Shown here: positions 1 to 64,000 of the stretch, piece after piece | Numbering within the stretch: position 1 is the first letter of the stretch | How the letters are laid out: every line of letters begins with the position of its first letter | From: Rheinheimera sp. EpRS3 | GTDB taxonomy: Bacteria; Pseudomonadota; Gammaproteobacteria; Enterobacterales; Alteromonadaceae | Direction: 5' to 3' | Assembly: GCF_001513785.1 (NCBI RefSeq) | Contig: NZ_LNQS01000001.1 | Location: 992,001 to 1,056,000, forward strand | DNA length: 64,000 nt | Translations under genes and position numbers: made by a program | The notes under the pieces: generated by a model | Databases searched by the model: none | What the model was told of the DNA's origin: nothing | The model's input: the letters and a program-made list of their open reading frames with translations, nothing else

Positions 1-1235
1 TGGCCTCAGACGGCAATATCAAAGTTGCCAGCTTCAACGTGCTGAATTACTTTAATGGTAATGGCACCGGAGGTGGCTTCCCGACGGCACGCGGTGCCGA
101 CAGTATGCTGGAGTTTGAACGTCAGCGCGCTAAAATCCTCGCCGCTATGGTGGCAATGGATGTCAGCGTTATTGGCCTGATGGAAATTGAAAATGACGGT
201 TACAGCGACACCTCAGCTATTGCTGATCTGGTGCAGGGTTTGCGTGCAGCTTCAGGCAACAGCAGCTGGCAATATGTCAGTGCAGCAGGCCCGGTGGGTA
301 CAGATGAAATAGCGGTAGGGTTGATCTACCGTGCTGATCAGGTGCAGCCTGCAGGCGAGCTGCTGATCCTTGATTCAGTAAATTCAGCTAAAGACGGCCA
401 GGGCGTGGCTTTGTTTGATGATGGCAGTAACCGGCCTATGCTGGCACAGCGTTTTAACCTGGTAGAGAATAACGCTGAGTTTGCCGTGATGGTTAACCAC
501 TTAAAATCTAAAGGCTCGTCTTGCGGTGCTACAGATCCGGATACCGGCGATGGCCAGGGTAACTGCAACCTGACACGTACCCGTGCAGCTGAGGCAATCG
601 GTATTTTTGCTGCAGAGCACTTTGCCGATATTCCGGCAGTGGTAATGGGTGACTTAAACGCTTATGCCAAAGAAGATCCTATCACTACGCTGGCAGAGGC
701 TGGTTATATCAACGTGTTTGAAGCCTTGGGCAAAGTACCTGGCCATGGTTATGTGTTCTCTGGCTTATCGGGTTCACTGGATCACGCCTTGCTTAATGAC
801 ATGGCGTTGCAGTATCTGGCAGATGCTACTAAGTGGAATATTAACGCCGACGAGCCGATAGCGCTGGATTATAACATCGAGTTTAAATCACCCCAGCAGC
901 AACTAGACTACTATGCAGCTGATGCATACCGCTCGTCAGATCATGATCCGGTAATCGTATCGTTTAACTTGGCAGGGGCTTTACCACCACTGGACGCCAG
1001 CCTGGAACTGTTACGCACAGTGCGTGCCCGTTTTGGCATGAGCTTAGTACAACTGAACTGGAGCGGCGATGCGACAGGGTTAACTCTGTATCGTGACAAT
1101 GAAGCGGTACGTGATTTAACCGCGCCAGGGCGCATTAACGATAACTTCCGTTCTGAAGCGCCAAGCGTGACCTATAAAATTTGTCAGCAGGCCACAGCCA
1201 GCTGTTCAGCTGAATTAGTGGTGAACTTTAACTAA
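1..1235 (+). CDS. ExeM/NucH family extracellular endonuclease, 3' part
   Basis: This is the C-terminal ~410 residues of a secreted nuclease; the reading frame is open from the first bases, so the gene starts upstream of the window. The fragment opens with the motif KVASFNVLNYF and continues with TARGADS and FERQRAKI, which are characteristic of the ExeM/NucH branch of the endonuclease/exonuclease/phosphatase fold. Catalytic-type motifs follow: MEIENDG (metal-binding Glu), VNHLKSKG, MGDLNAYAKEDP and the terminal SSDHDPV. The last ~80 residues form a separate small domain resembling a fibronectin-III module. The family degrades extracellular DNA. No GlyGly-CTERM sorting tail is seen; the protein ends in VVNFN. 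A terminator hairpin follows immediately. Confidence 0.9.
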   Translation, partial: ASDGNIKVASFNVLNYFNGNGTGGGFPTARGADSMLEFERQRAKILAAMVAMDVSVIGLMEIENDGYSDTSAIADLVQGLRAASGNSSWQYVSAAGPVGTDEIAVGLIYRADQVQPAGELLILDSVNSAKDGQGVALFDDGSNRPMLAQRFNLVENNAEFAVMVNHLKSKGSSCGATDPDTGDGQGNCNLTRTRAAEAIGIFAAEHFADIPAVVMGDLNAYAKEDPITTLAEAGYINVFEALGKVPGHGYVFSGLSGSLDHALLNDMALQYLADATKWNINADEPIALDYNIEFKSPQQQLDYYAADAYRSSDHDPVIVSFNLAGALPPLDASLELLRTVRARFGMSLVQLNWSGDATGLTLYRDNEAVRDLTAPGRINDNFRSEAPSVTYKICQQATASCSAELVVNFN

Positions 1236-1251
1236 GTTTATTGCTGTAAAT

Positions 1252-1283
1252 AAAAACGCCGGCGTGAAAACCGGCGTTTTTTT
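1252..1283. terminator. Bidirectional intrinsic terminator
   Basis: An 11-bp stem (AAAAACGCCGG / CCGGCGTTTTT, loop of 8) sits between the convergent nuclease and fadE genes. It has a T-run on the plus side and an A-run on the other side, so it can end transcription from both. Confidence 0.9.
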
Positions 1284-1300
1284 ATTAGTTAAAAACTAAC

Positions 1301-3769
1301 TTAGGCAGCCTGATCTTTCTCTACAGCACCTGCACCTTGCTGGGTCAGAGTTTTATCTGCAGCCAGATACTCAGGGTCAAAGTCATCAACATTAATGGCA
1401 AATAAACGGCCACGCTCTGCAACCCGCAACTGCTCTGCTTCGGCTTCGCTAATAACTTTTAGCTGCAAACCTAACTCAGCAACTTCATTCAGACGATAGA
1501 ACGGCATACGCTTACCTGCAGCATGGGTAACCTTATCAAACACCGGTTCAGCGGCCAGAACATCCAGCAATGCCTGCTCCATTAAACCTAACTGATTTAA
1601 CGGTTCGTTTTTCAGGTATAAATGGTGGCCCAGGCGTGAACGTGCTTCGCCCGGTGTTTGCATAATGCGGGCAACTTTGTGCTCAATAACATCTGACGCT
1701 TTGCGTAAGGTGCGGCCCCACGGGAATACCACCCGTTTTAATACCACACCGATTACACGGTTCGGGAAGTTATCAAACAGCTCATTCAGTGCCAGCTGGG
1801 CTTTAGCCAGATTGTCTTCACAGGCCCACTGTACCAGCGGTAAATCGTCAATTTTACGACCTTCGTCGTTGTAGCGCTTTAACACTGCTGATGTCAGATA
1901 CAACATACTTAAAATATCACCCAGACGGGCAGAGATACGCTCGCGACGTTTTAAATCGCCACCCAGAGTACCCATAGCAACATCCGACATCAGCGCTAAT
2001 GCGGCACTAAAGCGGTTCATCTGCTTATAGTATTTTGCAGTTGCATCGCCATAAGGCGCGCTGCTAAAAGCACCGCCGGTTAATGACAACCAGAAGGTAC
2101 GGAAGAAATTACTGATAGCAAAGCCAATATGGCCAAACAGCGCTTTATCAAAGGCTGTTACTGCTGCGCCCTGATCGTCTAACTGGGCAGCTTGCAATTC
2201 GGCCAGTACATAAGGGTGGCAACGAATAGCACCCTGACCGTAAATAATCATATTACGGGTTAAAATATTAGCGCCTTCTACTGTAATGGCTACCGGAGCA
2301 CCCTGATAACCGCGCGCCAGATAGTTGTTAGGGCCCATACAAATGCCCTTGCCACCGTGAATGTCCATCGCATCAATGATGGCCTGACGCATCCGCTCTG
2401 TCATATGGTATTTGGTAATGGCTGAAATTACTGATGGCTTCTCGCCTAAATCTATCGAGCCAACCGACATCGTGGTAGACGCATCAGCCATATAGGCATA
2501 GCCACCAATACGGGCCATTGCTTCTTCCACACCTTCCATTTTACCAATCGGCAATCTGAACTGGCGACGGATGCGGGCATAAGCGCCAGTGGCCATAGCT
2601 ACGGCTTTAATACCGCCGGTGCTGTTCGATGGCAGGGTGATGGCACGGCCAACAGACAAACACTCTACCAGCATACGCCAGCCCTGGCCGGCCATTTTTG
2701 CGCCACCGATAATGTAATCCAGCGGGACAAAAATATCTTTACCCTGGGTAGGGCCGTTTTGAAACGGCACATTTAGCGGAAAGTGACGGCGGCCAATTTT
2801 TACACCCGGAGTGCTGACAGGAATAAGCGCACAGGTAATGCCAAGCTCTTCTTTATCACCCAGCAGTTTTTCCGGGTCATACAGTTTAAATGCTAAACCC
2901 AGCACAGTCGCAATAGGGGCCAGCGTGATATAGCGTTTGTCCCAGGTCAGGCGCATACCAATCACTTCTTCGCCTTCCCACTGGCCCTTACAAATAATAC
3001 CGGTATCAGGAATAGCACCGGCGTCTGAGCCGGCTTCCGGGCTGGTTAGAGCAAAGCAAGGCACTTCCAGGCCTTTGGCCAGGCGGGGTAAGTAATGTTT
3101 TTTCTGCTCATCAGTACCGTAGTGTTGCAGCAGTTCGCCCGGGCCTAATGAATTAGGTACACCAACGATGCTGGATAGCACCATGCTCTTGCTGGTCAGT
3201 TTTTGCAGCACACAAGATTGCGCATAAGCCGAAAACTCCAGACCACCATATTCTTTTTTGATGATCATGGCGAAGAAGCCTTTGTCTTTTAAATACTGAT
3301 AGACTTCAGGTGTCAGATCAGCACGTTCATGTGTGGTGTGCCAGTCATCCATTATGGCCAGCACTTCTTCTACCGGGCCATCAAGGAAGGCCTGCTCTTC
3401 GGCACTTAAACGCGGCACCGGAAAGTTATGCATTTTGTGCCAGTCCGGGTTGCCACGGAATAAGTCAGCTTCCCACCAGGTTGTACCGGCGTCGATAGCT
3501 TCTTTCTCAGTGCTGGACATTTCCGGCATGATTTTCCGGTACACTTTCAGCAGTGGTTTAGTAAGGTATTGCTGGCGCACTGCGGCAATATTCAGCGGCA
3601 GCGCAATCAGTAAAAATACTATCCAGCTTACTGCGCCAACAACATCTAATGCAGTACCTGTTGCCAGTATTACTGCGATAACGGCGGTAAACATTGTTAA
3701 GCTGGCGCGGTTATACGCCAGTACGCCAATTGCGGCGATAAGTACCGCACAAAGAACTAACCCTTCCAT
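1301..3769 (-). CDS. fadE: Acyl-CoA dehydrogenase FadE
   Basis: The product catalyses the first step of fatty-acid beta-oxidation (acyl-CoA to trans-2-enoyl-CoA, FAD-dependent). At 822 residues it has the large FadE architecture (about 814 in E. coli). Two N-terminal hydrophobic segments lie in the first ~65 residues, followed by the acyl-CoA dehydrogenase core ([11 protein letters not shown] near residue 240, [20 protein letters not shown] near 470) and the long C-terminal domain found only in FadE-type enzymes. The start is supported by a GGGAG ribosome site just upstream. A palindromic GGTCTGACC site lies 19 bases before the start codon, which suggests fatty-acid-responsive control. The gene is monocistronic. 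Confidence 0.97.
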
Positions 3770-3784
3770 TTTTTTCTCCCAATG

Positions 3785-3800
3785 AGAGGTCTGACCACTA
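3785..3800. promoter_or_regulatory. FadR-like operator upstream of fadE
   Basis: The core GGTCTGACC (3788-3796) matches the known FadR half-site arrangement (TGGTCNGACC) and is flanked by partly symmetric bases. It lies 19-27 bases upstream of the fadE start codon, probably downstream of the promoter, where a bound repressor would block transcription. The assignment rests on motif resemblance and on the target gene being a classical FadR regulon member. Confidence 0.65.
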
Positions 3801-3959
3801 TGCGGTTAGAGTAAAACGCTTTGGCTAAAGTTGCAAGCCTAAAAGCAGTGGTTGCACAAAGTGATTGTCAACTTTAGCCGCAACTCTTAGGCTATTACGT
3901 TTAAGCATAGCCGTTTGGCTCAATTTCGCCGCAGCACTTTAACTCAGTTAAGGACGCGT

Positions 3960-4219
3960 ATGTGTGAATTACTTGGTATGTCGGCTAATGCGCCAACGGA
4001 TATTTGTTTTAGTTTTAAAGGCTTAAAAGAGCGGGGCGGGCACCTTGCAGGATTGCCCGGCTGTCGGATATTGATGTGGATATTGATTTTAGCCGTGAAA
4101 CCACACCCAATGATGTGGTCACTATTATTGCTATCGGGCCACTGACCAATAATGAGCAGTGGCATAAGATGCAAGCAGGGGAGAGCCAGCTGTTTCGCTA
4201 TGGCGAACCGCTGGCCTGA
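3960..4219 (+). pseudogene. Class II glutamine amidotransferase (YafJ-like), deleted relic
   Basis: The first 27 codons read [20 protein letters not shown], then GLKERGG: the exact N-terminus of YafJ-type class II glutamine amidotransferases, with Cys2 as the catalytic nucleophile. After about position 4040 this similarity stops, and the family's C-terminal end ([20 protein letters not shown], ending GEPLA-stop at 4217-4219) resumes in a different frame. Roughly two thirds of the expected ~255-residue gene is missing, and the remaining joint is frameshifted. The tail overlaps the 3' end of the facing DUF3108 gene by about 22 bases. It is almost certainly non-functional. Confidence 0.85.
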
Positions 4220-4956
4220 ACTGAGGGTGTCAGATCCAGTTTGTGCAGTTGTACGTCGAACTGCTCAACATTGTCTTCACCGCGCCATAAGCGCACCAGC
4301 ATGTAATCCAGCTCTGGTGCTACCCAGGCGTAAATCTGTTTGTCGCTGTTTTCTTCAATGCGGGCGATACGTAAGGTTTTAATATTGCCATAAGGCAGCG
4401 GCAGCATTTCTTCGGCCACCACTTTATAGTGATAAGGCTTGCTATCGCCGTGCCGGTTTAGCACGTTGTAGGTAAATTCGGTTTTACCGGCGCGTAAATC
4501 CAGTACCAGTTGCATCTGATAACTTATCTGATCCAGCCAGTCGTTCTGCCAATCAGTTGCTTTGGGCTTACGCGCTTTGCCTTCACTTAATACTTTGGCA
4601 ACAGGGTCGAGGTTTAGCTCGTAGTAGCGGTTTGGGCCAGTGCCGGAGCGCGTCATGACATAACGCAGTGGCTGAATAGCACCATCGGTTACGGTAAAGT
4701 CAGATATTTCCTGGCGTTTATCAGAGAATATCATCCAGCTGATATCACTGCTGTAACCCAGTTGATAGCCTTGTTCTGTGTTTTTTAAATAACGGTTGGC
4801 TTCACCATGTTGTTTACCTGCACGATACACTAAGTAATCGGCATTAAAACTGCTTAACGGTACGGTTTCAGCACCGGTTGCGCTGCAAAAGAGTGTCGTT
4901 ATTACAACAAAAGGCGCCCATAAGCGCCAGCTAGTCTTCGTCTTCATCATTGGCAT
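4198..4956 (-). CDS. DUF3108 domain-containing periplasmic protein
   Basis: The product is a 252-residue protein of the DUF3108 family, whose function is not established. An N-terminal signal peptide is visible (hydrophobic stretch WAPFVVITTLFCSATGA, cleavage probably after GA). The mature part starts with the family-typical ADYLVYRAGK stretch and is rich in aromatic beta-strand residues. It follows purN in the same direction with a 26-base overlap, so it is probably translated from the pur mRNA. Three ATGs lie close together at the start (4956, 4950, 4947), so the exact start is uncertain by three codons. The same purMN-DUF3108 order occurs in other gammaproteobacteria (recalled, not checked). 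Confidence 0.85.
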   Translation of the reverse strand: MPMMKTKTSWRLWAPFVVITTLFCSATGAETVPLSSFNADYLVYRAGKQHGEANRYLKNTEQGYQLGYSSDISWMIFSDKRQEISDFTVTDGAIQPLRYVMTRSGTGPNRYYELNLDPVAKVLSEGKARKPKATDWQNDWLDQISYQMQLVLDLRAGKTEFTYNVLNRHGDSKPYHYKVVAEEMLPLPYGNIKTLRIARIEENSDKQIYAWVAPELDYMLVRLWRGEDNVEQFDVQLHKLDLTPSVQASGSP

Positions 4957-5581
4957 AACCGTTGGCTGCTAATACATTGCCATCTAACCATGCCTGATCT
5001 GAGTGCTGTTGTAAACGGTTTTGGCAAAACCAGCGTACAACCAACGGATAAATCCGGTGTTCCTGTTCATGTACCCGCTCGGCAAGGCTTTGCGCGTCAT
5101 CATCGGCAAATACCGGCACTTTAGCCTGCAAAATAACCGGGCCGCCATCAAGCTGTTCGGTAACAAAATGCACGCTACAACCATGTTCACTATCACCGGC
5201 GTCAATAGCTCGCTGGTGTGTTGTTAAGCCCTGATATTTGGGTAAAAGCGAAGGGTGAATATTAAGCAGGCGGCCACTAAAATGTTGTACAAAAGCCGGC
5301 GTAAGAATACGCATAAAGCCGGCTAATATCACCAGGTCAGGTTTATGCTGCTCAATGGCATCAGCCAGTGCCAAATCATATTTGTCGCGGCTGGCGTAAC
5401 TTTTATGGCTCAGTACCTGCGTGCTGATACCGGCTTCACTGGCCCGTACCAGCCCGTAGGCATTAGCTTTATTTGAAATCACGGCACTGACTTTACCAGG
5501 GATAAAACCACTGCTGCAGGCGTCAATAATGGCCTGCAGGTTTGACCCGCTGCCGGAAATCAGTACTACGATAGATTTCAT
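4931..5581 (-). CDS. purN: Phosphoribosylglycinamide formyltransferase PurN
   Basis: The product transfers a formyl group from 10-formyltetrahydrofolate to GAR, the third step of de novo purine synthesis. Family motifs are GSGSNLQAI near the N-terminus (phosphate loop), FMRILTPAFV, the catalytic LNIHPSLLPKY (Asn and His) and HFVTEQLDGGP (with the catalytic Asp). The length of 216 is normal. It lies 8 bases after purM in the same operon. The acidic C-terminal end (NDEDED) overlaps the DUF3108 start. Confidence 0.97.
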   Translation of the reverse strand: MKSIVVLISGSGSNLQAIIDACSSGFIPGKVSAVISNKANAYGLVRASEAGISTQVLSHKSYASRDKYDLALADAIEQHKPDLVILAGFMRILTPAFVQHFSGRLLNIHPSLLPKYQGLTTHQRAIDAGDSEHGCSVHFVTEQLDGGPVILQAKVPVFADDDAQSLAERVHEQEHRIYPLVVRWFCQNRLQQHSDQAWLDGNVLAANGYANDEDED

Positions 5582-5589
5582 CGGTTGCC

Positions 5590-6633
5590 TTATTCGTTAA
5601 TAATAACCAGCTCATCACCTGCAGCTGCAGACTGAATTTCACCTAAGTGCCACACAGTTTCGCCGGCATCACGCAGTATGCTGATGGCCTGTTGCAGTTT
5701 GTCCTGTGGTACCACTACCAGCATGCCAACACCACAGTTAAAGGTGCGGTACATTTCGTGGCGGCTGATATTGCCCTGCTGTTGCAGCCAGTTGAAAATG
5801 GCCGGCCACTGCCAGCTGGTGCCGTCAATAACGGCTTTGGTATTTTCCGGCAATACACGCGGAATATTTTCCCAAAAGCCGCCGCCGGTGATATGACACA
5901 GCGCATGTACCGGGGTTTGCTTAAACAGGTTAAGCAGGTTTTTTACATAAATGCGGGTAGGCTCCAGCAGGTGATCTGCCAGGGATTTGCCTTCCAGCAT
6001 AGTATCCGGGTTCTGACCGCTAACTTCCAATACTTTACGGATTAACGAAAAACCGTTGGAATGCGGGCCGGAAGAGGCCACGGCGATTAATTGATCGCCC
6101 GGTTGTACTTTACTGCCATCGATAATATCGGCTTTTTCTACTACACCGACACAGAAACCGGCGATGTCGTAATCTTCACCATGGTACATGCCTGGCATTT
6201 CTGCGGTTTCGCCGCCAACCAGCGCACAGCCAGACTGATAACAGCCTTCAGCAATACCGTTAACGACTGCTGAGGCAGTGTCGACATCCAGTTTGCCGGT
6301 GGCGTAATAGTCGAGGAAAAACAGCGGCTCTGCACCTTGTACCACCAGGTCGTTAACACACATGGCCACCAGATCAATGCCAACGCCATCATGGCGTTTT
6401 AAATCCATCGCCAGGCGCAACTTGGTGCCTACACCGTCAGTGCCTGATACCAGCACCGGCTCTTTATAACCGGCCGGAATTTGGCACAGGGCGCCAAAGC
6501 CACCTAAACCACCCATAACTTCAGGGCGACGTGTGCGTTTGACGGCGCCTTTAATACGTTCAACCAACGCATTACCTGCGTCAATATCAACTCCGGCGTC
6601 TTTGTAGCTTAACGATGTTTTCTGCTCGCTCAC
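5590..6633 (-). CDS. purM: Phosphoribosylformylglycinamidine cyclo-ligase PurM
   Basis: The product makes AIR from FGAM with ATP in purine synthesis. The sequence [20 protein letters not shown] at the start, [31 protein letters not shown] and the C-terminal [13 protein letters not shown] are PurM signatures. I place the start at the GTG at 6633 because an AGGA ribosome site precedes it by 6 bases and the resulting 347 residues match E. coli PurM (345). An upstream ATG-led extension to 6681 is open but has no ribosome site. It is the first gene of the purM-purN-DUF3108 operon. Confidence 0.96.
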
Positions 6634-6711
6634 GGCAATCCTCGAATGACTGAAAGTGGAAAGGCTAAAAATTGGCGGCATTTTACCTGCTTAACGCCGC
6701 CGACAAAAGCC

Positions 6712-7119
6712 TTACTGCATAGCATTTGCCATTGCCTGCTTTACATAGTCATATAAACTGATGCTGTTGTCGCGGGTAAACTTGTGGTAACACACTGAAG
6801 CAAATGGAAATTCTTTATCGTTCAACCGTATATAAACAAAGGGCGCTTCGCTGTCGCTCTGATCATGTTGCCAGTGGCCGCCAACATTGGCGATAAACAA
6901 CTCGCCAATATAAGCACCGATAATGTTACATAAGGTAAACACCACCTCGGCTGAGTGGCGCTGCTTTTGTTCCCGGCTGTTTAATTCTGCCAGCAGAACA
7001 TCAATTTGCTGCAGGCTGTCTATGCTGTGATCCAGCGTTAATTGGTGCTCTTCTGCGGCATATTTTACCGCGTCTGCGGCCGCGGCCTGCATTAAGTTAT
7101 TCAGTTCTTGTTGTTGCAT
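6712..7119 (-). CDS. Uncharacterised 135-residue cytosolic protein
   Basis: There is no signal peptide or membrane segment. The N-terminal half is helical and Gln/Ala/Glu-rich. The C-terminal half has the pattern IIGAYIGELF...GGHWQHD followed by an aromatic PFASVCYHKF, which recalls small alpha/beta proteins (DUF3806-like or immunity-type) that place a conserved GE...GG.W pair. I cannot name the family. It is 8 bases from the LysR gene in the same direction and may be co-transcribed with it. The gene reads cleanly with neighbour-like codon use, so I take it as real. Confidence 0.75.
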   Translation of the reverse strand: MQQQELNNLMQAAAADAVKYAAEEHQLTLDHSIDSLQQIDVLLAELNSREQKQRHSAEVVFTLCNIIGAYIGELFIANVGGHWQHDQSDSEAPFVYIRLNDKEFPFASVCYHKFTRDNSISLYDYVKQAMANAMQ

Positions 7120-7126
7120 AATTGCC

Positions 7127-8023
7127 TCAGGATTTTTGATGAGCGGCCAGAATTAACTGGCGTAATTGTTTACTGCCGGGGCCAAGCGTTTCTTCTTTGG
7201 GCGCTACCAGCGATATGGTTGCTATGCGTTCGCTGCTTTGGTTCAGGCTAAGTTGTACCAGAGTGCCACGGGCAATATAGTCTGTCACCATAAAATCCGG
7301 CAACCAGCAAAAGCCTAACCCCAGCTGCAAAATTTCTATCGCCTCAAAGAAGTTATCTACTGTCCAGCGTTGCTCCGCGCGCAGCCAACCGATATTTTCC
7401 TGCGGTTTCTGTGCGGTGTCGCGGATCACCAGTTGCAAATGTTGGCTCAGCTCATTTTGGTCAATATGGCTTGCCGTGGCTAACGGATTATTGCTACCGG
7501 TTAGCGGAATAAAGCGGGTATGGCATAAATGTTCGCCCAGGTAGCCTTTAGGAATCACAGCCGAAGCGGCTATAACCAGATCGGCACGTTTTTGCTGGAT
7601 AATTTCTGCCGTGCCGGTAATAACGCAATCGATAAGCTGGATGCGGCTGCCGCGGCTAAGCGGATAAAACGCCGCCAGCGCTTCATTTAAATAGCGTCGC
7701 GGGTAGGCCAGTTCTACTGCAATACGGATTTCCGGTTCCCAACCCTGGTCGATATTGGCGGCCAGCAATTCCAAATCTTCCACTTGCTGCGTCAGTAGCC
7801 GCGAGCGGCGCAGCATCACTTCACCGGCGTCGGTCAGATAGGCTTTGCGGCCGCGTACTTCCAGCAACTCAACACCAAGCTGGGTTTGCAATTTTGCTAC
7901 AGCATGGTTCAGGGATGACTGGCTTTTATTTAGCAGCTCTGCCGCCTGCGCATAGCCACCGGCATCGACCACCGCTTGCAAAATGCGCCATTGCTCCAGA
8001 GTTGAACGTGGACGGTAGGGCAT
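7127..8023 (-). CDS. LysR-family transcriptional regulator
   Basis: At 298 residues it has the usual LysR length. The N-terminal winged helix-turn-helix (about residues 8-67) reads GGYAQAAELLNKSQSSLNHA and then LEVRGRKAYLTDAGE, a typical LysR DNA-binding domain. The remainder is a LysR substrate-binding domain (about 90-295). The ligand is unknown. It lies between cmoB (24 bases upstream, same strand) and the 135-residue protein, so it may be the middle of a run of minus-strand genes. No divergent target gene lies next to it. Confidence 0.9.
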   Translation of the reverse strand: MPYRPRSTLEQWRILQAVVDAGGYAQAAELLNKSQSSLNHAVAKLQTQLGVELLEVRGRKAYLTDAGEVMLRRSRLLTQQVEDLELLAANIDQGWEPEIRIAVELAYPRRYLNEALAAFYPLSRGSRIQLIDCVITGTAEIIQQKRADLVIAASAVIPKGYLGEHLCHTRFIPLTGSNNPLATASHIDQNELSQHLQLVIRDTAQKPQENIGWLRAEQRWTVDNFFEAIEILQLGLGFCWLPDFMVTDYIARGTLVQLSLNQSSERIATISLVAPKEETLGPGSKQLRQLILAAHQKS

Positions 8024-8046
8024 AACGGGTGTGCGCTCCTGTGGCG

Positions 8047-9012
8047 TTATACGTTGGCGACGATCACCGCCCGAAGCGGCGCCGGATAACCTTCTATGGT
8101 TTTACTATGATCAGTTGCATCGAGAAAATCAATTAAACTTTCGTTTTCCATCCAGTCGGTTTTGCGCTGCTCGTCTAAGCTGGTGCGGTTTAGATCCACC
8201 AGCCGCACATTGCTAAAGCCTAACCTTTGCAGCCAGTGCGTTAGCGCAGCAACGCTGGGAATAAACCAGACATTGCGCATCTTGGCGTAACGCTCGCCGG
8301 GCACTAATACCGTATGTTCGTCACCTTCTACCACTAAGGTCTCCAGGATCAACTCGCCACCCGGGCGCAGTTGGTTTTTCAGCTGTTGCAGAAAATCCAG
8401 CGGTGAGCGGCGGTGGTACAACACGCCCATTGAGAATACGGTATCAAACTGTTTCAGTGATGGCATCTCGTCTATCCCAATCGGGATCAGATTAACTGCC
8501 GGGTCGGGATTAAAATGTTTAATTGCCTGAAACTGGGCATAAAACAGCTGCGATGGGTCTATGCCGACGACAAAGTCTGCGCCTTCACCGCGCATACGCC
8601 ACAGGTGATAACCACTGCCACAGCCTACATCCAGTACAGTGCGCTTTGCCAGCGGAGCAATATGCGGCAGTACCCGGTCCCATTTAAAGTCAGAGCGCCA
8701 TTCGGTATCGATATCAATACCATGGATCCTGAACGGGCCTTTGCGCCAGGGTTTTAACTGCTGCAGCAAATAGCGGATCTGCTGTACTTCACCGCTGCTG
8801 ATATCGTCTGCGGTACCAAACTGCACTGCGCTTTTCAGCTCAGTAAGCGTGGGCCTGGTTGCCGGCAAATTAGTAATTACTTTTTGCCACTGTTTAAAGT
8901 CGCCATGCAGAGCGTCTTTGCTCCAGGCTGCCAGCTGCGCAGGTAACGTCTGTAACCAGCTGTGCAGTTTATTACTGGCCAGTTGAGCGTAAAAAGGCGT
9001 GAAATCGAGCAT
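8047..9012 (-). CDS. cmoB: tRNA U34 carboxymethyltransferase CmoB
   Basis: CmoB transfers the carboxymethyl group of carboxy-SAM to 5-hydroxyuridine at wobble position 34, forming cmo5U. The SAM-fold motif [15 protein letters not shown], the family blocks KWDRVLPHI and [14 protein letters not shown], and RNVWFIPS identify it. The 321 residues match E. coli CmoB (323). It is directly downstream of cmoA, which makes its cofactor, so the two form a two-gene operon. Confidence 0.97.
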
Positions 9013-9036
9013 AGCTAACCTTATCTAAGAGTGGCC

Positions 9037-9762
9037 TTATTTAATTGCGACCATGGAGCAGAAATTAAAACACTGAAACCACAAGGTTTGGCTGGTAAAG
9101 CCGGCTTGCTGCAAGCGTTGCTGGTGTTCCGGCAGAGTGTCGGGTTTCATCACATTTTCCAGCGCGCTGCGTTTTTGGCTGATTTCCAGCTCGCTGTAGC
9201 CGTTGGCGCGTTTAAAGTCGTGGTGTAACTCCACCAGTAAGTCGTTTGTCAGCTGGTCGTTGTTGATAAACTTTTCCGACAGGAGCAATAAACCACCGGG
9301 TTTTAAGCCCTGATACACGCGGTTAATCAGGGTGTTGCGATCTTCTTTGGGTAAAAACTGCAAGGTAAAGTTAATCACCACTATGGCGGCCTGTTCAATC
9401 GGTTGCTGGCGAATATCAGCCAGTTTTACTTCAACCGGTATGTCGGAACGAAACGCCTGCAAATGCCGCTCGCAACGTTCTACCATGGCGCTGCTGTTAT
9501 CTACCGCAATAATACGGCTGTTAGCTGCAGTAATATTACGTCGCATCGCAAGGGTGGCGGCGCCTAATGAACAGCCGAGATCGTAGTAATTGCTGTCGGC
9601 TTGTTGAAAGCGGCCGCTAAGCTTGCCAATGGTTTGAATAATCGTTTGATAGCCCGGCACAGAGCGTTGGATCATGTCAGGAAATACATCTGCCACCTGA
9701 TCGTCAAAGCGAAAATCCTGAATATGAGCCAGTGGTTCGGCGAAAATAGCATCTTTTTGCAT
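9037..9762 (-). CDS. cmoA: Carboxy-S-adenosyl-L-methionine synthase CmoA
   Basis: CmoA converts SAM and prephenate into carboxy-SAM, used by CmoB for tRNA wobble modification. Motifs seen are [20 protein letters not shown] near the N-terminus, the SAM loop [15 protein letters not shown], and NFTLQFLP. The length of 241 is normal. The spacing to cmoB is 24 bases and the two share direction, so they are very likely one operon. Confidence 0.97.
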
Positions 9763-9821
9763 AAAAACTTGTCGGTAGGAAACAGTGTAAGTGGCGCTAT
9801 TTTACCTTAAATACCGCAAAA

Positions 9822-10658
9822 CTACAGCAAGCTGAATTGCTGCTCGCCAGGCCAGGGGTCCAGACAGCTGTGAGGGTAGGCTAAATCCTGTGCAAACTGG
9901 CGGCATAACTGCGGCGCTAAATGGTTATCCGGCGTATGAAAAAAACAAAACGGGCTTTTGCCTTCATCCAGCCATTGCTGCACTTTGCTTAACCATGGCT
10001 GATAAAACTGCCGGTTTAGCGCCATATCATCGGTAGCGATAAAGCGCAGCACCGGTGTTTGACTGAAGCTTATCGCATGCACCGGCACCCGTGGTTTCTT
10101 GGCCTGGGCATCTGTTAACGCCTGAGTAGTTGCCGGTACTGAGAATAAGGCTCTGCTGTCAATAACCACGCGCTCAGCGCCATAATGTTGCAGCATCTTG
10201 TGCAGTTGAATTTCATATTGGCCTTTGTCAAAAAAGGCCGGATGGCGTACTTCCAGCGCACAGCGGCACTGCTGGCTAATCTGTTCAACCAGGGTACTGA
10301 TATAGCTAAAGTCGGCCGGACCGGTGCGGGCGGGTAGTTGCAGGTGCACCAGTGCCAGTTTCTGCCCAAGCACTGCCATACGTTTAAGCCAGTCTTGCAA
10401 CTGCTGCAGGCTGTCTGCGCCGCCATGATGGCTGATGCGCTGCGGCACTTTTAACACAAAGCGATAGTGGTCGGGTGTGTCTTGCTGCCAGCGTTGTAAC
10501 GTATCATCTGAAGGATCAGCATAGAAGGTGGTATTGCCTTCAGCACTGTTAAAATAACGGGCATATTGCGGCAAAAAGTCGGTTGCTTTGGCATCTCTGG
10601 TGTAGATGGCATTTTTCCATTTGGGGTTGGCCCATACCGGGCAGCCGAGATATAACAT
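9822..10658 (-). CDS. DUF72 domain-containing protein (YecE-like)
   Basis: This is a TIM-barrel-like DUF72 family protein of unknown biochemical role. The family start YLGCPVWANPKWKNAIYT and the later FNSAEGNTTFYADPSDDTLQ, FRFVLK-type strand and LEVRHPAFF are recognisable. I prefer the ATG at 10658 (278 residues), which begins MLYLGCPVW as in relatives. A 20-codon N-terminal extension to 10718 is open and basic but looks unlike the family. It is divergent from the sensor-diguanylate cyclase gene. In many gammaproteobacteria DUF72 genes sit beside aspS and cmoAB, as here (recalled). Confidence 0.9.
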   Translation of the reverse strand: MLYLGCPVWANPKWKNAIYTRDAKATDFLPQYARYFNSAEGNTTFYADPSDDTLQRWQQDTPDHYRFVLKVPQRISHHGGADSLQQLQDWLKRMAVLGQKLALVHLQLPARTGPADFSYISTLVEQISQQCRCALEVRHPAFFDKGQYEIQLHKMLQHYGAERVVIDSRALFSVPATTQALTDAQAKKPRVPVHAISFSQTPVLRFIATDDMALNRQFYQPWLSKVQQWLDEGKSPFCFFHTPDNHLAPQLCRQFAQDLAYPHSCLDPWPGEQQFSLL

Positions 10659-10724
10659 AGGTGACTTGACCTTACTCCTGAGGCGGCGTACAACTAACAG
10701 ACTAAAGCTGGGAAGCATAACATA

Positions 10725-13547
10725 ATGATTGGCAAATCTATCTTAGCTGTGTTGCTGATATTCTCGCTGGTACACTTTGATGTGTCTGCAACTGGTTTGC
10801 CCTCCAGGCTGCAGGTAGCATTAAGTTCCGACTCTTATCCTTATATGTTTATCAACAATGAAGGTGAACTGGCAGGCCTGGCGGTAGATTACTGGCGCGA
10901 AGTGGCGCGGCAGGAAAATATCCAGATAGATTTTATTGCTGCCGACTGGCCAGACACGTTAAAGCTGTTGCAGCAAGGTGAGGTGCAACTGCACGGTGCC
11001 ATGGCAAGCACACCAGAGCGCCGTGCTATGTTTAAGCTGACAGAGCTGAATATCGACGCCTTTAGTAATATCTATGTCATGCGCGATTTAATGGGTGTTA
11101 ACTCGTTAACTGACTTACAGCCCTTTGTAATCGGCGTGGTAGAAAATACCGGCCATTTGTCAGCCTTAAAGCAGCAACTGCCGCAAGGCAATTTTATGTA
11201 TTTTTCTAATGTTACGGCTTTATATCAAGCCGCCTTGGATGGCAAGGTAGCCGCTTTTACCGGCCTTGACCGGCTGTCGGCTCAATATCCGGGTTATGAA
11301 GAACTAAATCGCAAATTCCCTTTATACCGGCGTATTGCGCTACGGCGTATGGAGTTGGCATTCGCGGTTATGCCGGGCAATGATGCGCTGGCACAGCAGT
11401 TGGCAGATGCAACCGCGCGGCTTAACCGTAGTTTTATTGATGAGCTGGAAAGACGCTGGCTGGGCGTGCCGGCACAGCAGGATACCTTGCTGCTTGGCGT
11501 GTCTATTGATAACCAGCCGTATATGCATGTGTCGCTGCAGGGCGAGGCACAGGGCCTGTTTGTTGATATGTGGCAGCTGTGGTCTGAACAAACCGGCACA
11601 AAAATCGCTTTTGTACCGGACTCTTCGTTTAATAATCTGAGTAATTTGCAAAAAGGCCGGATTGATGTGGTGGTGGCTTTTCCAGACAACAAGGGGCTGC
11701 CCGACAATTTGCTGGATGCACATCAGCTATACAGCTTTAATTCAGAATTTTTCAGCCTGGCCAAATTACAGTTGAAGCACTTAGACGACAGCAGCACCGG
11801 TAAAGTGGGGGTGTTTGAAAATGCACCCTATGTAGCCGAGTTGCAGGCGCGTTATCCACAATTAGCGTTTGTAAGGTATCGCACCCTGAACGAGATGCTG
11901 GATGCCTCCTTAAGCGGATATTTACTGGGTTTTTTTGGTGCTTCAGCCACTATGCCAATGCGTTTACAGCAGTTAAACATGTGGGATAGTTTTAGCAAGC
12001 TTGAATCAAGCGGCGTCAGCTCGCCGTTGTACAGCCTGGTCAGGGCAGATAAACCTGAGTTGGCAGAGCATATCCGACAGGGTTTTGTTGCGCTTAAGCT
12101 TGATACACTGGAACAGGCAGAACAACGTTGGATCACAGATAAATCGCAGCATTATTTTGCCGCTTTTCGCGACAAAGTGCCGTTATCAGCAAAAGAAACA
12201 GACTGGTTGAGTAACCATAGCAAGTTGCGTGTTGGTATGCTCAGCGACTGGGCGCCGATGGAGTTTGTTGACGAAAATGGCAATCCTGCCGGAGTTACCG
12301 TGGATATGTTTAACTTGCTTAGCCAGCGGATGAACATTGATTTTGATATCACCGTTTACAGCCAGTTCGACGTTATGCTGGCTGATCTGCAGCAGAAAAA
12401 TCTCGACCTTATTGCCAACGTTTCGCAGCGCGAAGATCGTAAAAGTTATGCGGTATTTAGCGATGAGTTCTGGTCAATACAGTGGGCGACTATCAGCCGG
12501 GGCGATGAGGCTACCGTACTCAGTACGGCTGATCTGAATGGTAAACGGGTAGCAATTTATAAAGACTATCAACTGGCTAAACATCTTAACGACGTTTATC
12601 CGCAAATTGACGTAAAGCCTGTTGTTGATTTGCGCCGTGCTCTGGATTTGCTGCTGCAACATGAGGTCGATTTTGTCATCGACTCTGTCGAGGCAGCCAG
12701 TGAAATGCTGCGCCAGACTGGTTACATGTATCTGCGTGTACAAGTACTGGATGATTTACCGTCTTATCCTTCACTGATAGCTGTACGCAACGATTACCCG
12801 CCGCTATTAGAGATCCTGAACAAGGGCCTGCGCAGCATTGGCCAAGCGGAACGGCAACAGTTGTATCAAAAGTGGTTTAGTTTTCAGATAACACAGGGCA
12901 TTAATAAAGCTCAGTTTAACCGCATGATGTGGCAGATTGGTGGCGCAGCGCTGGTGCTGTTGACATTTTTTGTGCTTTGGAATTTGTCATTGCGTAAAGA
13001 AGTACGCCTGCGCCGGCAGGCTGAACAAAAAATGCGTTTTATGGCCACACATGATGATTTAACGCAGTTACCTAACCGCGGCCTGATTAAAGAGCGGATA
13101 GAACAGGCTTTATTACAACATGCCCGGCACAATGAAATTCTGGCACTGCTATTTATCGATCTGGACGGCTTTAAAGAAGTCAACGATCTGTATGGCCATG
13201 ATGTAGGCGACGAACTGCTGCTGAAACTCGCTTTGCTGCTCAAAGAAGCTGTCAGAAAAAGCGATACCGTTGCCCGCTTTGGCGGCGATGAATTTGTTGT
13301 GTTGCTCACCGGCCTGCTTAGCCGCGAAGATGCCGCTATAGTTGCAGAGAAAATGCTACACCAGTTAAGCCAAGCGGTCACCTTATCGGTTGGTGAAGTT
13401 CAGGTAGGTGCCAGCATTGGCATTGCAGTATACCCTGATGATGGTACCGACAGTGCTAAACTGCTGAAAGTAGCCGATAGCCTGATGTATCGGGTTAAGC
13501 AGCAGGGCAAGAATCAGTATTGTTTTTCCCGATCGGTGTTTTCGTAA
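10725..13547 (+). CDS. Membrane diguanylate cyclase with three periplasmic SBP3 sensor domains
   Basis: This 940-residue protein should make c-di-GMP in response to periplasmic ligands. A signal peptide (about 1-23) is followed by three consecutive bacterial solute-binding family 3 domains (about 27-250, 255-480, 495-725). Each starts with the same kind of strand, for example LQVALSSDSYPYMFINNEG, LLGVSIDNQPYMHV and LRVGMLSDWAPMEFVDENG. A single TM helix lies at ~735-755 and a GGDEF domain at ~775-935. The active-site motif is intact (RFGGDEF, ~852-858), and an RKSD sequence five residues before it fits the inhibitory RxxD site. No EAL domain is present. The ligand is unknown; amino acids or related small molecules are typical for SBP3 domains. 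Confidence 0.93.
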   Translation: MIGKSILAVLLIFSLVHFDVSATGLPSRLQVALSSDSYPYMFINNEGELAGLAVDYWREVARQENIQIDFIAADWPDTLKLLQQGEVQLHGAMASTPERRAMFKLTELNIDAFSNIYVMRDLMGVNSLTDLQPFVIGVVENTGHLSALKQQLPQGNFMYFSNVTALYQAALDGKVAAFTGLDRLSAQYPGYEELNRKFPLYRRIALRRMELAFAVMPGNDALAQQLADATARLNRSFIDELERRWLGVPAQQDTLLLGVSIDNQPYMHVSLQGEAQGLFVDMWQLWSEQTGTKIAFVPDSSFNNLSNLQKGRIDVVVAFPDNKGLPDNLLDAHQLYSFNSEFFSLAKLQLKHLDDSSTGKVGVFENAPYVAELQARYPQLAFVRYRTLNEMLDASLSGYLLGFFGASATMPMRLQQLNMWDSFSKLESSGVSSPLYSLVRADKPELAEHIRQGFVALKLDTLEQAEQRWITDKSQHYFAAFRDKVPLSAKETDWLSNHSKLRVGMLSDWAPMEFVDENGNPAGVTVDMFNLLSQRMNIDFDITVYSQFDVMLADLQQKNLDLIANVSQREDRKSYAVFSDEFWSIQWATISRGDEATVLSTADLNGKRVAIYKDYQLAKHLNDVYPQIDVKPVVDLRRALDLLLQHEVDFVIDSVEAASEMLRQTGYMYLRVQVLDDLPSYPSLIAVRNDYPPLLEILNKGLRSIGQAERQQLYQKWFSFQITQGINKAQFNRMMWQIGGAALVLLTFFVLWNLSLRKEVRLRRQAEQKMRFMATHDDLTQLPNRGLIKERIEQALLQHARHNEILALLFIDLDGFKEVNDLYGHDVGDELLLKLALLLKEAVRKSDTVARFGGDEFVVLLTGLLSREDAAIVAEKMLHQLSQAVTLSVGEVQVGASIGIAVYPDDGTDSAKLLKVADSLMYRVKQQGKNQYCFSRSVFS

Positions 13548-13630
13548 GCGGGCAGTGACATTAGGCGTCATTTCTATATAATTAGCCGTCATTTTAGTGC
13601 CGCTGATTAGCAAGGTAGAAGGAAGGTTTA

Positions 13631-15409
13631 ATGCGTAGCCATTATTGTGGTTTATTAACCGCACAACATGTTGGGCAACAAGTGTCTTTATGCGGCTGGG
13701 TTAACCGGCGCCGCGATCTGGGTGGTTTGATTTTCTTAGACTTGCGTGACCGTGAAGGCATGGTGCAGGTGGTCTGCGACCCGGATTTAAAAGACCTGTT
13801 TGACGTTGCCTATACACTGCGCAATGAATTTTGTATTCAAATCAAAGGCCAGGTGCGGGCACGACCAGACTCGCAAATTAACAAAGATATGGCTACCGGC
13901 GCGGTAGAAGTGTACGCCAGCGAACTTATTATCCTCAATAAAGCTGCACCTTTGCCGCTGGACTCTAACCAAAACAACAGTGAAGAGCAGCGCTTAAAGT
14001 ACCGCTACCTTGACCTGCGCCGGCCGCTGATGAGTGAGCGATTAAAGTTTCGCGCTAAAGTCACCAGCTTTGTGCGTAACTTTATGGACAGCCATGGCTT
14101 TATGGATGTCGAAACACCCATTTTAACTAAAGCTACACCCGAAGGCGCGCGTGACTACTTAGTACCAAGCCGCACCCACAAAGGCGAGTTTTTTGCCCTG
14201 CCGCAATCGCCGCAGTTGTTTAAACAACTACTGATGATGTCGGGCCTGGATCGCTACTATCAAATTGTAAAATGCTTCCGCGATGAAGATTTACGGGCTG
14301 ATCGCCAGCCGGAATTTACCCAGATCGATATTGAAACCTCTTTTATGAGCGCAGAGCAGGTCATGGAAGTGACCGAGCAGATGGTTGTACAAATGTTTAA
14401 TCAGTTACTGGGTGTCGATTTAGGTAAGATGCCACGCATGCAGTATTGGGAAGCGATGCGGCTGTATGGCTCAGACAAACCTGATTTACGTAACCCGATG
14501 CAGTTTGTTGATGTCGCCGACTTACTCAAAGACGTTGAATTTAAAGTATTCTCCGGCCCGGCTAATGATGCCAAAGGCCGGGTAGTAGCCCTTAAAGTAC
14601 CCGGTGCTGCCGAAAAAGTATCGCGTAAAGATATCGATAACTACACCAGCTTTGTTGGCATTTACGGTGCCAAAGGCTTAGCCTGGATGAAGGTGAATGA
14701 TGTTGCCTCAGGCGCGGATGGCGTGCAATCGCCGGTGGCGAAGTTTTTAACGCCGGAGATTATCAGCACTATTATTGCCCGCACTGGTGCTGCCAACGGC
14801 GATTTAATTTTCTTCGGTGCCGATAGCTATAAAGTGGTGTGTGAAGCAATGGGCGCGCTGCGCTTAAAGCTGGGTGAAGACTTAGGCATTACTCAGCCTG
14901 GCTGGAAACCGTTGTGGGTAGTGGACTTCCCGATGTTTGAAGAAAACGACGACGGCAGTTTTTCTGCTGTACATCACCCTTTTACCTCGCCACTGGATAC
15001 GGCGGCGTTTTTAAACACTGCCAATAACGAGCTTGAGCTGGGTAAACTGCTGTCTAACGCTTACGATATGGTGTTAAACGGCACTGAGTTAGGCGGTGGT
15101 TCGGTGCGTATTCACAGCGCCGACGTCCAGGCTAAGGTATTTACCTTGTTGGGTATCAGCGATGAAGAAGCCAGCGAAAAGTTTGGTTTCTTACTGGAAG
15201 CGTTAAAATACGGCACGCCGCCGCACGCCGGTTTAGCTTTCGGCCTGGACCGTCTGGTTATGCTGATGACCGGCGCCACTTCAATACGTGATGTGATGGC
15301 GTTCCCGAAAACCGCCACTGCTGCTTGTCCGTTGACTGATGCCCCGGGCGCTGCTAACCCGGCGCAGCTGGCAGAGCTTGGCATCGCCGTGGTAGCTAAA
15401 GCAGAATAA
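13631..15409 (+). CDS. aspS: Aspartyl-tRNA synthetase
   Basis: AspRS charges tRNA-Asp. The 592-residue length and order are those of the bacterial type: an N-terminal OB anticodon-binding domain ([20 protein letters not shown]), class II catalytic motifs ([10 protein letters not shown] region, [18 protein letters not shown] as motif 2, [13 protein letters not shown] as motif 3) and the inserted GAD domain between ~300 and 410. A strong AAGGAAGG ribosome site precedes the ATG. It heads the aspS-yebC-ruvCAB series. Confidence 0.98.
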
Positions 15410-15473
15410 GTTTTACTATTTTTACCTGCAATACCGTGGCAGCAATCTTGCTGCCACAACTAAGGAGTAACTG

Positions 15474-16217
15474 ATGGCCGGCCATAGTAAATGGGCGAAC
15501 ATGAAGCATCGCAAAGCCCGTCAGGATGCGAAAAAGAATAAAATTTTTACCAAGATTATCCGCGAGCTAACCGTCGCTGCCCGCTTAAACCCTGATGTTA
15601 CTGTCAACCCGCGGCTGCGTTTGGCGGTGGATAAAGCCCTGTCAGAAAATATGACCCGCGATACGATAGATCGCGCGATTAAACGCGGTGCCGGTGCCAG
15701 CGAGGGTGAAAACTACGAAGAGCTGGTATATGAAGGCTACGGCCCGAATGGCGTAGCGGTGATTGTAGAAACCATGACCGACAACCACAAGCGCACCGTG
15801 GCCGATGTACGCCATGCGTTCACCAAGGCCGGTGGCAGCCTGGGTACCAGTGGTTCGGTAGCCTATTTATTCAGCCGCCGTGGCGTACTGATATTTGCCC
15901 CGGGCGTGGATGAAGATAGTCTGATGGAAGCCGCGCTAAACGCCGGTGCCGAGGATATTATCAGTCATGATGATGGCAGCTTTGAAGTACTGACCGCTAC
16001 TGAGCAGTTTAATGATGTGAAAGACGCCCTGATAGCCGCTGGTTTTATGCCGGATAGCAGCGAAGTAACCCTGATACCTGCAACCCGTGCTGAAGTCGAT
16101 GCAGATCATGTAGCAGCGTTTTTTAAAATGCTCGACCAATTGGAAGACTCAGACGATGTGCAAAACGTGTATCACAATGCCGATATCAGTGACGAGCTGA
16201 TGGCAGAGCACAGTTAA
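15474..16217 (+). CDS. yebC: YebC/PmpR family protein
   Basis: This 247-residue protein starts [20 protein letters not shown], the hallmark of the YebC family. Members act as DNA-binding regulators and, for some, as translation factors that relieve stalling at proline-rich stretches (established for relatives, not tested here). It lies between aspS and ruvC as in E. coli. A second, more divergent paralogue is at 37242-37943. Confidence 0.96.
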
Positions 16218-16230
16218 GCGTGGCGCAACA

Positions 16231-16755
16231 GTGAATATTATTCTGGGCATTGACCCGGGCAGCCGTTTAACCGGCTACGGCGTTGTGCGCCAGGTGGGCA
16301 TGAAGTTTGAGTATGTTGCCAGCGGCTGTATCCGCCTGACCACTACTGATTTACTGCCCGAGCGCTTACTGGATATTTTCAACGGCGTCAGCGAAATTAT
16401 CAGCCAAACCCAGCCGACTATTTTTGCCATTGAGCAGGTGTTTATGGCGCGTAATGCTGACTCTGCCTTAAAGCTGGGCCAGGCACGTGGCGCGGCCATA
16501 GTCGCGGCCAAACACGCCGGGCTTGAGGTATATGAATACTCAGCGCGCCAGGTAAAACAGTCGGTAGTCGGCACCGGTGCGGCCGATAAAGCCCAGGTAC
16601 AGCATATGGTGCGCACCTTATTAAAGTTACCGGCCAACCCCCAGGCTGACGCCGCCGATGCGCTTGCAGTCGCCCTGTGTCATGGGCATACTCAGCAGAG
16701 TTTAATCAGTTTGGCCGGTCAGGCGCGCAAAACCGTGCGCGGCCGGTTACGCTAA
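16231..16755 (+). CDS. ruvC: Holliday junction resolvase RuvC
   Basis: RuvC cuts Holliday junctions together with RuvAB. The acidic active site is visible: [12 protein letters not shown] (Asp7), [20 protein letters not shown] (Glu), and [12 protein letters not shown] with the C-terminal Asp pair. It starts at GTG 13 bases after the yebC stop. The length of 174 equals the typical 173. Confidence 0.97.
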
Positions 16756-16789
16756 GCGGATTTATCACCTTATTCTATAAGCAGACCTT

Positions 16790-17410
16790 ATGATTGGACG
16801 TTTACGCGGTATTCTGTTGGAAAAGCAGGCGCCGGATCTATTAATAGAAGTAGCCGGTGTCGGCTATGAAGTACAGCTGCCGCTGACCAGTTTTTATCAG
16901 CTGCCGGCTACCGGCGTTGAAGCCACTATCTATACCCATTTCGTTGTGCGCGAAGACGCCCAGTTGTTATATGGCTTTGTTAATCAAAGTGAGCGCGCGC
17001 TGTTTCGCCAATTGATCAAAGCCAACGGTGTAGGCCCCAAACTCGCCCTGACCATATTATCCGGTATGACCGCGCAGCAATTTGTCCGCTGCGTACAACT
17101 TGATGATGTCAGCACCCTGGTGAAATTACCCGGCGTGGGCAAAAAAACCGCAGAGCGTTTAGTGGTAGAAATGCGCGATCGGTTAAAAGATTGGGGCATA
17201 GCACCTAACACGCCAATTACCGATGGCTTAATGCTGCAGGACGATGAAGCGATTTTCAGCCCGGAGCAAAGTGCAGAGCAAGATGCTGCCAGCGCGCTGG
17301 TATCGCTGGGTTACAGCCAGCTGCAGGCGGATAAAGCCGTGCAAAAGGTAAAACAAAGCGGCATGAGCAGTGAGCAGCTGATTAAAGCGGCGCTGCGGAG
17401 CATGATGTAA
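16790..17410 (+). CDS. ruvA: Holliday junction DNA helicase subunit RuvA
   Basis: RuvA binds the four-way junction and loads RuvB. The sequence begins [20 protein letters not shown], with helix-hairpin-helix motifs around [19 protein letters not shown] and [19 protein letters not shown] and the C-terminal RuvB-binding domain ([20 protein letters not shown]). The 206 residues match the family. Three bases separate it from ruvB. Confidence 0.97.
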
Positions 17411-17413
17411 ACC

Positions 17414-18424
17414 ATGATAGAAGCTGATCGTTTAATTCAAACCAGTGCCACCCGTGAAGACGAGGTAATTGACCGCGCGATAAGGCCAAAAACTCTGGCC
17501 GATTACACCGGGCAAGAGCATGTCTGTCAGCAGATGGCGATTTTTATCGAAGCCGCCCGCGGCAGAGGCGATCCGCTGGACCACCTGCTGATCTTCGGCC
17601 CGCCGGGTTTGGGTAAAACCACGCTGGCGATGATAGTTGCCAACGAAATGGGCGTGAATATTAAAACCACCTCCGGCCCCGTGCTGGAAAAAGCCGGTGA
17701 CCTGGCGGCGCTACTGACCAACCTTGAGCCAAACGATGTACTGTTTATTGACGAGATCCACCGTTTAAGCCCGGTGGTGGAAGAAATTCTCTATCCGGCG
17801 ATGGAAGACTATCAGTTGGACATTATGATCGGCGAGGGCCCTGCGGCGCGCTCAATTAAGCTGGATTTACCGCCTTTTACCTTAGTGGGTGCTACCACCC
17901 GTGCCGGTGCTTTAACGTCACCGCTGCGCGACCGCTTTGGCATAGTACAGCGGCTGGAGTTTTATAAAGTGTCAGAGTTAACGCAGATCATTCTGCGCTC
18001 GGCGCATTTTCTTAATTTAGTGCTGGATGAAGCCGGCGCGGCTGAAATTGCCAGACGTTCACGCGGCACGCCCCGTATTGCCAACCGCTTGCTGCGCCGT
18101 GTCCGCGATTATGCCCAGGTTAAAGCCAATGGTGAGGTAACTGTAGAGATTGCATCGCAAGCACTGCTGATGGTTGATGTGGATGCCGAAGGCTTCGATT
18201 ATATGGACCGCAAACTTATTTTGGCCATTATTGAAAAATTTATGGGTGGTCCGGTGGGGTTGGATAACTTAGCCGCTGCCATTGGCGAAGAAAAAGATAC
18301 CATTGAAGATGTCATCGAGCCGTTTTTAATTCAGCAGGGTTTTATTCAGCGTACCCCGCGTGGCCGTATTGCCTCGCCACGGGCGTATCAGCACTTTGGC
18401 TTTGACTTACCGCAAACAGATTAA
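17414..18424 (+). CDS. ruvB: Holliday junction branch-migration ATPase RuvB
   Basis: This AAA+ motor drives branch migration. Walker A is [12 protein letters not shown], Walker B is [11 protein letters not shown], the arginine-finger region is [18 protein letters not shown], and the C-terminal winged helix ends [13 protein letters not shown]. The length of 336 is typical. It is the last gene of the ruv series before a 720-base gap. Confidence 0.98.
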
Positions 18425-18436
18425 GCTGAAGGAAAG

Positions 18437-18562
18437 TATCCACTAACTGGCTGGTGCTGCAGCTAGGCGACAAGTTAAAGTGCAATACGAGCATAGTGGA
18501 CTATGTGAGTGTTGCGCTTTAATGTCGGCAACAACGCTGCAGTGCGAGCCAGGACGTGGATA
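18437..18562. repeat. 126-bp imperfect palindrome (possible MITE-like or REP-like element)
   Basis: The element begins TATCCAC and ends GTGGATA, and the two halves remain complementary nearly throughout. CTGGCTGGTGCTGCAG pairs with CTGCAGTGCGAGCCAG, then GACAAGTTAAAGTGCAATAC pairs with GTGTTGCGCTTTAATGTC. The centre is the perfect hairpin CATAGT-GG-ACTATG (18492-18505). It lies 13 bases after the ruvB stop. It carries no gene. It could be a non-autonomous insertion element or a large 3' structure of the ruv mRNA. I recall similar sequences in other alteromonad genomes but cannot verify that here. Confidence 0.7.
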
Positions 18563-18588
18563 AAAAAAAGCCCGCTCAGGGAGCGGGC
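18562..18588 (-). terminator. Intrinsic terminator, minus strand
   Basis: A perfect 8-bp stem (GCCCGCTC / GAGCGGGC, 3-base loop) is preceded on the plus strand by eight A residues, which become a U8 tail on the minus strand. No annotated minus-strand gene uses it, so it marks the end of an unannotated minus transcript. Confidence 0.85.
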
Positions 18589-18733
18589 AACAAGTTGAAG
18601 GAGTGCTTCAAAAAATCCAGGGAACATGCTTAAACAGCAACAAAATTTGGTAAGAACACAAATCTCGCTACCAAATGATCTTCACTAAAGTGCGGTAACT
18701 TCTTGCCTCACTCTTGCGCTAGCTCAGAACACA
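18566..18733 (-). ncRNA. Candidate small RNA of about 168 nt
   Basis: This is inferred from a promoter-like pair (TTGAAG, 17-base spacer, TATTAT; 18740-18768) and a textbook terminator at 18562-18588 on the minus strand, with no open reading frame of note between them. Inside, an inverted repeat ATTTGGTA / TACCAAAT (18644-18676) would form a further hairpin. It lies antisense-oriented between ruvB and the ybgC-tol operon. No known RNA family is recognised. Confidence 0.5.
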
Positions 18734-18739
18734 GGTGTA

Positions 18740-18768
18740 ATAATAAGGATTTGGAGTAATTACTTCAA
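18740..18768 (-). promoter_or_regulatory. Sigma70-like promoter for candidate sRNA
   Basis: On the minus strand a TTGAAG box (18763-18768) and a TATTAT box (18740-18745) are spaced by exactly 17 bases. Transcription would start near 18733. Confidence 0.5.
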
Positions 18769-19144
18769 ACGAGAAAATTTAGTACGCGAGCATTAAAAAA
18801 ACTAATACTTGTTCGGGGCAGCTTAGTGTAAAATTTCACCGCCCCCTAAAGAGGCATCCTTGCAAACGCACTGTTCATGTGGGGTTAATCTTAAGCATGG
18901 AAGATACAGCACATTACTTTTTATCAGGCTTTCATAGTTGTTGTAGAGCTAAGTGTATCTGGCATATAGAGTTAAATGAGGCATAAAAAATGTATTTTTT
19001 ACGGAACCTCATAAAATTATATGGGTCAACAGAAACAAATGAAAATTACAAGTAGCTGATGAAGAAAAATATAGTTGCCGTTCTGCTTGTCGGGCAATTG
19101 AGTTAGTGTCCCGGCTTACTTATCATATGCAGTAATTAAAGCGA
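18769..19144. other. Intergenic region upstream of ybgC
   Basis: About 375 AT-rich bases hold no credible gene on either strand. A GGGGC...GCCCC inverted repeat (around 18814-18845) may form a weak hairpin. The ybgC-tol promoter must lie here, but I cannot single it out. Confidence 0.5.
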
Positions 19145-19561
19145 ATGCTCATGTCAGAAACAGTCTTTACATTCCCTGTGCGTGTGTACTATGAAGATAC
19201 CGACGCCGGAGGAATAGTTTATTATGCTAATTATTTAAAATTTTTTGAGCGAGCGCGCACCGAGTGGTTGCGCGCACTGAGTATTGAGCAGGATTTGTTA
19301 TTGTCAAATAATGTCGCTTTTGTTGTTACACAAGTTTTAATGGATAACAAAAAGCCAGCTAGATTTAATGAATTATTGACGGTATCGAGTCAAATCAGTA
19401 CCTTAAAGCAAGCTAGTATAGTTTTTAAGCAAAGTATTCATAATAGTGCGGCAGACTTGGTCTGTTCAGCGCATATTAAAGTAGCCTGTATTTCATTACA
19501 GGAGATGAAGGCCAGGGCTTTTCCGGCCGAAGTTTCAGAGGTGTTAGCGCGTGGCAGGTGA
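19145..19561 (+). CDS. ybgC: Tol-Pal associated acyl-CoA thioesterase YbgC
   Basis: This hot-dog-fold thioesterase is conserved as the first gene of Tol-Pal operons. The motif [20 protein letters not shown] contains the catalytic Asp of the 4-hydroxybenzoyl-CoA thioesterase type, and [11 protein letters not shown] follows. The 138 residues match the family. Two in-frame ATGs (19145 and 19151) are possible starts. The stop overlaps the tolQ GTG start by 11 bases. Confidence 0.95.
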
Positions 19562-20240
19562 AATTTCTATTTTAAGTTTGTTGATCGAAGCCAGTTTTGT
19601 TGTGCAACTGGTTATGCTGATTTTACTGGCGATGTCAGTAATGTCATGGACTATGATTTTCCGCCGGCGTAAAGCGTTAAGTGAAGCAGTGGTTGAAGCA
19701 AAGAAGTTTGAAGATAAGTTCTGGTCAGGTGTCGATTTAGCTAAATTGTATAACGAAGTCAGTGCCAGAGCATCAAACAATGGTTTAGAAACTCTGTTTA
19801 AAGCTGGCTTTAAAGAGTTTGCCCGGTTGCATAAAACGAATAGCCGTCAACCTGCAGCCGTAATGGAAGGTACGCAGCGTGCGATGCGTGTTGGTTTGTC
19901 CCGCGAGGTAGAACGGCTGGAAATGCACTTGCCGTTTTTAGCCACTGTTGGCTCTATCAGCCCTTATATCGGTCTGTTTGGCACGGTATGGGGTATCATG
20001 AACTCATTTATCGCCTTAGGTGCTGTAGAACAAGCTACGCTGGCAATGGTAGCTCCGGGTATTGCCGAAGCACTTATTGCTACGGCTATTGGTTTATTTG
20101 CGGCTATTCCGGCAGTAATTGCTTATAACAAGTTCTCTCATCAGGTAGAGATGCTTGAGAGCAGTTATGCCAACTTTGTTGAAGAGTTTGCCAACATTCT
20201 GCACCGGCAGGCGGTATCTAACGGCGGAGAAGCTGCCTGA
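19551..20240 (+). CDS. tolQ: Tol-Pal system protein TolQ
   Basis: This inner-membrane proton-channel subunit (ExbB/MotA type) works with TolR to energise TolA. Three hydrophobic segments are visible: about 15-37, and 135-155 plus 170-190 around [20 protein letters not shown] and [20 protein letters not shown]. The start is GTG. The length of 229 is typical (230 in E. coli). It shares one base with the tolR start. Confidence 0.97.
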
Positions 20241-20671
20241 TGTATGTTCGTAAAAAACGTCGTCTGAAGGCTGAAATAAACGTAGTGCCTTATATCGATG
20301 TTATGTTGGTGCTACTGGTGATTTTTATGGTAACAACGCCGCTGATTACTCAGGGCGTGAAGGTAGAATTGCCTAAGTCAGCAGCAGAGCCGATAAAGCA
20401 GATGCAAGACGGTAAAACGCCGCTTGTGGCAACGGTAGACCAGGACGGTTTGTACTATTTTGAGAAAGACGGTAAACAGCAAGGGCCATTTACGGCAGCT
20501 GAGTTAACTGTTGAGGTGGCCAGCTGGCTGAAAATAGAGCCGGGTACGCAAGTGATAGTAAAGGGTGATCGTAAAGTTAGTTATGATGCTGTTATCCGCC
20601 TGATCAATGTGCTTAAAGGTGCTGGTGCACCCTCTGTTGGACTGATGACAGATAACGTGGATTCAAACTGA
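20240..20671 (+). CDS. tolR: Tol-Pal system protein TolR
   Basis: This ExbD-like protein has one N-terminal TM helix containing the essential Asp in VVPYIDVMLVLLVIFMVTTP and a periplasmic domain. At 143 residues it has the normal length. It pairs with TolQ in the proton-motive-force motor. Confidence 0.97.
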   Translation: MYVRKKRRLKAEINVVPYIDVMLVLLVIFMVTTPLITQGVKVELPKSAAEPIKQMQDGKTPLVATVDQDGLYYFEKDGKQQGPFTAAELTVEVASWLKIEPGTQVIVKGDRKVSYDAVIRLINVLKGAGAPSVGLMTDNVDSN

Positions 20672-20672
20672 G

Positions 20673-21590
20673 ATGGCTGTTGCAATAGATCCACAATTGG
20701 CAAAATCGCTTGGCCTGCATCTGGCTATAGTGATATTGCTGGTTTTTGGCGCTGACTTTTCCAGTACGCCCGAGATGGTGAACGTTAGTCTGGAATCTGA
20801 AGGCAAAGCACCGGTTGAAGCCGTTGCGATAGATGAACAGCAATTAAATAACCGGGTGCAGCAAATGCAGCAAGAGCGTGATAACGCTCGTGCAGCTGAA
20901 GAAAAACGTATTCGTGATCTGGAACGCCGGGCACAGCAGGCCGAAAAAAACCGCGCTGAAGAAGAGGCGCGTTTAAAGCGGGTAGCGGCGGAAAAACGCC
21001 AGGCAGATGAAGAAGCGAAAAAGTCTAAAGCCGCTGCTGCTGATGCGAAAAAGCAGCAGGAGCAGGAAGCTGCCAAGGCGCGCGAAGCTGAACAAGCCAG
21101 AATAGCGAAAGAGCAGGAACGGAAAAAAGCAGAAGATGCTGCCAAAGCTGCTGAGCAAAAACGTAAAGCTGAGCAGGAAGCCGCAGAAAAAGCCGCTGCA
21201 GAGCGGGCACGCCAGGCTGCAGAAGCTAAAGAGCGCGCTGAGCAGGAAAGAGCCATGCAGGAACAAATGGCAAAAGAAGCGCAGGCTCGTTCAGCCGCGA
21301 GGGCAAGGCAGGCCGCAACAGAAGTACAGCGCTATACGGCATTGATCCGCGATGCAGTGCAACGTAACTTGCTGGTCGATGAAAGTATGCGTGGCCGCTC
21401 ATGCCGGATAAATATCCGCTTAGCGAGCAATGGTTTTGTTACCAGCGTTGGCGTGATTAGTGGTGATAAAACAGTATGTGACGCCGCTGTGCGGGCTGTG
21501 AACCGCGCTGGTACTTTACCTGTGTCGCCAGACCCAGATGTGTATAACCAGTTGAAAGATATTAACTTAACGGTGAGTCCAGAATTTTGA
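20673..21590 (+). CDS. tolA: Tol-Pal system protein TolA
   Basis: TolA spans the periplasm from the TolQR motor to TolB/Pal. A single N-terminal TM helix (about 7-28) is followed by a long Ala/Lys/Glu-rich helical domain (about 50-215) and a compact C-terminal domain ([20 protein letters not shown] onward) with two Cys ([15 protein letters not shown]) that could form the usual disulphide. At 305 residues it is shorter than E. coli TolA (421) because the helical spacer is shorter. Confidence 0.96.
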
Positions 21591-21592
21591 TT

Positions 21593-22939
21593 ATGTTTAA
21601 ATTGTTCAGAAATGCAGTTGTTATTATGTCGATGATGCTAAGCACGGTTGCTCAGGCATCATTAGAAATTGTGATTACCGAGGGTATTGATTCTGCCAGG
21701 CCGATCGCAATACTGCCATTTACTTTTAAAGGCGCTAATTTACCCAAAGAGCGTATTGATGAAGTTATTGCTGCCGATCTGATGCGCAGCGGCAAATTTA
21801 GCCCGCTGGCCAGTATAAAAATGCCACAACGGCCACCTACGTCAGCACAAATTGACTACGCTGCCTGGGCGCGTGAAGGTGTTGAGGCTATTGTGATAGG
21901 TCAGATTACAGAAGTTGGTATTGACCGTTATACCGTTAGCTTTGAACTGATTGACGTATTAAAAGGCAGCAACAGCGCAGATCGGCAATCGCTAAATGCC
22001 GGGCGTTTAACCGGCAGCATGGCGCATATTCTTGATAGCCGTGAAACCACTATCAATGGCAGCCAGTTCCGCCAATATGCCCACCGTATCAGTGACATAG
22101 TATATGAAAAGCTTACCGGTGAGCGTGGTGCATTTTTAACTAAAATTGCCTATGTATTGGTAAACCGTAACCAGCAGTTTCCTTATCAGTTAATTGTTGC
22201 CGATTACGATGGTGCAAATGAACAAGTACTGCTGCGCTCTAAAGAGCCATTAATGTCGCCCAGCTGGTCGCCTGATGGCACTAAACTGGCTTATGTGACA
22301 TTTGAAAAGCGCCAGTCGCAAATTTATGTACAGGATATTTATAGCGGACGTCGTACTATGTTAAGCAGCACACCGGGTATTAACGGTGCGCCAACATGGT
22401 CGCCGGACGGTAAGCGTTTGGCCCTGGTGCTGTCGAAAGACGGTAATGCAGAAATCTACGTGATGGATGTAGCCACTAAGGCATTAACGCGAGTAACAAA
22501 TCATCGTGCTATCGACACTGAACCGTCGTGGGCACCTGATGGTAAGGAGCTGCTATTTAGTTCGGAGCGAGGTGGAAATCCGCAACTTTATAGCGTAAAT
22601 TTGTTAACGGGTGCGACCAGACGTTTAACCTTTGAAGGTGAAATGAACCTGGCGGGCTCTTACACTCCGGATGGAAATTCGGTTGTAATGGTGAATCGCA
22701 CCAGAGGGCAGTATCACATTGCAAAAATGGATCGTCAGACCCGTTTTTTGCAAGTGTTAACAAAGACAAATCTGGACGAGTCACCCAGCGTGGCGCCAAA
22801 TGGTTCTATGATTATTTATAGTACCACCCATGGTTCTTCGCAGGTGTTAGCACTGGTTTCTATGGACGGTCGTTTTAAAGCGCGTCTGCCGGCGGTAGAA
22901 GGGCAAGTTAAGTCTCCGTCGTGGTCGCCGTTTTTATAA
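21593..22939 (+). CDS. tolB: Tol-Pal system beta-propeller protein TolB
   Basis: This periplasmic partner of Pal and TolA is 448 residues long from the ATG at 21593; a TTG two codons upstream also opens the frame. A signal peptide (cleavage after VAQA) is followed by the N-terminal domain and a six-bladed propeller with repeated [15 protein letters not shown]-type blades ([25 protein letters not shown]). It ends in the canonical SPSWSPFL. Confidence 0.97.
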
Positions 22940-22979
22940 AAGAAAAAGCGTTATTACATTAAATACTAAGGACAACATC

Positions 22980-23501
22980 ATGAAATTAAATAAAGTGTTA
23001 AAAAGTTTATTGATCGCATTACCAGTGCTGACCATGGCTGCTTGTAGCTCAACTTCTTCAACTGACGCATCTGATGCAGATACCTCAGGTGTTGGCCAGG
23101 AAACTGTGCAAGTTGAAACAGTTGAGCAGGCAGTAAGCCCTGCAGAACAATTACGCCAGAAGCTGGAAGCTCTGCGTCAGGAAAACACCATTTACTTCGA
23201 CTTCGATACAGCGACTATCCGTCCTGAGTTTATTGAAGTGCTGCAAGCTCACGGTGCTTTCTTAACGGCTAACCCAAGTGTTCGTGTAACTGTAGAAGGT
23301 CACACTGACGAGCGCGGCACACCAGAATACAACATCGCTCTGGGCGAGCGTCGTGCTGTATCTGTAGTACAGTATCTGCAAAACCTGGGTGTTTCTGCCG
23401 GCCAAATCTCTACTGTTAGCTACGGTGAAGAAAAGCCAGCTGATACTTCACGTGGTGAAGCAGGCTTTGCTAAAAACCGTCGTGCAGTGTTAGTCTACTA
23501 A
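22980..23501 (+). CDS. pal: Peptidoglycan-associated lipoprotein Pal
   Basis: This is an outer-membrane lipoprotein that binds peptidoglycan. The lipobox TMAAC sets the lipidated Cys at about residue 22. The OmpA-like domain carries [13 protein letters not shown] and the diaminopimelate-binding signature [19 protein letters not shown]. The 173 residues match E. coli Pal. A good AAGGA ribosome site precedes the ATG. Confidence 0.98.
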
Positions 23502-23528
23502 TCCAGACTCATTACGATATTGATACGC

Positions 23529-24332
23529 ATGACAGTGAAATATACTCTGCTTACCGCAATAACACTGGCTCACGCCAGTGTTATTGCTAACCCGGCGCCG
23601 GTTACTGATATTAACCGCAACCGATCTGCGATTAGCACTACTCAACAGGCGCAGCCTGCGGGTTCTATGGAACAGCGCTTAGCTGCGCTTGAGCGCATTG
23701 TTGAAGCAAGATCAGAAGCGCAGCTTCGTATGGCACAGCAGTTACAACTGTTGCTGGACGAAGTGAGCGAACTGCGCGGAGTAACTGAAACACATACGTA
23801 TCAGCTTGAAGAAATCCTGCAGCGTCAGCGCGATATCTATCAGGAAATAGACCGGCGTGTCAGCGCAATACAGACAACGCCGTCTGCCACTATACCGACA
23901 ATACCAGCAAACACCCCAGTACCTGCTGCCGGTGCTGCCGTGTATTCATCTGATGTTTCTGAAAATGAAGCCTACGATAAAGCGGTAAATATGGTACTGA
24001 AAGAGCGCCGCTATGATGCAGCAATTCCTGAGTTCGAAAGCTTTATTCAGAGTTACCCTGATTCAGGCTATGCGCCTAACGCACACTATTGGCTGGGACA
24101 GTTGTTATTTAACAATAATGAACTGGCTAAAGCGAAGACGCATTTTGAGCGGGTAGTAAATAACTTCCCGGATTCTGGTAAAGTGGCCGATGCCTTATTA
24201 AAATTAGGGCAAGTGGCAGAGCGCGAGAACGACAAAAATGCAGCACTGCGGTACTACCGCCAGTTGCTGGAAAAACAGCCCAACGCTACTTCAGCGAAGC
24301 TGGCGCAGGATAGAATCAACGCACTTAAATAA
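23529..24332 (+). CDS. cpoB: Cell division coordinator CpoB (YbgF)
   Basis: CpoB couples Tol-Pal constriction with PBP1B activity. A signal peptide (cleavage near VIA-NP), an N-terminal trimerising coiled coil (about 45-115), a Thr/Pro-rich linker and C-terminal TPR repeats (NAHYWLGQLLFNNNELAKAK, FPDSGKVADALLKLG) are in the expected order. The ATG at 23529 is preferred over a TTG three codons upstream. It is the last gene of the Tol-Pal operon and a terminator follows. Confidence 0.94.
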   Translation: MTVKYTLLTAITLAHASVIANPAPVTDINRNRSAISTTQQAQPAGSMEQRLAALERIVEARSEAQLRMAQQLQLLLDEVSELRGVTETHTYQLEEILQRQRDIYQEIDRRVSAIQTTPSATIPTIPANTPVPAAGAAVYSSDVSENEAYDKAVNMVLKERRYDAAIPEFESFIQSYPDSGYAPNAHYWLGQLLFNNNELAKAKTHFERVVNNFPDSGKVADALLKLGQVAERENDKNAALRYYRQLLEKQPNATSAKLAQDRINALK

Positions 24333-24335
24333 TAC

Positions 24336-24360
24336 AAACCCGGCTTAGGCCGGGTTTTTT
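24336..24360 (+). terminator. Intrinsic terminator of the Tol-Pal operon
   Basis: A 9-bp stem AAACCCGGC / GCCGGGTTT with a 4-base loop is followed by a T-run, just after the cpoB stop. Confidence 0.93.
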
Positions 24361-24437
24361 CTGCAAGCTTTAATACCTCCAAACGCTGGCATTTTGAGCA
24401 GTCAGACGACATCAGCGTGGTTTTTAACAATTATTGG

Positions 24438-24465
24438 TTGCACAAAAGCCGTAAATCAGTAAGAT
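24438..24465 (+). promoter_or_regulatory. Promoter of tRNA-Lys cluster
   Basis: TTGCAC (24438-24443) and TAAGAT (24460-24465) are spaced by 16 bases. They are followed by a GC-rich discriminator (TGCGTCCGCGG) typical of stable-RNA promoters, just before the first tRNA. Confidence 0.65.
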
Positions 24466-24480
24466 ATGCGTCCGCGGTTA

Positions 24481-24556
24481 GGGTCATTAGCTCAGCTGGT
24501 AGAGCAGCGGACTTTTAATCCGTTGGTCGATGATTCGAATTCATCATGACCCACCA
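24481..24556 (+). tRNA. tRNA-Lys (UUU), copy 1, atypical T stem
   Basis: This is a 76-base cloverleaf with encoded CCA, acceptor GGGTCAT/ATGACCC and anticodon loop CTTTTAA (anticodon TTT). The T stem is GATGA/TCATC, so pair 53-61 is A-T (24533, 24541) instead of the near-universal G-C. All stems remain fully paired. Confidence 0.95.
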
Positions 24557-24581
24557 ACCGCGCAAACTTTGCTATCGAAAT

Positions 24582-24657
24582 GGGCCATTAGCTCAGCTGG
24601 TAGAGCAGCGGACTTTTAATCCGTTGGTCGATGATTCGAATTCATCATGGCCCACCA
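24582..24657 (+). tRNA. tRNA-Lys (UUU), copy 2, atypical T stem
   Basis: This copy is 76 bases long with the same anticodon TTT and encoded CCA. It shares the A53-T61 pair with copy 1 (24634, 24642) and in addition has acceptor GGGCCAT/ATGGCCC, a compensated change of pair 4-69 from T-A to C-G. Confidence 0.95.
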
Positions 24658-24677
24658 CTTCTTTGTTATTCCTGCAT

Positions 24678-24753
24678 GGGTCATTAGCTCAGCTGGTAGA
24701 GCAGCGGACTTTTAATCCGTTGGTCGATGGTTCGAATCCATCATGACCCACCA
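24678..24753 (+). tRNA. tRNA-Lys (UUU), copy 3, standard T stem
   Basis: This 76-base copy has the normal T stem GATGG/CCATC (G53-C61 at 24730, 24738) and acceptor GGGTCAT/ATGACCC. It is probably the ancestral form of the cluster. Confidence 0.97.
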
Positions 24754-24824
24754 TGCCGCCATACTGTATTTTATCAATTCGCAGCGCTATAATAGCCGCC
24801 TTTTAAAGCCAGCAGGTAAGCCCT

Positions 24825-25883
24825 ATGGAACAGACGTTGTATTTCACAGAGCAAGACTTTGCCTTTCCGAAAAAGCCACTGCCACTAAGCGGTGACGAAA
24901 AGCAAGCCTATAAAGACCGTATCAAAACCCTGTTACAGCAAAAAGACGCCGTGCTGGTAGCGCATTATTATACTGATCCGGAAATACAGGCACTGGCCGA
25001 AGAAACCGGCGGCTGCGTGTCAGACTCTTTAGAAATGGCCCGTTTTGGTAATGAACATCCGGCGAAAACACTGATCGTTGCCGGGGTAAAGTTTATGGGC
25101 GAAACAGCCAAAATTCTTACGCCGAATAAAACTGTATTGATGCCAACGCTGGATGCCACCTGTTCACTGGACTTAGGCTGCCCGGCAGAGCCGTTCTCGG
25201 CGTTTTGTGATGCTCACCCTGAGCGCGTAGTAGTGGTGTATGCCAACACCTCCGCGGCGGTAAAGGCCCGCGCCGACTGGGTAGTAACATCATCGATTGC
25301 ATTGGATGTAGTGGACTATTTAGACAGCCAGGGTAAAAAGATTCTCTGGGGCCCAGATAAGCACCTGGGCGCCTGGGTGCAAAAGCAAACCGGTGCTGAC
25401 ATGTTGCTGTGGAACGCTGCTTGTATCGTACACGATGAATTTAAAGCTAATGCCCTGGTTGAGCTGAAAAAACAGTACCCCAATGCAGCTGTGCTGGTGC
25501 ATCCTGAATCACCTGACAGCGTAGTGCAACTTGCTGATGCAGTAGGTTCAACCAGTCAGCTGATTAAAGCCAGCCAGACGCTGCCTAACGACACCTTTAT
25601 TGTCGCCACCGATAAGGGCATCTTTTATAAGATGCAGCAGCAGATGCCCGGCAAGACCTTTATTGAAGCCCCAACCGGTGGTAACGGCGCCACGTGCCGC
25701 AGCTGTGCCCATTGCCCCTGGATGGCAATGAATGGCTTAAAAGCGATTGAGGCGGCCCTGACAGATACTAACGGTCATGAGATCTTTGTTGATGCCGCAC
25801 AGCGGGAAAAAGCCTTAGTGCCACTTAACCGCATGCTGAACTTTGCAAAAGAGCTGAAAACGCAGGTAAAAGGTAACGCTTAA
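24825..25883 (+). CDS. nadA: Quinolinate synthase NadA
   Basis: NadA condenses iminoaspartate with dihydroxyacetone phosphate to make quinolinate for NAD synthesis, using a [4Fe-4S] cluster. The cluster ligands are visible as Cys in [18 protein letters not shown] and the C-terminal [15 protein letters not shown]. The sequence [20 protein letters not shown] marks the first domain. The length of 352 is typical (347 in E. coli). Confidence 0.97.
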
Positions 25884-25945
25884 TCAGCTTTTCGGTTGAT
25901 ATGTATAAAAAGCAGGCATAAACAAAGTACTACTGCATATAACAG

Positions 25946-25974
25946 TTGCAGCGCGCGGTGAATTTCCCTAGTAT
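25946..25974 (+). promoter_or_regulatory. Promoter of tRNA-Ser
   Basis: TTGCAG (25946-25951) and TAGTAT (25969-25974) are separated by 17 bases and lie 24 bases before the tRNA, with a GC-rich discriminator. Confidence 0.7.
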
Positions 25975-25998
25975 AGCCGCGCTTGCAACGCAAGTTCC

Positions 25999-26088
25999 GG
26001 AGAGATGGCTGAGTGGCTGAAGGCGCACGCCTGGAAAGTGTGTTTAGGTTAACCCCTAACGAGGGTTCGAATCCCTCTCTCTCCGCCA
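25999..26088 (+). tRNA. tRNA-Ser (GGA)
   Basis: This is a 90-base class II tRNA with a long variable arm, acceptor GGAGAGA, anticodon loop CTGGAAA (anticodon GGA) and encoded CCA. Pieces of its 3' end recur downstream at 26470-26483 and 31257-31270, marking it as an integration site. Confidence 0.97.
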
Positions 26089-26096
26089 GATAAATG

Positions 26097-26129
26097 AAAA
26101 AGGCCCACGCTAAAAGCGTGGGCCTTTTT
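26097..26129 (+). terminator. Intrinsic terminator of tRNA-Ser
   Basis: A 14-bp perfect stem AAAAAGGCCCACGC / GCGTGGGCCTTTTT with a 5-base loop lies directly after the tRNA. Confidence 0.95.
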
Positions 26130-26144
26130 CATTTATGCGTCGAG
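26130..26144. repeat. Islet boundary direct repeat, left copy
   Basis: CATTTATGCGTCGAG is identical to 31241-31255 and overlaps the last base of the T-run after the tRNA-Ser terminator. Confidence 0.7.
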
Positions 26145-26170
26145 ACAGAGGACTTGATGAGAACCCTTCG

Positions 26171-26249
26171 GTTCGACAAATTCGCCGGGAGCGAATTTGG
26201 ACGCACTTTAGTGCGGCCCGCAGGGCCAGCGCCATGGATGGTGCTGGCA
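26171..26249. repeat. 79-bp direct repeat, copy A
   Basis: It begins GTTCGACAAATTCGCCGGGA and ends CCATGGATGGTGCTGGCA. It contains short hairpins (CGCACTTTAGTGCG, GGCCCGCAGGGCC) and is repeated with a few differences at 26322-26400. It is non-coding. Confidence 0.85.
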
Positions 26250-26321
26250 ATCCCTCGGTGCTGCCAAAAGCTCGGGTTTTTTATTTTAACGCGGTGAGCG
26301 AGGTTTTGGTTCGACCCCTGA

Positions 26322-26400
26322 GTTCGACCAATTCGCCGGGAGAGAATTGGAACGCACTTTAGTGCGGCCCGCAGGGCCAGGGCCATGGATGGTGCTGGCA
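26322..26400. repeat. 79-bp direct repeat, copy B
   Basis: This copy has the same length and order as copy A, with a handful of substitutions concentrated in the AATTCGCC...GAATT hairpin (arms changed together) and in GGGCCATGGATGG. Confidence 0.85.
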
Positions 26401-26720
26401 CAAACCGGCAGGATAGCCGTTTTGCATGGCTTTGCCACCCGAAGGGCGAGTGGCATGGATGGCACGAGTGAATCCCTCTCTCTGCAATAAAGTGAGCCTT
26501 TTTAATTGCCCGATTAGTTTGAGAATTTGCGCAGGGCAGTTTGAGAATTTAGTCGCGGAAGTTTGTACTTAGCTATTGGTGTAGCCTCGAAAGCGCCTCA
26601 CATGACATCAGGCCCGTGTAAGCTGTTTTTAAGCTATCAGCACTATTCTGAGAAGGTTAAATCTGTTTAATCGGCACTTAAATAGCTTTTTAAAAGGCAG
26701 TTTGGTTCAGTGAGTACAAG
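26401..26720. other. Intergenic region with tRNA-Ser 3' fragment and small repeats
   Basis: It contains another CATGGATGG site (26454-26462), a copy of the tRNA-Ser 3' end GAATCCCTCTCTCT (26470-26483), and a 13-bp direct repeat AGTTTGAGAATTT at 26516-26528 and 26538-26550. No gene is seen. Confidence 0.6.
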
Positions 26721-26927
26721 CTAATGCTTCAGACGATGCAGTAAATCAGCACGTTGTTTAGCGGGATTAATAATATCTTCACGCGGGTAAGCCCTCTTCG
26801 ATATACCGAAATTGGTTTCACCGCCTGGATCATCGACGTGGCAAACGTAACCGCCTTCCCTTGCCAGAACAAAGGCAACAGCATGCTGAAAATCTATGGT
26901 ATGGGTGTTAAGTGCGGTTGTTTGCAT
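26721..26927 (-). pseudogene. Phage endolysin (glycoside hydrolase 108 type), N-terminal fragment
   Basis: Sixty-eight residues carry the family start FVLAREGGYVCHVDDPGGET followed by NFGISKRAYP, including the catalytic Glu in REGGY. Full proteins of this TtsA/GH108 type are about 170-200 residues, so this copy stops early, with an unrelated tail (ADLLHRLKH). It is a prophage relic. Confidence 0.75.
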
Positions 26928-27006
26928 GGGCGCGATACAGACAGCTAAGGTCTGCTGTCAGTATCGCGTTAGGTTAGGGGCTGGCTGGATTAAAGCGTTT
27001 TGCTAA

Positions 27007-27813
27007 TTACTTTTCAGATAAGCATAGATATACAGGGTGCTCTAAAATACTGACTTCAACCAGTTCTGATATAGCCAACATGAGAGCCAAAACTGGCTCT
27101 AGCTGTTCTTTAGAGTATAGATAATCGCCATTAACTGCTGCATTCGACGTTTTAATATATGCAATCCAAAGAAATTCCAGCTCGAGTTTGCAAGATATTA
27201 TCACTAGTAAATGTTCTTTAACTGCTTGCTCTTTGTCTAAAGTAAGTTTTGCTAATTGAATTAGTAAGATAATGGCCCTATCAAACCCTTCCTCAAAATC
27301 TAAAAAAGCTCTGATAGCTGCATTTGCAAGGCCGATTTCAAGTGCAGAGAAAATATCTTTAGAAACTGAAAGGAGAGTTTTTGACGAAAGCCCTTCTGGA
27401 GTCAAAGCTCGCTTACCAGTCTCCAAGTGATATATATTTTCGATTTCTTGGCATATAAAAATTATTGTTTTTTCTGCACTTTCAAGTCTCATGTGCTGTT
27501 CTTGCTTGCTTAATGCGTCTGCCGACAACTTCATCTGTTCTGCTGATTTTTCTAACTCGGCCCTTGTAAGCTCAAGTGCCACATTGTTCTGGTGCAATGT
27601 CATAGCCAGAAGGAAAATACCAAGCAGCGCAAATACTGGATTAAGTGTGCCGCCCAGATAATCTCCAAAGGATGCAGCACTCGAAAGTTCCAGATTACCC
27701 GATTTCGTAATTAAGTACGCACCGAACGTAGTAAAACAAACGAAAGCAAATACGCCAATCCATGCTATAGAGTTTAACTTTAGTTTGGGGGTTTTACCGT
27801 CATCCTTTGCCAT
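27007..27813 (-). CDS. Two-TM coiled-coil protein resembling putative phage abortive-infection proteins
   Basis: This 268-residue protein starts at the ATG at 27813, which has a TAGGAGT ribosome site; an eight-codon upstream extension lacks one. Two TM helices (about 18-38 and 55-78) flank a short loop ending FGDYLGGTLNPVFALLGI. A coiled coil follows (ELTRAELEKSAEQMKLSADA, ~85-115), then a helical cytosolic domain. This N-terminal layout is that of the putAbiC-type proteins (PF16872 as I recall), but the C-terminal part does not show that family's usual motifs. It is an AT-rich gene in the islet. The function is unproven; an abortive-infection role is inference from resemblance. Confidence 0.65.
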   Translation of the reverse strand: MAKDDGKTPKLKLNSIAWIGVFAFVCFTTFGAYLITKSGNLELSSAASFGDYLGGTLNPVFALLGIFLLAMTLHQNNVALELTRAELEKSAEQMKLSADALSKQEQHMRLESAEKTIIFICQEIENIYHLETGKRALTPEGLSSKTLLSVSKDIFSALEIGLANAAIRAFLDFEEGFDRAIILLIQLAKLTLDKEQAVKEHLLVIISCKLELEFLWIAYIKTSNAAVNGDYLYSKEQLEPVLALMLAISELVEVSILEHPVYLCLSEK

Positions 27814-27838
27814 ACCAATACTCCTAAGAACAAACAAA

Positions 27839-28111
27839 CTAGATTGGTAAACCTACCATAGTTGTGTTGCTAATTTCGCTTTGATTATTAAGCTCAAGCT
27901 TGTCGGAAAAGCTCGATAAATTAGGTTCGTATATCTTCAACCAAACGTATGTTTCTTCGCCCAAACCGACAACTCTTTTACCGTCCGCCATCACAACGAC
28001 ATCTTTATAACGATTAACCTTCAGTTTAAATTCACCGTTTTTGTCGGCAGTTACCGTATCGATAGGATTAAGGTATTCCGCTGAGGAAATAAAGGTGGCG
28101 GTTGAAAGGCT
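27839..28111 (-). pseudogene. C-terminal fragment of a beta-sandwich (carboxypeptidase-regulatory-like) protein
   Basis: Ninety codons are open on the minus strand, from just after a stop at 28112-28114 to a TAG at 27839, without a plausible start. The sequence TADKNGEFKLKVNRYKDVVV and then GLGEETYVWLKIYEPN looks like a carboxypeptidase-regulatory or fibronectin-like beta domain. It ends 26 bases before the start of the two-TM protein gene and was probably its upstream partner before truncation. Confidence 0.55.
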
Positions 28112-28142
28112 TTAGTCTTGTCTATGTAGTCCACTAAATTAA

Positions 28143-28676
28143 TTATTTGACAGTTCTGATGTAGTTTCTTAGACGCTTTCTAAACCAACCGATTTTCACT
28201 AAATTTTTTAACTTGTCCTCTTCGCTGTCCCAATGCATCGAGTTAACCAACTCATTGTGACAATACAAATCTAAATTTCTGTATATAGGCGGCTCAAGGG
28301 CTTCAATTGATAGCCTTATGCTTTTTGCCTCGTTGAGTTCTGCTTGAGTAATTCTCTCATCCCTGAAGAACGCTTTCTCCAGCTCTATAAATTGGTTTTT
28401 TAGGTCTCTATGCAACCATGCTGATTTCGATGTACCTACAACCAAATCTACAGTATTTAGAACTGCTAGTAATAACATTAGCACTGGTGCAAGCTTTGGG
28501 TTTTCTGACGTTAAGCTTACTATTGCCGAAGAGCTTAATAAAATGTTTAGTCCTGTTATTATCCTGCTCCAGTCCTCAAAATATGCTTGTCGAGCCAGAT
28601 GATAACGTATCGATCTTCTCACATCGAAACTCATTGTGTCGTATTCAGTATGATCGCAATACTTTGGTTTACTCAT
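28143..28676 (-). CDS. SLATT-like two-TM effector protein
   Basis: This is a 177-residue protein with an N-terminal amphipathic stretch (RRSIRYHLARQAYFEDWSRI), two adjacent TM helices (about 39-57 and 62-83, within LLLAVLNTVDLVVGTSK), and a long helical tail beginning LHRDLKNQFIELEKAFF. This layout and the conserved-looking Arg/His-rich first helix resemble the SLATT family of predicted pore-forming effectors found in nucleotide-signalling and other defence loci. No cyclase (SMODS), SLOG or reverse transcriptase gene is adjacent. The only close neighbour is the small disordered protein 33 bases upstream, likely in the same operon. The family call is by pattern and should be treated as tentative. 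Confidence 0.6.
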   Translation of the reverse strand: MSKPKYCDHTEYDTMSFDVRRSIRYHLARQAYFEDWSRIITGLNILLSSSAIVSLTSENPKLAPVLMLLLAVLNTVDLVVGTSKSAWLHRDLKNQFIELEKAFFRDERITQAELNEAKSIRLSIEALEPPIYRNLDLYCHNELVNSMHWDSEEDKLKNLVKIGWFRKRLRNYIRTVK

Positions 28677-28709
28677 GGGGGAGAGCTAAATAATGCATGA
28701 GTTTTAACT

Positions 28710-28898
28710 TTATCCATTTTTAGGCTTGTTGCCTGAATTGGAATCAGTATTTCTTGGCCTAACAGGTGCAGCTGTCGTGTTAGTAACTGTGTTATCCGAG
28801 AACGCACCTCTACCATTGTTACTTTCGTTGATAGACTTTTTATCGCCAGTTGATGGAACAACTGGTGCAGGCTTTTTGTTATTTTGATTTGATGTCAT
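28710..28898 (-). CDS. Small disordered protein (62 residues) upstream of SLATT-like gene
   Basis: The start at 28898 is fixed by a strong AAGGGGAAAG ribosome site; a TTG eight codons upstream is not preceded by one. The product is rich in Asn, Ser, Pro, Lys and Gly (SNQNNKKPAPVVPSTGDKKS, ending SGNKPKNG) with no hydrophobic segment, so it should be intrinsically disordered. It precedes the SLATT-like gene on the same strand. It might be a regulator or antitoxin-like partner, but nothing in the sequence proves that. Confidence 0.6.
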   Translation of the reverse strand: MTSNQNNKKPAPVVPSTGDKKSINESNNGRGAFSDNTVTNTTAAPVRPRNTDSNSGNKPKNG

Positions 28899-28957
28899 GA
28901 CTTTCCCCTTTGATAAATTCAACTATTCCCCAAAATATACATTCATTACGAATTAAG

Positions 28958-29380
28958 TCAAAACAGATTTAGCTGGCGACGGGTGCGCTCAGCCAGTGTT
29001 TGTTCTTTTATTATTGCATAAATTTGCACGTCGGTTAGCCGGTGTTCTACCCGCAGCTTTTCGATTGACGCGCCCCGGTTATGCGCGTTGTAAATAGCGA
29101 TATTGCGCAGCGTGGTTTTTAGTTTGTCATTGCGCGGTGTGTAGGTTTGAATGCCGCCCAGGTAATTGGCCTGGTTTATCATCAGGCGCTGTGCATGCTG
29201 CCCGGGGTTTTTCACCACGCCTTTTAACTCTGCTTCAAACAGTGCCACAAGGCTTTGTAGCATGGCAGGTAAGTGATTAAACACGTCTGCCCTTAGTTCT
29301 GGCGGCAGGCTGTCTATATCGGTTAATAGATGCTGTAGCTCTTTGTAATCAGCAGTGCCGTCAAATTGCTGCTCACTCAT
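28958..29380 (-). CDS. Mor-like (phage Mu middle operon regulator family) transcription factor
   Basis: The first half of this 140-residue protein is helical. The C-terminal part has the Mor/C arrangement: a GGIQTYTPRNDKLKTTLRNI beta-strand/helix block followed by a helix-turn-helix GASIEKLRVEHRLTDVQIYA and basic end. In Mu, Mor activates middle transcription. Here no Mu-like genes accompany it, so it is an orphan from a lost prophage. Confidence 0.75.
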   Translation of the reverse strand: MSEQQFDGTADYKELQHLLTDIDSLPPELRADVFNHLPAMLQSLVALFEAELKGVVKNPGQHAQRLMINQANYLGGIQTYTPRNDKLKTTLRNIAIYNAHNRGASIEKLRVEHRLTDVQIYAIIKEQTLAERTRRQLNLF

Positions 29381-29409
29381 TTGTTACTTAGACGAGCCAA
29401 CTGAAGGGC

Positions 29410-29429
29410 TAATGCCATGGATGGCATTA
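29410..29429. repeat. Perfect palindrome around CCATGGATGG
   Basis: TAATGCCAT-GG-ATGGCATTA has 9-bp arms and a 2-base centre, and lies in the gap before the ImmA/IrrE gene. The same CATGGATGG core occurs in the 79-bp repeats and at 26454. Confidence 0.6.
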
Positions 29430-29538
29430 CATCAGTGTAGTTTGGCAAGCACATTTCAGATTGCCAGGTGTATTACTGTTTTTCTGGCAATTTTGAACAT
29501 TTATCGCTAACCTCGCTCAATAAATTACGGGAGTAAAA

Positions 29539-30678
29539 ATGAGTAAGGCCAAGGTGAATATTGCAATGTTAACTTGGGCGCGGGAGCGTTCAGGTTACTC
29601 TTTGCCTGAATTCGCCCATAAGCTTGGCGTTACTGATAAAAAACTGGCGCAATGGGAAGTCGGAGAGCTGCAGTTAACCTTCGTACAGGCAATGAAGTTT
29701 GCCGAAAAAGCCTATGTTCCGTTTGGTTACTTATTCCTGGCACAACCTCCGGTCGAAAATTTACCTATTCCTGATCTGCGTACTGTTGGTTCTGGAGAGT
29801 TACGCCGTCCAAGTGCTGAACTGATTGATCTGCTAAAAAACATGCTGGAGTGTCAGGACTGGTATCGGGACTACGCACGTAATCAATTACTACAACCTGT
29901 TGCTGTCGTTGGCAGCTACCGTATTCAGCAAGGTGTTGAAGCTGTTGTTGCAGATATTCGCGCCAAGTTGCAAATTGCTCCACACCCACAAAGAGGGACA
30001 TGGGAAGAGTATTATCGTGATTTGGTTCAGCGTATAGAGCGTTTAGGTATTCTGGTCATGCGCCAACCAAGCCTTGGACATCATACCCGGCCTTTTAACG
30101 TTGATGAATTTCGTGGTTTTGCCCTTTGTGATGAGTTCGCGCCGCTGATTTTTATTAATCATGCCGATGCACCTGGCGCCCGGTTGTTCACCCTGATCCA
30201 TGAGTTATGTCATATCTGGATTGGGCAAAGTGGAGTGTCTGATGCCGGAGCAAATAACCATCGCGACGAGGAGCGTTTTTGCAACGCTGTGGCGGCCGAG
30301 CTATTAGTGCCGACTGATGAATTTAAGCAACTGTGGCGATCTGACGCCGAGGCTTGGCAGCAAAACTTACCTGATCTGCAAGCCCATTTTCATGTCAGCT
30401 CCTGGACTTTGGCTCGAAAAGCACTGACATTACAACTTATTAGCCAACCTGAATATGCTGCGTTTATTCAAGCACAAAATGACGCCTATAACGCCAGAGA
30501 AAAGAAGGAAGGCGGGCCAAGCTTTTATAAAACGAGAAAGGCGCAAATCAGTGAGTTGTTCTCCAGGGCTGTCGTTAGTGAAGCCCTTAATGGCAAGCTG
30601 ATCTTAAGGGATGCCGGCTGGATGCTGGGGATGAAGCCAGCAAATGTCGCCAAATTTGCGCAGGAGTTTGGCTTTTGA
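29539..30678 (+). CDS. XRE-type HTH / ImmA-IrrE metallopeptidase protein
   Basis: A 379-residue fusion of an N-terminal helix-turn-helix (about 15-60: ERSGYSLPEFAHKLGVTDKK) with an ImmA/IrrE-type zinc peptidase bearing HELCH in LFTLIHELCHIWIGQSG (residue ~225). Such proteins usually act as antitoxins or repressors cleaving or controlling a partner. It is the first gene of a two-gene unit with a 4-base overlap to the DUF4411 gene, a pairing found repeatedly as a predicted toxin-antitoxin module. Confidence 0.88.
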   Translation: MSKAKVNIAMLTWARERSGYSLPEFAHKLGVTDKKLAQWEVGELQLTFVQAMKFAEKAYVPFGYLFLAQPPVENLPIPDLRTVGSGELRRPSAELIDLLKNMLECQDWYRDYARNQLLQPVAVVGSYRIQQGVEAVVADIRAKLQIAPHPQRGTWEEYYRDLVQRIERLGILVMRQPSLGHHTRPFNVDEFRGFALCDEFAPLIFINHADAPGARLFTLIHELCHIWIGQSGVSDAGANNHRDEERFCNAVAAELLVPTDEFKQLWRSDAEAWQQNLPDLQAHFHVSSWTLARKALTLQLISQPEYAAFIQAQNDAYNAREKKEGGPSFYKTRKAQISELFSRAVVSEALNGKLILRDAGWMLGMKPANVAKFAQEFGF

Positions 30679-31163
30679 TTTATTTATTGGACGCTAATAC
30701 TTACATCGAAGCTAAAAATCGCTATTACGATATGGAATTCTGCCCCGCTTACTGGGATTGGCTGGATCAACAATTTGCCATCGGCGTAGCCGGCAGTATT
30801 GATATGATTGGGCGTGAGTTAAAAGATGGCAACGATGATTTGTCGGATTGGGTGAAAGCCCGGGGAACTCAATTTATCGCCAATGATGATGAAGCCACAC
30901 AAAACACTTTTATCGAGATTGTTCAATTTGTTATGGCGCAGGATTTCAGCCCGGCAAACAGAGACCAATTTCTGGCAAAGGCCGATCCGTGGTTGATCGC
31001 AAAAGCGAGAACGACAGGTGCGACAGTCGTTACTCATGAAAGCAAATTAAGCGACGCAACAAAAAAGGTTAAAGTCCCAAACATTTGCAAGCAGTTCGAC
31101 GTTCGATGCATTGATACTTTTGTGTTCTTGCGCGAAACACAGGTAAAGTTTGGGCTTATTTGA
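30675..31163 (+). CDS. DUF4411 PIN-like protein (probable toxin partner)
   Basis: This 162-residue protein begins MIYLLDANTYIEAKNRYYDM from a TTG that overlaps the preceding stop; GGAG lies 8 bases upstream. Conserved acidic positions of the PIN fold are present (LLDAN, IGREL, KADPWLIA, THE in VVTHESKL). DUF4411 proteins are predicted RNases. Its translational coupling to the ImmA/IrrE gene supports a toxin-antitoxin assignment, by inference. Confidence 0.85.
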   Translation: MIYLLDANTYIEAKNRYYDMEFCPAYWDWLDQQFAIGVAGSIDMIGRELKDGNDDLSDWVKARGTQFIANDDEATQNTFIEIVQFVMAQDFSPANRDQFLAKADPWLIAKARTTGATVVTHESKLSDATKKVKVPNICKQFDVRCIDTFVFLRETQVKFGLI

Positions 31164-31240
31164 TTTTTACCTGTTTGTATTACTTTAAACCACCTGACAA
31201 CAGAGAATACTGACACAGAAACATATTTAGTCAGTATTGT

Positions 31241-31255
31241 CATTTATGCGTCGAG
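31241..31255. repeat. Islet boundary direct repeat, right copy, with tRNA-Ser 3' fragment
   Basis: CATTTATGCGTCGAG is identical to 26130-26144 and is followed without interruption by GTGAATCCTTCTCTCT (tRNA-Ser 3'-like). The left side of the islet has the same two pieces separated by about 320 bases of repeats. Confidence 0.7.
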
Positions 31256-31271
31256 TGAATCCTTCTCTCTT

Positions 31272-31958
31272 CTACTCAGACCAATACCAACTGGTGACGT
31301 TATAGCGATATCGTTGTGTATTTCCCGTTGTCAGCGCTTTTACCCAATGCTCAGAGCCCGGTGAGGCGGGGTTGAACAATACGCAGCGGTTATACAATGG
31401 CGCTATACTGACCGGTTTCTCATCCTTCCCCATAAAAACCAAGTCACCACCGTTGTTGTGGTGCCAGTCTTTATTTAAATACAACAACATACACACTTCT
31501 CTGCCGGGTGAGTCATCAGCGTGCTGATTAACAAAGTCGGTTGCACCTAAGCGAAAATAATTGCTGTTAATATCGGGATTAGCGACATTGATATCAGTTA
31601 GTGCCACTTTAAAGATACGTGATAATAAAGACATAAATTCATCACCACGTAAAAACGCTAAAAACTCCAGCGCAATATTGCTGCCGGCACCCGGTGCAGG
31701 GCGTTGCCACAGATCCCGTTGCACAAAACGGTGTTTTTTCCTGGCTTTTTGCCATTTAGCGCTATCGACGTATAAAGCAGAATAAGTGTGTTTCTGTGTT
31801 TGCCAGTAATTTTCTTGCTGTAAAACACGGACAACTTCATCGAGTTTGTTGCTATCAAATAAATTATCGATAACGACATGCTGGGGAGTAGAGTGCAAAA
31901 CCGTCTTCCGATAGGTGCGTATCGCAGCATCGAGTACTTGCTCTTCATTCAGCCACAT
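31272..31958 (-). CDS. 2-oxoglutarate/Fe(II) oxygenase
   Basis: This 228-residue protein has the double-stranded beta-helix signature of prolyl-hydroxylase-like dioxygenases: HxD in VNQHADDSPGREVCMLLYLN, GGDLVFMG, and the distal His in GSEHWVK followed by an Arg-containing strand. The substrate is unknown. Its stop lies at the right edge of the tRNA-Ser islet, so it may be the first gene of the original chromosome or the last of the insertion. No operon partner. Confidence 0.85.
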   Translation of the reverse strand: MWLNEEQVLDAAIRTYRKTVLHSTPQHVVIDNLFDSNKLDEVVRVLQQENYWQTQKHTYSALYVDSAKWQKARKKHRFVQRDLWQRPAPGAGSNIALEFLAFLRGDEFMSLLSRIFKVALTDINVANPDINSNYFRLGATDFVNQHADDSPGREVCMLLYLNKDWHHNNGGDLVFMGKDEKPVSIAPLYNRCVLFNPASPGSEHWVKALTTGNTQRYRYNVTSWYWSE

Positions 31959-32130
31959 TTAAACGACTCACTTGTAGGGGCAGATAGTGTGTTAAAAGTT
32001 TGATGATATCGTATTTTAAGCAGTGTTAACTAACGCAGTATTGCAGCAGGGCAGTATTCGGTTAAAATAGCCGCACTTCCAAAAGCCGCTATCCGGTGGT
32101 TTTATACTTACTTCCAGTTTCGGAGTTTTC

Positions 32131-33624
32131 ATGCGTAATTTGATTGCGTTGTTGCTTGCTGCCTGGCTGCCTGGTGTTTCAGCTCAGACGGCTGTGGTTT
32201 TCAGTGATGGCTTTGAAAACAGCGATGGCGAGCGCTGGCGCCAACTGGGTGATTGCCGGGCCTTGCTTGGTGTACCTCGCTCGGGGGAGTCGGCGCTGCG
32301 GTGTAAGTCTGGGAACAGTGTGTTATTTAGCAAAGATGCTATCGGTGAGATGGGCGTACTGGAATTATGGGTGCGGCCTGATTCGAATATAACCGCATAC
32401 CGCATTCATGTGCTGGTGTCGGATATGCCATCGTTAAATGCGTTGTGGCAGCCGGTTGCTCTGATAGAGCATAGCGGTGGCGATGTAAGTTATAAAGCAC
32501 ACCGGGTGTCTATTGATGAACCGGCTAAGCGCTACCTACGCCTGGATATAGACGCAGTAAATGGCGTGGTATATATAGACGATGTACTGGTAGAGCGCAT
32601 TTTACTGGCAACCGCTTTACAGAAGAATGAGCAGCGTATTGTTAGTGGTATTCTGGACAAATTGCGTCAGGATCAGAATATTGCTTTGCAGGCGGAGTCT
32701 TTCCGTACCTTGGGAGTTAATTACGCCGCCCAGCTGGATTTGCAGCGCCAGTATCTGGAGTACGCCAATGCACTGCATTCCGGTATTGCGCTGGCGCTGG
32801 CAAGCTCAGAGCGTAATAAAATGTCTAACCCGATGGCTTATGCCAGTTTTCGCAGCATTATTAATGATGCAAAACGTGTAACAACACCACTGCAACAAGC
32901 CCGGCTAAATTCTATGTTAAAGCCGTTTGGTGATTTGGCGACAGCCACACTGAACGTAGTAAGCGCAGGGGCTTACTCTGCTTTTGCTGAGCCGTTTAAG
33001 TCTTTTCTGGCATCCAGTTTTGATAAATCGAATTACAGCGATGCGGGGTTAAGCCGCTCTGATCGTAAATTTGCAGAGCAAAACGGCCTGAAAATTTATC
33101 AGGATGCAGAGCGCTTTCTGGCTGAACTGGAAAAAGAGTTGCTGCAAGTGGCTGCGCTGGATGCCGAACTACTGAATATTCAAAAGAGTATTGACGGCTT
33201 TCGGCGTAATTTAGATAAACAACTGCGCGACACTTTACAACATGCCAGCATGGCGCGCTCTCAGGAAACGATTAGCAGGGCGCTTAGCAAAGATGAAATG
33301 GTACGGCAGAAACTCATGGAAGAGGTGGCGGGGAATATTACGCTAAAAGCGAAGAGCTATCTGGATGAGGGTAATAATACTGAGCTTATCCGTTTTGTGC
33401 TGAAAACCTCAGAGCAATTGGATCATACCCAAAGCTATAAAGATCAGTTTAATCAGATCACTTCAGCAATGCTAACGCACTATGACCGTTTCGAGCGCTC
33501 AGTAAGTAGCAGTCAAAACCCGTTTACCGACGCCGCAGATAAACAGATCTGGGAAAATCATGCCCAAAAGGCGCGCAGTTATCTGCAGCAATCGAAAGAG
33601 TCATTCAACCGGGCGTATCTGTAG
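32131..33624 (+). CDS. Secreted protein with N-terminal beta domain and helical C-terminus, unknown function
   Basis: A signal peptide (about 1-18, cleavage VSA-QT) precedes a ~140-residue beta-rich domain (FSDGFENSDGERWRQLGDCR; VLELWVRPDSNITAYRIHVL) that resembles carbohydrate-binding or LamG-like sandwiches. From ~160 to 497 the protein is helical, with coiled-coil-like stretches. I do not recognise the whole architecture. It is a single gene; the next gene begins 90 bases downstream. Confidence 0.85.
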   Translation: MRNLIALLLAAWLPGVSAQTAVVFSDGFENSDGERWRQLGDCRALLGVPRSGESALRCKSGNSVLFSKDAIGEMGVLELWVRPDSNITAYRIHVLVSDMPSLNALWQPVALIEHSGGDVSYKAHRVSIDEPAKRYLRLDIDAVNGVVYIDDVLVERILLATALQKNEQRIVSGILDKLRQDQNIALQAESFRTLGVNYAAQLDLQRQYLEYANALHSGIALALASSERNKMSNPMAYASFRSIINDAKRVTTPLQQARLNSMLKPFGDLATATLNVVSAGAYSAFAEPFKSFLASSFDKSNYSDAGLSRSDRKFAEQNGLKIYQDAERFLAELEKELLQVAALDAELLNIQKSIDGFRRNLDKQLRDTLQHASMARSQETISRALSKDEMVRQKLMEEVAGNITLKAKSYLDEGNNTELIRFVLKTSEQLDHTQSYKDQFNQITSAMLTHYDRFERSVSSSQNPFTDAADKQIWENHAQKARSYLQQSKESFNRAYL

Positions 33625-33673
33625 CAGATAAATTTATTGTTCAGCCTGCGCTCAGGCTAAGGCTTATAAAGTT

Positions 33674-33700
33674 AGTGGGTACTCTCTTTTTATACCCACT
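33674..33700 (+). promoter_or_regulatory. Leader hairpin before small gene
   Basis: The 8-bp stem AGTGGGTA / TACCCACT with an 11-base T-rich loop ends one base before the CAGGAG ribosome site of the 63-residue gene. It could influence translation or be a 5' processing structure. Confidence 0.45.
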
Positions 33701-33713
33701 ACAGGAGTCTGCT

Positions 33714-33905
33714 ATGAGTGCAGTTAAACAGAATCATGAGCAAGAACCACGTTTTTACTTTAATCAGCAAAAAACGGTGGATTTAACTCAGCAAGAACGT
33801 CAGGCATTGAGCCTGGTATGGACTGACAACAGTGACACTGCAGAAGTTAAAACCAGCCGTCGTGATGCCGATACCGCACACTGTGCAGTATTAGGTTACA
33901 ACTGA
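33714..33905 (+). CDS. Small hypothetical protein (63 residues)
   Basis: The ATG at 33714 has a CAGGAG ribosome site 8 bases upstream; the longer reading frame from 33675 does not. The product is polar and charged (PRFYFNQQKTVDLTQQERQA, then SLVWTDNSDTAEVKTSRRDA), without signal or TM segment, and contains one Cys near the end. No family is recognised. Confidence 0.65.
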   Translation: MSAVKQNHEQEPRFYFNQQKTVDLTQQERQALSLVWTDNSDTAEVKTSRRDADTAHCAVLGYN

Positions 33906-33915
33906 GTTTTTACGG

Positions 33916-34434
33916 TTAAGTAGTAAACAGCTGCGGCTGAATAAACGGGATCATTGCCAGGATAATCGCTTGCTGATACACACTTGAGCGCGTCAGCAGA
34001 TGGTTGGTTAACATGGCAATGGCTCCACCTTGTTGTTTAATATTATGTTGCGCGAACATAAGGTCGATAACATCACCCAGCTCTTCGCCCTGTTGCAATG
34101 CCATGAGTGCAGCGGGTGGAATGGGTAAACTGGCCGAGCGGGTTTTACTGATGCGTCCCTGGTGGGCAATAACAATCCAGGCGAAGCTGCAGTCGCCGTC
34201 TAAACCTGCTTCAATGGCAACATAATAGTCTGCTCCCGGCGCGGCAGCTGCAACTGCCTGCTGCCGGTTGAGCGCACCTTGTAAGGTTTCTTCACTGCTC
34301 ATTGGCTGGTTAGCTACGCCAGACGCAGTATTATACCCGCTGACACATACTTGCTGATGTTCAAATACCTGCTGCAGTGCATCCTGTACTGCGTTTATTT
34401 TGGCCGGGTTAGCTGAGGCGACAACAATCTGCAT
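33916..34434 (-). CDS. yjjX: Inosine/xanthosine triphosphatase YjjX
   Basis: This house-cleaning NTPase removes non-canonical purine nucleotides such as ITP and XTP. Its start QIVVASANPAKINAVQDAL, GVANQPMSSEETLQGALNR and DYYVAIEAGLDG are family blocks. The ATG at 34434 (172 residues, E. coli 170) fits better than the ORF extension to 34455. Confidence 0.92.
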   Translation of the reverse strand: MQIVVASANPAKINAVQDALQQVFEHQQVCVSGYNTASGVANQPMSSEETLQGALNRQQAVAAAAPGADYYVAIEAGLDGDCSFAWIVIAHQGRISKTRSASLPIPPAALMALQQGEELGDVIDLMFAQHNIKQQGGAIAMLTNHLLTRSSVYQQAIILAMIPFIQPQLFTT

Positions 34435-34570
34435 GTTAATTTTCTCTGATCTCAAACCGGTGTAGCATAGCCTTATTTGGCTTTGTACTGAAGAGGGCGC
34501 TTGCCCGGATGCGGTTGGCTGATTAGAATCGGCGCCACATAAGCTTATGTATTAACAGCGGGAGGCAGGC

Positions 34571-35278
34571 ATGAATAAAAATGTTGTTACTAACGGGGTA
34601 GCCGCAGCAATTACGCTGGCAGGTTGGTATTTACAGCAACCACTTTTACTTAGTGTAGGTTTATTTGCGTTATCCGGTGCTTTGACCAACTGGCTGGCGG
34701 TGCATATGCTGTTTGAGAAAGTACCGCTGTTATATGGCTCTGGCGTAATTCCCGCCCGGTTTGAGCAGTTTAAAACAGGTATTTACCAACTGGTGATGAC
34801 ACAGTTTTTCAGCAGCAACAATATCGAACGCTTTTTAGCAGACAAACAGCAAAGCCACAGTAAAGCATTTGATTTTGAACCGGTTATAGCACAGACCGAT
34901 CTGTCGCCTGCTTTTGACTCCTTGTTAAAAGTAGTAGAGCAATCATCATTTGGCGGTATGCTGGGCATGTTTGGTGGTAGCGCTGCCTTATTGCCGTTAA
35001 AAGAGCCGTTTATCGGTAAGCTGAAAAGTGTACTGGTAGAGGTATCGCAAACAGATGAATTTAACCAGCTGGTGCTGGCACAACTGGACCAGCCTGAGCA
35101 ATTACAAAGCATGCGAGCTCAGGTTGACACTATAGTGCAGCAGCGCTTAAACGAGCTAACCCCTGAATTGGTAAAAGATATTATTCAACAGATGATCCGC
35201 CAGCATTTAGGTTGGCTGGTGGTGTGGGGGGGGGTATTTGGTGGTGCTATCGGCGTGCTGGCAGGCCTTATTCAGTAA
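34571..35278 (+). CDS. DUF445 family membrane protein
   Basis: This 235-residue protein has two N-terminal hydrophobic segments (to ~45) and one C-terminal TM (GWLVVWGGVFGGAIGVLAGL). The sequence LTNWLAVHMLFEKVPLLYGS and GVIPARFEQFK are typical DUF445/YheB motifs. The function is unknown. It is convergent with the dipeptidase gene. Confidence 0.85.
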   Translation: MNKNVVTNGVAAAITLAGWYLQQPLLLSVGLFALSGALTNWLAVHMLFEKVPLLYGSGVIPARFEQFKTGIYQLVMTQFFSSNNIERFLADKQQSHSKAFDFEPVIAQTDLSPAFDSLLKVVEQSSFGGMLGMFGGSAALLPLKEPFIGKLKSVLVEVSQTDEFNQLVLAQLDQPEQLQSMRAQVDTIVQQRLNELTPELVKDIIQQMIRQHLGWLVVWGGVFGGAIGVLAGLIQ

Positions 35279-35324
35279 TGCATCGGTACAAATCACCTCA
35301 ATAAAAAGCGGGTGTACAGCTGAC

Positions 35325-35354
35325 AGTTAAGCGCGGCTTCTGCCGCGCTTAACT
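35325..35354. terminator. Hairpin between convergent genes
   Basis: A 12-bp perfect stem AGTTAAGCGCGG / CCGCGCTTAACT with a 6-base loop. It lacks a clear T-run, so it may act as a 3'-end stabiliser more than a strong terminator. Confidence 0.55.
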
Positions 35355-35359
35355 GGTGT

Positions 35360-36562
35360 TTAACCGGCTTTTTGTTGTGCCGCGTACTGCTCTACTTCAC
35401 GCCAGACGCGCAGGAAATTACCCGACAGAATTTTTTCGATATCGGCATTGCTATAGCCACGCTGCAGTAAGCCGTTGATTAAATTTGGATAGCTGGCAAC
35501 ATCCTTAAGGCCTACCGGTAGCGAATCACCTACGCCGTCGTAGTCAGAGCCAATACCAACATAGTCAATACCGACCAGTTTTACCACATGATCAATATGG
35601 TCCAGTACGGTATCTAGGGTCGCAAACGGATAGGGATGTTTTTTGCGAAACGCTAACTCAAAAGCATCATCATCGGCTACACCGGCTTGTTCCGCTGCGG
35701 CTTTACGCAGAGCGCCATATTGGTTAGCCATCATGGTAACAAAAGACGAGCCAAAGTTAATTTGTACTACGCCGCCGTTTTTCGCCAGCGCTTTGATCAT
35801 GTCATCATCCATGTTGCGCTCAAACCCGGGGGTATAACTGCGCAGCGACGAATGTGAAGCGATAACCGGCACCTTACTGATCTCAACTGCCTGATAAAAA
35901 GCGTCATCTGATACATGCGAAATATCGATCATCATACCAATATTGTTCATTGCCACTACCAGTTCTTTACCGAACGGGCTTAAGCCATTCCAGCGGCGGC
36001 GTAAATCGTAACTGGAATCGGCAATATGGTTACTCTCAGAATGCGACAGCGTAATGTAACGGATGCCGCGCTGATAAAAATGTTGCAGGTTTTCCAGCTT
36101 ACCATTTATCGGCGTGCCGTTTTCCATGCCCAGCGCCAGTGATACTTTGCCACTGCCAAACTGTTCAAGTACATTTTTTGTGCTGTACGCCATGGCGAAT
36201 TTATCCGGTGCACGGCCTGCCAGGGCTTCCATGCTGTCAATCAGCTGGTTTGCCAACTGATAACCGCCACCGCTACGCTCGTAAGAGGCGGGGATATAAA
36301 TAGACATAAAGGGCGCATTTAAACCGCCTGCTTGCGCCCGCGGATAATCAAATTCACCACGCTGGGTTGCCACAGTAACGTCTTCCCAGTCTTTATGCAG
36401 CCGGTAGGGCACATCAATATGGGTGTCGATAATAATATATTGCTGCGCCAGTTGCTGCGCGGTGCTGGTTTGTAAGGCTGCGCTGTTATTGCCTGTTGCA
36501 GCACAGCCACTTAACAGAGCAGCGCCACAAAATAAGGCTAAAGGAGTGAGTGTTTGCTTCAT
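35360..36562 (-). CDS. Membrane dipeptidase (peptidase M19), lipoprotein
   Basis: This is a zinc-dependent dipeptidase of the renal dipeptidase family. The lipobox LLSGC sets the lipidated Cys near residue 20. Metal ligands are visible in IDTHIDVPYRL, LGMENGTPI, ISHVSDDAFY, ASHSSLRSY and GIGSDYDGVGD. The length of 400 is normal. It probably acts at the outer membrane or in the periplasm on dipeptides. It is a single gene. Confidence 0.93.
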   Translation of the reverse strand: MKQTLTPLALFCGAALLSGCAATGNNSAALQTSTAQQLAQQYIIIDTHIDVPYRLHKDWEDVTVATQRGEFDYPRAQAGGLNAPFMSIYIPASYERSGGGYQLANQLIDSMEALAGRAPDKFAMAYSTKNVLEQFGSGKVSLALGMENGTPINGKLENLQHFYQRGIRYITLSHSESNHIADSSYDLRRRWNGLSPFGKELVVAMNNIGMMIDISHVSDDAFYQAVEISKVPVIASHSSLRSYTPGFERNMDDDMIKALAKNGGVVQINFGSSFVTMMANQYGALRKAAAEQAGVADDDAFELAFRKKHPYPFATLDTVLDHIDHVVKLVGIDYVGIGSDYDGVGDSLPVGLKDVASYPNLINGLLQRGYSNADIEKILSGNFLRVWREVEQYAAQQKAG

Positions 36563-36785
36563 TATTGTTATCTCTTATCGTATGTCAGGTTCCCGTGACT
36601 ATCTCAACAGGTTTAACGGCTAACGACAAGTACTGTCAGACCAGTCTGGTTATTTTCGCGTCTGGTGCAGGCCCCGGCTGGGTTTTAACGGCCTGCTATT
36701 GTGCGTGTGCACGGGCCACAGCAAGATATGCCTGTGGGGCGCTTTACGCTACAATAACCACCTTATTGTTTTTTGAGATAGTGTG

Positions 36786-37169
36786 ATGCGCATTCTGTGT
36801 TTTAGCCTGTGTTGGTTGTTTTACTCTGTGTCGGCTATGGCGTCGGTTGATCTGGAAAAAACCATGAAGAATATGGCCTTTCAGTATAAGCAGGCATATG
36901 ACGCGCAAAGCGCCGGCCAACTTCTGCCGGTGCTGGATGAGTTGATCAGCCTAACACAACAGTCGACTCAGGCGGATTTTGAGCCGGAAAAAGCCGAGCA
37001 GTTTAAACAGGGCCTGCAGCAGGTATTGGCAGAGCTTCAGTTAGCCCGGCAGGCCGCTACGCAGGACGATGTTGCACAGGCCAAATTGCATTTGCAGAAG
37101 GTGGATACACTGCGCAAAGAATATCATCAGCAGCGCAAAGTCAGTATCTGGCGTTTATTATTTGGTTAG
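36786..37169 (+). CDS. cybC: Cytochrome b562 family protein
   Basis: This is a periplasmic four-helix haem protein. A signal peptide (cleavage MAS-VD) is followed by VDLEKTMKNMAFQYKQAYDA, matching the ADLEDNM start of E. coli cytochrome b562 with its Met ligand, and by the C-terminal KVDTLRKEYHQQ, which carries the His ligand. A 10-residue tail (KVSIWRLLFG) extends beyond the usual end. The ATG at 36786 is preceded in frame by GTG. Confidence 0.85.
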   Translation: MRILCFSLCWLFYSVSAMASVDLEKTMKNMAFQYKQAYDAQSAGQLLPVLDELISLTQQSTQADFEPEKAEQFKQGLQQVLAELQLARQAATQDDVAQAKLHLQKVDTLRKEYHQQRKVSIWRLLFG

Positions 37170-37187
37170 GCGTGCAGTAAAAACAAC

Positions 37188-37214
37188 ACAGCCACCCGAC
37201 AGGATGGCTGTTTT
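37188..37214 (+). terminator. Intrinsic terminator after cybC
   Basis: Stem ACAGCCA / TGGCTGT is followed by TTTT. Confidence 0.7.
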
Positions 37215-37241
37215 AGCGAAGCTGATAACAGAGAAAGTAAT

Positions 37242-37943
37242 TTAGCCGGCTAAGCCAACGTAAACGTTTTGTACGTCATCATCAGCATCAATAGCATCTA
37301 AAAAGGCTTCTACTTCAGCGCGCTGCGTATCATCCAGTGATACCGGGTTATTGGCACGGTATACCAGTTTAGCTGTCAGTACGCTAAAGCCAAATTCTGG
37401 CAGAGCTTTGGCCACCAGATCTAAATCGGTAGCTTCGGTTAAAAACACCACTTCGTTATCGTCACCTGCTTCAAAATCCTGTGCTCCGGCTTCGATGGCA
37501 GCCAGTTCAGCATCGGCGTCTGCATTGGTAGGCTCAGCTTCAATCTGACCTAAATGCTTAAAATCCCAGGATATTGCACCGGAAGTAGCCAGTTGGCCTT
37601 TGCGGAATAATTGCCGGATACTCATGGCGCTACGGTTTTTATTGTCAGTTAAGCACTCAACAATAACCGGCACCTGATGCGGTGCAAAGCCTTCATAAAC
37701 GACGGTTTCATAGTTTGCCGGGCCATCAAGCAAACCAGCGCCTTTTTTAATAGCACGTTCCAGCGTATCTTTTGGCATTGAGGCTTTTTTTGCCGCTTCA
37801 ATGGCAGAGCGTAGTTTGGCATTCATATCCGGGTCGGCGCCGTTACGCGCGGCAACGGCAATCTCTTTTGCCAGCTTGGTAAAAATGCGGCCTTTGGCGT
37901 TGGCAGCATCCATTTTATGTTTGGCTTTCCATTGTGCGCCCAT
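37242..37943 (-). CDS. Second YebC/PmpR family paralogue (YeeN-like)
   Basis: A 233-residue YebC-family protein beginning [20 protein letters not shown]; this divergent start is typical of the second paralogue (YeeN-like) in gammaproteobacteria. The family core [20 protein letters not shown] and [16 protein letters not shown] is intact. It is not next to ruv genes. It probably has a translation-related or regulatory role, by analogy with the family. Confidence 0.93.
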
Positions 37944-38078
37944 TATTGCGCTCCTGTATTTTTAGCTATCAAAACGAACAGGGCGCTAGTCTAGCCAATA
38001 GCAGGCTTTTAACGCAACTAATGGCGGGATAAATCTGTTGGAATAACATCAAACGTATTTGTGGCGTGGCGTTATTGC

Positions 38079-38669
38079 TCAGGCTTCAAGCGCCAATTGC
38101 TGTATATGTTGCTGCAACTGCGGATAAAAATGTAAAAAGCCTTGTTCCATTGCGCTATATTGCGGCTTAATTTCGTCAATAATGCCGGCGAATTGATGTG
38201 CAAACCTTATTCGGCTGGCAATACGGTCTAATGCCATTCCTAACTGCGGCAGTTGCTGGTAGCTACTGAACCAGTCATGCGTACGCACACTGCGCATTGT
38301 GTTTGCCATAACGACAGGCATTAACGGTTCAGCAGCGGCTAAATCAACATAAAGTTGTTGTTTGTAATCGGCGAAGGTTGTGCTGTAAAACTGTTGCCAA
38401 TGCCTTATAAGAAAGTGATCAAATAACACGTCCAGTGCAATACCGGCAAAGCGGCGCCGGGTGGGAGAGAACAGGGTTTTTAGTTGCCTGACTTGCGGAT
38501 GCTGATCAGTAAAACTGTCTGTAGCCCGGTGGTTAAGTAAACCTGCCCGGATATCCGGGTGCAAAGTGTCCAGCGGCATACCTTTACAAAAATCACCAAG
38601 CAAATTCCCGGTAAGTGAATAAAGATTGGGTTTTGCTAATACAGCATGGGCAAGATAATTCACTTTCAT
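38079..38669 (-). CDS. acpH: ACP phosphodiesterase AcpH
   Basis: AcpH removes 4'-phosphopantetheine from holo-ACP. The family start MKVNYLAHAVLAKPN, LTGNLLGDFCKG, LNHRATDSFTDQHP and FAGIALDVLFDHFLIRHW (metal-binding His/Asp) are recognisable. The length of 196 matches E. coli (193). Confidence 0.93.
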   Translation of the reverse strand: MKVNYLAHAVLAKPNLYSLTGNLLGDFCKGMPLDTLHPDIRAGLLNHRATDSFTDQHPQVRQLKTLFSPTRRRFAGIALDVLFDHFLIRHWQQFYSTTFADYKQQLYVDLAAAEPLMPVVMANTMRSVRTHDWFSSYQQLPQLGMALDRIASRIRFAHQFAGIIDEIKPQYSAMEQGFLHFYPQLQQHIQQLALEA

Positions 38670-38817
38670 CCTTATATAAGCCGGATAATTACTTAAGGTT
38701 ACATCTTTGGCGTAAATATCACTTTTTTGTCAAATAAATGGCTGTAAATTTGCTGGAGTTCTTTTGCTATGGATCTTAGTATGGGGTTGAGATACAACTC
38801 AATACAAGAGGTAGAGC

Positions 38818-39123
38818 ATGTCAGTAAATAATATCAGCAATAACAACACCGCCCAGTTGCAGTTATATACTCAGGAAAAAGCAGCCACGGCCGCGTTAAA
38901 ACAACAAAATACTCAGGCTGCAGCGTCTCCTGCCGTAAAAACAACCGATTCAGTGCAAATTAGCGAGCAAGCAAAAGCATTGCTGGCGAAAGAAGCAGTC
39001 ACAACACTTGGTAATGGTGAGGGTATTGAGCCACCTAACACGGTTGCAGGTAACGGTGAGGGCATTGAACCACCCGTTACAGTTTCTGGCAATGGTGAAG
39101 GTATAGAGCCGCCCAACACGTGA
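38818..39123 (+). CDS. Repeat peptide with three GNGEGIEPP units
   Basis: This 101-residue protein has no signal peptide. The first ~60 residues are Gln/Ala/Asn-rich and include DSVQISEQAKALLAKE, a motif seen in several small alteromonad proteins. The C-terminus is three 13-residue units GNGEGIEPP(N/V)TV(A/S), the last one cut short at its end. At DNA level the GNGEGIEPP blocks differ from each other only at synonymous positions. A GAGGTAGAGC ribosome site precedes the ATG. Two membrane-protein genes follow at 28 bases. The architecture of a leader-like N-terminus plus repeated C-terminal core resembles a modified-peptide precursor, but no modifying enzyme is adjacent. Confidence 0.8.
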   Translation: MSVNNISNNNTAQLQLYTQEKAATAALKQQNTQAAASPAVKTTDSVQISEQAKALLAKEAVTTLGNGEGIEPPNTVAGNGEGIEPPVTVSGNGEGIEPPNT

Positions 39124-39151
39124 TTCTAATTAACCTTATGGAGGGGGCACT

Positions 39152-39670
39152 ATGAGCTGGGACACTGTTGAGACAATATTATTTGATCTTGGTAAGCTGG
39201 TATTTGTGGCATATTTTTTATTATTTGTTCTTTCAGTGTTTATTGAGCGAAAAGTATCGTCTTTAGTTATCTCACTGATGGTTTTAGCTGTTGCAAATGG
39301 AGCAATGACTGCTTTAACTCCGTTGCTCTATCAATTAGCCAGTTTGCCTGGTGTGTTCTATAAGTTTCTGTGGTACGGCGTGTTTATCTTTTTCGATTGT
39401 ATAGCAATATTCTTACTTTATAAATTTCACAATTTATTGAGACAGAACGTCAGCAGTATTGCAAATATTGTCGGCGTTGCATTTTTGGCTTTAGCGTCAA
39501 TCCAGACAATTAGATTTTTTGATCGCTTTGTCAGTAATACTGACATTTTCCAGGTACTTTACCAGTACGGCATCCCGATTATTAACGTTATCTTAGTACC
39601 TGTAATAGTTGCGCTGTGGGTTGCGAATGTGAAAACTAAGAGTAAAAATATAAGGTTGGCTGTGGGATGA
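39152..39670 (+). CDS. Five-TM membrane protein, unknown
   Basis: This 172-residue protein has about five hydrophobic helices (roughly 8-30, 35-58, 66-90, 100-120, 138-162) and a short basic C-terminus. It has a very strong GGAGGGGGC ribosome site. It shares 4 bases with the next gene and follows the repeat-peptide gene, so the three probably form an operon. No family is recognised. Confidence 0.75.
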   Translation: MSWDTVETILFDLGKLVFVAYFLLFVLSVFIERKVSSLVISLMVLAVANGAMTALTPLLYQLASLPGVFYKFLWYGVFIFFDCIAIFLLYKFHNLLRQNVSSIANIVGVAFLALASIQTIRFFDRFVSNTDIFQVLYQYGIPIINVILVPVIVALWVANVKTKSKNIRLAVG

Positions 39671-39957
39671 ATTGGTTATACTTTTTTATTCTTATAATCA
39701 TCAACTTCTTTGCGTTTTTTGCTTACCGTAAATTGTTATTACTGCGTTCAATAAGTCAGATTCAGGCTGAGGTTGAGCTGGAAATGCATAGCCGGGCGCA
39801 TAAACTGCTGGTGCAACGTGATCAACTTGAAGTCGGTTTAGTTAAAGATGCAGCAGATGAAGCTGATGAAAAATGGAAAGGCGATTTAGCTGAATACATG
39901 GAAGAGTTTGAGCAGGAAGCCTTACTGCGTTCAAAGAAACGGCTAAACCGGGTTTAA
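39667..39957 (+). CDS. Small membrane-anchored coiled-coil protein, unknown
   Basis: This 96-residue protein has one N-terminal TM helix (about 3-22) and a charged helical, coiled-coil-like remainder (AEVELEMHSRAHKLLVQRDQ; basic end RSKKRLNRV). The ATGA overlap with the five-TM gene indicates translational coupling and a likely physical complex. Confidence 0.75.
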   Translation: MNWLYFFILIIINFFAFFAYRKLLLLRSISQIQAEVELEMHSRAHKLLVQRDQLEVGLVKDAADEADEKWKGDLAEYMEEFEQEALLRSKKRLNRV

Positions 39958-39959
39958 TA

Positions 39960-40298
39960 TTAGTACTGCAGGTTAAATAGTAATTCTGCCAATTCAGGCT
40001 GCCAGATATCGTTCTTACTTACCCTGTTCTGTTTTATCAATACACCTTCTGCCAGTAAATGCTGGCGTTGCTCTTCGGCTGTTGCTGAGCCTTGTGGAAA
40101 CGCTAGGCTGCGATCACTACGCAGTACTCTATACCAGGGTACTGCGAGTTCGGTTGGGGCATGTCCCAATGCTTTACCTACTAACCTGGCGCGGCCGGGG
40201 AGGCCTGCCAAATCTGCTATCTGGCCATAACTGGCTACTTTTCCGGCTGGAATTTGCTTTACCGTTTGCCAGATGCGCTGATAGTGGTGTTTTGCCAT
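39960..40298 (-). CDS. Alkyltransferase-like protein (ATL), MGMT fold without Cys
   Basis: This protein binds O6-alkylguanine and hands it to nucleotide excision repair. The MGMT family DNA-binding helix is present (KQIPAGKVASYGQIADLAGL and ARLVGKALG), but the active-site block reads PWYRVLRSD, with Trp where the methyltransferase has Cys (PCHRV). This is the defining feature of ATL/YbaZ proteins. The ATG at 40298 gives 112 residues; a five-codon upstream extension is open. Confidence 0.93.
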   Translation of the reverse strand: MAKHHYQRIWQTVKQIPAGKVASYGQIADLAGLPGRARLVGKALGHAPTELAVPWYRVLRSDRSLAFPQGSATAEEQRQHLLAEGVLIKQNRVSKNDIWQPELAELLFNLQY

Positions 40299-40342
40299 AT
40301 AAGTTATGCCCATTTGTCGCTACGTGTATCCGTGCTTTAGCA

Positions 40343-40756
40343 TCAGATGGCGTGGCGTGCTACAACCGTTTTGCCAATAGGCGCCAGCGATAGCATGGCC
40401 AGTTTTAAATGCTGTATGCCAAAAGGTATGCCGATAATACTGACAAAGCATACCAGCGCGTGGCCAAGGTGGCCGATAGCCAGCCAGATACCAAAAAACA
40501 AAAACCAGATAATATTGCCAAGTATACCCATGGTACCGGTACCTATATCGTCATAGCGGTTAATATAGCGCCGGTTTACTGCATCCTGACCAAAGGGCCA
40601 AAACGCCATTTCGCCAATAACAAAGCAGCTGCGACCAAAGGGAATACCAATAATACTGATAAAACACAGCAGGCCTGCCAGCCACCATAATAAACCCATG
40701 ACAAAACCACCCAGCACAAACCACAGTATATTAAACAGTAACCTCAAAATACTCAT
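40343..40756 (-). CDS. yccF: YccF domain-containing membrane protein
   Basis: This 137-residue inner-membrane protein consists of two YccF repeats; SIIGIPFGRSCFVIGEMAFW and SIIGIPFGIQHLKLAMLSLA are the two homologous halves, each with hydrophobic helices around them. The function is unknown. Confidence 0.9.
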   Translation of the reverse strand: MSILRLLFNILWFVLGGFVMGLLWWLAGLLCFISIIGIPFGRSCFVIGEMAFWPFGQDAVNRRYINRYDDIGTGTMGILGNIIWFLFFGIWLAIGHLGHALVCFVSIIGIPFGIQHLKLAMLSLAPIGKTVVARHAI

Positions 40757-40916
40757 TTTTTCTTCCTTATGATGTAGTGATATGATTATTCAGGCAGAAA
40801 GTGTGCCAAAGCTAATGCATTTAAAAACAATGGCATAAGTTTAGACGAAAGCAGCCAAAAGATGGATTTCACTAACTTTTGACCAAAATGACTAATATGG
40901 GATAAGGAGCTTCGGC

Positions 40917-41504
40917 TTGCAGCTACAACATATAAAAGCAGTAGTGTTTGACCTTGACGGCACGCTGGTTGACTCCGCTTTAGATTTTGCCGCTATGTGC
41001 GACGATATCGGCTGGCCGCATGGCACACCTTTACTGGAAACATTGGCTCAGGTGGCTGACCCGGCTGAATGCAGCAGAATTGAGCAGATTATCTGCCAGC
41101 ATGAGCTAAACGGTGCCAGACAAGCCTGCTGGATGCCTGGCGCTGAAGAGTGCTTACAGGCACTGATAAAAGCGGGTATACCGCTGGCGCTACTGACACG
41201 AAATATGCGCGCAGCAACTCAGTTAACGTTACAACGGTTGCAGATCCCTATTCAGCATGTGCTGACACGGGAAGACTGCGCGGCAAAGCCTGATCCGGCC
41301 GGTTTGTTGCGTTTTGCTGCTGAATTGCAGTTGCCTGTACAGCAGATGATTTATGTTGGTGATTATATTTTTGATATTCAAACTGCTGCCAACGCAGGTA
41401 TGGCCTCTTGCTTATATCTGAATCAATATAACCAGCATTTTGCTGCTCAGGCAGATTGGAGTTTCAATCATTTTAATCAGTTAAGCGCAGCATTGTTGCG
41501 CTAG
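40917..41504 (+). CDS. HAD-superfamily hydrolase, subfamily IA
   Basis: All four HAD motifs are visible in this 195-residue protein: VVFDLDGTLVDS (nucleophile Asp), ALLTRN, KPDPAGL and VGDYIFDIQTA. It is likely a small phosphatase of the phosphoglycolate-phosphatase type; the substrate is unknown. The start is TTG, supported by AAGGAG 6 bases upstream. Confidence 0.9.
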   Translation: MQLQHIKAVVFDLDGTLVDSALDFAAMCDDIGWPHGTPLLETLAQVADPAECSRIEQIICQHELNGARQACWMPGAEECLQALIKAGIPLALLTRNMRAATQLTLQRLQIPIQHVLTREDCAAKPDPAGLLRFAAELQLPVQQMIYVGDYIFDIQTAANAGMASCLYLNQYNQHFAAQADWSFNHFNQLSAALLR

Positions 41505-41608
41505 CTGCAAGGTAGCGCCGTTAGGTGATTTTGCTTTCTGGTTAGTGAATAAGCTACGATGCTTCTATATTAATAAGAAATAATTTAGCACGGACGGGGA
41601 TACAAGCG

Positions 41609-42598
41609 GTGTTGGAGCGTTTAAAAAGCGATTTTTATCTGGCTATGTTAACTCTGGTCGGGGCTATGATTGTGCTGTGTGTCACACCTTATGGCCTGTA
41701 TCGTCTGTATACCGGCAATATTGTCGTCGGCATTGCAGATTTACTGATGGTAACCTGCTCCATTATCGCTACCCGTGTGGCCTGGCGTAGCGGCGATACG
41801 GTAAAGCCCGGCCTGTTTATGGCGGTAGTGTTTTGTATTGGTGCTGTGCTGGTATGCATTAATTTGGGTGTCGATGGCCTGTTTTGGGTCTATCCGTTTT
41901 TGGTGTTTATATTCTTTCTGGTGTCTCCGCTTAAAGCCTTTGTGTTATTAGTTGCTATGTTACTGGCCTTGCTAAGTTATGCTTTTTTGCGTCCAGGCAG
42001 TGTTTTTGACAGCCAGTTCCAGATGATGTCTTTTATGGTAACGACAACCATTTCCAGCGTGTTTGCTTTTATTTTTGCTTATCGGGCTCAGGTACAACGG
42101 CAGGAATTAAAACGACTTGCAACAACCGACAGCTTAACGGGGGCGTCAAACCGGCGTACGTTAAATGATCAACTTGCGGTTGCCATTTATGAGTTTACTA
42201 AAAGTGGCCGGCAGTACGGGCTTATTTTGCTCGACTTGGATCATTTTAAACAAATTAATGATAACCATGGGCATAAGGTTGGCGATCAAAAACTGATTGA
42301 GCTAATCCCCGTGCTGCAATCTATGTTGCGCTCACATGACCAGGTATTCCGGTTCGGTGGTGAAGAGTTTGTTGTGCTGGTGGCAGATACCAAGCCGGCA
42401 GATCTTAACAGATTGGCAGAGAAACTGCGGGCCGGCGTTGAGCAGTGCATGATGTTGCCAGATGGCTCGCACCTGACCACTTCTATAGGCGTGGCCCAGT
42501 TACAACCGGGAGAGGATTGGGAAGCCTGGTTACACCGTGCGGATATGGCGTTGTACCAGGCTAAACATCTTGGCCGAAATCAGGTTGTTACCGGCTAA
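41609..42598 (+). CDS. Membrane-bound diguanylate cyclase
   Basis: This 329-residue protein has about six hydrophobic helices (10-165) and a C-terminal GGDEF domain starting TTDSLTGASNRRTLND. The active site is GGEEF (RFGGEEFVVLV), a functional variant. An RSHD five residues before it is the expected RxxD inhibitory site. The start is GTG. Its stop overlaps the end of the facing penicillin-binding protein gene by 4 bases. Confidence 0.93.
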   Translation: MLERLKSDFYLAMLTLVGAMIVLCVTPYGLYRLYTGNIVVGIADLLMVTCSIIATRVAWRSGDTVKPGLFMAVVFCIGAVLVCINLGVDGLFWVYPFLVFIFFLVSPLKAFVLLVAMLLALLSYAFLRPGSVFDSQFQMMSFMVTTTISSVFAFIFAYRAQVQRQELKRLATTDSLTGASNRRTLNDQLAVAIYEFTKSGRQYGLILLDLDHFKQINDNHGHKVGDQKLIELIPVLQSMLRSHDQVFRFGGEEFVVLVADTKPADLNRLAEKLRAGVEQCMMLPDGSHLTTSIGVAQLQPGEDWEAWLHRADMALYQAKHLGRNQVVTG

Positions 42599-45500
42599 TT
42601 ACACCAACCAGCTTCTGTCAGATAGGGCACCAGAACCGGTGCCATACTGTTCATTACCTGCAACGGTAAGGCTGAAGTAAAGCTAAACTGCTCAGCATCG
42701 GCGTCGGGCACATAAGCGGTAAGTACACCAAAATGCTGATACCCCAGATAAAACGCAAAAGTTGCAGTGCGGTTTAGTGCTTTTGAGCTGACATGCTGGC
42801 CTCTGGCATTTAGCTGCACCAGACGGTTATCACCGGTGCCGGTTTTGCCACCTATGGCCAGTTTGGCATCGGCATAAGCGGGTTGTAAACGCCGGGCTGT
42901 GCCGTCGGTTGCAACTTGCTGCAATACGGTTCTGACCGCAGCCGCTACTTCCACGTCCAACACTTGCTGGGCCTGTGGTAAAGGTCGCTCGAAATGGGTC
43001 TGATATGGCGTGTCGGTGGCAAATGCCAGCTTGTCTATCCGGATGGTGGGTACCCGCTTACCATTATTGATAATAATACCTATCAGCTCCGCAAGTGCAG
43101 CCGGTCTGTCACCAGAGCTGCCCAGCGCTGTCGCCAGTGAAGGCACCAGATAGTCAAACGGGTAACCCAGGCGCTGCCAGCGCTGATGTAAATCCCAGAA
43201 TGCCTCAATTTCCAGCATGTTACGGATGCGATTATCCCGTGCGCTGCGAAAGCGGGTTTTAAACAGCCACTGATACACTTCCTGCCGTGTAGCACTGCTA
43301 TCGGCAATGGCATCTTGCAAACTAGCATCAGGTGTTTGCTGCAGGTAAGCCAGCAACCATAATTCAAGCGGGTGGCTTCTGGATAAATATGCCCGATCCG
43401 GCAAATTAAAGGCATCCGGCTGATATTTATCATAGAGTTTTGGCCAGTTGCCTTTTTCGCTGGCAGCAAATTGTTGTTGCATCAGTTCGCTAAACTGCGC
43501 CAGAGTGCTGTTCGGGTTGATATATAAGTAGGCCACCGCCAGCCGCTCCGGAGTTTGCCTGCTGCTGGCAATATACAGCTGTAAACGTTGCTCAGCGTTA
43601 CTATCTTTATATTTTTGCCAGAAACGGCGCAAAAAGGTAGTGCCTTCGCGGTCGGCGAACCGGCGCAGATACTGCTCACGGCGCGGATTATCATCGTCTG
43701 CCAGCAGTTGGTAACTGCTATTTTCGCCATGATAAATGCTGTAATTCACCATATCTTGCAACAAGCGTACAAAAGGCAGGTTAATAGATTGCTGCAGTGA
43801 TTCGGCAATAGTAGGGTTAAGTTTGTCTTCTTCCTTGCGAAAATTGTTAAAGGTGTGCAAGCCGCCACCGGTATAAAAGCTTTCTCTTGGGTTGGCGCTG
43901 TACTGGCGTTGCAGCGCTGCCTGTAGCATGGTGTCAAGGCTAGCCCCGGGGTGCTCACTTAAATAACTAACTGCCCAGTTGGTCAGGTTATCCTGGGGCG
44001 CTAAATCAAGAAAACGTAATGTTTCGGCGCTTTCTTCGGCATAAAGCCGGTGCAGCTCTGCCACTATTTGCAAATAGCTCACCAGTACGCGCAGTTTGGC
44101 AGTTGAGCCCAACTCCAGTTTACTGGAGTCGTTCATATCAAAGGGTTGATCAGTGTTGTCTGTTTGCACCCGCACTTTATTACCGTTATCGGTGCTTTGA
44201 TATAGCGTAAAGCTGTACCGCACTTTGCTTTGCTGGCCGGGCGATAGCAAGCGATCTGCAAACAGACCTGCCTGTTCAGCACTATTGTAGTTATTTAGCT
44301 GATGCAAGTGCTGGCTGATGCTGCGTTGCAGCTCGTTATGAATGGTGGTTTGGCTGCTTAGGTCCAGCCGGTCAAGCTGGTACAGGCTTTGGTTCAGTAA
44401 CTGGCTAAGCCGGCTACGTACCATAGTGGTGGCTTTAAAGTCTGTGCCGGGTAAAGCAGCCGGAGCGGCCTTGCCATTAAAGCTCAGCTTTTGTTGTATG
44501 GCTTTAGTGGCAAGTTCGGCAGGTACTATGCCCTGTTGCTGCATCAAATTAAGATAGCGGGTGCTTAGCTGATCCAGATCGGCACGGCCTTTTAGCAAAT
44601 AATAAGATGGCCGACGCTGGGCAATAATTAACGCCATTACCTGCTTAAGTGCCAGGCCTTGAGCATCGGTGTAGGGACCGTCCTGGCGCAGCAGCTGATT
44701 AACCTGTTTGGGCTCTGCACCAAACCAGGCATAGAGCCCTTCGGCCATACCGTGTACTTCACCATAACTTGCTGTTGCTGCCAGCGGCACAGTATTAATG
44801 TAGTCCAGTACGATACGCTGCCTGGCTTGGCGGGTATCTAACCCTGCCTGATAAGCACGGACACTGGCGGATACCAGTTGGCGAAATTTATCAGCAACAT
44901 CTGATGTAAGGCCTTGGGGGCTATGGCGATATTTTTCTAATTGGGTCGCCAGAGTACTGCCACCTGCAGCCGCCGCAGGAATGCCAGCTGCACGCTGCAG
45001 CTGTGACCATACCGCAGCACCTAGCCGTGGTAAGTTTAATACCGGATTTGCCCGGGGGTGCTCGGGTGTCAGTAAGGTTCTGTCTTCAACAAACAGCAAG
45101 CTTTTTACCAGTATTGGCGCCATTTCCTGCAAGGTTGCAAATTGCATGGCAGGGGCTTGGGCCTGATACAGCTGTTCTTGCTTGCAGCCGTTAATGATCA
45201 GGCCGGTTTGGCTTTTTTCATTATACGGCGGGTAAAAACCATAGTCGGTGTAGCGTCTTAAGCTGTCAGAAAACTGGCTTTGCTGGCTGATATGGAAGCC
45301 GGTTTGCTGCAGTTTTTCATGCCACTGTGGCAGCTTACTGTAGCCAAAGCGCTGGTCAAAAGGCCCTGCCTGAGCATAGCGTATTTGTTCTGACGGGCCA
45401 GAAACCACCTGGTAGCTTAGTTTGCCCGCCAGCCAGTGCCAAAACGTAGATTGGTAAAAATGGTTGCGGCTTTCCTGATAAGCCGCCACACCCAGCAATA

Positions 45501-45660
45501 TAATGGCCAATAACAATAACCAGCGGGTTAAACGCAATGGCGGCTGCTGTGGGGCAACATAGGGCGTTTCCCGCACATTATCAAACTTCATTCTGTTTAG
45601 CAGCGGTGGTGCATTTAATGTTGGTTCAGTCCGCGTTTTATTACCGTTGCTGGTGCTCAT
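42595..45660 (-). CDS. Atypical class A penicillin-binding protein (GT51 + transpeptidase)
   Basis: This 1021-residue bifunctional cell-wall synthase has a cytosolic N-terminus and one TM (about 45-63). The GT51 glycosyltransferase follows (VEDRTLLTPEHPRANP; AGGSTLATQLEK; region ~190-345), with Pro in the position where most enzymes have Gly after the motif-1 His. The transpeptidase has SxxK in LGSTAKLRVLVSYL, SxN in LQQSINLPFVRLL and KTG in IGGKTGTGDNRL. About 200 residues between the SxxK and KTG blocks are longer than in PBP1a/b. All catalytic motifs are present, so the enzyme is probably active. It is upstream-coupled with hemH only by proximity (9 bases). Confidence 0.87.
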   Translation of the reverse strand: MSTSNGNKTRTEPTLNAPPLLNRMKFDNVRETPYVAPQQPPLRLTRWLLLLAIILLGVAAYQESRNHFYQSTFWHWLAGKLSYQVVSGPSEQIRYAQAGPFDQRFGYSKLPQWHEKLQQTGFHISQQSQFSDSLRRYTDYGFYPPYNEKSQTGLIINGCKQEQLYQAQAPAMQFATLQEMAPILVKSLLFVEDRTLLTPEHPRANPVLNLPRLGAAVWSQLQRAAGIPAAAAGGSTLATQLEKYRHSPQGLTSDVADKFRQLVSASVRAYQAGLDTRQARQRIVLDYINTVPLAATASYGEVHGMAEGLYAWFGAEPKQVNQLLRQDGPYTDAQGLALKQVMALIIAQRRPSYYLLKGRADLDQLSTRYLNLMQQQGIVPAELATKAIQQKLSFNGKAAPAALPGTDFKATTMVRSRLSQLLNQSLYQLDRLDLSSQTTIHNELQRSISQHLHQLNNYNSAEQAGLFADRLLSPGQQSKVRYSFTLYQSTDNGNKVRVQTDNTDQPFDMNDSSKLELGSTAKLRVLVSYLQIVAELHRLYAEESAETLRFLDLAPQDNLTNWAVSYLSEHPGASLDTMLQAALQRQYSANPRESFYTGGGLHTFNNFRKEEDKLNPTIAESLQQSINLPFVRLLQDMVNYSIYHGENSSYQLLADDDNPRREQYLRRFADREGTTFLRRFWQKYKDSNAEQRLQLYIASSRQTPERLAVAYLYINPNSTLAQFSELMQQQFAASEKGNWPKLYDKYQPDAFNLPDRAYLSRSHPLELWLLAYLQQTPDASLQDAIADSSATRQEVYQWLFKTRFRSARDNRIRNMLEIEAFWDLHQRWQRLGYPFDYLVPSLATALGSSGDRPAALAELIGIIINNGKRVPTIRIDKLAFATDTPYQTHFERPLPQAQQVLDVEVAAAVRTVLQQVATDGTARRLQPAYADAKLAIGGKTGTGDNRLVQLNARGQHVSSKALNRTATFAFYLGYQHFGVLTAYVPDADAEQFSFTSALPLQVMNSMAPVLVPYLTEAGWCN

Positions 45661-45669
45661 ACAAGCAGT

Positions 45670-46755
45670 TTAGTCTCCGTATTTTTCTGATTTGAGGCTA
45701 CTGGCGCGCAATGCCCGTTGTGGATCTGCGCTAACCTGCCAGCCATGCAGGTTGTCTTTAATTAGCTGACACAGCGCGTTAATATGTTGCGGCCCGGCAT
45801 TTAGCGCCTCGATGTATTCGTACCGCTGGCCTCCGGCATGCAAAAAGTATTCTTTGTTTTCTTCGCCAATTTCTTCAATGGTTTCCAGGCAATCTGCCGA
45901 AAAGCCCGGGCAAAAAATTTGCACACTTTTTACGCCTTGTGCCGGTAGCGCTTTTAATGTTTCATCGGTGTAAGGCTTGAGCCATTCTTCACGGCCAAAG
46001 CGTGACTGAAAGGTGGTCATATACTGATCTTTGTTCAGACCCAGTTGCTCAGCAATTAAGCGCGAGGTTTTATAGCATTCACAGTGATAGGGATCGCCAT
46101 TAAATAGATAGCGTTTCGGGATGCCATGATAAGACAAAATCAGTTTATCGGCCTGGCCATTTTGCTGCCAATGGCGACGAATTTTGTCGGCAGCGGCGGC
46201 AATAAAGGGCGCGTAATCCGGATAATGTGACACAAAGCGCAAATCGGGCAACCAGCGGCGGCGCATAAAGTTACGTGCCAGCTCATCAAAGGTAGATGCT
46301 GAAGTAGAAGCCGAGTATTGCGGGTACAGCGGCAGCACAATCAGTTTGCGCACGCCTTGGGCAAACATTTTATCTAATACCGAATCAAAACCTGGGTTGC
46401 CATAACGCATGGCGAACTCAACCACAACATCGTTCAGGCCATCTTGTTTAAGTTGTGCCGCAACGGCATCGCGCTGTGCCTGAGTATGAAACAGCAGCGG
46501 CGAGCCTTGTTCGGTAAATACGGTAGCATAAGCTTTGGCTGAGCGGCGCGGCCGGAACTGCAAAATAACGCCGTTTAATATCAGCCACCACAGCAGGCGC
46601 GGCACTTCTACTACGCGGGGGTCAGATAAAAACTGCTTTAAATAGCGTTTCAGTGCTTTGGGTGTGGGTTCGTCCGGGGTACCAAGGTTGGTTAACAGTA
46701 TGCCGATTTTATCGCTTTGCTGATGATCGAAGTTAGGGGTATTGATATAACGCAT
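45670..46755 (-). CDS. hemH: Ferrochelatase HemH
   Basis: HemH inserts Fe2+ into protoporphyrin IX, the last step of haem synthesis. LLTNLGTPDEPTPKALKRYL, VVEFAMRYGNPG, YPQYSAST, LSYHGIPKRY (catalytic His), TFQSRFGREEWLKPYT and CPGFSADCLETIEEIGEE are family motifs. The 361 residues are slightly longer than in E. coli (320). Confidence 0.97.
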   Translation of the reverse strand: MRYINTPNFDHQQSDKIGILLTNLGTPDEPTPKALKRYLKQFLSDPRVVEVPRLLWWLILNGVILQFRPRRSAKAYATVFTEQGSPLLFHTQAQRDAVAAQLKQDGLNDVVVEFAMRYGNPGFDSVLDKMFAQGVRKLIVLPLYPQYSASTSASTFDELARNFMRRRWLPDLRFVSHYPDYAPFIAAAADKIRRHWQQNGQADKLILSYHGIPKRYLFNGDPYHCECYKTSRLIAEQLGLNKDQYMTTFQSRFGREEWLKPYTDETLKALPAQGVKSVQIFCPGFSADCLETIEEIGEENKEYFLHAGGQRYEYIEALNAGPQHINALCQLIKDNLHGWQVSADPQRALRASSLKSEKYGD

Positions 46756-46946
46756 AACAGGATAGCTGCTCTTTTGGCTGAAGGAACTGACATTACGCCA
46801 ATTCGACGTTAACAGTTTACCTGATTAAAGGCATGAGCCGATTTTAGCAGCTTCTGCGCCCTATAAGTAAGCTGAAGGTAAAATTAATCTTGTTACCTTG
46901 GTGTTGACAAGGTAGCCTCAAACTGGTGTTAGAAAAGGGAAATATA

Positions 46947-47393
46947 ATGATATCTGTGCGTTGGCATCCGGTGGGCTACCTGTTGCTGGCTGTATTGCTG
47001 ACAACTGTGCTGGCTTGCATTACACAAAGTGGTTTTAACCTGGCGGCTATAGCTGCGCTTACCGGTGGTGTAGCGGCCGGTGATATTGCGGCCACAATCT
47101 GGTTTGACTTAACCCACTTTAGCTTAACTTACACACCTATAGCTCTGGTTAACCTGCTGGCAGTAGCTGTTTTACTGCATTTTTTACCGCTACTGCGGCG
47201 TTACTGGCTGGCGGCAGGGCTGGGCGCAGTGTTGCTGCTCGTTATGTTACTGATTATCAATGCCTTAGCGCCTATGCCTACGCTTATTGCAGCAACCCGC
47301 AGCAGCGCCGGTACTATCAGCATGTTGCTGTGCAGCAGTGCCGGTAGCTTGTGCTATTTGTGGCTACTAAAACGGAGAAAGTTTTATGCTTAA
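46947..47393 (+). CDS. Four-TM membrane protein, unknown
   Basis: The ATG at 46947 is chosen because AGGGA precedes it by 7 bases; the frame opens earlier at TTG 46926. The 148 residues contain about four hydrophobic helices and a Lys/Arg-rich C-terminus. It overlaps the start of the PQQ dehydrogenase gene by 8 bases, so the two are an operon. No family is recognised. Confidence 0.8.
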   Translation: MISVRWHPVGYLLLAVLLTTVLACITQSGFNLAAIAALTGGVAAGDIAATIWFDLTHFSLTYTPIALVNLLAVAVLLHFLPLLRRYWLAAGLGAVLLLVMLLIINALAPMPTLIAATRSSAGTISMLLCSSAGSLCYLWLLKRRKFYA

Positions 47394-48477
47394 GTTTGCT
47401 ATTTTACTGGCGTTACTTTTTGCCGTACCTGTACTAAATGCTGCCCAGCCTTATCAGCTAAAAGTGTTAGCTGATAACCTGAATTACCCCTGGGCGCTGG
47501 TATTTTTGCCCGATGGCGATATGCTGCTTACCGAGCGCAGCGGCACAGTAAAACGCCTGGCGGCGGATGGCAGTGAACGTTTTAGCATTCAACCGGCCTT
47601 GCCCGAGCTAATGCAGGCATCACAGGCTGGGTTGCAAGATGTAATACTGGCCCCGGATTTTGCGGCTAATAATCAGATCCTGCTCAGCTATGCCTGTGGC
47701 ACATTAAAAGCTAACAACACCTGCCTTGCCAGCGCTGAACTGACTGCCAGTGGCCTTAACAACATTAAGCGTATTTTTCAGGCTCAGCCACTAAAAAGCG
47801 GTGCGGCACACTTTGGCGGCCGTATTGCCTTTTTGCCCGATAACAGCCTGGTATTAACCCTTGGCGACGGATTTGACTATCGTGAGCAAGCACAAAACCC
47901 GGCTAATCATTTGGGTAAAATTGTGCGGTTAAATACCGATGGTTCAGTACCGCAAGATAACCCTTTTGTGAATAAACCTGGTTATGCGGCTGAAATATAC
48001 AGCCTGGGGCATCGTAATGTGCAGGGCATTTTTTATGATGCGCCAAGCCAGACACTTTATAGCCACGAGCATGGCCCGCGCGGTGGTGATGAGTTAAATA
48101 TTATTAGCGCCGGGGCAAATTATGGCTGGCCGGTAGCCACCAAAGGCATAGATTATACCGGCGCCAGGGTATCACCTTATACCGCTTTCAGTGGCATGCA
48201 GGCACCTGTTTGGGGCTGGACACCGTCTATCGCCCCGGCGGGCATGACGTTATATCGTGGTGAGTTATTCCCGCAGTGGCAGTGCAATATTTTTGTTGCC
48301 GCGCTGGCAGCAAAAAGCGTGTACCGGCTGCAAATAGAAAACCAGCAGGTAGTGCATGAACAGGTGCTGTTTAGTGAGCTGAAGCAACGTATTCGTGATG
48401 TACGCAGCGGGCCGGATGGAGCGTTGTATTTACTGACCGACAGTGACAAGGGCCAACTGATTAAGGTAACTCCTTAA
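47386..48477 (+). CDS. PQQ-dependent soluble aldose sugar dehydrogenase
   Basis: This 363-residue periplasmic six-bladed propeller is of the YliI/Asd type. A signal peptide (cleavage LNA-AQ) precedes NLNYPWALVFLPDGDMLLTE. Conserved blocks are HFGGRIAFLPDNSLVLTLGD, YSLGHRNVQGI, SHEHGPRGGDELNII (PQQ/Ca region) and NYGWPVA. The electron acceptor and sugar are unknown. It is translationally coupled to the preceding membrane protein. Confidence 0.93.
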   Translation: MLKFAILLALLFAVPVLNAAQPYQLKVLADNLNYPWALVFLPDGDMLLTERSGTVKRLAADGSERFSIQPALPELMQASQAGLQDVILAPDFAANNQILLSYACGTLKANNTCLASAELTASGLNNIKRIFQAQPLKSGAAHFGGRIAFLPDNSLVLTLGDGFDYREQAQNPANHLGKIVRLNTDGSVPQDNPFVNKPGYAAEIYSLGHRNVQGIFYDAPSQTLYSHEHGPRGGDELNIISAGANYGWPVATKGIDYTGARVSPYTAFSGMQAPVWGWTPSIAPAGMTLYRGELFPQWQCNIFVAALAAKSVYRLQIENQQVVHEQVLFSELKQRIRDVRSGPDGALYLLTDSDKGQLIKVTP

Positions 48478-48483
48478 AGTAAC

Positions 48484-48519
48484 ACCGGCAAACTAAGCGA
48501 CAAAAGCTTAGCTGCCGGT
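48484..48519. terminator. Hairpin between convergent genes
   Basis: A composite stem ACCGGCA / TGCCGGT plus CTAAGC / GCTTAG lies between the sugar dehydrogenase and slyD 3' ends. It has no clear T-run. Confidence 0.55.
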
Positions 48520-48538
48520 TGTGCAGCAGGTATCAAGC

Positions 48539-49033
48539 TTAGTGGTGGTGATGGCCACCTTCACCATGGGCATGGCCATGGGCAATTTCTTCGCCGGTAG
48601 CTTCGCGCACTGATACTATCTCAACGGCGAATTTCAGCGCTTTGCCGGCCAGCGGGTGGTTGGTATCCACGTCGGCTTTAAACATGCCTACCTTAACAAT
48701 GGTTACCTGGCGCTGACCGTGCTCGGTTTGCACTACTGCTGTCATACCTGGTTGCCATTTTTTTGCGCCCATCAGGTGTTTTACCTGCATACTTTGAATG
48801 GCATTTTCGTCGCGCTCGCCATAGGCTTCGGTTGGCGTCAGCGTAACTTCCAGCTTATCACCGGCCGCCTTGCCGTTTAATGCCTGTTCCAGTGCGGGCA
48901 GCATTTGCTCGTGGCCGTGCAGATACAGCAGCGGGTGGCTGCCGTTAGAGCTTTCAAGTTCAACACTGGCGCCATTGCTTACGTCGGTTAGGGTGTAATG
49001 AAACTGTACTACGCTGTTATCGCTGATTTGCAT
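48539..49033 (-). CDS. slyD: FKBP-type peptidyl-prolyl isomerase SlyD
   Basis: This is a metal-binding prolyl isomerase and chaperone. It contains the FKBP fold with the IF insertion (VTLTPTEAYGERDENAIQSM), LHGHEQMLPALEQALNGK, and a His-rich C-terminus (EIAHGHAHGEGGHHHH) shorter than that of E. coli SlyD. The His tail binds Ni2+ in the family. Length 164. Confidence 0.93.
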   Translation of the reverse strand: MQISDNSVVQFHYTLTDVSNGASVELESSNGSHPLLYLHGHEQMLPALEQALNGKAAGDKLEVTLTPTEAYGERDENAIQSMQVKHLMGAKKWQPGMTAVVQTEHGQRQVTIVKVGMFKADVDTNHPLAGKALKFAVEIVSVREATGEEIAHGHAHGEGGHHHH

Positions 49034-49105
49034 AAAAGGGGTCCGCTTAGCATAAAGCCGCTATTATCGGGTGTCGGGCAACAAAAATCGACAGCTTTAA
49101 TAAAA

Positions 49106-49135
49106 AAACACGCCACAGCAAGCGGTGGCGTGTTT
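49106..49135 (-). terminator. Terminator of the trp operon
   Basis: An 11-bp stem AAACACGCCAC / GTGGCGTGTTT follows trpA, with a U-run on the minus strand from the A-run at 49102-49108. Confidence 0.93.
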
Positions 49136-49159
49136 GTTAGTGTAAGGGATGGGGCGGTA

Positions 49160-49960
49160 TCAGGTAGCGGCTTTCATGTTGCTGACAAACTGTTTTAGTT
49201 GCGCCAGTAAGGTGGCCGGTTCGTTTTGATGCTGCTCAATCAGCTTAACAATGGCCGAGCCCGAGATAGCACCGGCGGCACCGCTTTGAATCGCATCTTT
49301 AACATGCGCCGGGGTAGAAATACCAAAGCCCAGTAGTGGCGGCGCCGGGTTATAGCTGCGAATACGGGCAATCAGTTCGCTGGTTGGCATGGTGGCCACG
49401 GTTTCAGCACCGGTTACACCGGCGCGGCTTAGCAGGTAAGTGTAGCCGCGGCCATAAGAGGCAATCTGGCGCAGGTCATCATCATCCACATTTGGCGGCA
49501 CAATAAAAATCGGTGCTATATCATGCTTAACGGCACTTTGGCGGAACAGCTTGCTCTCGTGCAGCGGCACATCGGCAATTAATACGGAATCCACGCCGGC
49601 TGCAGCTGCTTTGGCATAAAAATCATCAATGCCACGCGCCATAACTAAATTGGAATACAACAACAAACCAATCGGAATGGTGGCGTGATAGGCACGAATT
49701 TTATGGATAATATCAAAACTGATGGCCGGGGTTACGCCCGCCGCAAGGGCGCGGATATTGGCGCCCTGAATCGTCGGGCCATCGGCTATCGGGTCGGAAA
49801 ATGGAATACCCAGCTCCAGGGCATCGGCACCGGCGTCTATCAGGGTTTTAATGATCTCAAACGATAACTCTGCGGTGGGGTCGCCGACAGTCACAAAAGG
49901 CACAAAAGCACCGCGGCCTTCGCTGCTTAAGCGGTTAAACATCTGCTGATAGCGCTTCAT
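49160..49960 (-). CDS. trpA: Tryptophan synthase alpha subunit
   Basis: TrpA cleaves indole-3-glycerol phosphate to indole for TrpB. The TIM-barrel motifs [20 protein letters not shown] (catalytic Glu), [18 protein letters not shown] (catalytic Asp) and [10 protein letters not shown] are present. The 266 residues are typical. It overlaps trpB by 4 bases (ATGA). Confidence 0.97.
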
Positions 49961-51147
49961 AGGCTGCCTCCTGCTAATACGCTGTGTACGTGGGCTAAGT
50001 CTTTATCGCCACGGCCGGATAAGTTCACCAGCAATACCGTTGGCTCTGTCGCCTGTGCCGCCAGTTTCAGCGCATAAGCCAGCGCGTGCGAGCTTTCCAA
50101 AGCCGGAATAATACCTTCACTTTTGGCCAGTTGCTGGAATGCGGCTAAGGCTTCATCGTCATTTATTGCCACGTATTCGGCGCGACCGGTTTGCTGTAAA
50201 TGTGTATGCTGCGGGCCAACAGCCGGGTAGTCGAGGCCAGCCGAGATTGAATAGGATTCTTCAATCTGGCCGTCAGTGGTTTGCATAATTGCGGTATAGG
50301 CACCGTGCAAAATGCCATAGCTGCCGGTAGACAGCGCTGCGCCGTGCTGATGGGTGTTAATGCCTTTACCGCCGGGTTCCACGCCAATCAGTTTTACGCC
50401 TTCCTCGGCAATGAAATCAGCGAACATACCAATGGCATTAGAGCCACCGCCAACACAGGCGATCACTGCATCAGGCAATTTACCTTCGGCTTTCAAAATT
50501 TGTTGCTTGGCTTCTTCGCCAATCATCTTCTGAAAATCCCGCACTATGGTCGGAAACGGATGCGGGCCGGCAGCAGTACCCAGCATATAGTGGGTGGTAT
50601 CATAGGTTGCCGACCAGTCGCGCATCGCTTCGTTTACCGCATCTTTTAAGGTGCCGCTGCCACTGGTCACCGGAATAACGGTCGCGCCCATCAGTTTCAT
50701 GCGAAACACATTCGGTTGCTGGCGCTCGATATCTTTAGCGCCCATATATATGCGGCACTTCAGCCCCAGTAGCGCACAGGCTAATGCCGTGGCGACACCA
50801 TGCTGGCCGGCACCGGTTTCGGCGATCACTTCTTTTTTGCCCATGCGTTTGGTCAGCAGAGCCTGGCCCAATACCTGATTGGTTTTGTGCGCGCCGCCGT
50901 GCAGTAAGTCTTCGCGTTTTAAGTAAATTTTTACCAACGGATTCGGCGAAATATTGCGACACAGCGTCAGCGGCGTCGGCCGGCCAGCGTATTCAGTTAA
51001 CAGCTGTTGAAACTCGGCATGAAAGGCAGGGTCTTCTAAGGCATCGACATAGGCTTGTTCCAGTTGTTTTAATGCCGGTACCAATAGTTGCGGCACAAAC
51101 ATGCCGCCATACTGGCCAAAGTAAGGATTAAGCTTTAGCTCACTCAT
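49957..51147 (-). CDS. trpB: Tryptophan synthase beta subunit
   Basis: This PLP enzyme joins indole and serine to tryptophan. [20 protein letters not shown] contains the PLP-binding Lys, and [10 protein letters not shown] and [12 protein letters not shown] are conserved. The ATG at 51147 gives 396 residues as in E. coli (397) and begins [19 protein letters not shown]. It overlaps trpC(F) by 8 bases. Confidence 0.97.
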
Positions 51148-52531
51148 AGTGAAACTCCCGTAATTGTGAAAAGGCTGAGCGGATTTTTGCAGCATCTTTG
51201 ATGCCAGGCGCAGTTTCCAGCCCTGAATTGAAATCGAGCCCGGCTACCGGCAATCTGGCGGCAGCAAGACAGTTATCGCTGTTTAAGCCGCCGGCCAGCA
51301 TAATCGGCTGAGCGGCTTTTTGTTCAGTTAATAAAGCCCAGTTAAAGCTGATACCGCTGCCGCCATGCTGTGTAGGATGATAAGCATCGAGCAAAATACG
51401 ATCAGCAAGAGCGGTAAATGCAGGCAGCGCCTCTTTTACCCGGTAGGCTTTCCAAATCTGGCAATCCGCTAGCAACAGCGGTTTTAGCGCCGCGATATAG
51501 CTGTCATCTTCCTCACCATGTAATTGCACGGCGCTAAGCGCTAAGCTATGCGCCAGCTTAGCCACCTCAGTAGCTTCTGCATTAACAAACACGCCGACAT
51601 AATTCAGAGGCGCAGCTTGTTGCACTAACGCGGCTTGCTCAGGCGTAACGTTGCGCGCTGATGGCGGATAAAAAATTAAGCCGCCATAATAAGCACCGGC
51701 TGCATAAGCGGCGGCTGCATCTTCCTGCCGTGTTAAGCCACAGATTTTATGCTCGCCCAGCACCAGTTTGCGCGTAGCTGCAGTTAAATCAGCTTGCGCC
51801 ATTAATGAGCTGCCAACTAAAAACGCATCGGCCACCCTGGCTAAATGCCGCACCTGCTGGTTAGTGTAAATACCGGACTCTGATACTACCGTTCTGCCCG
51901 CTGGGATCAGTTTGGCCAGATTAAAGCTGGTATCTAAGTTAGTGCTTAAGTCACGTAAATCGCGGTTATTAATGCCGATAAGCTCAGCATTAAGCGCGAC
52001 AGCGCGCAGGGTTTCTTCCTCGTTACTGACTTCGGTCAGCACTGTCATATTAAGCTCTGCGGCTGTAGCTGCAAGCTGGCGATACTCCTCGTCATTCAAC
52101 ACTGACAGCATTAACAACACCGCATCGGCGCCGCAGTGGCGGCCTAAATAAACTTGGTAACTGTCAATAATAAAGTCTTTATGCAGCAGCGGTTTGTCTA
52201 CCAGGCTACGCATAGTGCGCAAATACTCATACTTGCCCTGAAAGAACTTTTCATCGGTAAGTACGGAAATACAATCGGCGTACTGGCCATATACCTGTGC
52301 TAATTGCTGCAGGTTAAAATCAGCGCGAATAAGGCCTTTTGATGGGGAGGCTTTTTTACACTCCAGAATAAAACGCGGGCCTTGTTGTTTAAGTGCCGCC
52401 AGAAAGTCACGTTCAGTGGGTTTTACGTCGTTGATAAAAGCGGCCAGCGGTTGCTGCTGTTTAAGTTGCACCACTTCGCTGCGCTTATGCTCAATAATTT
52501 TTGCCAGTACATTCGGCATCTGCTCAGCCAT
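51140..52531 (-). CDS. trpC: Bifunctional TrpC-TrpF (IGP synthase / phosphoribosylanthranilate isomerase)
   Basis: The first ~255 residues of this 463-residue fusion are indole-3-glycerol phosphate synthase ([42 protein letters not shown]). The rest is PRA isomerase ([37 protein letters not shown]). It catalyses two successive steps of tryptophan synthesis, as in enterobacteria. It overlaps trpD by 8 bases. Confidence 0.96.
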
Positions 52532-53561
52532 GTGCCGGCTCCTTGATTTGGCTTAGTTGTTTAAATTGCGACAGGGTAGAAAAAGCCTTATTGCTGCTTA
52601 ATAGTTCCAGCACCGCTTGGGTGTTTATTTTTAAATCATCGCCCATGCCGGCAATTTTTAGCATTGCCGCCACATTTATCGCCACTGCCGCTTTATGGGC
52701 GTATTGGCCTTCGCCCTGCAAAATGGCCAGCGTAGCGGCAGCGTTTTCGGCCGGCTCGCCACCGGCCAGTGCTGACAACGGAGTAAGTGCCACGCCAAAG
52801 TCATCCGGTGTCAGGCTAAACTCGTTTAGCTTGCCGTCTTTCAGCTCACACACGTAGGTTGTGCCGTGCAGTGCCACCTCGTCACAACCACTACCATGCA
52901 CCACCCATGCGCGTTTTACGCCAAGTTGCTGCAGTGCCTGCGCCATCACGCGGCACAGTTTCGCATCGTAAACGCCCAGCAGCTGATAATCCGGTGCAGC
53001 CGGGTTTACCAGCGGACCTAACAGGTTAAACAGCGTACGGCTTTTTAGCGCATTGCGCACCGGCATCGCATGTTTAATACCGGCATGGTATTGCGGTGCA
53101 AATAAGAAGCTGCAGTTAGCTTGCTCAAGGGCATATGCGGCTTGCTGTGGCGGCATTTGAATATTAACACCCAATTGCTCTAACAGATCAGCTGAGCCAG
53201 AGCGTGATGACACGCTGCGGTTACCGTGTTTTACCACTTTTAAGCCCATAGCCGCGCCAACAATCGCCGCTGTGGTAGAAATATTAATGGTATTGCTGCC
53301 ATCACCACCGGTGCCGCAGCAGTCGATACTGCCGGCAAGCGACTGTGGGAATTTTGTGGCTGCTGAGCGCAATGCGCTGGCGGCACCGGCAATTTCATCG
53401 GCAGTTTCGCCGCGCATTTTCAGTGCGACCAACAGCGCCGTCAGGTGAACCGGCTCAACGCCGCCTTTTACCACTGCGCTAAAAAACTGCTCGGCCTGGC
53501 TGAAACTCAGTGGCAGGCCACTCAGGCTGTGCTGTACTGCCGCTAATATCGGATCTGTCAT
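52524..53561 (-). CDS. trpD: Anthranilate phosphoribosyltransferase
   Basis: TrpD adds PRPP to anthranilate. The PRPP motif CCGTGGDGSNTINIST, VKHGNRSVSSRSGSADLLE and NLLGPLVNPA are diagnostic. At 345 residues it is the stand-alone form, separate from trpG. Confidence 0.97.
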   Translation of the reverse strand: MTDPILAAVQHSLSGLPLSFSQAEQFFSAVVKGGVEPVHLTALLVALKMRGETADEIAGAASALRSAATKFPQSLAGSIDCCGTGGDGSNTINISTTAAIVGAAMGLKVVKHGNRSVSSRSGSADLLEQLGVNIQMPPQQAAYALEQANCSFLFAPQYHAGIKHAMPVRNALKSRTLFNLLGPLVNPAAPDYQLLGVYDAKLCRVMAQALQQLGVKRAWVVHGSGCDEVALHGTTYVCELKDGKLNEFSLTPDDFGVALTPLSALAGGEPAENAAATLAILQGEGQYAHKAAVAINVAAMLKIAGMGDDLKINTQAVLELLSSNKAFSTLSQFKQLSQIKEPAHG

Positions 53562-53563
53562 TT

Positions 53564-54148
53564 TCAGCCTCGCAATAAATAATCAATGCTGTGTTTTAAC
53601 AAGGGTTTACCCAGCGTGGTTAAGATAGACTCGGGGTGAAACTGAAACCCCAGCATGCGTTTGTCCTCGTTAATTACCGCCATCGGAATATGCCGGTCAT
53701 TGGCCAGTAAGGTTAAGGCGTTGGGCATTTCGGTGGCCATTAACGAGTGATAGCGTGCCACCAGAAACGGATTAGGTAGTTCGGCAAATAACGGATGGTC
53801 ATGCAGCGTTATCGCGGCAGTTTTGCCATGTACGGTTTCACCGGCGCGGCCGACCACACCGCCAAAATGTTCCACTATTGCCTGATGGCCTAAACATATG
53901 CCCAGTACCGGAAATTGTGCTTCACACAGTTTTAGCAGTGCCGGCATAGAGCCGGCCTGGCCAGGGCTGCCCGGGCCAGGCGAAAGTACCAGTAACACCG
54001 GTTCTGCTTCGCTTTGCATTTGCCGGTAAATATAGTCAGCTGGTACGGTGTTGCGATACAGCTTTACCGTGTAGCCCAGTTGGGCAAATTCATCGACCAG
54101 GTTGTAGGTAAAGGAGTCGATATTGTCGAGTAAATAAATAACGGCCAT
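53564..54148 (-). CDS. trpG: Anthranilate synthase component II (glutamine amidotransferase)
   Basis: TrpG supplies ammonia from glutamine to TrpE. The class I amidotransferase triad is visible: Cys in LGICLGHQA, His and Glu in GFQFHPESIL. YLLDNIDSFTYNLVDE is the family start. Length 194. Its ATG shares one base with the trpE stop. Confidence 0.96.
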   Translation of the reverse strand: MAVIYLLDNIDSFTYNLVDEFAQLGYTVKLYRNTVPADYIYRQMQSEAEPVLLVLSPGPGSPGQAGSMPALLKLCEAQFPVLGICLGHQAIVEHFGGVVGRAGETVHGKTAAITLHDHPLFAELPNPFLVARYHSLMATEMPNALTLLANDRHIPMAVINEDKRMLGFQFHPESILTTLGKPLLKHSIDYLLRG

Positions 54149-55761
54149 CAGTTACTCCTCGCTGCACTGTTATGCGCTGATACTATGGTGCAGCTATGCG
54201 CTGATACTATGGCGTTGATTACCGCCTGGGCTTTGCTGCGGGTTTCATCGGCTTCCGCCTGCGCTATCGAATCAAATACCACGCCTGCACCGGCCTGAAT
54301 ATAAGCCGTGTTATCTGCGACATAGGCCGAGCGGATCACAATGCAGCTGTCAAAATCACCGTTACCTGCTAAATAACCGACGGCGCCGCCATAGCTGCCA
54401 CGGCGTTTGCCCTCGACACCACGAATAAGCTCAGCGGCTTTTACTTTGGGCGCGCCAACCAAGGTGCCCATATTCATGCAGGCCTGGTAGGCATGCAGCG
54501 CGTCAAGTTCAGGCTTTAAGGTGCCGACCACGCGGGAGACTAAGTGCATGACATAAGAGTAACGGTCTACTTTTAGCAGCTCTTTTACATAACGGCTGCC
54601 GGGCACGCTGATACGGGCTACATCGTTACGGGCTAAATCGACCAGCATTAAATGCTCGGCTTTTTCTTTCTCATCCTGGCGCAGTTCCAGCTCAATGCGG
54701 CTGTCCAGGTCGCGATCTATGCTACCGTCGCTTTTAAAACCACGCCGCCGCGTACCGGCAATAGGGTAAATTTCTACCTGACGGCTTTTAGCATCAAACT
54801 TAAGCGCCGACTCGGGCGAAGCGCCAAATAAGGTAAAGGCGGTATCTGTTAAGTAAAACATATAAGGGCTGGGGTTTTGCTGCTTTAACCGGGCATAGGC
54901 CGCCAGCGGATCCGGGCAGGGCAGGCGAAAACAGCGTGAGGGCACTATCTGAAAAATATCACCAGCAACAATATGCTGTTTTAGTTTTTCCACTTGCGCG
55001 ACAAAATCGGCATCGCTGATATCGACCTGCACCTCAGTATTTATTGCCGCCGCAGGCGTGGTAGCAACAGCGGGAGTTTGCAGCAACTGCTTTAGTTGCT
55101 CCAGTCGTTTACCAATAACAAAGCAGTTGGCTGGCGCTTGCTCACCACAAAACACGTTGCCGACCAGCCGGCTCTGGCCGCTTTGGTGATCCAGCACTAA
55201 CAGCGTTTCTGCCAGATAAAACACATAATCCGGGCATTGGTTTTCCGCTGTTGGCACTTCTGGCAACTGCTCAACGGTGGCCACCATGTCATAGCCGATT
55301 ACACCGCCTAAAAATACCGCGAATGGCTCATCGCTTTGGCACTTAAGCTCAGATTGCAAGGTACGCAGCACACTAAAAGGGTTAGCAGCTAACAGCCGCT
55401 CACTCTCTTCGAGCAATAATGCCGGCCGCTGATACGTAATACGCAGTTGGTCTTTAGTTTGCTCAACCGTTGCATTAGTGCTGAGTTTATCCGCCAGATA
55501 GGGTAATAAAACAGCGCCATTGTTGCTAACGGCTTTAACCACTACCGTTTGGTCGTTGCATTCTATCCGCAGCGCCGCATCAACCAGCAGCAGGCTTTTT
55601 AAGTTATCTTTGCTGTCTATCTCGGCTGATTCTAACAACAACGAATACGGGCTTTGTGCCGTAAGCTGCCGGTAGCACGACAGCGCATCGCTGTGGTACG
55701 GCAACTGCATGGCGATACTGGCGACTTCACCCGGCGTATCGGTGATATGGCTAAAAATCAT
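54148..55761 (-). CDS. trpE: Anthranilate synthase component I
   Basis: TrpE makes anthranilate from chorismate with TrpG. It has the N-terminal regulatory Trp-binding motif LLLESAEIDSKDNLKSLLLV, then the catalytic core with PSPYMFYL, SPESALKFD, YPIAGTRRRG and AGAGVVFDSIAQAEADETRS. It has 537 residues. The extreme C-terminus carries a tandem 8-residue duplication (TIVSAHSC, TIVSAHNS) absent from what I know of the family. First structural gene behind trpL. Confidence 0.96.
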   Translation of the reverse strand: MIFSHITDTPGEVASIAMQLPYHSDALSCYRQLTAQSPYSLLLESAEIDSKDNLKSLLLVDAALRIECNDQTVVVKAVSNNGAVLLPYLADKLSTNATVEQTKDQLRITYQRPALLLEESERLLAANPFSVLRTLQSELKCQSDEPFAVFLGGVIGYDMVATVEQLPEVPTAENQCPDYVFYLAETLLVLDHQSGQSRLVGNVFCGEQAPANCFVIGKRLEQLKQLLQTPAVATTPAAAINTEVQVDISDADFVAQVEKLKQHIVAGDIFQIVPSRCFRLPCPDPLAAYARLKQQNPSPYMFYLTDTAFTLFGASPESALKFDAKSRQVEIYPIAGTRRRGFKSDGSIDRDLDSRIELELRQDEKEKAEHLMLVDLARNDVARISVPGSRYVKELLKVDRYSYVMHLVSRVVGTLKPELDALHAYQACMNMGTLVGAPKVKAAELIRGVEGKRRGSYGGAVGYLAGNGDFDSCIVIRSAYVADNTAYIQAGAGVVFDSIAQAEADETRSKAQAVINAIVSAHSCTIVSAHNSAARSN

Positions 55762-55841
55762 GTTTTACTTTTTCCTTATGATTCATAAATTTAGTCAAAC
55801 AATTTTTTATTCAGCCGGTTCACACAGTTTTGCAGGCACAT

Positions 55842-55873
55842 AAAAAAAGCCCGCTTCTTGTGGAAACGGGCTT
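55842..55873 (-). terminator. trp attenuator terminator
   Basis: Stem AAGCCCG / CGGGCTT (extended by weaker pairs) is followed by U7 on the minus strand, lying between trpL and trpE. Upstream complementary segments (AAAGCTAAT in the leader and ATTAGCTTT after the trpL stop) could form the competing structure. Confidence 0.85.
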
Positions 55874-55897
55874 CGGTAATTAAAGCTAATACAACGC

Positions 55898-55963
55898 CTA
55901 CACACGCCCGTTGGGAATGTGCCACCACCAGTTAGTCAGGTTAAGGGTTGTGATAAATTGCAT
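55898..55963 (-). CDS. trpL: trp operon leader peptide TrpL
   Basis: A 21-codon reading frame beginning MQFITTLNLTN contains three consecutive Trp codons (WWW; positions 12-14) and ends HIPNGRV. Ribosome stalling at these codons when tryptophan is scarce would favour the antiterminator, the classical attenuation mechanism. It is too short for ordinary gene callers. Confidence 0.9.
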   Translation of the reverse strand: MQFITTLNLTNWWWHIPNGRV

Positions 55964-55995
55964 TAGCTTTAGTAACCTCGTTTGTTATGCCACAC

Positions 55996-56025
55996 ATAAA
56001 ACCGCAAAACGGTAGCTGGCGTCAA
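55996..56025 (-). promoter_or_regulatory. Putative trp operon promoter
   Basis: TTGACG (56020-56025) and TTTTAT (55996-56001) are 18 bases apart on the minus strand, about 30 bases upstream of the trpL start. No TrpR-type palindrome is evident around it. Confidence 0.5.
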
Positions 56026-56095
56026 GTGCTTATTTGTTATAACACAGAATTAAAAACGTATAAGCGGCCGGATGGCCGCAGTTTTTAACGCTGTG

Positions 56096-56272
56096 TTAGT
56101 TAACCGTTTTTTCCAGTTGTTGAATTTTCTGCCAAATATCCTCGCTTTCGGCAGTTAAATCAGCATATAAGCGCATATCGCCGTTGCGCTGAGCATGCAT
56201 TGCCTGCTCCAGTTTTTGATCATAGGCTTTACGCAGTTTTTTTACCGGATCCGATTTTAACCAGCCAAACAT
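56096..56272 (-). CDS. DUF6435 family small protein
   Basis: A 58-residue protein starting MFGWLKSDPVKKLRKAYDQK and continuing with LEQAMHAQRNGDMRLYADL, which is the pattern of a widespread gammaproteobacterial small protein (DUF6435 as I recall). It is helical, cytosolic, of unknown function. The ATG at 56272 has GGAAAT upstream; an 11-codon extension is unlikely. Gene lies between trpL and rnm. Confidence 0.85.
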   Translation of the reverse strand: MFGWLKSDPVKKLRKAYDQKLEQAMHAQRNGDMRLYADLTAESEDIWQKIQQLEKTVN

Positions 56273-56390
56273 AATATTTCCGTTTATTTGACAACACGCC
56301 ATCACTTACGCCGGGCCTGCGAACTAAGTTCAGTTTATTTTGTGATATATCGCTGCTGTGAGACAATAGCCAGCTTATATTGAGGTGCCG

Positions 56391-57248
56391 ATGAAAATTG
56401 ATTTACACAGCCATACCCTGTGCTCTGACGGTGTATTATCGCCTGCCGAATTGGTAGTGCGTGCAGTGGAGAAGGGCGTGGATGCGCTGGCCATTACCGA
56501 CCATGATACGGTGGCCGGTTTAGCTGCGGCACAACACGCTATTACGCAGCTGCAATTACCGCTGCAACTGATAAACGGTGTGGAAATTTCTACCGCCTGG
56601 CAGCAACTGGAAATTCATATCGTGGGCTTAAATATCAACCCAGATTGCCCACAGTTTTTACAGCGCCTAGGCACGCAGCAGCAGGCAAGGTTAGTGCGCG
56701 CAGAGGAAATGGCGCGGCGTTTAGAGAAAAGCCAAATTCCTGACGTATTGCCGGCAGTGCTTGAGCTGGCTAACGGTGCGGCGTTAACCCGCACCCATTT
56801 TGCCCGCCATCTGGTCAGTATTGGCAAAGCCAGTTCGATGGATGGCGTATTTAAGAAGTACTTAGGCCGAGGCAAAATTGGCTATGTACCGAATAACTGG
56901 GTTGAAATGGCAGAGGCCATTGCATGGATCCACGATGCCGGCGGTGTGGCCGTACTGGCGCACCCGCTGAAATATAAGCTGACAACGAAATGGGTAAAGC
57001 GGCTGGCCGAACAGTTTGCCGCTGCCGGTGGTGATGCCATAGAGGTCATCTCGCCGCAGCAAACGCCGGTGCAAAAACGTGAACTGTGGGCACTGTGTCA
57101 GCTACATGGCTTAACGGCGTCGGTTGGCTCTGACTTTCATCAGGTCACAACTTGGAATGACATTGGAAAAAATCTATATTTAACCGACGATGTAATACCG
57201 GTTTGGGCTAACTGGCCACTGACAGCCGCAACTGTGCAGCCTGGCTAA
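56391..57248 (+). CDS. rnm: PHP-domain 5'-3' exoribonuclease RNase AM
   Basis: The protein (YciV/TrpH) degrades short RNA and matures 5' ends of rRNAs in E. coli. The PHP metal motifs DLHSHTLCSDG and ITDHDTVAGL, NGVEISTAW, and VGSDFHQV are present. The ATG at 56391 gives 285 residues. It is divergent from trp and first in the rnm-yciO-scpAB-rluB run, the same order as yciV-yciO-rluB near trp in E. coli. Confidence 0.93.
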   Translation: MKIDLHSHTLCSDGVLSPAELVVRAVEKGVDALAITDHDTVAGLAAAQHAITQLQLPLQLINGVEISTAWQQLEIHIVGLNINPDCPQFLQRLGTQQQARLVRAEEMARRLEKSQIPDVLPAVLELANGAALTRTHFARHLVSIGKASSMDGVFKKYLGRGKIGYVPNNWVEMAEAIAWIHDAGGVAVLAHPLKYKLTTKWVKRLAEQFAAAGGDAIEVISPQQTPVQKRELWALCQLHGLTASVGSDFHQVTTWNDIGKNLYLTDDVIPVWANWPLTAATVQPG

Positions 57249-57277
57249 CCTAATAATTTACTGTAAGAAGAATAACA

Positions 57278-57898
57278 ATGAGTCAATTTTTTCATATTCA
57301 CCCGGAAACACCGCAGTTGCGTTTACTTAAACAAGCGGTGCAGATTATTCAGCAGGGCGGCGTGGTTATTTATCCCACTGACAGCGGCTATGCGCTGGGG
57401 TGTCACGTAGGTGATAAAAACGCTATGGAGCGTATTTTACAAATCCGGCAGGTAAATGTTGATCATAACTTTACGCTGTTATGCCGCGATTTATCCGAGT
57501 TATCAGTGTATGCCAAAGTAGAAAACAGCGCCTTTCGCTTAATTAAAAACAATACGCCCGGCGCTTATACTTTTATTTTGCGCGGCACCAAAGAAGTACC
57601 AAAACGTTTGTTAAACGAGAAAAAGAAAACCATTGGTCTGCGTATTCCGGAAAACAAAATTGCCCAGGCACTGTTGGAAGAATTAGGCGAGCCGTTACTT
57701 AGCACCAGTTTGATTTTGCCGGGTGAAGAATTTGCTGAAAGCGACCCGGAAGAAATGCGCGCCAGGCTGGAGAAACAGGTCGACCTGATTATGCACGGCG
57801 GCGTGATTGGTGAAGCGCCAACCACGGTAATAGATTTATCGGATGATGAACCGGTGATACTGCGCGAAGGCCGTGGCGACCCGGCTCCGTTTCGCTAA
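57278..57898 (+). CDS. yciO: YciO (Sua5/YrdC family) protein
   Basis: This 206-residue protein has the Sua5/YciO/YrdC fold (GGVVIYPTDSGYALGCHVGD; KKTIGLRIPENKIAQALLEE; LREGRGDP at the end). YrdC makes threonylcarbamoyl-AMP; the activity of YciO is less certain. It lies between rnm and scpA. Confidence 0.93.
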   Translation: MSQFFHIHPETPQLRLLKQAVQIIQQGGVVIYPTDSGYALGCHVGDKNAMERILQIRQVNVDHNFTLLCRDLSELSVYAKVENSAFRLIKNNTPGAYTFILRGTKEVPKRLLNEKKKTIGLRIPENKIAQALLEELGEPLLSTSLILPGEEFAESDPEEMRARLEKQVDLIMHGGVIGEAPTTVIDLSDDEPVILREGRGDPAPFR

Positions 57899-57903
57899 AA
57901 TCG

Positions 57904-58746
57904 TTGCCAGAGCGCGCCAGCTTGACAGATCTGCTGCCAGATAGCTTAACCATACAACAGCCGTTGCCGCTGGCATTTGTACGTGGCGAGGCGGTGCTGG
58001 AGCGGCCGGAAGATTTATATATTCCGCCAGACGCGCTGGAAATTCTGCTTGATGCCTTTGAAGGCCCGCTGGATTTTCTGCTGTATTTAATCCGCAAGCA
58101 TAAGTTTGATATTGTCGATTTACCGGTAAACGAAATTACCCTGCAGTATATGGAATACATAGACCTGATGCAGGGAATGAATTTTGAACTGGCGGCGGAA
58201 TATTTAGTGATGGCAGCGATGCTGGCTGAGATTAAATCACGCTTATTGTTGCCGCGGCACAGTGAAGTAGAAGACGAAGAGGCCGATCCGCGCGCCGAGC
58301 TTATCCGCCGCTTGCAGGAATACGAAGTATTTAAGCAAGCCGCGACAGAGCTGGACAGCCTGCCACGCGATGAGCGTGATCATTTTACTGCCAATGCGGT
58401 GTTGGCAGATAACTTTGCGCCACTGCTGATTTTACCGGAGGTCGATTTAGCCGAGCTTACGCTGGCGTTAAAAGACATCGTAAAACGGGCGAAAGACTTT
58501 CAGCATCATCATATTAAGCGCGAGCATTTATCTACCCGTGAACGGATGAGCCGTATTCTGGATTTGCTTAGCCAACACAATGGCTATCTGGCGTTTTCCA
58601 GCTGTTTTGACGTAACAGAAGGCCGCGAAGGGGTTGTGGTTACCTTTTTAGCCATGCTGGAGCTGACCAAAGAAAAGCTGGTAGACATTATTCAGGTGGA
58701 AGCCTACGGCCAAATTCATGTCAAACTTAAAGCAGGTGAGGCATAA
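57904..58746 (+). CDS. scpA: Segregation and condensation protein ScpA
   Basis: This is a kleisin subunit of the SMC-ScpAB condensin. It contains FEGPLDFLLYLIRKHKFDIV near residue 52, AAEYLVMAAMLAEIKSRLLL and the C-terminal winged helix. The start is TTG 5 bases after yciO; no nearby ATG fits better. It overlaps scpB by one base. The presence of ScpAB, not MukBEF, argues against an enterobacterial or Vibrio-like host. Confidence 0.94.
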   Translation: MPERASLTDLLPDSLTIQQPLPLAFVRGEAVLERPEDLYIPPDALEILLDAFEGPLDFLLYLIRKHKFDIVDLPVNEITLQYMEYIDLMQGMNFELAAEYLVMAAMLAEIKSRLLLPRHSEVEDEEADPRAELIRRLQEYEVFKQAATELDSLPRDERDHFTANAVLADNFAPLLILPEVDLAELTLALKDIVKRAKDFQHHHIKREHLSTRERMSRILDLLSQHNGYLAFSSCFDVTEGREGVVVTFLAMLELTKEKLVDIIQVEAYGQIHVKLKAGEA

Positions 58747-59330
58747 TGGCCGGCAAAATTAATGACGTGCAGTTAATGCAGTTCGTAGAGGCCGCTATTT
58801 TTGCTGCTGATAAGCCACTTAACAGCGATGATTTACAAAGCACAGTGCTGGATGGCTTTAATGTCAGCAAAAAGCGTTTAGCTGATACTTTAGCGCGGTT
58901 GGTGCAGGATTATGCCGGGCGCGGTATTACCTTAAGTGAAACGGCATCAGGCTATCGTTTTATTACCAAACCGGAGCTGAGTGACTATTTAGCCAGGCTT
59001 TGGCCAGAGCGCTCGCCGCGTTATTCGCGTGCTGTGCTGGAAACCCTGGCGCTGATAGCCTACCGTCAACCGATAACCCGTGGTGAGATAGAAGATATCC
59101 GTGGCGTGTCGGTAAGCAGCCAGATTATGCGCACCTTACTCGATCGTAACTGGGTTAAGGTGGTCGGCCATAAAGAAGTACCGGGCCGGCCGGGTTTATA
59201 CGCCACTACAAAAGAATTTTTAGATTACTTTGGTTTAAAACATTTAAACCAGTTACCCCCTTTGCCGGAATTTCAGGCCATTAGCCTGGATCTGGCTGAC
59301 ACCGTCGTGACGACAGGAGAAATGCACTAA
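58746..59330 (+). CDS. scpB: Segregation and condensation protein ScpB
   Basis: This condensin accessory subunit consists of two winged helices. [20 protein letters not shown] and the following [20 protein letters not shown] are family signatures. The 194 residues are typical. Its stop and the rluB start share one base. Confidence 0.95.
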
Positions 59331-60340
59331 TGAGTGAAAAAATCGCAAGTGAAAAGCTACAAAAAGTATTGGCCCGCGCCGGCGTAGGCTCACGCCGCGA
59401 AATGGAAGAGTGGATAAGCGGCGGCAGGGTTACCGTAGATGGTAAACCGGCAACGTTAGGCGACCGTATCAGCCCCACCCAACAGGTGCGGGTAGACGGC
59501 CACCCGGTACAAATTGCCAGCGAAGCCGAGCAAATTTGCCGCGTACTGGCGTATCACAAGCCGGAAGGCGAAATTTGTTCGCGCACCGATCCGGAAGGTC
59601 GGCCGACTGTATTCTCGCGCCTGCCGAATATTAAAGGCGCACGCTGGATTGCCATTGGCCGTCTCGATATTAATACCTCAGGCTTACTGCTGTTTACCAC
59701 TGACGGTGAACTGGCCAACCGCCTGATGCACCCCAAATTTGAAGTAGAGCGTGAATACGCCGTACGGGTATTTGGTGATGTGAACGATGCGATGATCCAG
59801 CGCCTGCGCACCGGCGTTGAGTTGGAAGACGGCAAAGCTAACTTCAAAAAAATCAAAGCTCTGCCAGGCGAAGGCATTAACCGCTGGTTCCATGTGGTAC
59901 TAACTGAAGGCCGTAACCGTGAAGTGCGCCGGATGTGGGAATCGCAAGGTGCGGTAGTCAGCCGCCTTATTCGGGTGCGCTATGGCGATTTACTGCTGCC
60001 AAAACACTTACCTGCTGGTGGCTATGCCGAATACCCGCTGGAAGACGTAAACTACCTGCGCAAGTTAGTCAGCTTGGCGCCGGAAGTGGCAACGCTGGTT
60101 AAACCGGAAGACAGAGACGAACGCCGTCGCCGTATGGCCAGCATGAAGCGTGCCGTGCGCAAGCACGATATCGCCGCCAAAACACCGGAGCGTGCGCCAA
60201 AAGAGCGCAAACCAACCGAAGCCCGGCCAGCAAAACCGGATGGCGCCAAGCCAGCAGGGCGCAGAGGCCCGGCAGCACCGAAGGGCAAACCACAACGCCA
60301 GCCCAACGGCAAAAAGCCCAGCCGCGAAGGCAGAGGTTAA
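59330..60340 (+). CDS. rluB: 23S rRNA pseudouridine(2605) synthase RluB
   Basis: It has an N-terminal S4 domain ([20 protein letters not shown]), and [20 protein letters not shown] holds the catalytic Asp of the RsuA family. The C-terminal ~85 residues form a Lys/Arg/Pro-rich unstructured tail ([11 protein letters not shown] onward) typical of RluB. Length 336. Confidence 0.95.
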
Positions 60341-60357
60341 TTCATAAACATCAAAAT

Positions 60358-60396
60358 CAACAAGCTTTCCGACATGGAATGAGGAAACGCTTGTTG
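60358..60396 (+). terminator. Intrinsic terminator after rluB
   Basis: A 13-bp interrupted stem CAACAAGC+TTTCC / GGAAA+GCTTGTTG is followed by TTTGTTT. Confidence 0.85.
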
Positions 60397-60433
60397 TTTG
60401 TTTAGTGTGAACCTGATAATTAATGTGGCAATA

Positions 60434-60760
60434 TCAATTTGAGCTATTGTCAGTAGCTACAGCACAACTGATATCGACGGTCTGCGGATACCAGATTGGA
60501 GCGAAATAATTCGCTGGTACTGCTGCTAAAACATTGAGGAAGGATACTTCAGTTTTAACTGATTGCCAGCTATTTTGTGGACAAATCTCGACCAGATTCA
60601 CTGGTTTACTACCTTCATACAAAGCAAAAACAAAATTGTGGTGCCATTGCTGGTGGGTTTTAGCTTCTGCTGTCGAAGCGGTATTTCGATCAAAATGTAT
60701 CGTGCTACAGGCCATGATTACTAAACATGCGAAGCCTGTTAATCCTGCTTTTATATTCAT
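60434..60760 (-). CDS. Bor-like lipoprotein, divergent copy
   Basis: The ATG at 60760 gives 108 residues with lipobox IMAC (Cys ~16). The mature part (HQQWHHNFVFALYEGSKPVN, EICPQN, then SWQSVKTEVSFLNVL) aligns in pattern with Bor-family lipoproteins, including the paired Cys positions, and lies 14 bases after the clearer Bor gene. It is probably a diverged tandem duplicate. Confidence 0.75.
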   Translation of the reverse strand: MNIKAGLTGFACLVIMACSTIHFDRNTASTAEAKTHQQWHHNFVFALYEGSKPVNLVEICPQNSWQSVKTEVSFLNVLAAVPANYFAPIWYPQTVDISCAVATDNSSN

Positions 60761-60773
60761 AACTGACTCCTTG

Positions 60774-61061
60774 TTAGCACCAGACTTTGGCTGTATGTGG
60801 CAGATAAATCCCAAGGGTTACAACTCCCAGTAAACCGTCAGTAAAGGTTTGTTGAGTTTGCATTTGTGCAGGCTCTTCACCTTTACAAATAGTACTGACA
60901 TCGACATGGTGCTCACCAATCAAGCCCCACAAATAGAAAGGTTTTGAATCTTTATAAGTTGGTTCAGAGGATAGTTTCGCCGTGTTTTGTGGATGAACTG
61001 TAACTGTTGAGCAAGCTGAAAGCATAGTAATCAGCATGCAGGCTGCAATAACTCTGAGCAT
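60774..61061 (-). CDS. Bor family lipoprotein
   Basis: This 95-residue outer-membrane lipoprotein has lipobox MLSAC. The C-terminal VDVSTICKGEEPAQMQTQQT and FTDGLLGVVTLGIYLPHTAKV closely match phage lambda Bor, a lipoprotein linked to serum survival in E. coli. In marine or freshwater alteromonads its role is unknown; phage descent is possible but it stands alone with its duplicate. Confidence 0.88.
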   Translation of the reverse strand: MLRVIAACMLITMLSACSTVTVHPQNTAKLSSEPTYKDSKPFYLWGLIGEHHVDVSTICKGEEPAQMQTQQTFTDGLLGVVTLGIYLPHTAKVWC

Positions 61062-61201
61062 CTACATTTCCTTCTATTATTAAGTATTCCTATTTTTGCA
61101 GTCTAAATAATAGGTGCTTTATTGTAAATGGGTTATTTATTAATATTTAATTTTATCTTTCCAAATTTTTGATGGTGGCCGTATAAGTATGTTGTTAGGT
61201 T

Positions 61202-62011
61202 TCACCGTACCTTACTTTTACGTATCATTTTATACAGCAGCTCCGGCGATAGCCTGGACGCCAGCGCGGCTAAGCGCTCTTTTAGGCCGCCTATCACAAT
61301 ATAGTTTTTACCTTTTAGCAGCGCTTTTACCGCTTGTCCGGCAAAGGCTTCTGCGCTCATGGCATTGGCCTGGGCGTCATCCATCTGGCCAAGAGCACTG
61401 CCATCGCCGGTTAGGGCATTGCGCGATACGTCGGTTTTAACAAAGCCTGGGAAGATAGTGGCCACAGTTAAGCCTTGTTGGAACATTTCGGCGCGCAGGC
61501 TATTGGCCCATAAATGCAGGGCTGCTTTGGCAGCAGAATAACTGCCGCGATATTGGGTGCCAACCAGGCCCGCAACCGACGACACAAATACCACCTTGCC
61601 ACTGCCGTCGGTCAATAGCAGCGGTAATGCCTGACGGGTTAAATTAATCTGGGCAAAATAATCCACCTCAAACAGCTTGCGGTCGGTATCGCTTGTGGTA
61701 TCTGTAATCAGTGCCCGCTGGCTGATGCCGGCATTATTAATTAACCAGTCCAGGCCGCCAATCTGCTGCTTTATGGTGTGAAGGGCTAAAGTAACGGCAG
61801 CACTGTCGGTAATATCCAGCGGCAGTAGCAAATGCTGAGTGCTATTAGCTAAGCTGGCGCGCACCCGTTCCAGCTCTGATTTTCGGCGGGCACTAAGAAT
61901 AAGTCTGGCGCCGTCTGCTGCCAGCTCACGTGCCAGCGCCTCGCCAATACCACCGGAGGCGCCGGTGATCCAGATCACTTTATTTTGTACTGCGGCATTT
62001 TGTATCGTCAT
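61202..62011 (-). CDS. Short-chain dehydrogenase/reductase
   Basis: It contains the Rossmann SDR fold: cofactor loop TGASGGIGEALA, NNAG, and active-site YSAAK in GSYSAAKAALHLWANSLRAE. Arg after the first strand (ARRKSEL) suggests NADP. The ATG at 62011 (269 residues) begins TIQNAAVQNKVIWITG; an extension to 62047 is open. The substrate is unknown. Confidence 0.9.
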   Translation of the reverse strand: MTIQNAAVQNKVIWITGASGGIGEALARELAADGARLILSARRKSELERVRASLANSTQHLLLPLDITDSAAVTLALHTIKQQIGGLDWLINNAGISQRALITDTTSDTDRKLFEVDYFAQINLTRQALPLLLTDGSGKVVFVSSVAGLVGTQYRGSYSAAKAALHLWANSLRAEMFQQGLTVATIFPGFVKTDVSRNALTGDGSALGQMDDAQANAMSAEAFAGQAVKALLKGKNYIVIGGLKERLAALASRLSPELLYKMIRKSKVR

Positions 62012-62057
62012 GTTGTGCGCTGTCCTGTGTTGGGCTAAGCAGGACATTAAGCCAGCT

Positions 62058-62822
62058 TCAATGCTGTTGTAAAGCCTTGTTGGGCAGCACTTTGTATTTG
62101 CGCTTGTAATAACCGGTAAGCAGGATCATGGCGGTTACACCAATAACGGGTGCCGCCAGCCAGCTAACCAGTTGCCATTGTTCGGGTAGCCATTGTGACA
62201 GCATACGGCGGCCACCTGCAGCAAAAAACGCGGTGTAAACAGCAATGCCGCTACCTACCATGCTACTAAAATGTTCAATAATCCAGGCACGCGGTTTTAT
62301 TTCTTTTTTATAGACATAAAGGCTGATGGTGCTGGCGGTAACCAGGCTGACTACAGCAAAAATGACCAATAGCGGCATGCCCACTGTTATGCCCTGATAC
62401 GCCACATACAATGCTGTCGGGAACAATACCAACACGGGGCCTTGATAAAACCAGCGGCGTAGCATACTGCGATCGGTTTTGGCATGCAGCACGCCAATAG
62501 CATGGCGTACGGTAACCCAGGTAAGTAAGCTTAGCAGAAGTAAAAACTGCGATAGCGGAATACGCCATACCAACATGCGTTCAATTTGCGCAGCGGTCAT
62601 TTGCTTGCCGGCGGTGTAAATACCGACAGGGTCATATAAACCCATCAGACTCATTACTATGCCTGAGCCGGAAACAATAAGCATAAGATAATAAAACACT
62701 TTGCCAGCGTTAATATGCAGCTTACTGCCTTTACGGGCGATAACCGGCAGCCAGTATAGCAGCAAGGCAACGGCACCCAGCGCAATATGCAGATATAGCA
62801 GTGTGGTATGAATAAGTGACAT
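62058..62822 (-). CDS. Seven-TM membrane protein, unknown (DUF2306-like)
   Basis: The second ATG (62822) is the likely start because AAGGAGG lies 6 bases before it and abuts the first ATG (62828). The 254 residues contain about seven hydrophobic helices. The HINAGKVFYYLMLIVSGSGI block resembles DUF2306-type membrane proteins. It is divergent from the sensor kinase gene across a motif-rich gap, which suggests it is a target of that system. Confidence 0.8.
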   Translation of the reverse strand: MSLIHTTLLYLHIALGAVALLLYWLPVIARKGSKLHINAGKVFYYLMLIVSGSGIVMSLMGLYDPVGIYTAGKQMTAAQIERMLVWRIPLSQFLLLLSLLTWVTVRHAIGVLHAKTDRSMLRRWFYQGPVLVLFPTALYVAYQGITVGMPLLVIFAVVSLVTASTISLYVYKKEIKPRAWIIEHFSSMVGSGIAVYTAFFAAGGRRMLSQWLPEQWQLVSWLAAPVIGVTAMILLTGYYKRKYKVLPNKALQQH

Positions 62823-62882
62823 GGTCATCCTCCTTGGTTGGTTGATGCAGCATAACGCTGCAGCTACCCCGGCACAGGTGCC

Positions 62883-62911
62883 AAAAGTCAGGACTTTTTA
62901 ATATGACTTTT
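62883..62911. promoter_or_regulatory. Triple GACTTTT operator-like motif
   Basis: AAAAGTC (62883-62889), GACTTTT (62892-62898) and GACTTTT (62905-62911) occur within 29 bases. The first two form a perfect palindrome, and CCAAAAGTCA...TGACTTTTGG (62881-62913) forms a wider perfect 10-bp inverted repeat. It sits between the membrane protein and kinase starts. Confidence 0.6.
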
Positions 62912-62951
62912 GGCCTATTGCAGTTGGTTTGAAGCTGCGCATAATGACGCT

Positions 62952-64000
62952 ATGAAAACAAAATTTGATTTTGCCGCGCTTGCGGGTGTCCTGACCTGGC
63001 TAATGGTGTATGGCATCAGTATTTTTATTTTGCAAAGGGTTCAGCCCGGCCAAAGCCAGTGGCTGATTCATTTGTTGTTTCTGATTTACGGCGGCTTGTT
63101 TATAGTGCTTACGCGTGAACAGTCTGACTTTGGCCTACGTGGCCGTTTTGGCCCGCCACTATTGATACTACAGCTACTATTGGCATTTGCACTGCTGTGC
63201 CTGTTACCTGGGCGGTATTTTGAATTTTTGCCGATTCTGACCGTGATCTGGGCGGCGATGCTGCCTTTTGTGATGCGTACCGTGCAGGCTATGCTGATTG
63301 TGATAATCGTTGTGGTGAGCTGGTTTATTATCGTTGCCTGGCAAAGTGGCAATACTGTGTGGATCACTGCCTTGCTGTACGGCAGTTTCCATCTGTTTGC
63401 CGTGTTAGTGCAAAGCAGCACCCGCGATGCCGAAAAGGCCAAAGAAGAGCTGGAGCAAAAGCATCAGCAACTGCAGGCAACTCAGCAGTTACTACAAGCT
63501 GCCTCACGCCAGAGTGAACGCACCCGTATTGCCCGTAACTTGCACGATGTGGTAGGGCACCATTTAACTGCGCTAACCATCCAGCTGCAGGTAGCCAGCC
63601 ATATCACGCAGGGCAAAGCCAAGATACAGGTGGATAAATGCCATCAACTGGCAAAACTATTGCTTTCAGACGTAAGAGAGGCGGTAAGCACCATGCGCCA
63701 GTATGCCGGTGTCACCTTGCTGGATGCAATAACACCGTTGCTTGCTCTGTTGCCAGAGCGGCTTGGAGTAAAGCTGCAGATCCCACCCGACATTATGCTT
63801 AATGATTTACATCAGGCACAGCATTTACTGTGCATGGTACAAGAAGCTATCAGTAACAGCCTGAAGCATAGCGGTGCCAGCCAGATCTATCTTATTGCCA
63901 GTGTAAAACTGCAGCAGTTACAGCTGGTTATTTATGATAACGGCAGTTTGGCGCCACACTGGCAGCCGGGCAATGGCATTAAAGGTATGCAAGAGCGGCT
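62952..64000 (+). CDS. DesK-like sensor histidine kinase, 3' end outside window
   Basis: The frame opens at ATG 62952 and is still open at the last base, giving about 349 residues. Five to six TM helices (about 8-150) are followed by a coiled coil and the HisKA_3 phosphorylation site RIARNLHDVVGHHLTAL (His198), then the N-box MVQEAISNSLKHSGA and the start of the G1 region (YDNGS, GNGIKGMQER). This is the DesK/NarX class that pairs with LuxR-type response regulators, presumably encoded just past the window. Confidence 0.92.
   Translation, partial: MKTKFDFAALAGVLTWLMVYGISIFILQRVQPGQSQWLIHLLFLIYGGLFIVLTREQSDFGLRGRFGPPLLILQLLLAFALLCLLPGRYFEFLPILTVIWAAMLPFVMRTVQAMLIVIIVVVSWFIIVAWQSGNTVWITALLYGSFHLFAVLVQSSTRDAEKAKEELEQKHQQLQATQQLLQAASRQSERTRIARNLHDVVGHHLTALTIQLQVASHITQGKAKIQVDKCHQLAKLLLSDVREAVSTMRQYAGVTLLDAITPLLALLPERLGVKLQIPPDIMLNDLHQAQHLLCMVQEAISNSLKHSGASQIYLIASVKLQQLQLVIYDNGSLAPHWQPGNGIKGMQER

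Follow-up and report, generated by a model that had tools for sequence, protein, structure and literature searches.

A repeat-peptide gene linked to a co-varying five-helix membrane protein in Rheinheimera and its relatives: a proposed peptide ligand and private receptor

The window, that is, the whole stretch of 64,000 nucleotides of Rheinheimera sp. EpRS3 DNA that was analysed, holds a cassette of three genes (Table 1). The genes on both flanks of the cassette are on the opposite strand, and genes 2 and 3 overlap by the tetranucleotide ATGA. A sigma-70 scan gave two sites versus 3.4 expected, none of them on the cassette's strand. Elsewhere in the window, three consecutive tRNA-Lys genes occupy positions 24481-24753, and a gene at 41609-42598, 1.6 kb downstream of the cassette, encodes a membrane protein with what appears by eye to be a GGDEF domain; the position of this gene is conserved in those first-relative loci that are long enough to include it.

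Table 1. Features of the cassette (positions are those of the window)
Feature	Position	Strand	Basis or remark
Gene 1, 101-aa peptide precursor	38818..39123	+	ORF; 15 of 31 Rheinheimera-type (g1) genomes have an orthologue
Leader region of gene 1, residues 1-64	38818..39009	+	FlgM-like motif DSVQISEQA at residues 44-52
Unit 1, GNGEGIEPP	39010..39036	+	codons of gene 1
Unit 2, GNGEGIEPP	39049..39075	+	codons of gene 1
Unit 3, GNGEGIEPP	39088..39114	+	codons of gene 1
Gene 2, 172-aa five-helix membrane protein, proposed receptor	39152..39670	+	AlphaFold2; K+R distribution
Codon of gene 2 R121, residue mirroring peptide charge	39512..39514	+	co-variation
Gene 3, 96 aa, conserved cytoplasmic part	39667..39957	+	N-terminal hydrophobic segment (about residues 1-25), allele-dependent
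Allele-specific block: repeats, gene 2 and gene 3 hydrophobic segment	38968..39747	+	60-nt windows versus G063

The first-pass annotation had reported three GNGEGIEPP units with four silent differences between units 1 and 2 and five between units 1 and 3. The codons bear this out, and units 2 and 3 differ at seven, making 16 silent differences in total and none that changes an amino acid. Only 20 of the 81 possible single-base changes in the unit's codon string would be silent, so chance is no reasonable explanation of the all-silent pattern. The unit length had been given as 13 residues, which is right for units 1 and 2; the third has 11 because gene 1 ends there, two residues past the last GNGEGIEPP block. 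The proposal that the peptide rather than the DNA is kept constant was upheld in the 15 Rheinheimera orthologues, 13 of which have two or more units: across 46 unit pairs, 217 silent and no non-silent codon differences were counted. The counting pattern fixed N, G, G, P and P, and inspection of the proteins by eye indicated that no Rheinheimera unit had been missed. Between species the unit does change, the Rheinheimera types being GNGAGIEPP (six genomes), GNGEGIEPP (four), GNGGGIIPP (three) and TNGMG[IV]EPP (two). Such change among orthologues had been named beforehand as a result that would speak against selection on the peptide, yet the units of a Rheinheimera precursor change jointly, and gene 2 changes alongside them. 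Non-identical units within one precursor were seen in some relatives in genus g45 (G111, G176, L041), and in many precursors (e.g., G097, G342, L082 and L114) the motif occurs once. Candidate precursors of 19 and 23 aa, MLNFPLLGGDGDGKEPPGK and MLNYPTLGGDGGGQQPPDEVDPK, lie upstream of the gene 2 relatives L266 and L265 (family f20).

The N-terminus of gene 1 had been called leader-like, and that description is supported. The window precursor has a FlgM-like N-terminus, resembling the N-terminal part of the FlgM of its own genome. When leaders were compared with their own genome's FlgM by a shuffled-alignment test, the likeness was moderate: in 13 of 19 precursors 10 or fewer of 300 shuffles scored as high, and in the other six, 19 to 164 did. 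The FlgM-like motif is found in 19 of 19 precursors, a count that is partly circular because 15 of them were located with a pattern containing the motif. Gene 1 nevertheless differs from FlgM, since its match to the NCBIfam model FlgM_jcvi (E 0.026, 15.3 bits) is below the cut-off of 40.75, and PF04316 found the real FlgM genes of G000 and missed gene 1. Among other relatives, leaders that look Sec-like by eye occur in L064, L065, L068, L071 and L085-L089, and leaders of double-glycine appearance in L053, L077, L082 and L167. NCBIfam leader models matched none of nine peptides with double-glycine leaders, so the assignment of that class rests on reading by eye. C39 exporters are present in 11 of the 14 genomes examined and absent in G044, G444 and G545, where the precursors look Sec-like or short.

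The earlier reading of gene 2 as a five-TM protein agrees with the AlphaFold2 model, which has five long helices (mean pLDDT 96.1, pTM 0.89). In 79 of 80 gene 2 members lysine and arginine are more abundant towards the C-terminal side, a bias from which an N-out/C-in topology is predicted, with residue 121 facing the periplasm. In the predicted structure this residue lies where helix 4 ends and the loop to helix 5 begins; if N is out, it would be at the outer end of the helix, on the side that an exported peptide could reach. The 80-row alignment of gene 2 has no invariant column, and the columns conserved in at least 60% of the rows (S37, L59, W74, Y75, H93, Q118, R121, D124, R125, Y137, I141 and N145) include no cysteine. 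Gene 3 combines a single hydrophobic segment at its N-terminus with a soluble part. In a predicted fold of peptide and receptor fused by read-through, the peptide block had mean pLDDT values of 62 and 74, which indicate neither clear docking nor clear disorder.

Family searches placed none of the window's three proteins, there being no Pfam match and no NCBIfam match above cut-off. The candidates that did appear were set aside. SspO matched gene 3 at E 0.04, below the NCBIfam cut-off. For gene 2, TsoY (NCBIfam; 1.5e-4 in 1 of 80 members), the best of scattered single matches, and Bac_rhodopsin (Pfam; 0.0028 in 2 of 80) were treated as chance, and AgrC, seen in 3 of 80 with a best E of 0.027, was not significant. 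A sequence search of the PDB with gene 2 gave no match, and Foldseek against the PDB gave no significant fold match, the best being TAS2R14 at E 0.32. The best VIA score for gene 2, Z 10.0 to a designed bundle, is within the range that helical bundles reach by chance. The best viral structure in Foldseek was BFVD A0A2I7QVX0, a protein of 178 aa with probability 1.00, TM 0.63 to gene 2 and E 0.17. PADLOC, run on seven proteins, gave a single match, at E 0.47.

The three genes are linked. The first-pass annotation had grouped the two membrane genes with the repeat gene. The first nine relatives agree, each carrying a five-helix gene and a small gene downstream of the repeat gene; by BLASTP the product of the small gene resembles that of window gene 3 in eight of the nine, the exception being L019. 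Linkage was then measured over 120 non-redundant gene 2 loci, with 126 further long ORFs from those loci as controls. Of the 112 loci with room to either side, 70 had both partners by simple rules, versus 1 of 126 control ORFs. A Gly-rich motif lay just upstream of gene 2 in 95 of the 115 loci with room; it also lay upstream of 18 of the 126 control ORFs, because the motif rule is loose. A small one-helix protein was found just downstream in 85 of 117 loci (and missed in 32), versus 6 of 126 controls.

Gene 2 relatives were found in at least 75 of 395 genomes of the window's family (18 of 52 genera), at least 35 of 394 genomes of the order and at least 1 of 369 genomes of the class, the last being the window's own; these samples take in the window's genome and the counts are lower bounds. 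By group, relatives occur in at least 15 of 31 g1 genomes, at least 21 of 22 genomes of genus g45 and at least 21 of 40 genomes of G545's family. A genome may carry several copies, G020 and G018 each having at least nine gene 2 matches. The nearest named relative, at 98% identity, is that of Rheinheimera hassiensis LMG 27268, and matches to gene 2 at about 23% identity occur in 55 plasmid records. Cassettes with the peptide TLGGGWGNEPPK were seen on the plasmids of L117 (3661-4719, NZ_CP096963.1) and L118 (NZ_KY014464.1), with GST and ABC-transporter genes adjoining, and blaPER-1 is at the edge of the L117 stretch. On the g45 chromosomes L016-L018 the neighbours are similar, by eye, to those of the plasmid cassettes, and a passage of PMC7782503 reports PER beta-lactamases from Pararheinheimera; taken together with that passage, the similarity makes the plasmid cassette look like a hitch-hiker. 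In L080 a trans-2-enoyl-CoA reductase gene (630-1964) overlaps the end of the gene 2 relative on the same strand.

Comparison of the 15 Rheinheimera cassettes showed that gene 2 follows the unit. Identity of gene 2 was 57% or more in 25 same-unit pairs and 55% or less in 80 different-unit pairs, a difference reached by none of 5000 permutations of the unit labels. The hydrophobic segment of gene 3 is likewise linked to unit type (0 of 5000 permutations). No link was found for the gene 1 leader, for which 1515 of 5000 permutations gave a difference as large, or for the cytoplasmic part of gene 3 (4059 of 5000), which is conserved across alleles. Gene flanks were left out of this analysis because values near 20% revealed wrong ORFs in some rows. 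The same division is visible in the DNA. Compared with G063 in 60-nt windows, identity is 86-96% up to about position 38967, 28-71% from there to about 39747, and 91-93% beyond; compared with G217, which has the window's unit, identity stays at 86-100% with no drop. Judged from sequence, such a profile is typical of an allele-specific recognition block set between conserved ends.

Within gene 2, residue 121 mirrors the charge of the peptide. Cassettes were labelled by the peptide residue just before the motif's first proline. The first set comprised 80 hand-picked gene 2 rows, near-duplicates and some distant rows being excluded, of which 72 were labelled and eight were not. Where the residue before the proline is acidic, position 121 is R or K in 46 of 48 rows; where it is basic (n=11), position 121 is D in six, E in one, G in two, A in one and R in one, i.e., D/E in 7 of 11. 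By charge difference column 121 ranked best, at 1.50 versus 0.46 for the next column. In the three GNGGGIIPP Rheinheimera genomes the E-to-I change in the peptide goes with R121F. A hold-out set was drawn from 62 aligned rows, 24 of which were set aside at >80% identity, leaving 38 cassettes; the pattern used to label it was composed after the code had come to light, but took no account of column 121. In the hold-out, acidic peptides went with R/K in 22 of 24 (the others being one Q and one gap), basic peptides with D/E in four of five, G in the fifth and R/K in none, and neutral peptides with R in two of nine (Fisher p 2.6e-6).

The combined set of 107 cassettes, non-redundant at 80% identity, gave R63 K2 Q2 Y1 for acidic peptides (R/K in 65 of 68), D7 E3 G3 R1 A1 for basic peptides (D/E in 10 of 15), and R in 5 of 24 for neutral peptides, among which L077 and L089, unlabelled in the first set, were now counted. 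Mutual information with the peptide label was 0.673 for column 121 and 0.269 for the next column, R125. Fifteen independent acid/non-acid pairs, taken from a tree built with column 121 masked, gave 13 for the code, one against and one tie (sign test p 0.0018). A later small set had six agreeing cases (L266, L270, L271, L278, the third copy of L281, and L283), four of which were new instances of an acidic peptide with R/K or a basic one with D/E, and three that disagreed (L268, L280 and L265). The exceptions are L105 and L169 (acidic peptide, Q), L107 (Y), L268 (E peptide, Q), L280 (D peptide, M), L087 (K peptide, R) and L265 (Q peptide, R), together with L077, L086, L106, L179 and L188, which have neutral peptides and R. 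No modifying enzyme of the ATP-grasp or radical SAM kind was seen by eye among the listed neighbours of the first relatives, as had been noted for the window itself. On that ground the class of the peptide had been left open; the co-variation of gene 2 with both the unit and the charge of the unit points instead to a ligand paired with a partner of its own.

The next gene downstream of the cassette encodes, in many loci, a repressor-type HTH protein and is oriented towards the cassette, often with a Cro-like small HTH gene divergent from the repressor and phage replication genes beyond. Pfam scans of 71 of the 105 downstream neighbours found HTH_3 in 24 and Phage_CI_repr in 13, the two sets overlapping; repeated chromosomal neighbours were left out, which raised the HTH share (24 of 71, against at least 24 of 105). 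The background is 21 to 35 HTH_3 matches per whole genome, or less than 1% of genes in a genome that we take to have about 4000. The repressors listed are of 119-216 aa, and Peptidase_S24 was not among the 25 of 69 families listed for the downstream neighbours. The L019 cassette is found, with identical copies of its genes 1 and 2, on an IMG/VR viral contig, and PHROGs identified repressor-like, Cro-like and O-like replication genes on that contig. Against a phage association, there was no match among 50,697 annotated phage records for gene 2 of the window or of the viral contig, and no viral relative of window gene 3 was found. The copies in the window, g45, g24 and g58 are at chromosomal sites with no such repressor in the stretches examined. 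In genus g24 (L251-L255) a gene for a protein of about 1400 aa with Reg_prop, GGDEF and EAL domains lies directly downstream in place of gene 3, after the peptide gene and gene 2, the latter in one or two copies; these five represent a single locus of a single genus, and a sixth g24 locus, L057, lacks the Reg_prop gene. The window cassette has no output gene within it.

Our working interpretation is that the cassette encodes a peptide ligand and a private membrane receptor, to which we assign a probability of roughly 0.6. That gene 2 recognizes the peptide directly is very probable, and signalling is the probable purpose of the cassette, a step held with less assurance than recognition. From the observations above we infer export, cutting, binding, receptor activity and output as follows. 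Gene 1 would encode a precursor with an export-type leader and then one or more short, Gly-rich, Pro-ended peptide copies. The peptide, cut out or still within the tail, would reach the outer side of the inner membrane, where the five-helix protein of gene 2 would recognize it. Residue 121 would touch the peptide at the residue that precedes the proline, and the outer face of the receptor would set specificity. The hydrophobic helix of gene 3 may pack with gene 2 and vary with the receptor, and its conserved cytoplasmic part may relay the receptor's state to a shared output. Two further observations are counted for a ligand and receptor: the pairing of peptide and gene 2 holds while leaders differ among relatives, and in five loci of one genus a Reg_prop/GGDEF/EAL gene is directly downstream. 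Counted against it are the exceptions to the residue-121 code, the lack of an output gene in the window's cassette, the middling confidence of the peptide part in the fused fold, the 32 of 117 loci in which the small downstream protein was missed, and the confinement of the Reg_prop arrangement to one locus of a single genus.

Peptide signalling with a dedicated receptor is best known from Gram-positive bacteria. In the agr and ComQXPA pherotypes polymorphism extends over a block that takes in the peptide and the membrane portion recognizing it, and the cassette likewise has a polymorphic peptide-receptor block between conserved ends, with alleles shared across species. Unlike those systems, the window cassette lacks a kinase, a response regulator (no Pfam match) and an AgrB/ComQ-like modifier, and its precursor has tandem copies. 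Yeast alpha-factor is made from a leader with tandem short peptides and is read by a helical membrane receptor; the cassette shares the leader, the tandem copies and a small helical membrane partner, but the sequences are unrelated and Foldseek against the PDB found nothing below E 0.32. The cassette also resembles the RRNPP/arbitrium systems in having a peptide and a dedicated partner in adjacent, co-diversifying genes that may be phage- or host-borne, and in that many cassettes adjoin the lysogeny region; it differs in its five-helix membrane partner without a DNA-binding part, in its Gram-negative hosts and in the lack of any TPR-type match (0 Pfam, 0 NCBIfam). In the abstract of PMC10075063 and in passages of PMC11945551 the RRNPP receptors are described as cytoplasmic, the peptide being re-imported. 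According to passages of PMC11945551, phage-to-phage peptide signalling is best known from Bacillus (arbitrium), and phage VP882 senses a host signal.

Co-variation between peptide and gene 2 would be expected of an immunity protein or a processing enzyme as well. The main rival, which we consider unlikely, is that the exported peptide is a bacteriocin that inhibits relatives, with gene 2 as the cognate immunity protein, so that the two diversify together. Export-type leaders, a small membrane protein, allele-specific co-diversification and several paralogous cassettes per genome (the nine or more matches in G020 and G018) are all features of such a system. Class II microcins, which have double-glycine leaders and a small membrane immunity partner, are similar to those relatives with double-glycine-like leaders and a small membrane partner. 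The cassette is unlike them in its tandem nine-residue units, in the Sec-like and FlgM-like leaders found elsewhere, and in the conserved cytoplasmic part of gene 3, whose conservation across alleles is unexpected of plain immunity. That conservation, the short, hydrophilic, Gly-rich and tandem character of the peptide, and the PADLOC search, which gave nothing but the match at E 0.47, argue against a bacteriocin and are not decisive. Gene 2 as a processing or sorting enzyme that cuts, moves or modifies the Gly-rich Pro-Pro motif, with residue 121 in the substrate pocket, would explain why a substrate motif and a membrane protein co-vary at one pocket residue, and the exosortase XrtM did match 1 of 80 gene 2 members (E 0.013). 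This reading is improbable given that the conserved residues include no Cys or obvious catalytic set and that R121 changes freely; moreover, unlike exosortase/PEP-CTERM substrates, window gene 1 has no C-terminal anchor of membrane helix and basic tail.

Two other readings were weighed. Several identical units in one chain could make the repeat tail a multivalent anchor for the membrane protein, structural or adhesive and without signalling; the single motif of many precursors and the possible f20 precursors of only 19 and 23 aa speak against this, and we give it very little credence. The frequent position beside repressor-type HTH genes would suit superinfection exclusion or another lysogenic conversion trait, but that function seems hardly probable for a cassette whose window, g45, g24 and g58 copies are at chromosomal sites without a repressor in the stretches examined, which had no PADLOC match, and whose peptide code the trait would not by itself explain. 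The ligand and private receptor remain our preferred reading. The HTH repressors in 24 of 71 neighbours and the one cassette on a viral contig lead from there to a more specific and tentative proposal, somewhat doubtful as it stands: that the cassettes form a Gram-negative peptide pheromone family with five-helix receptors, in temperate phages an arbitrium-like lysogeny signal beside a CI-type repressor, with host copies, e.g., those of Rheinheimera, retained at constant positions in the chromosome, a single charge pair between the peptide and receptor residue 121 largely determining specificity, and the same ligand and receptor combined with three kinds of export leader.

No account of this cassette was found in the literature searched, and none of its components could be placed in a known family. 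A pheromone with its receptor is a working mode of a known kind; its operation here is proposed. In sum, the residue-121 code allows peptides to be matched to receptors by sequence alone and makes recognition directly testable, and if the proposal is true, the cassettes would represent a large undescribed peptide-receptor family in Gram-negative bacteria.
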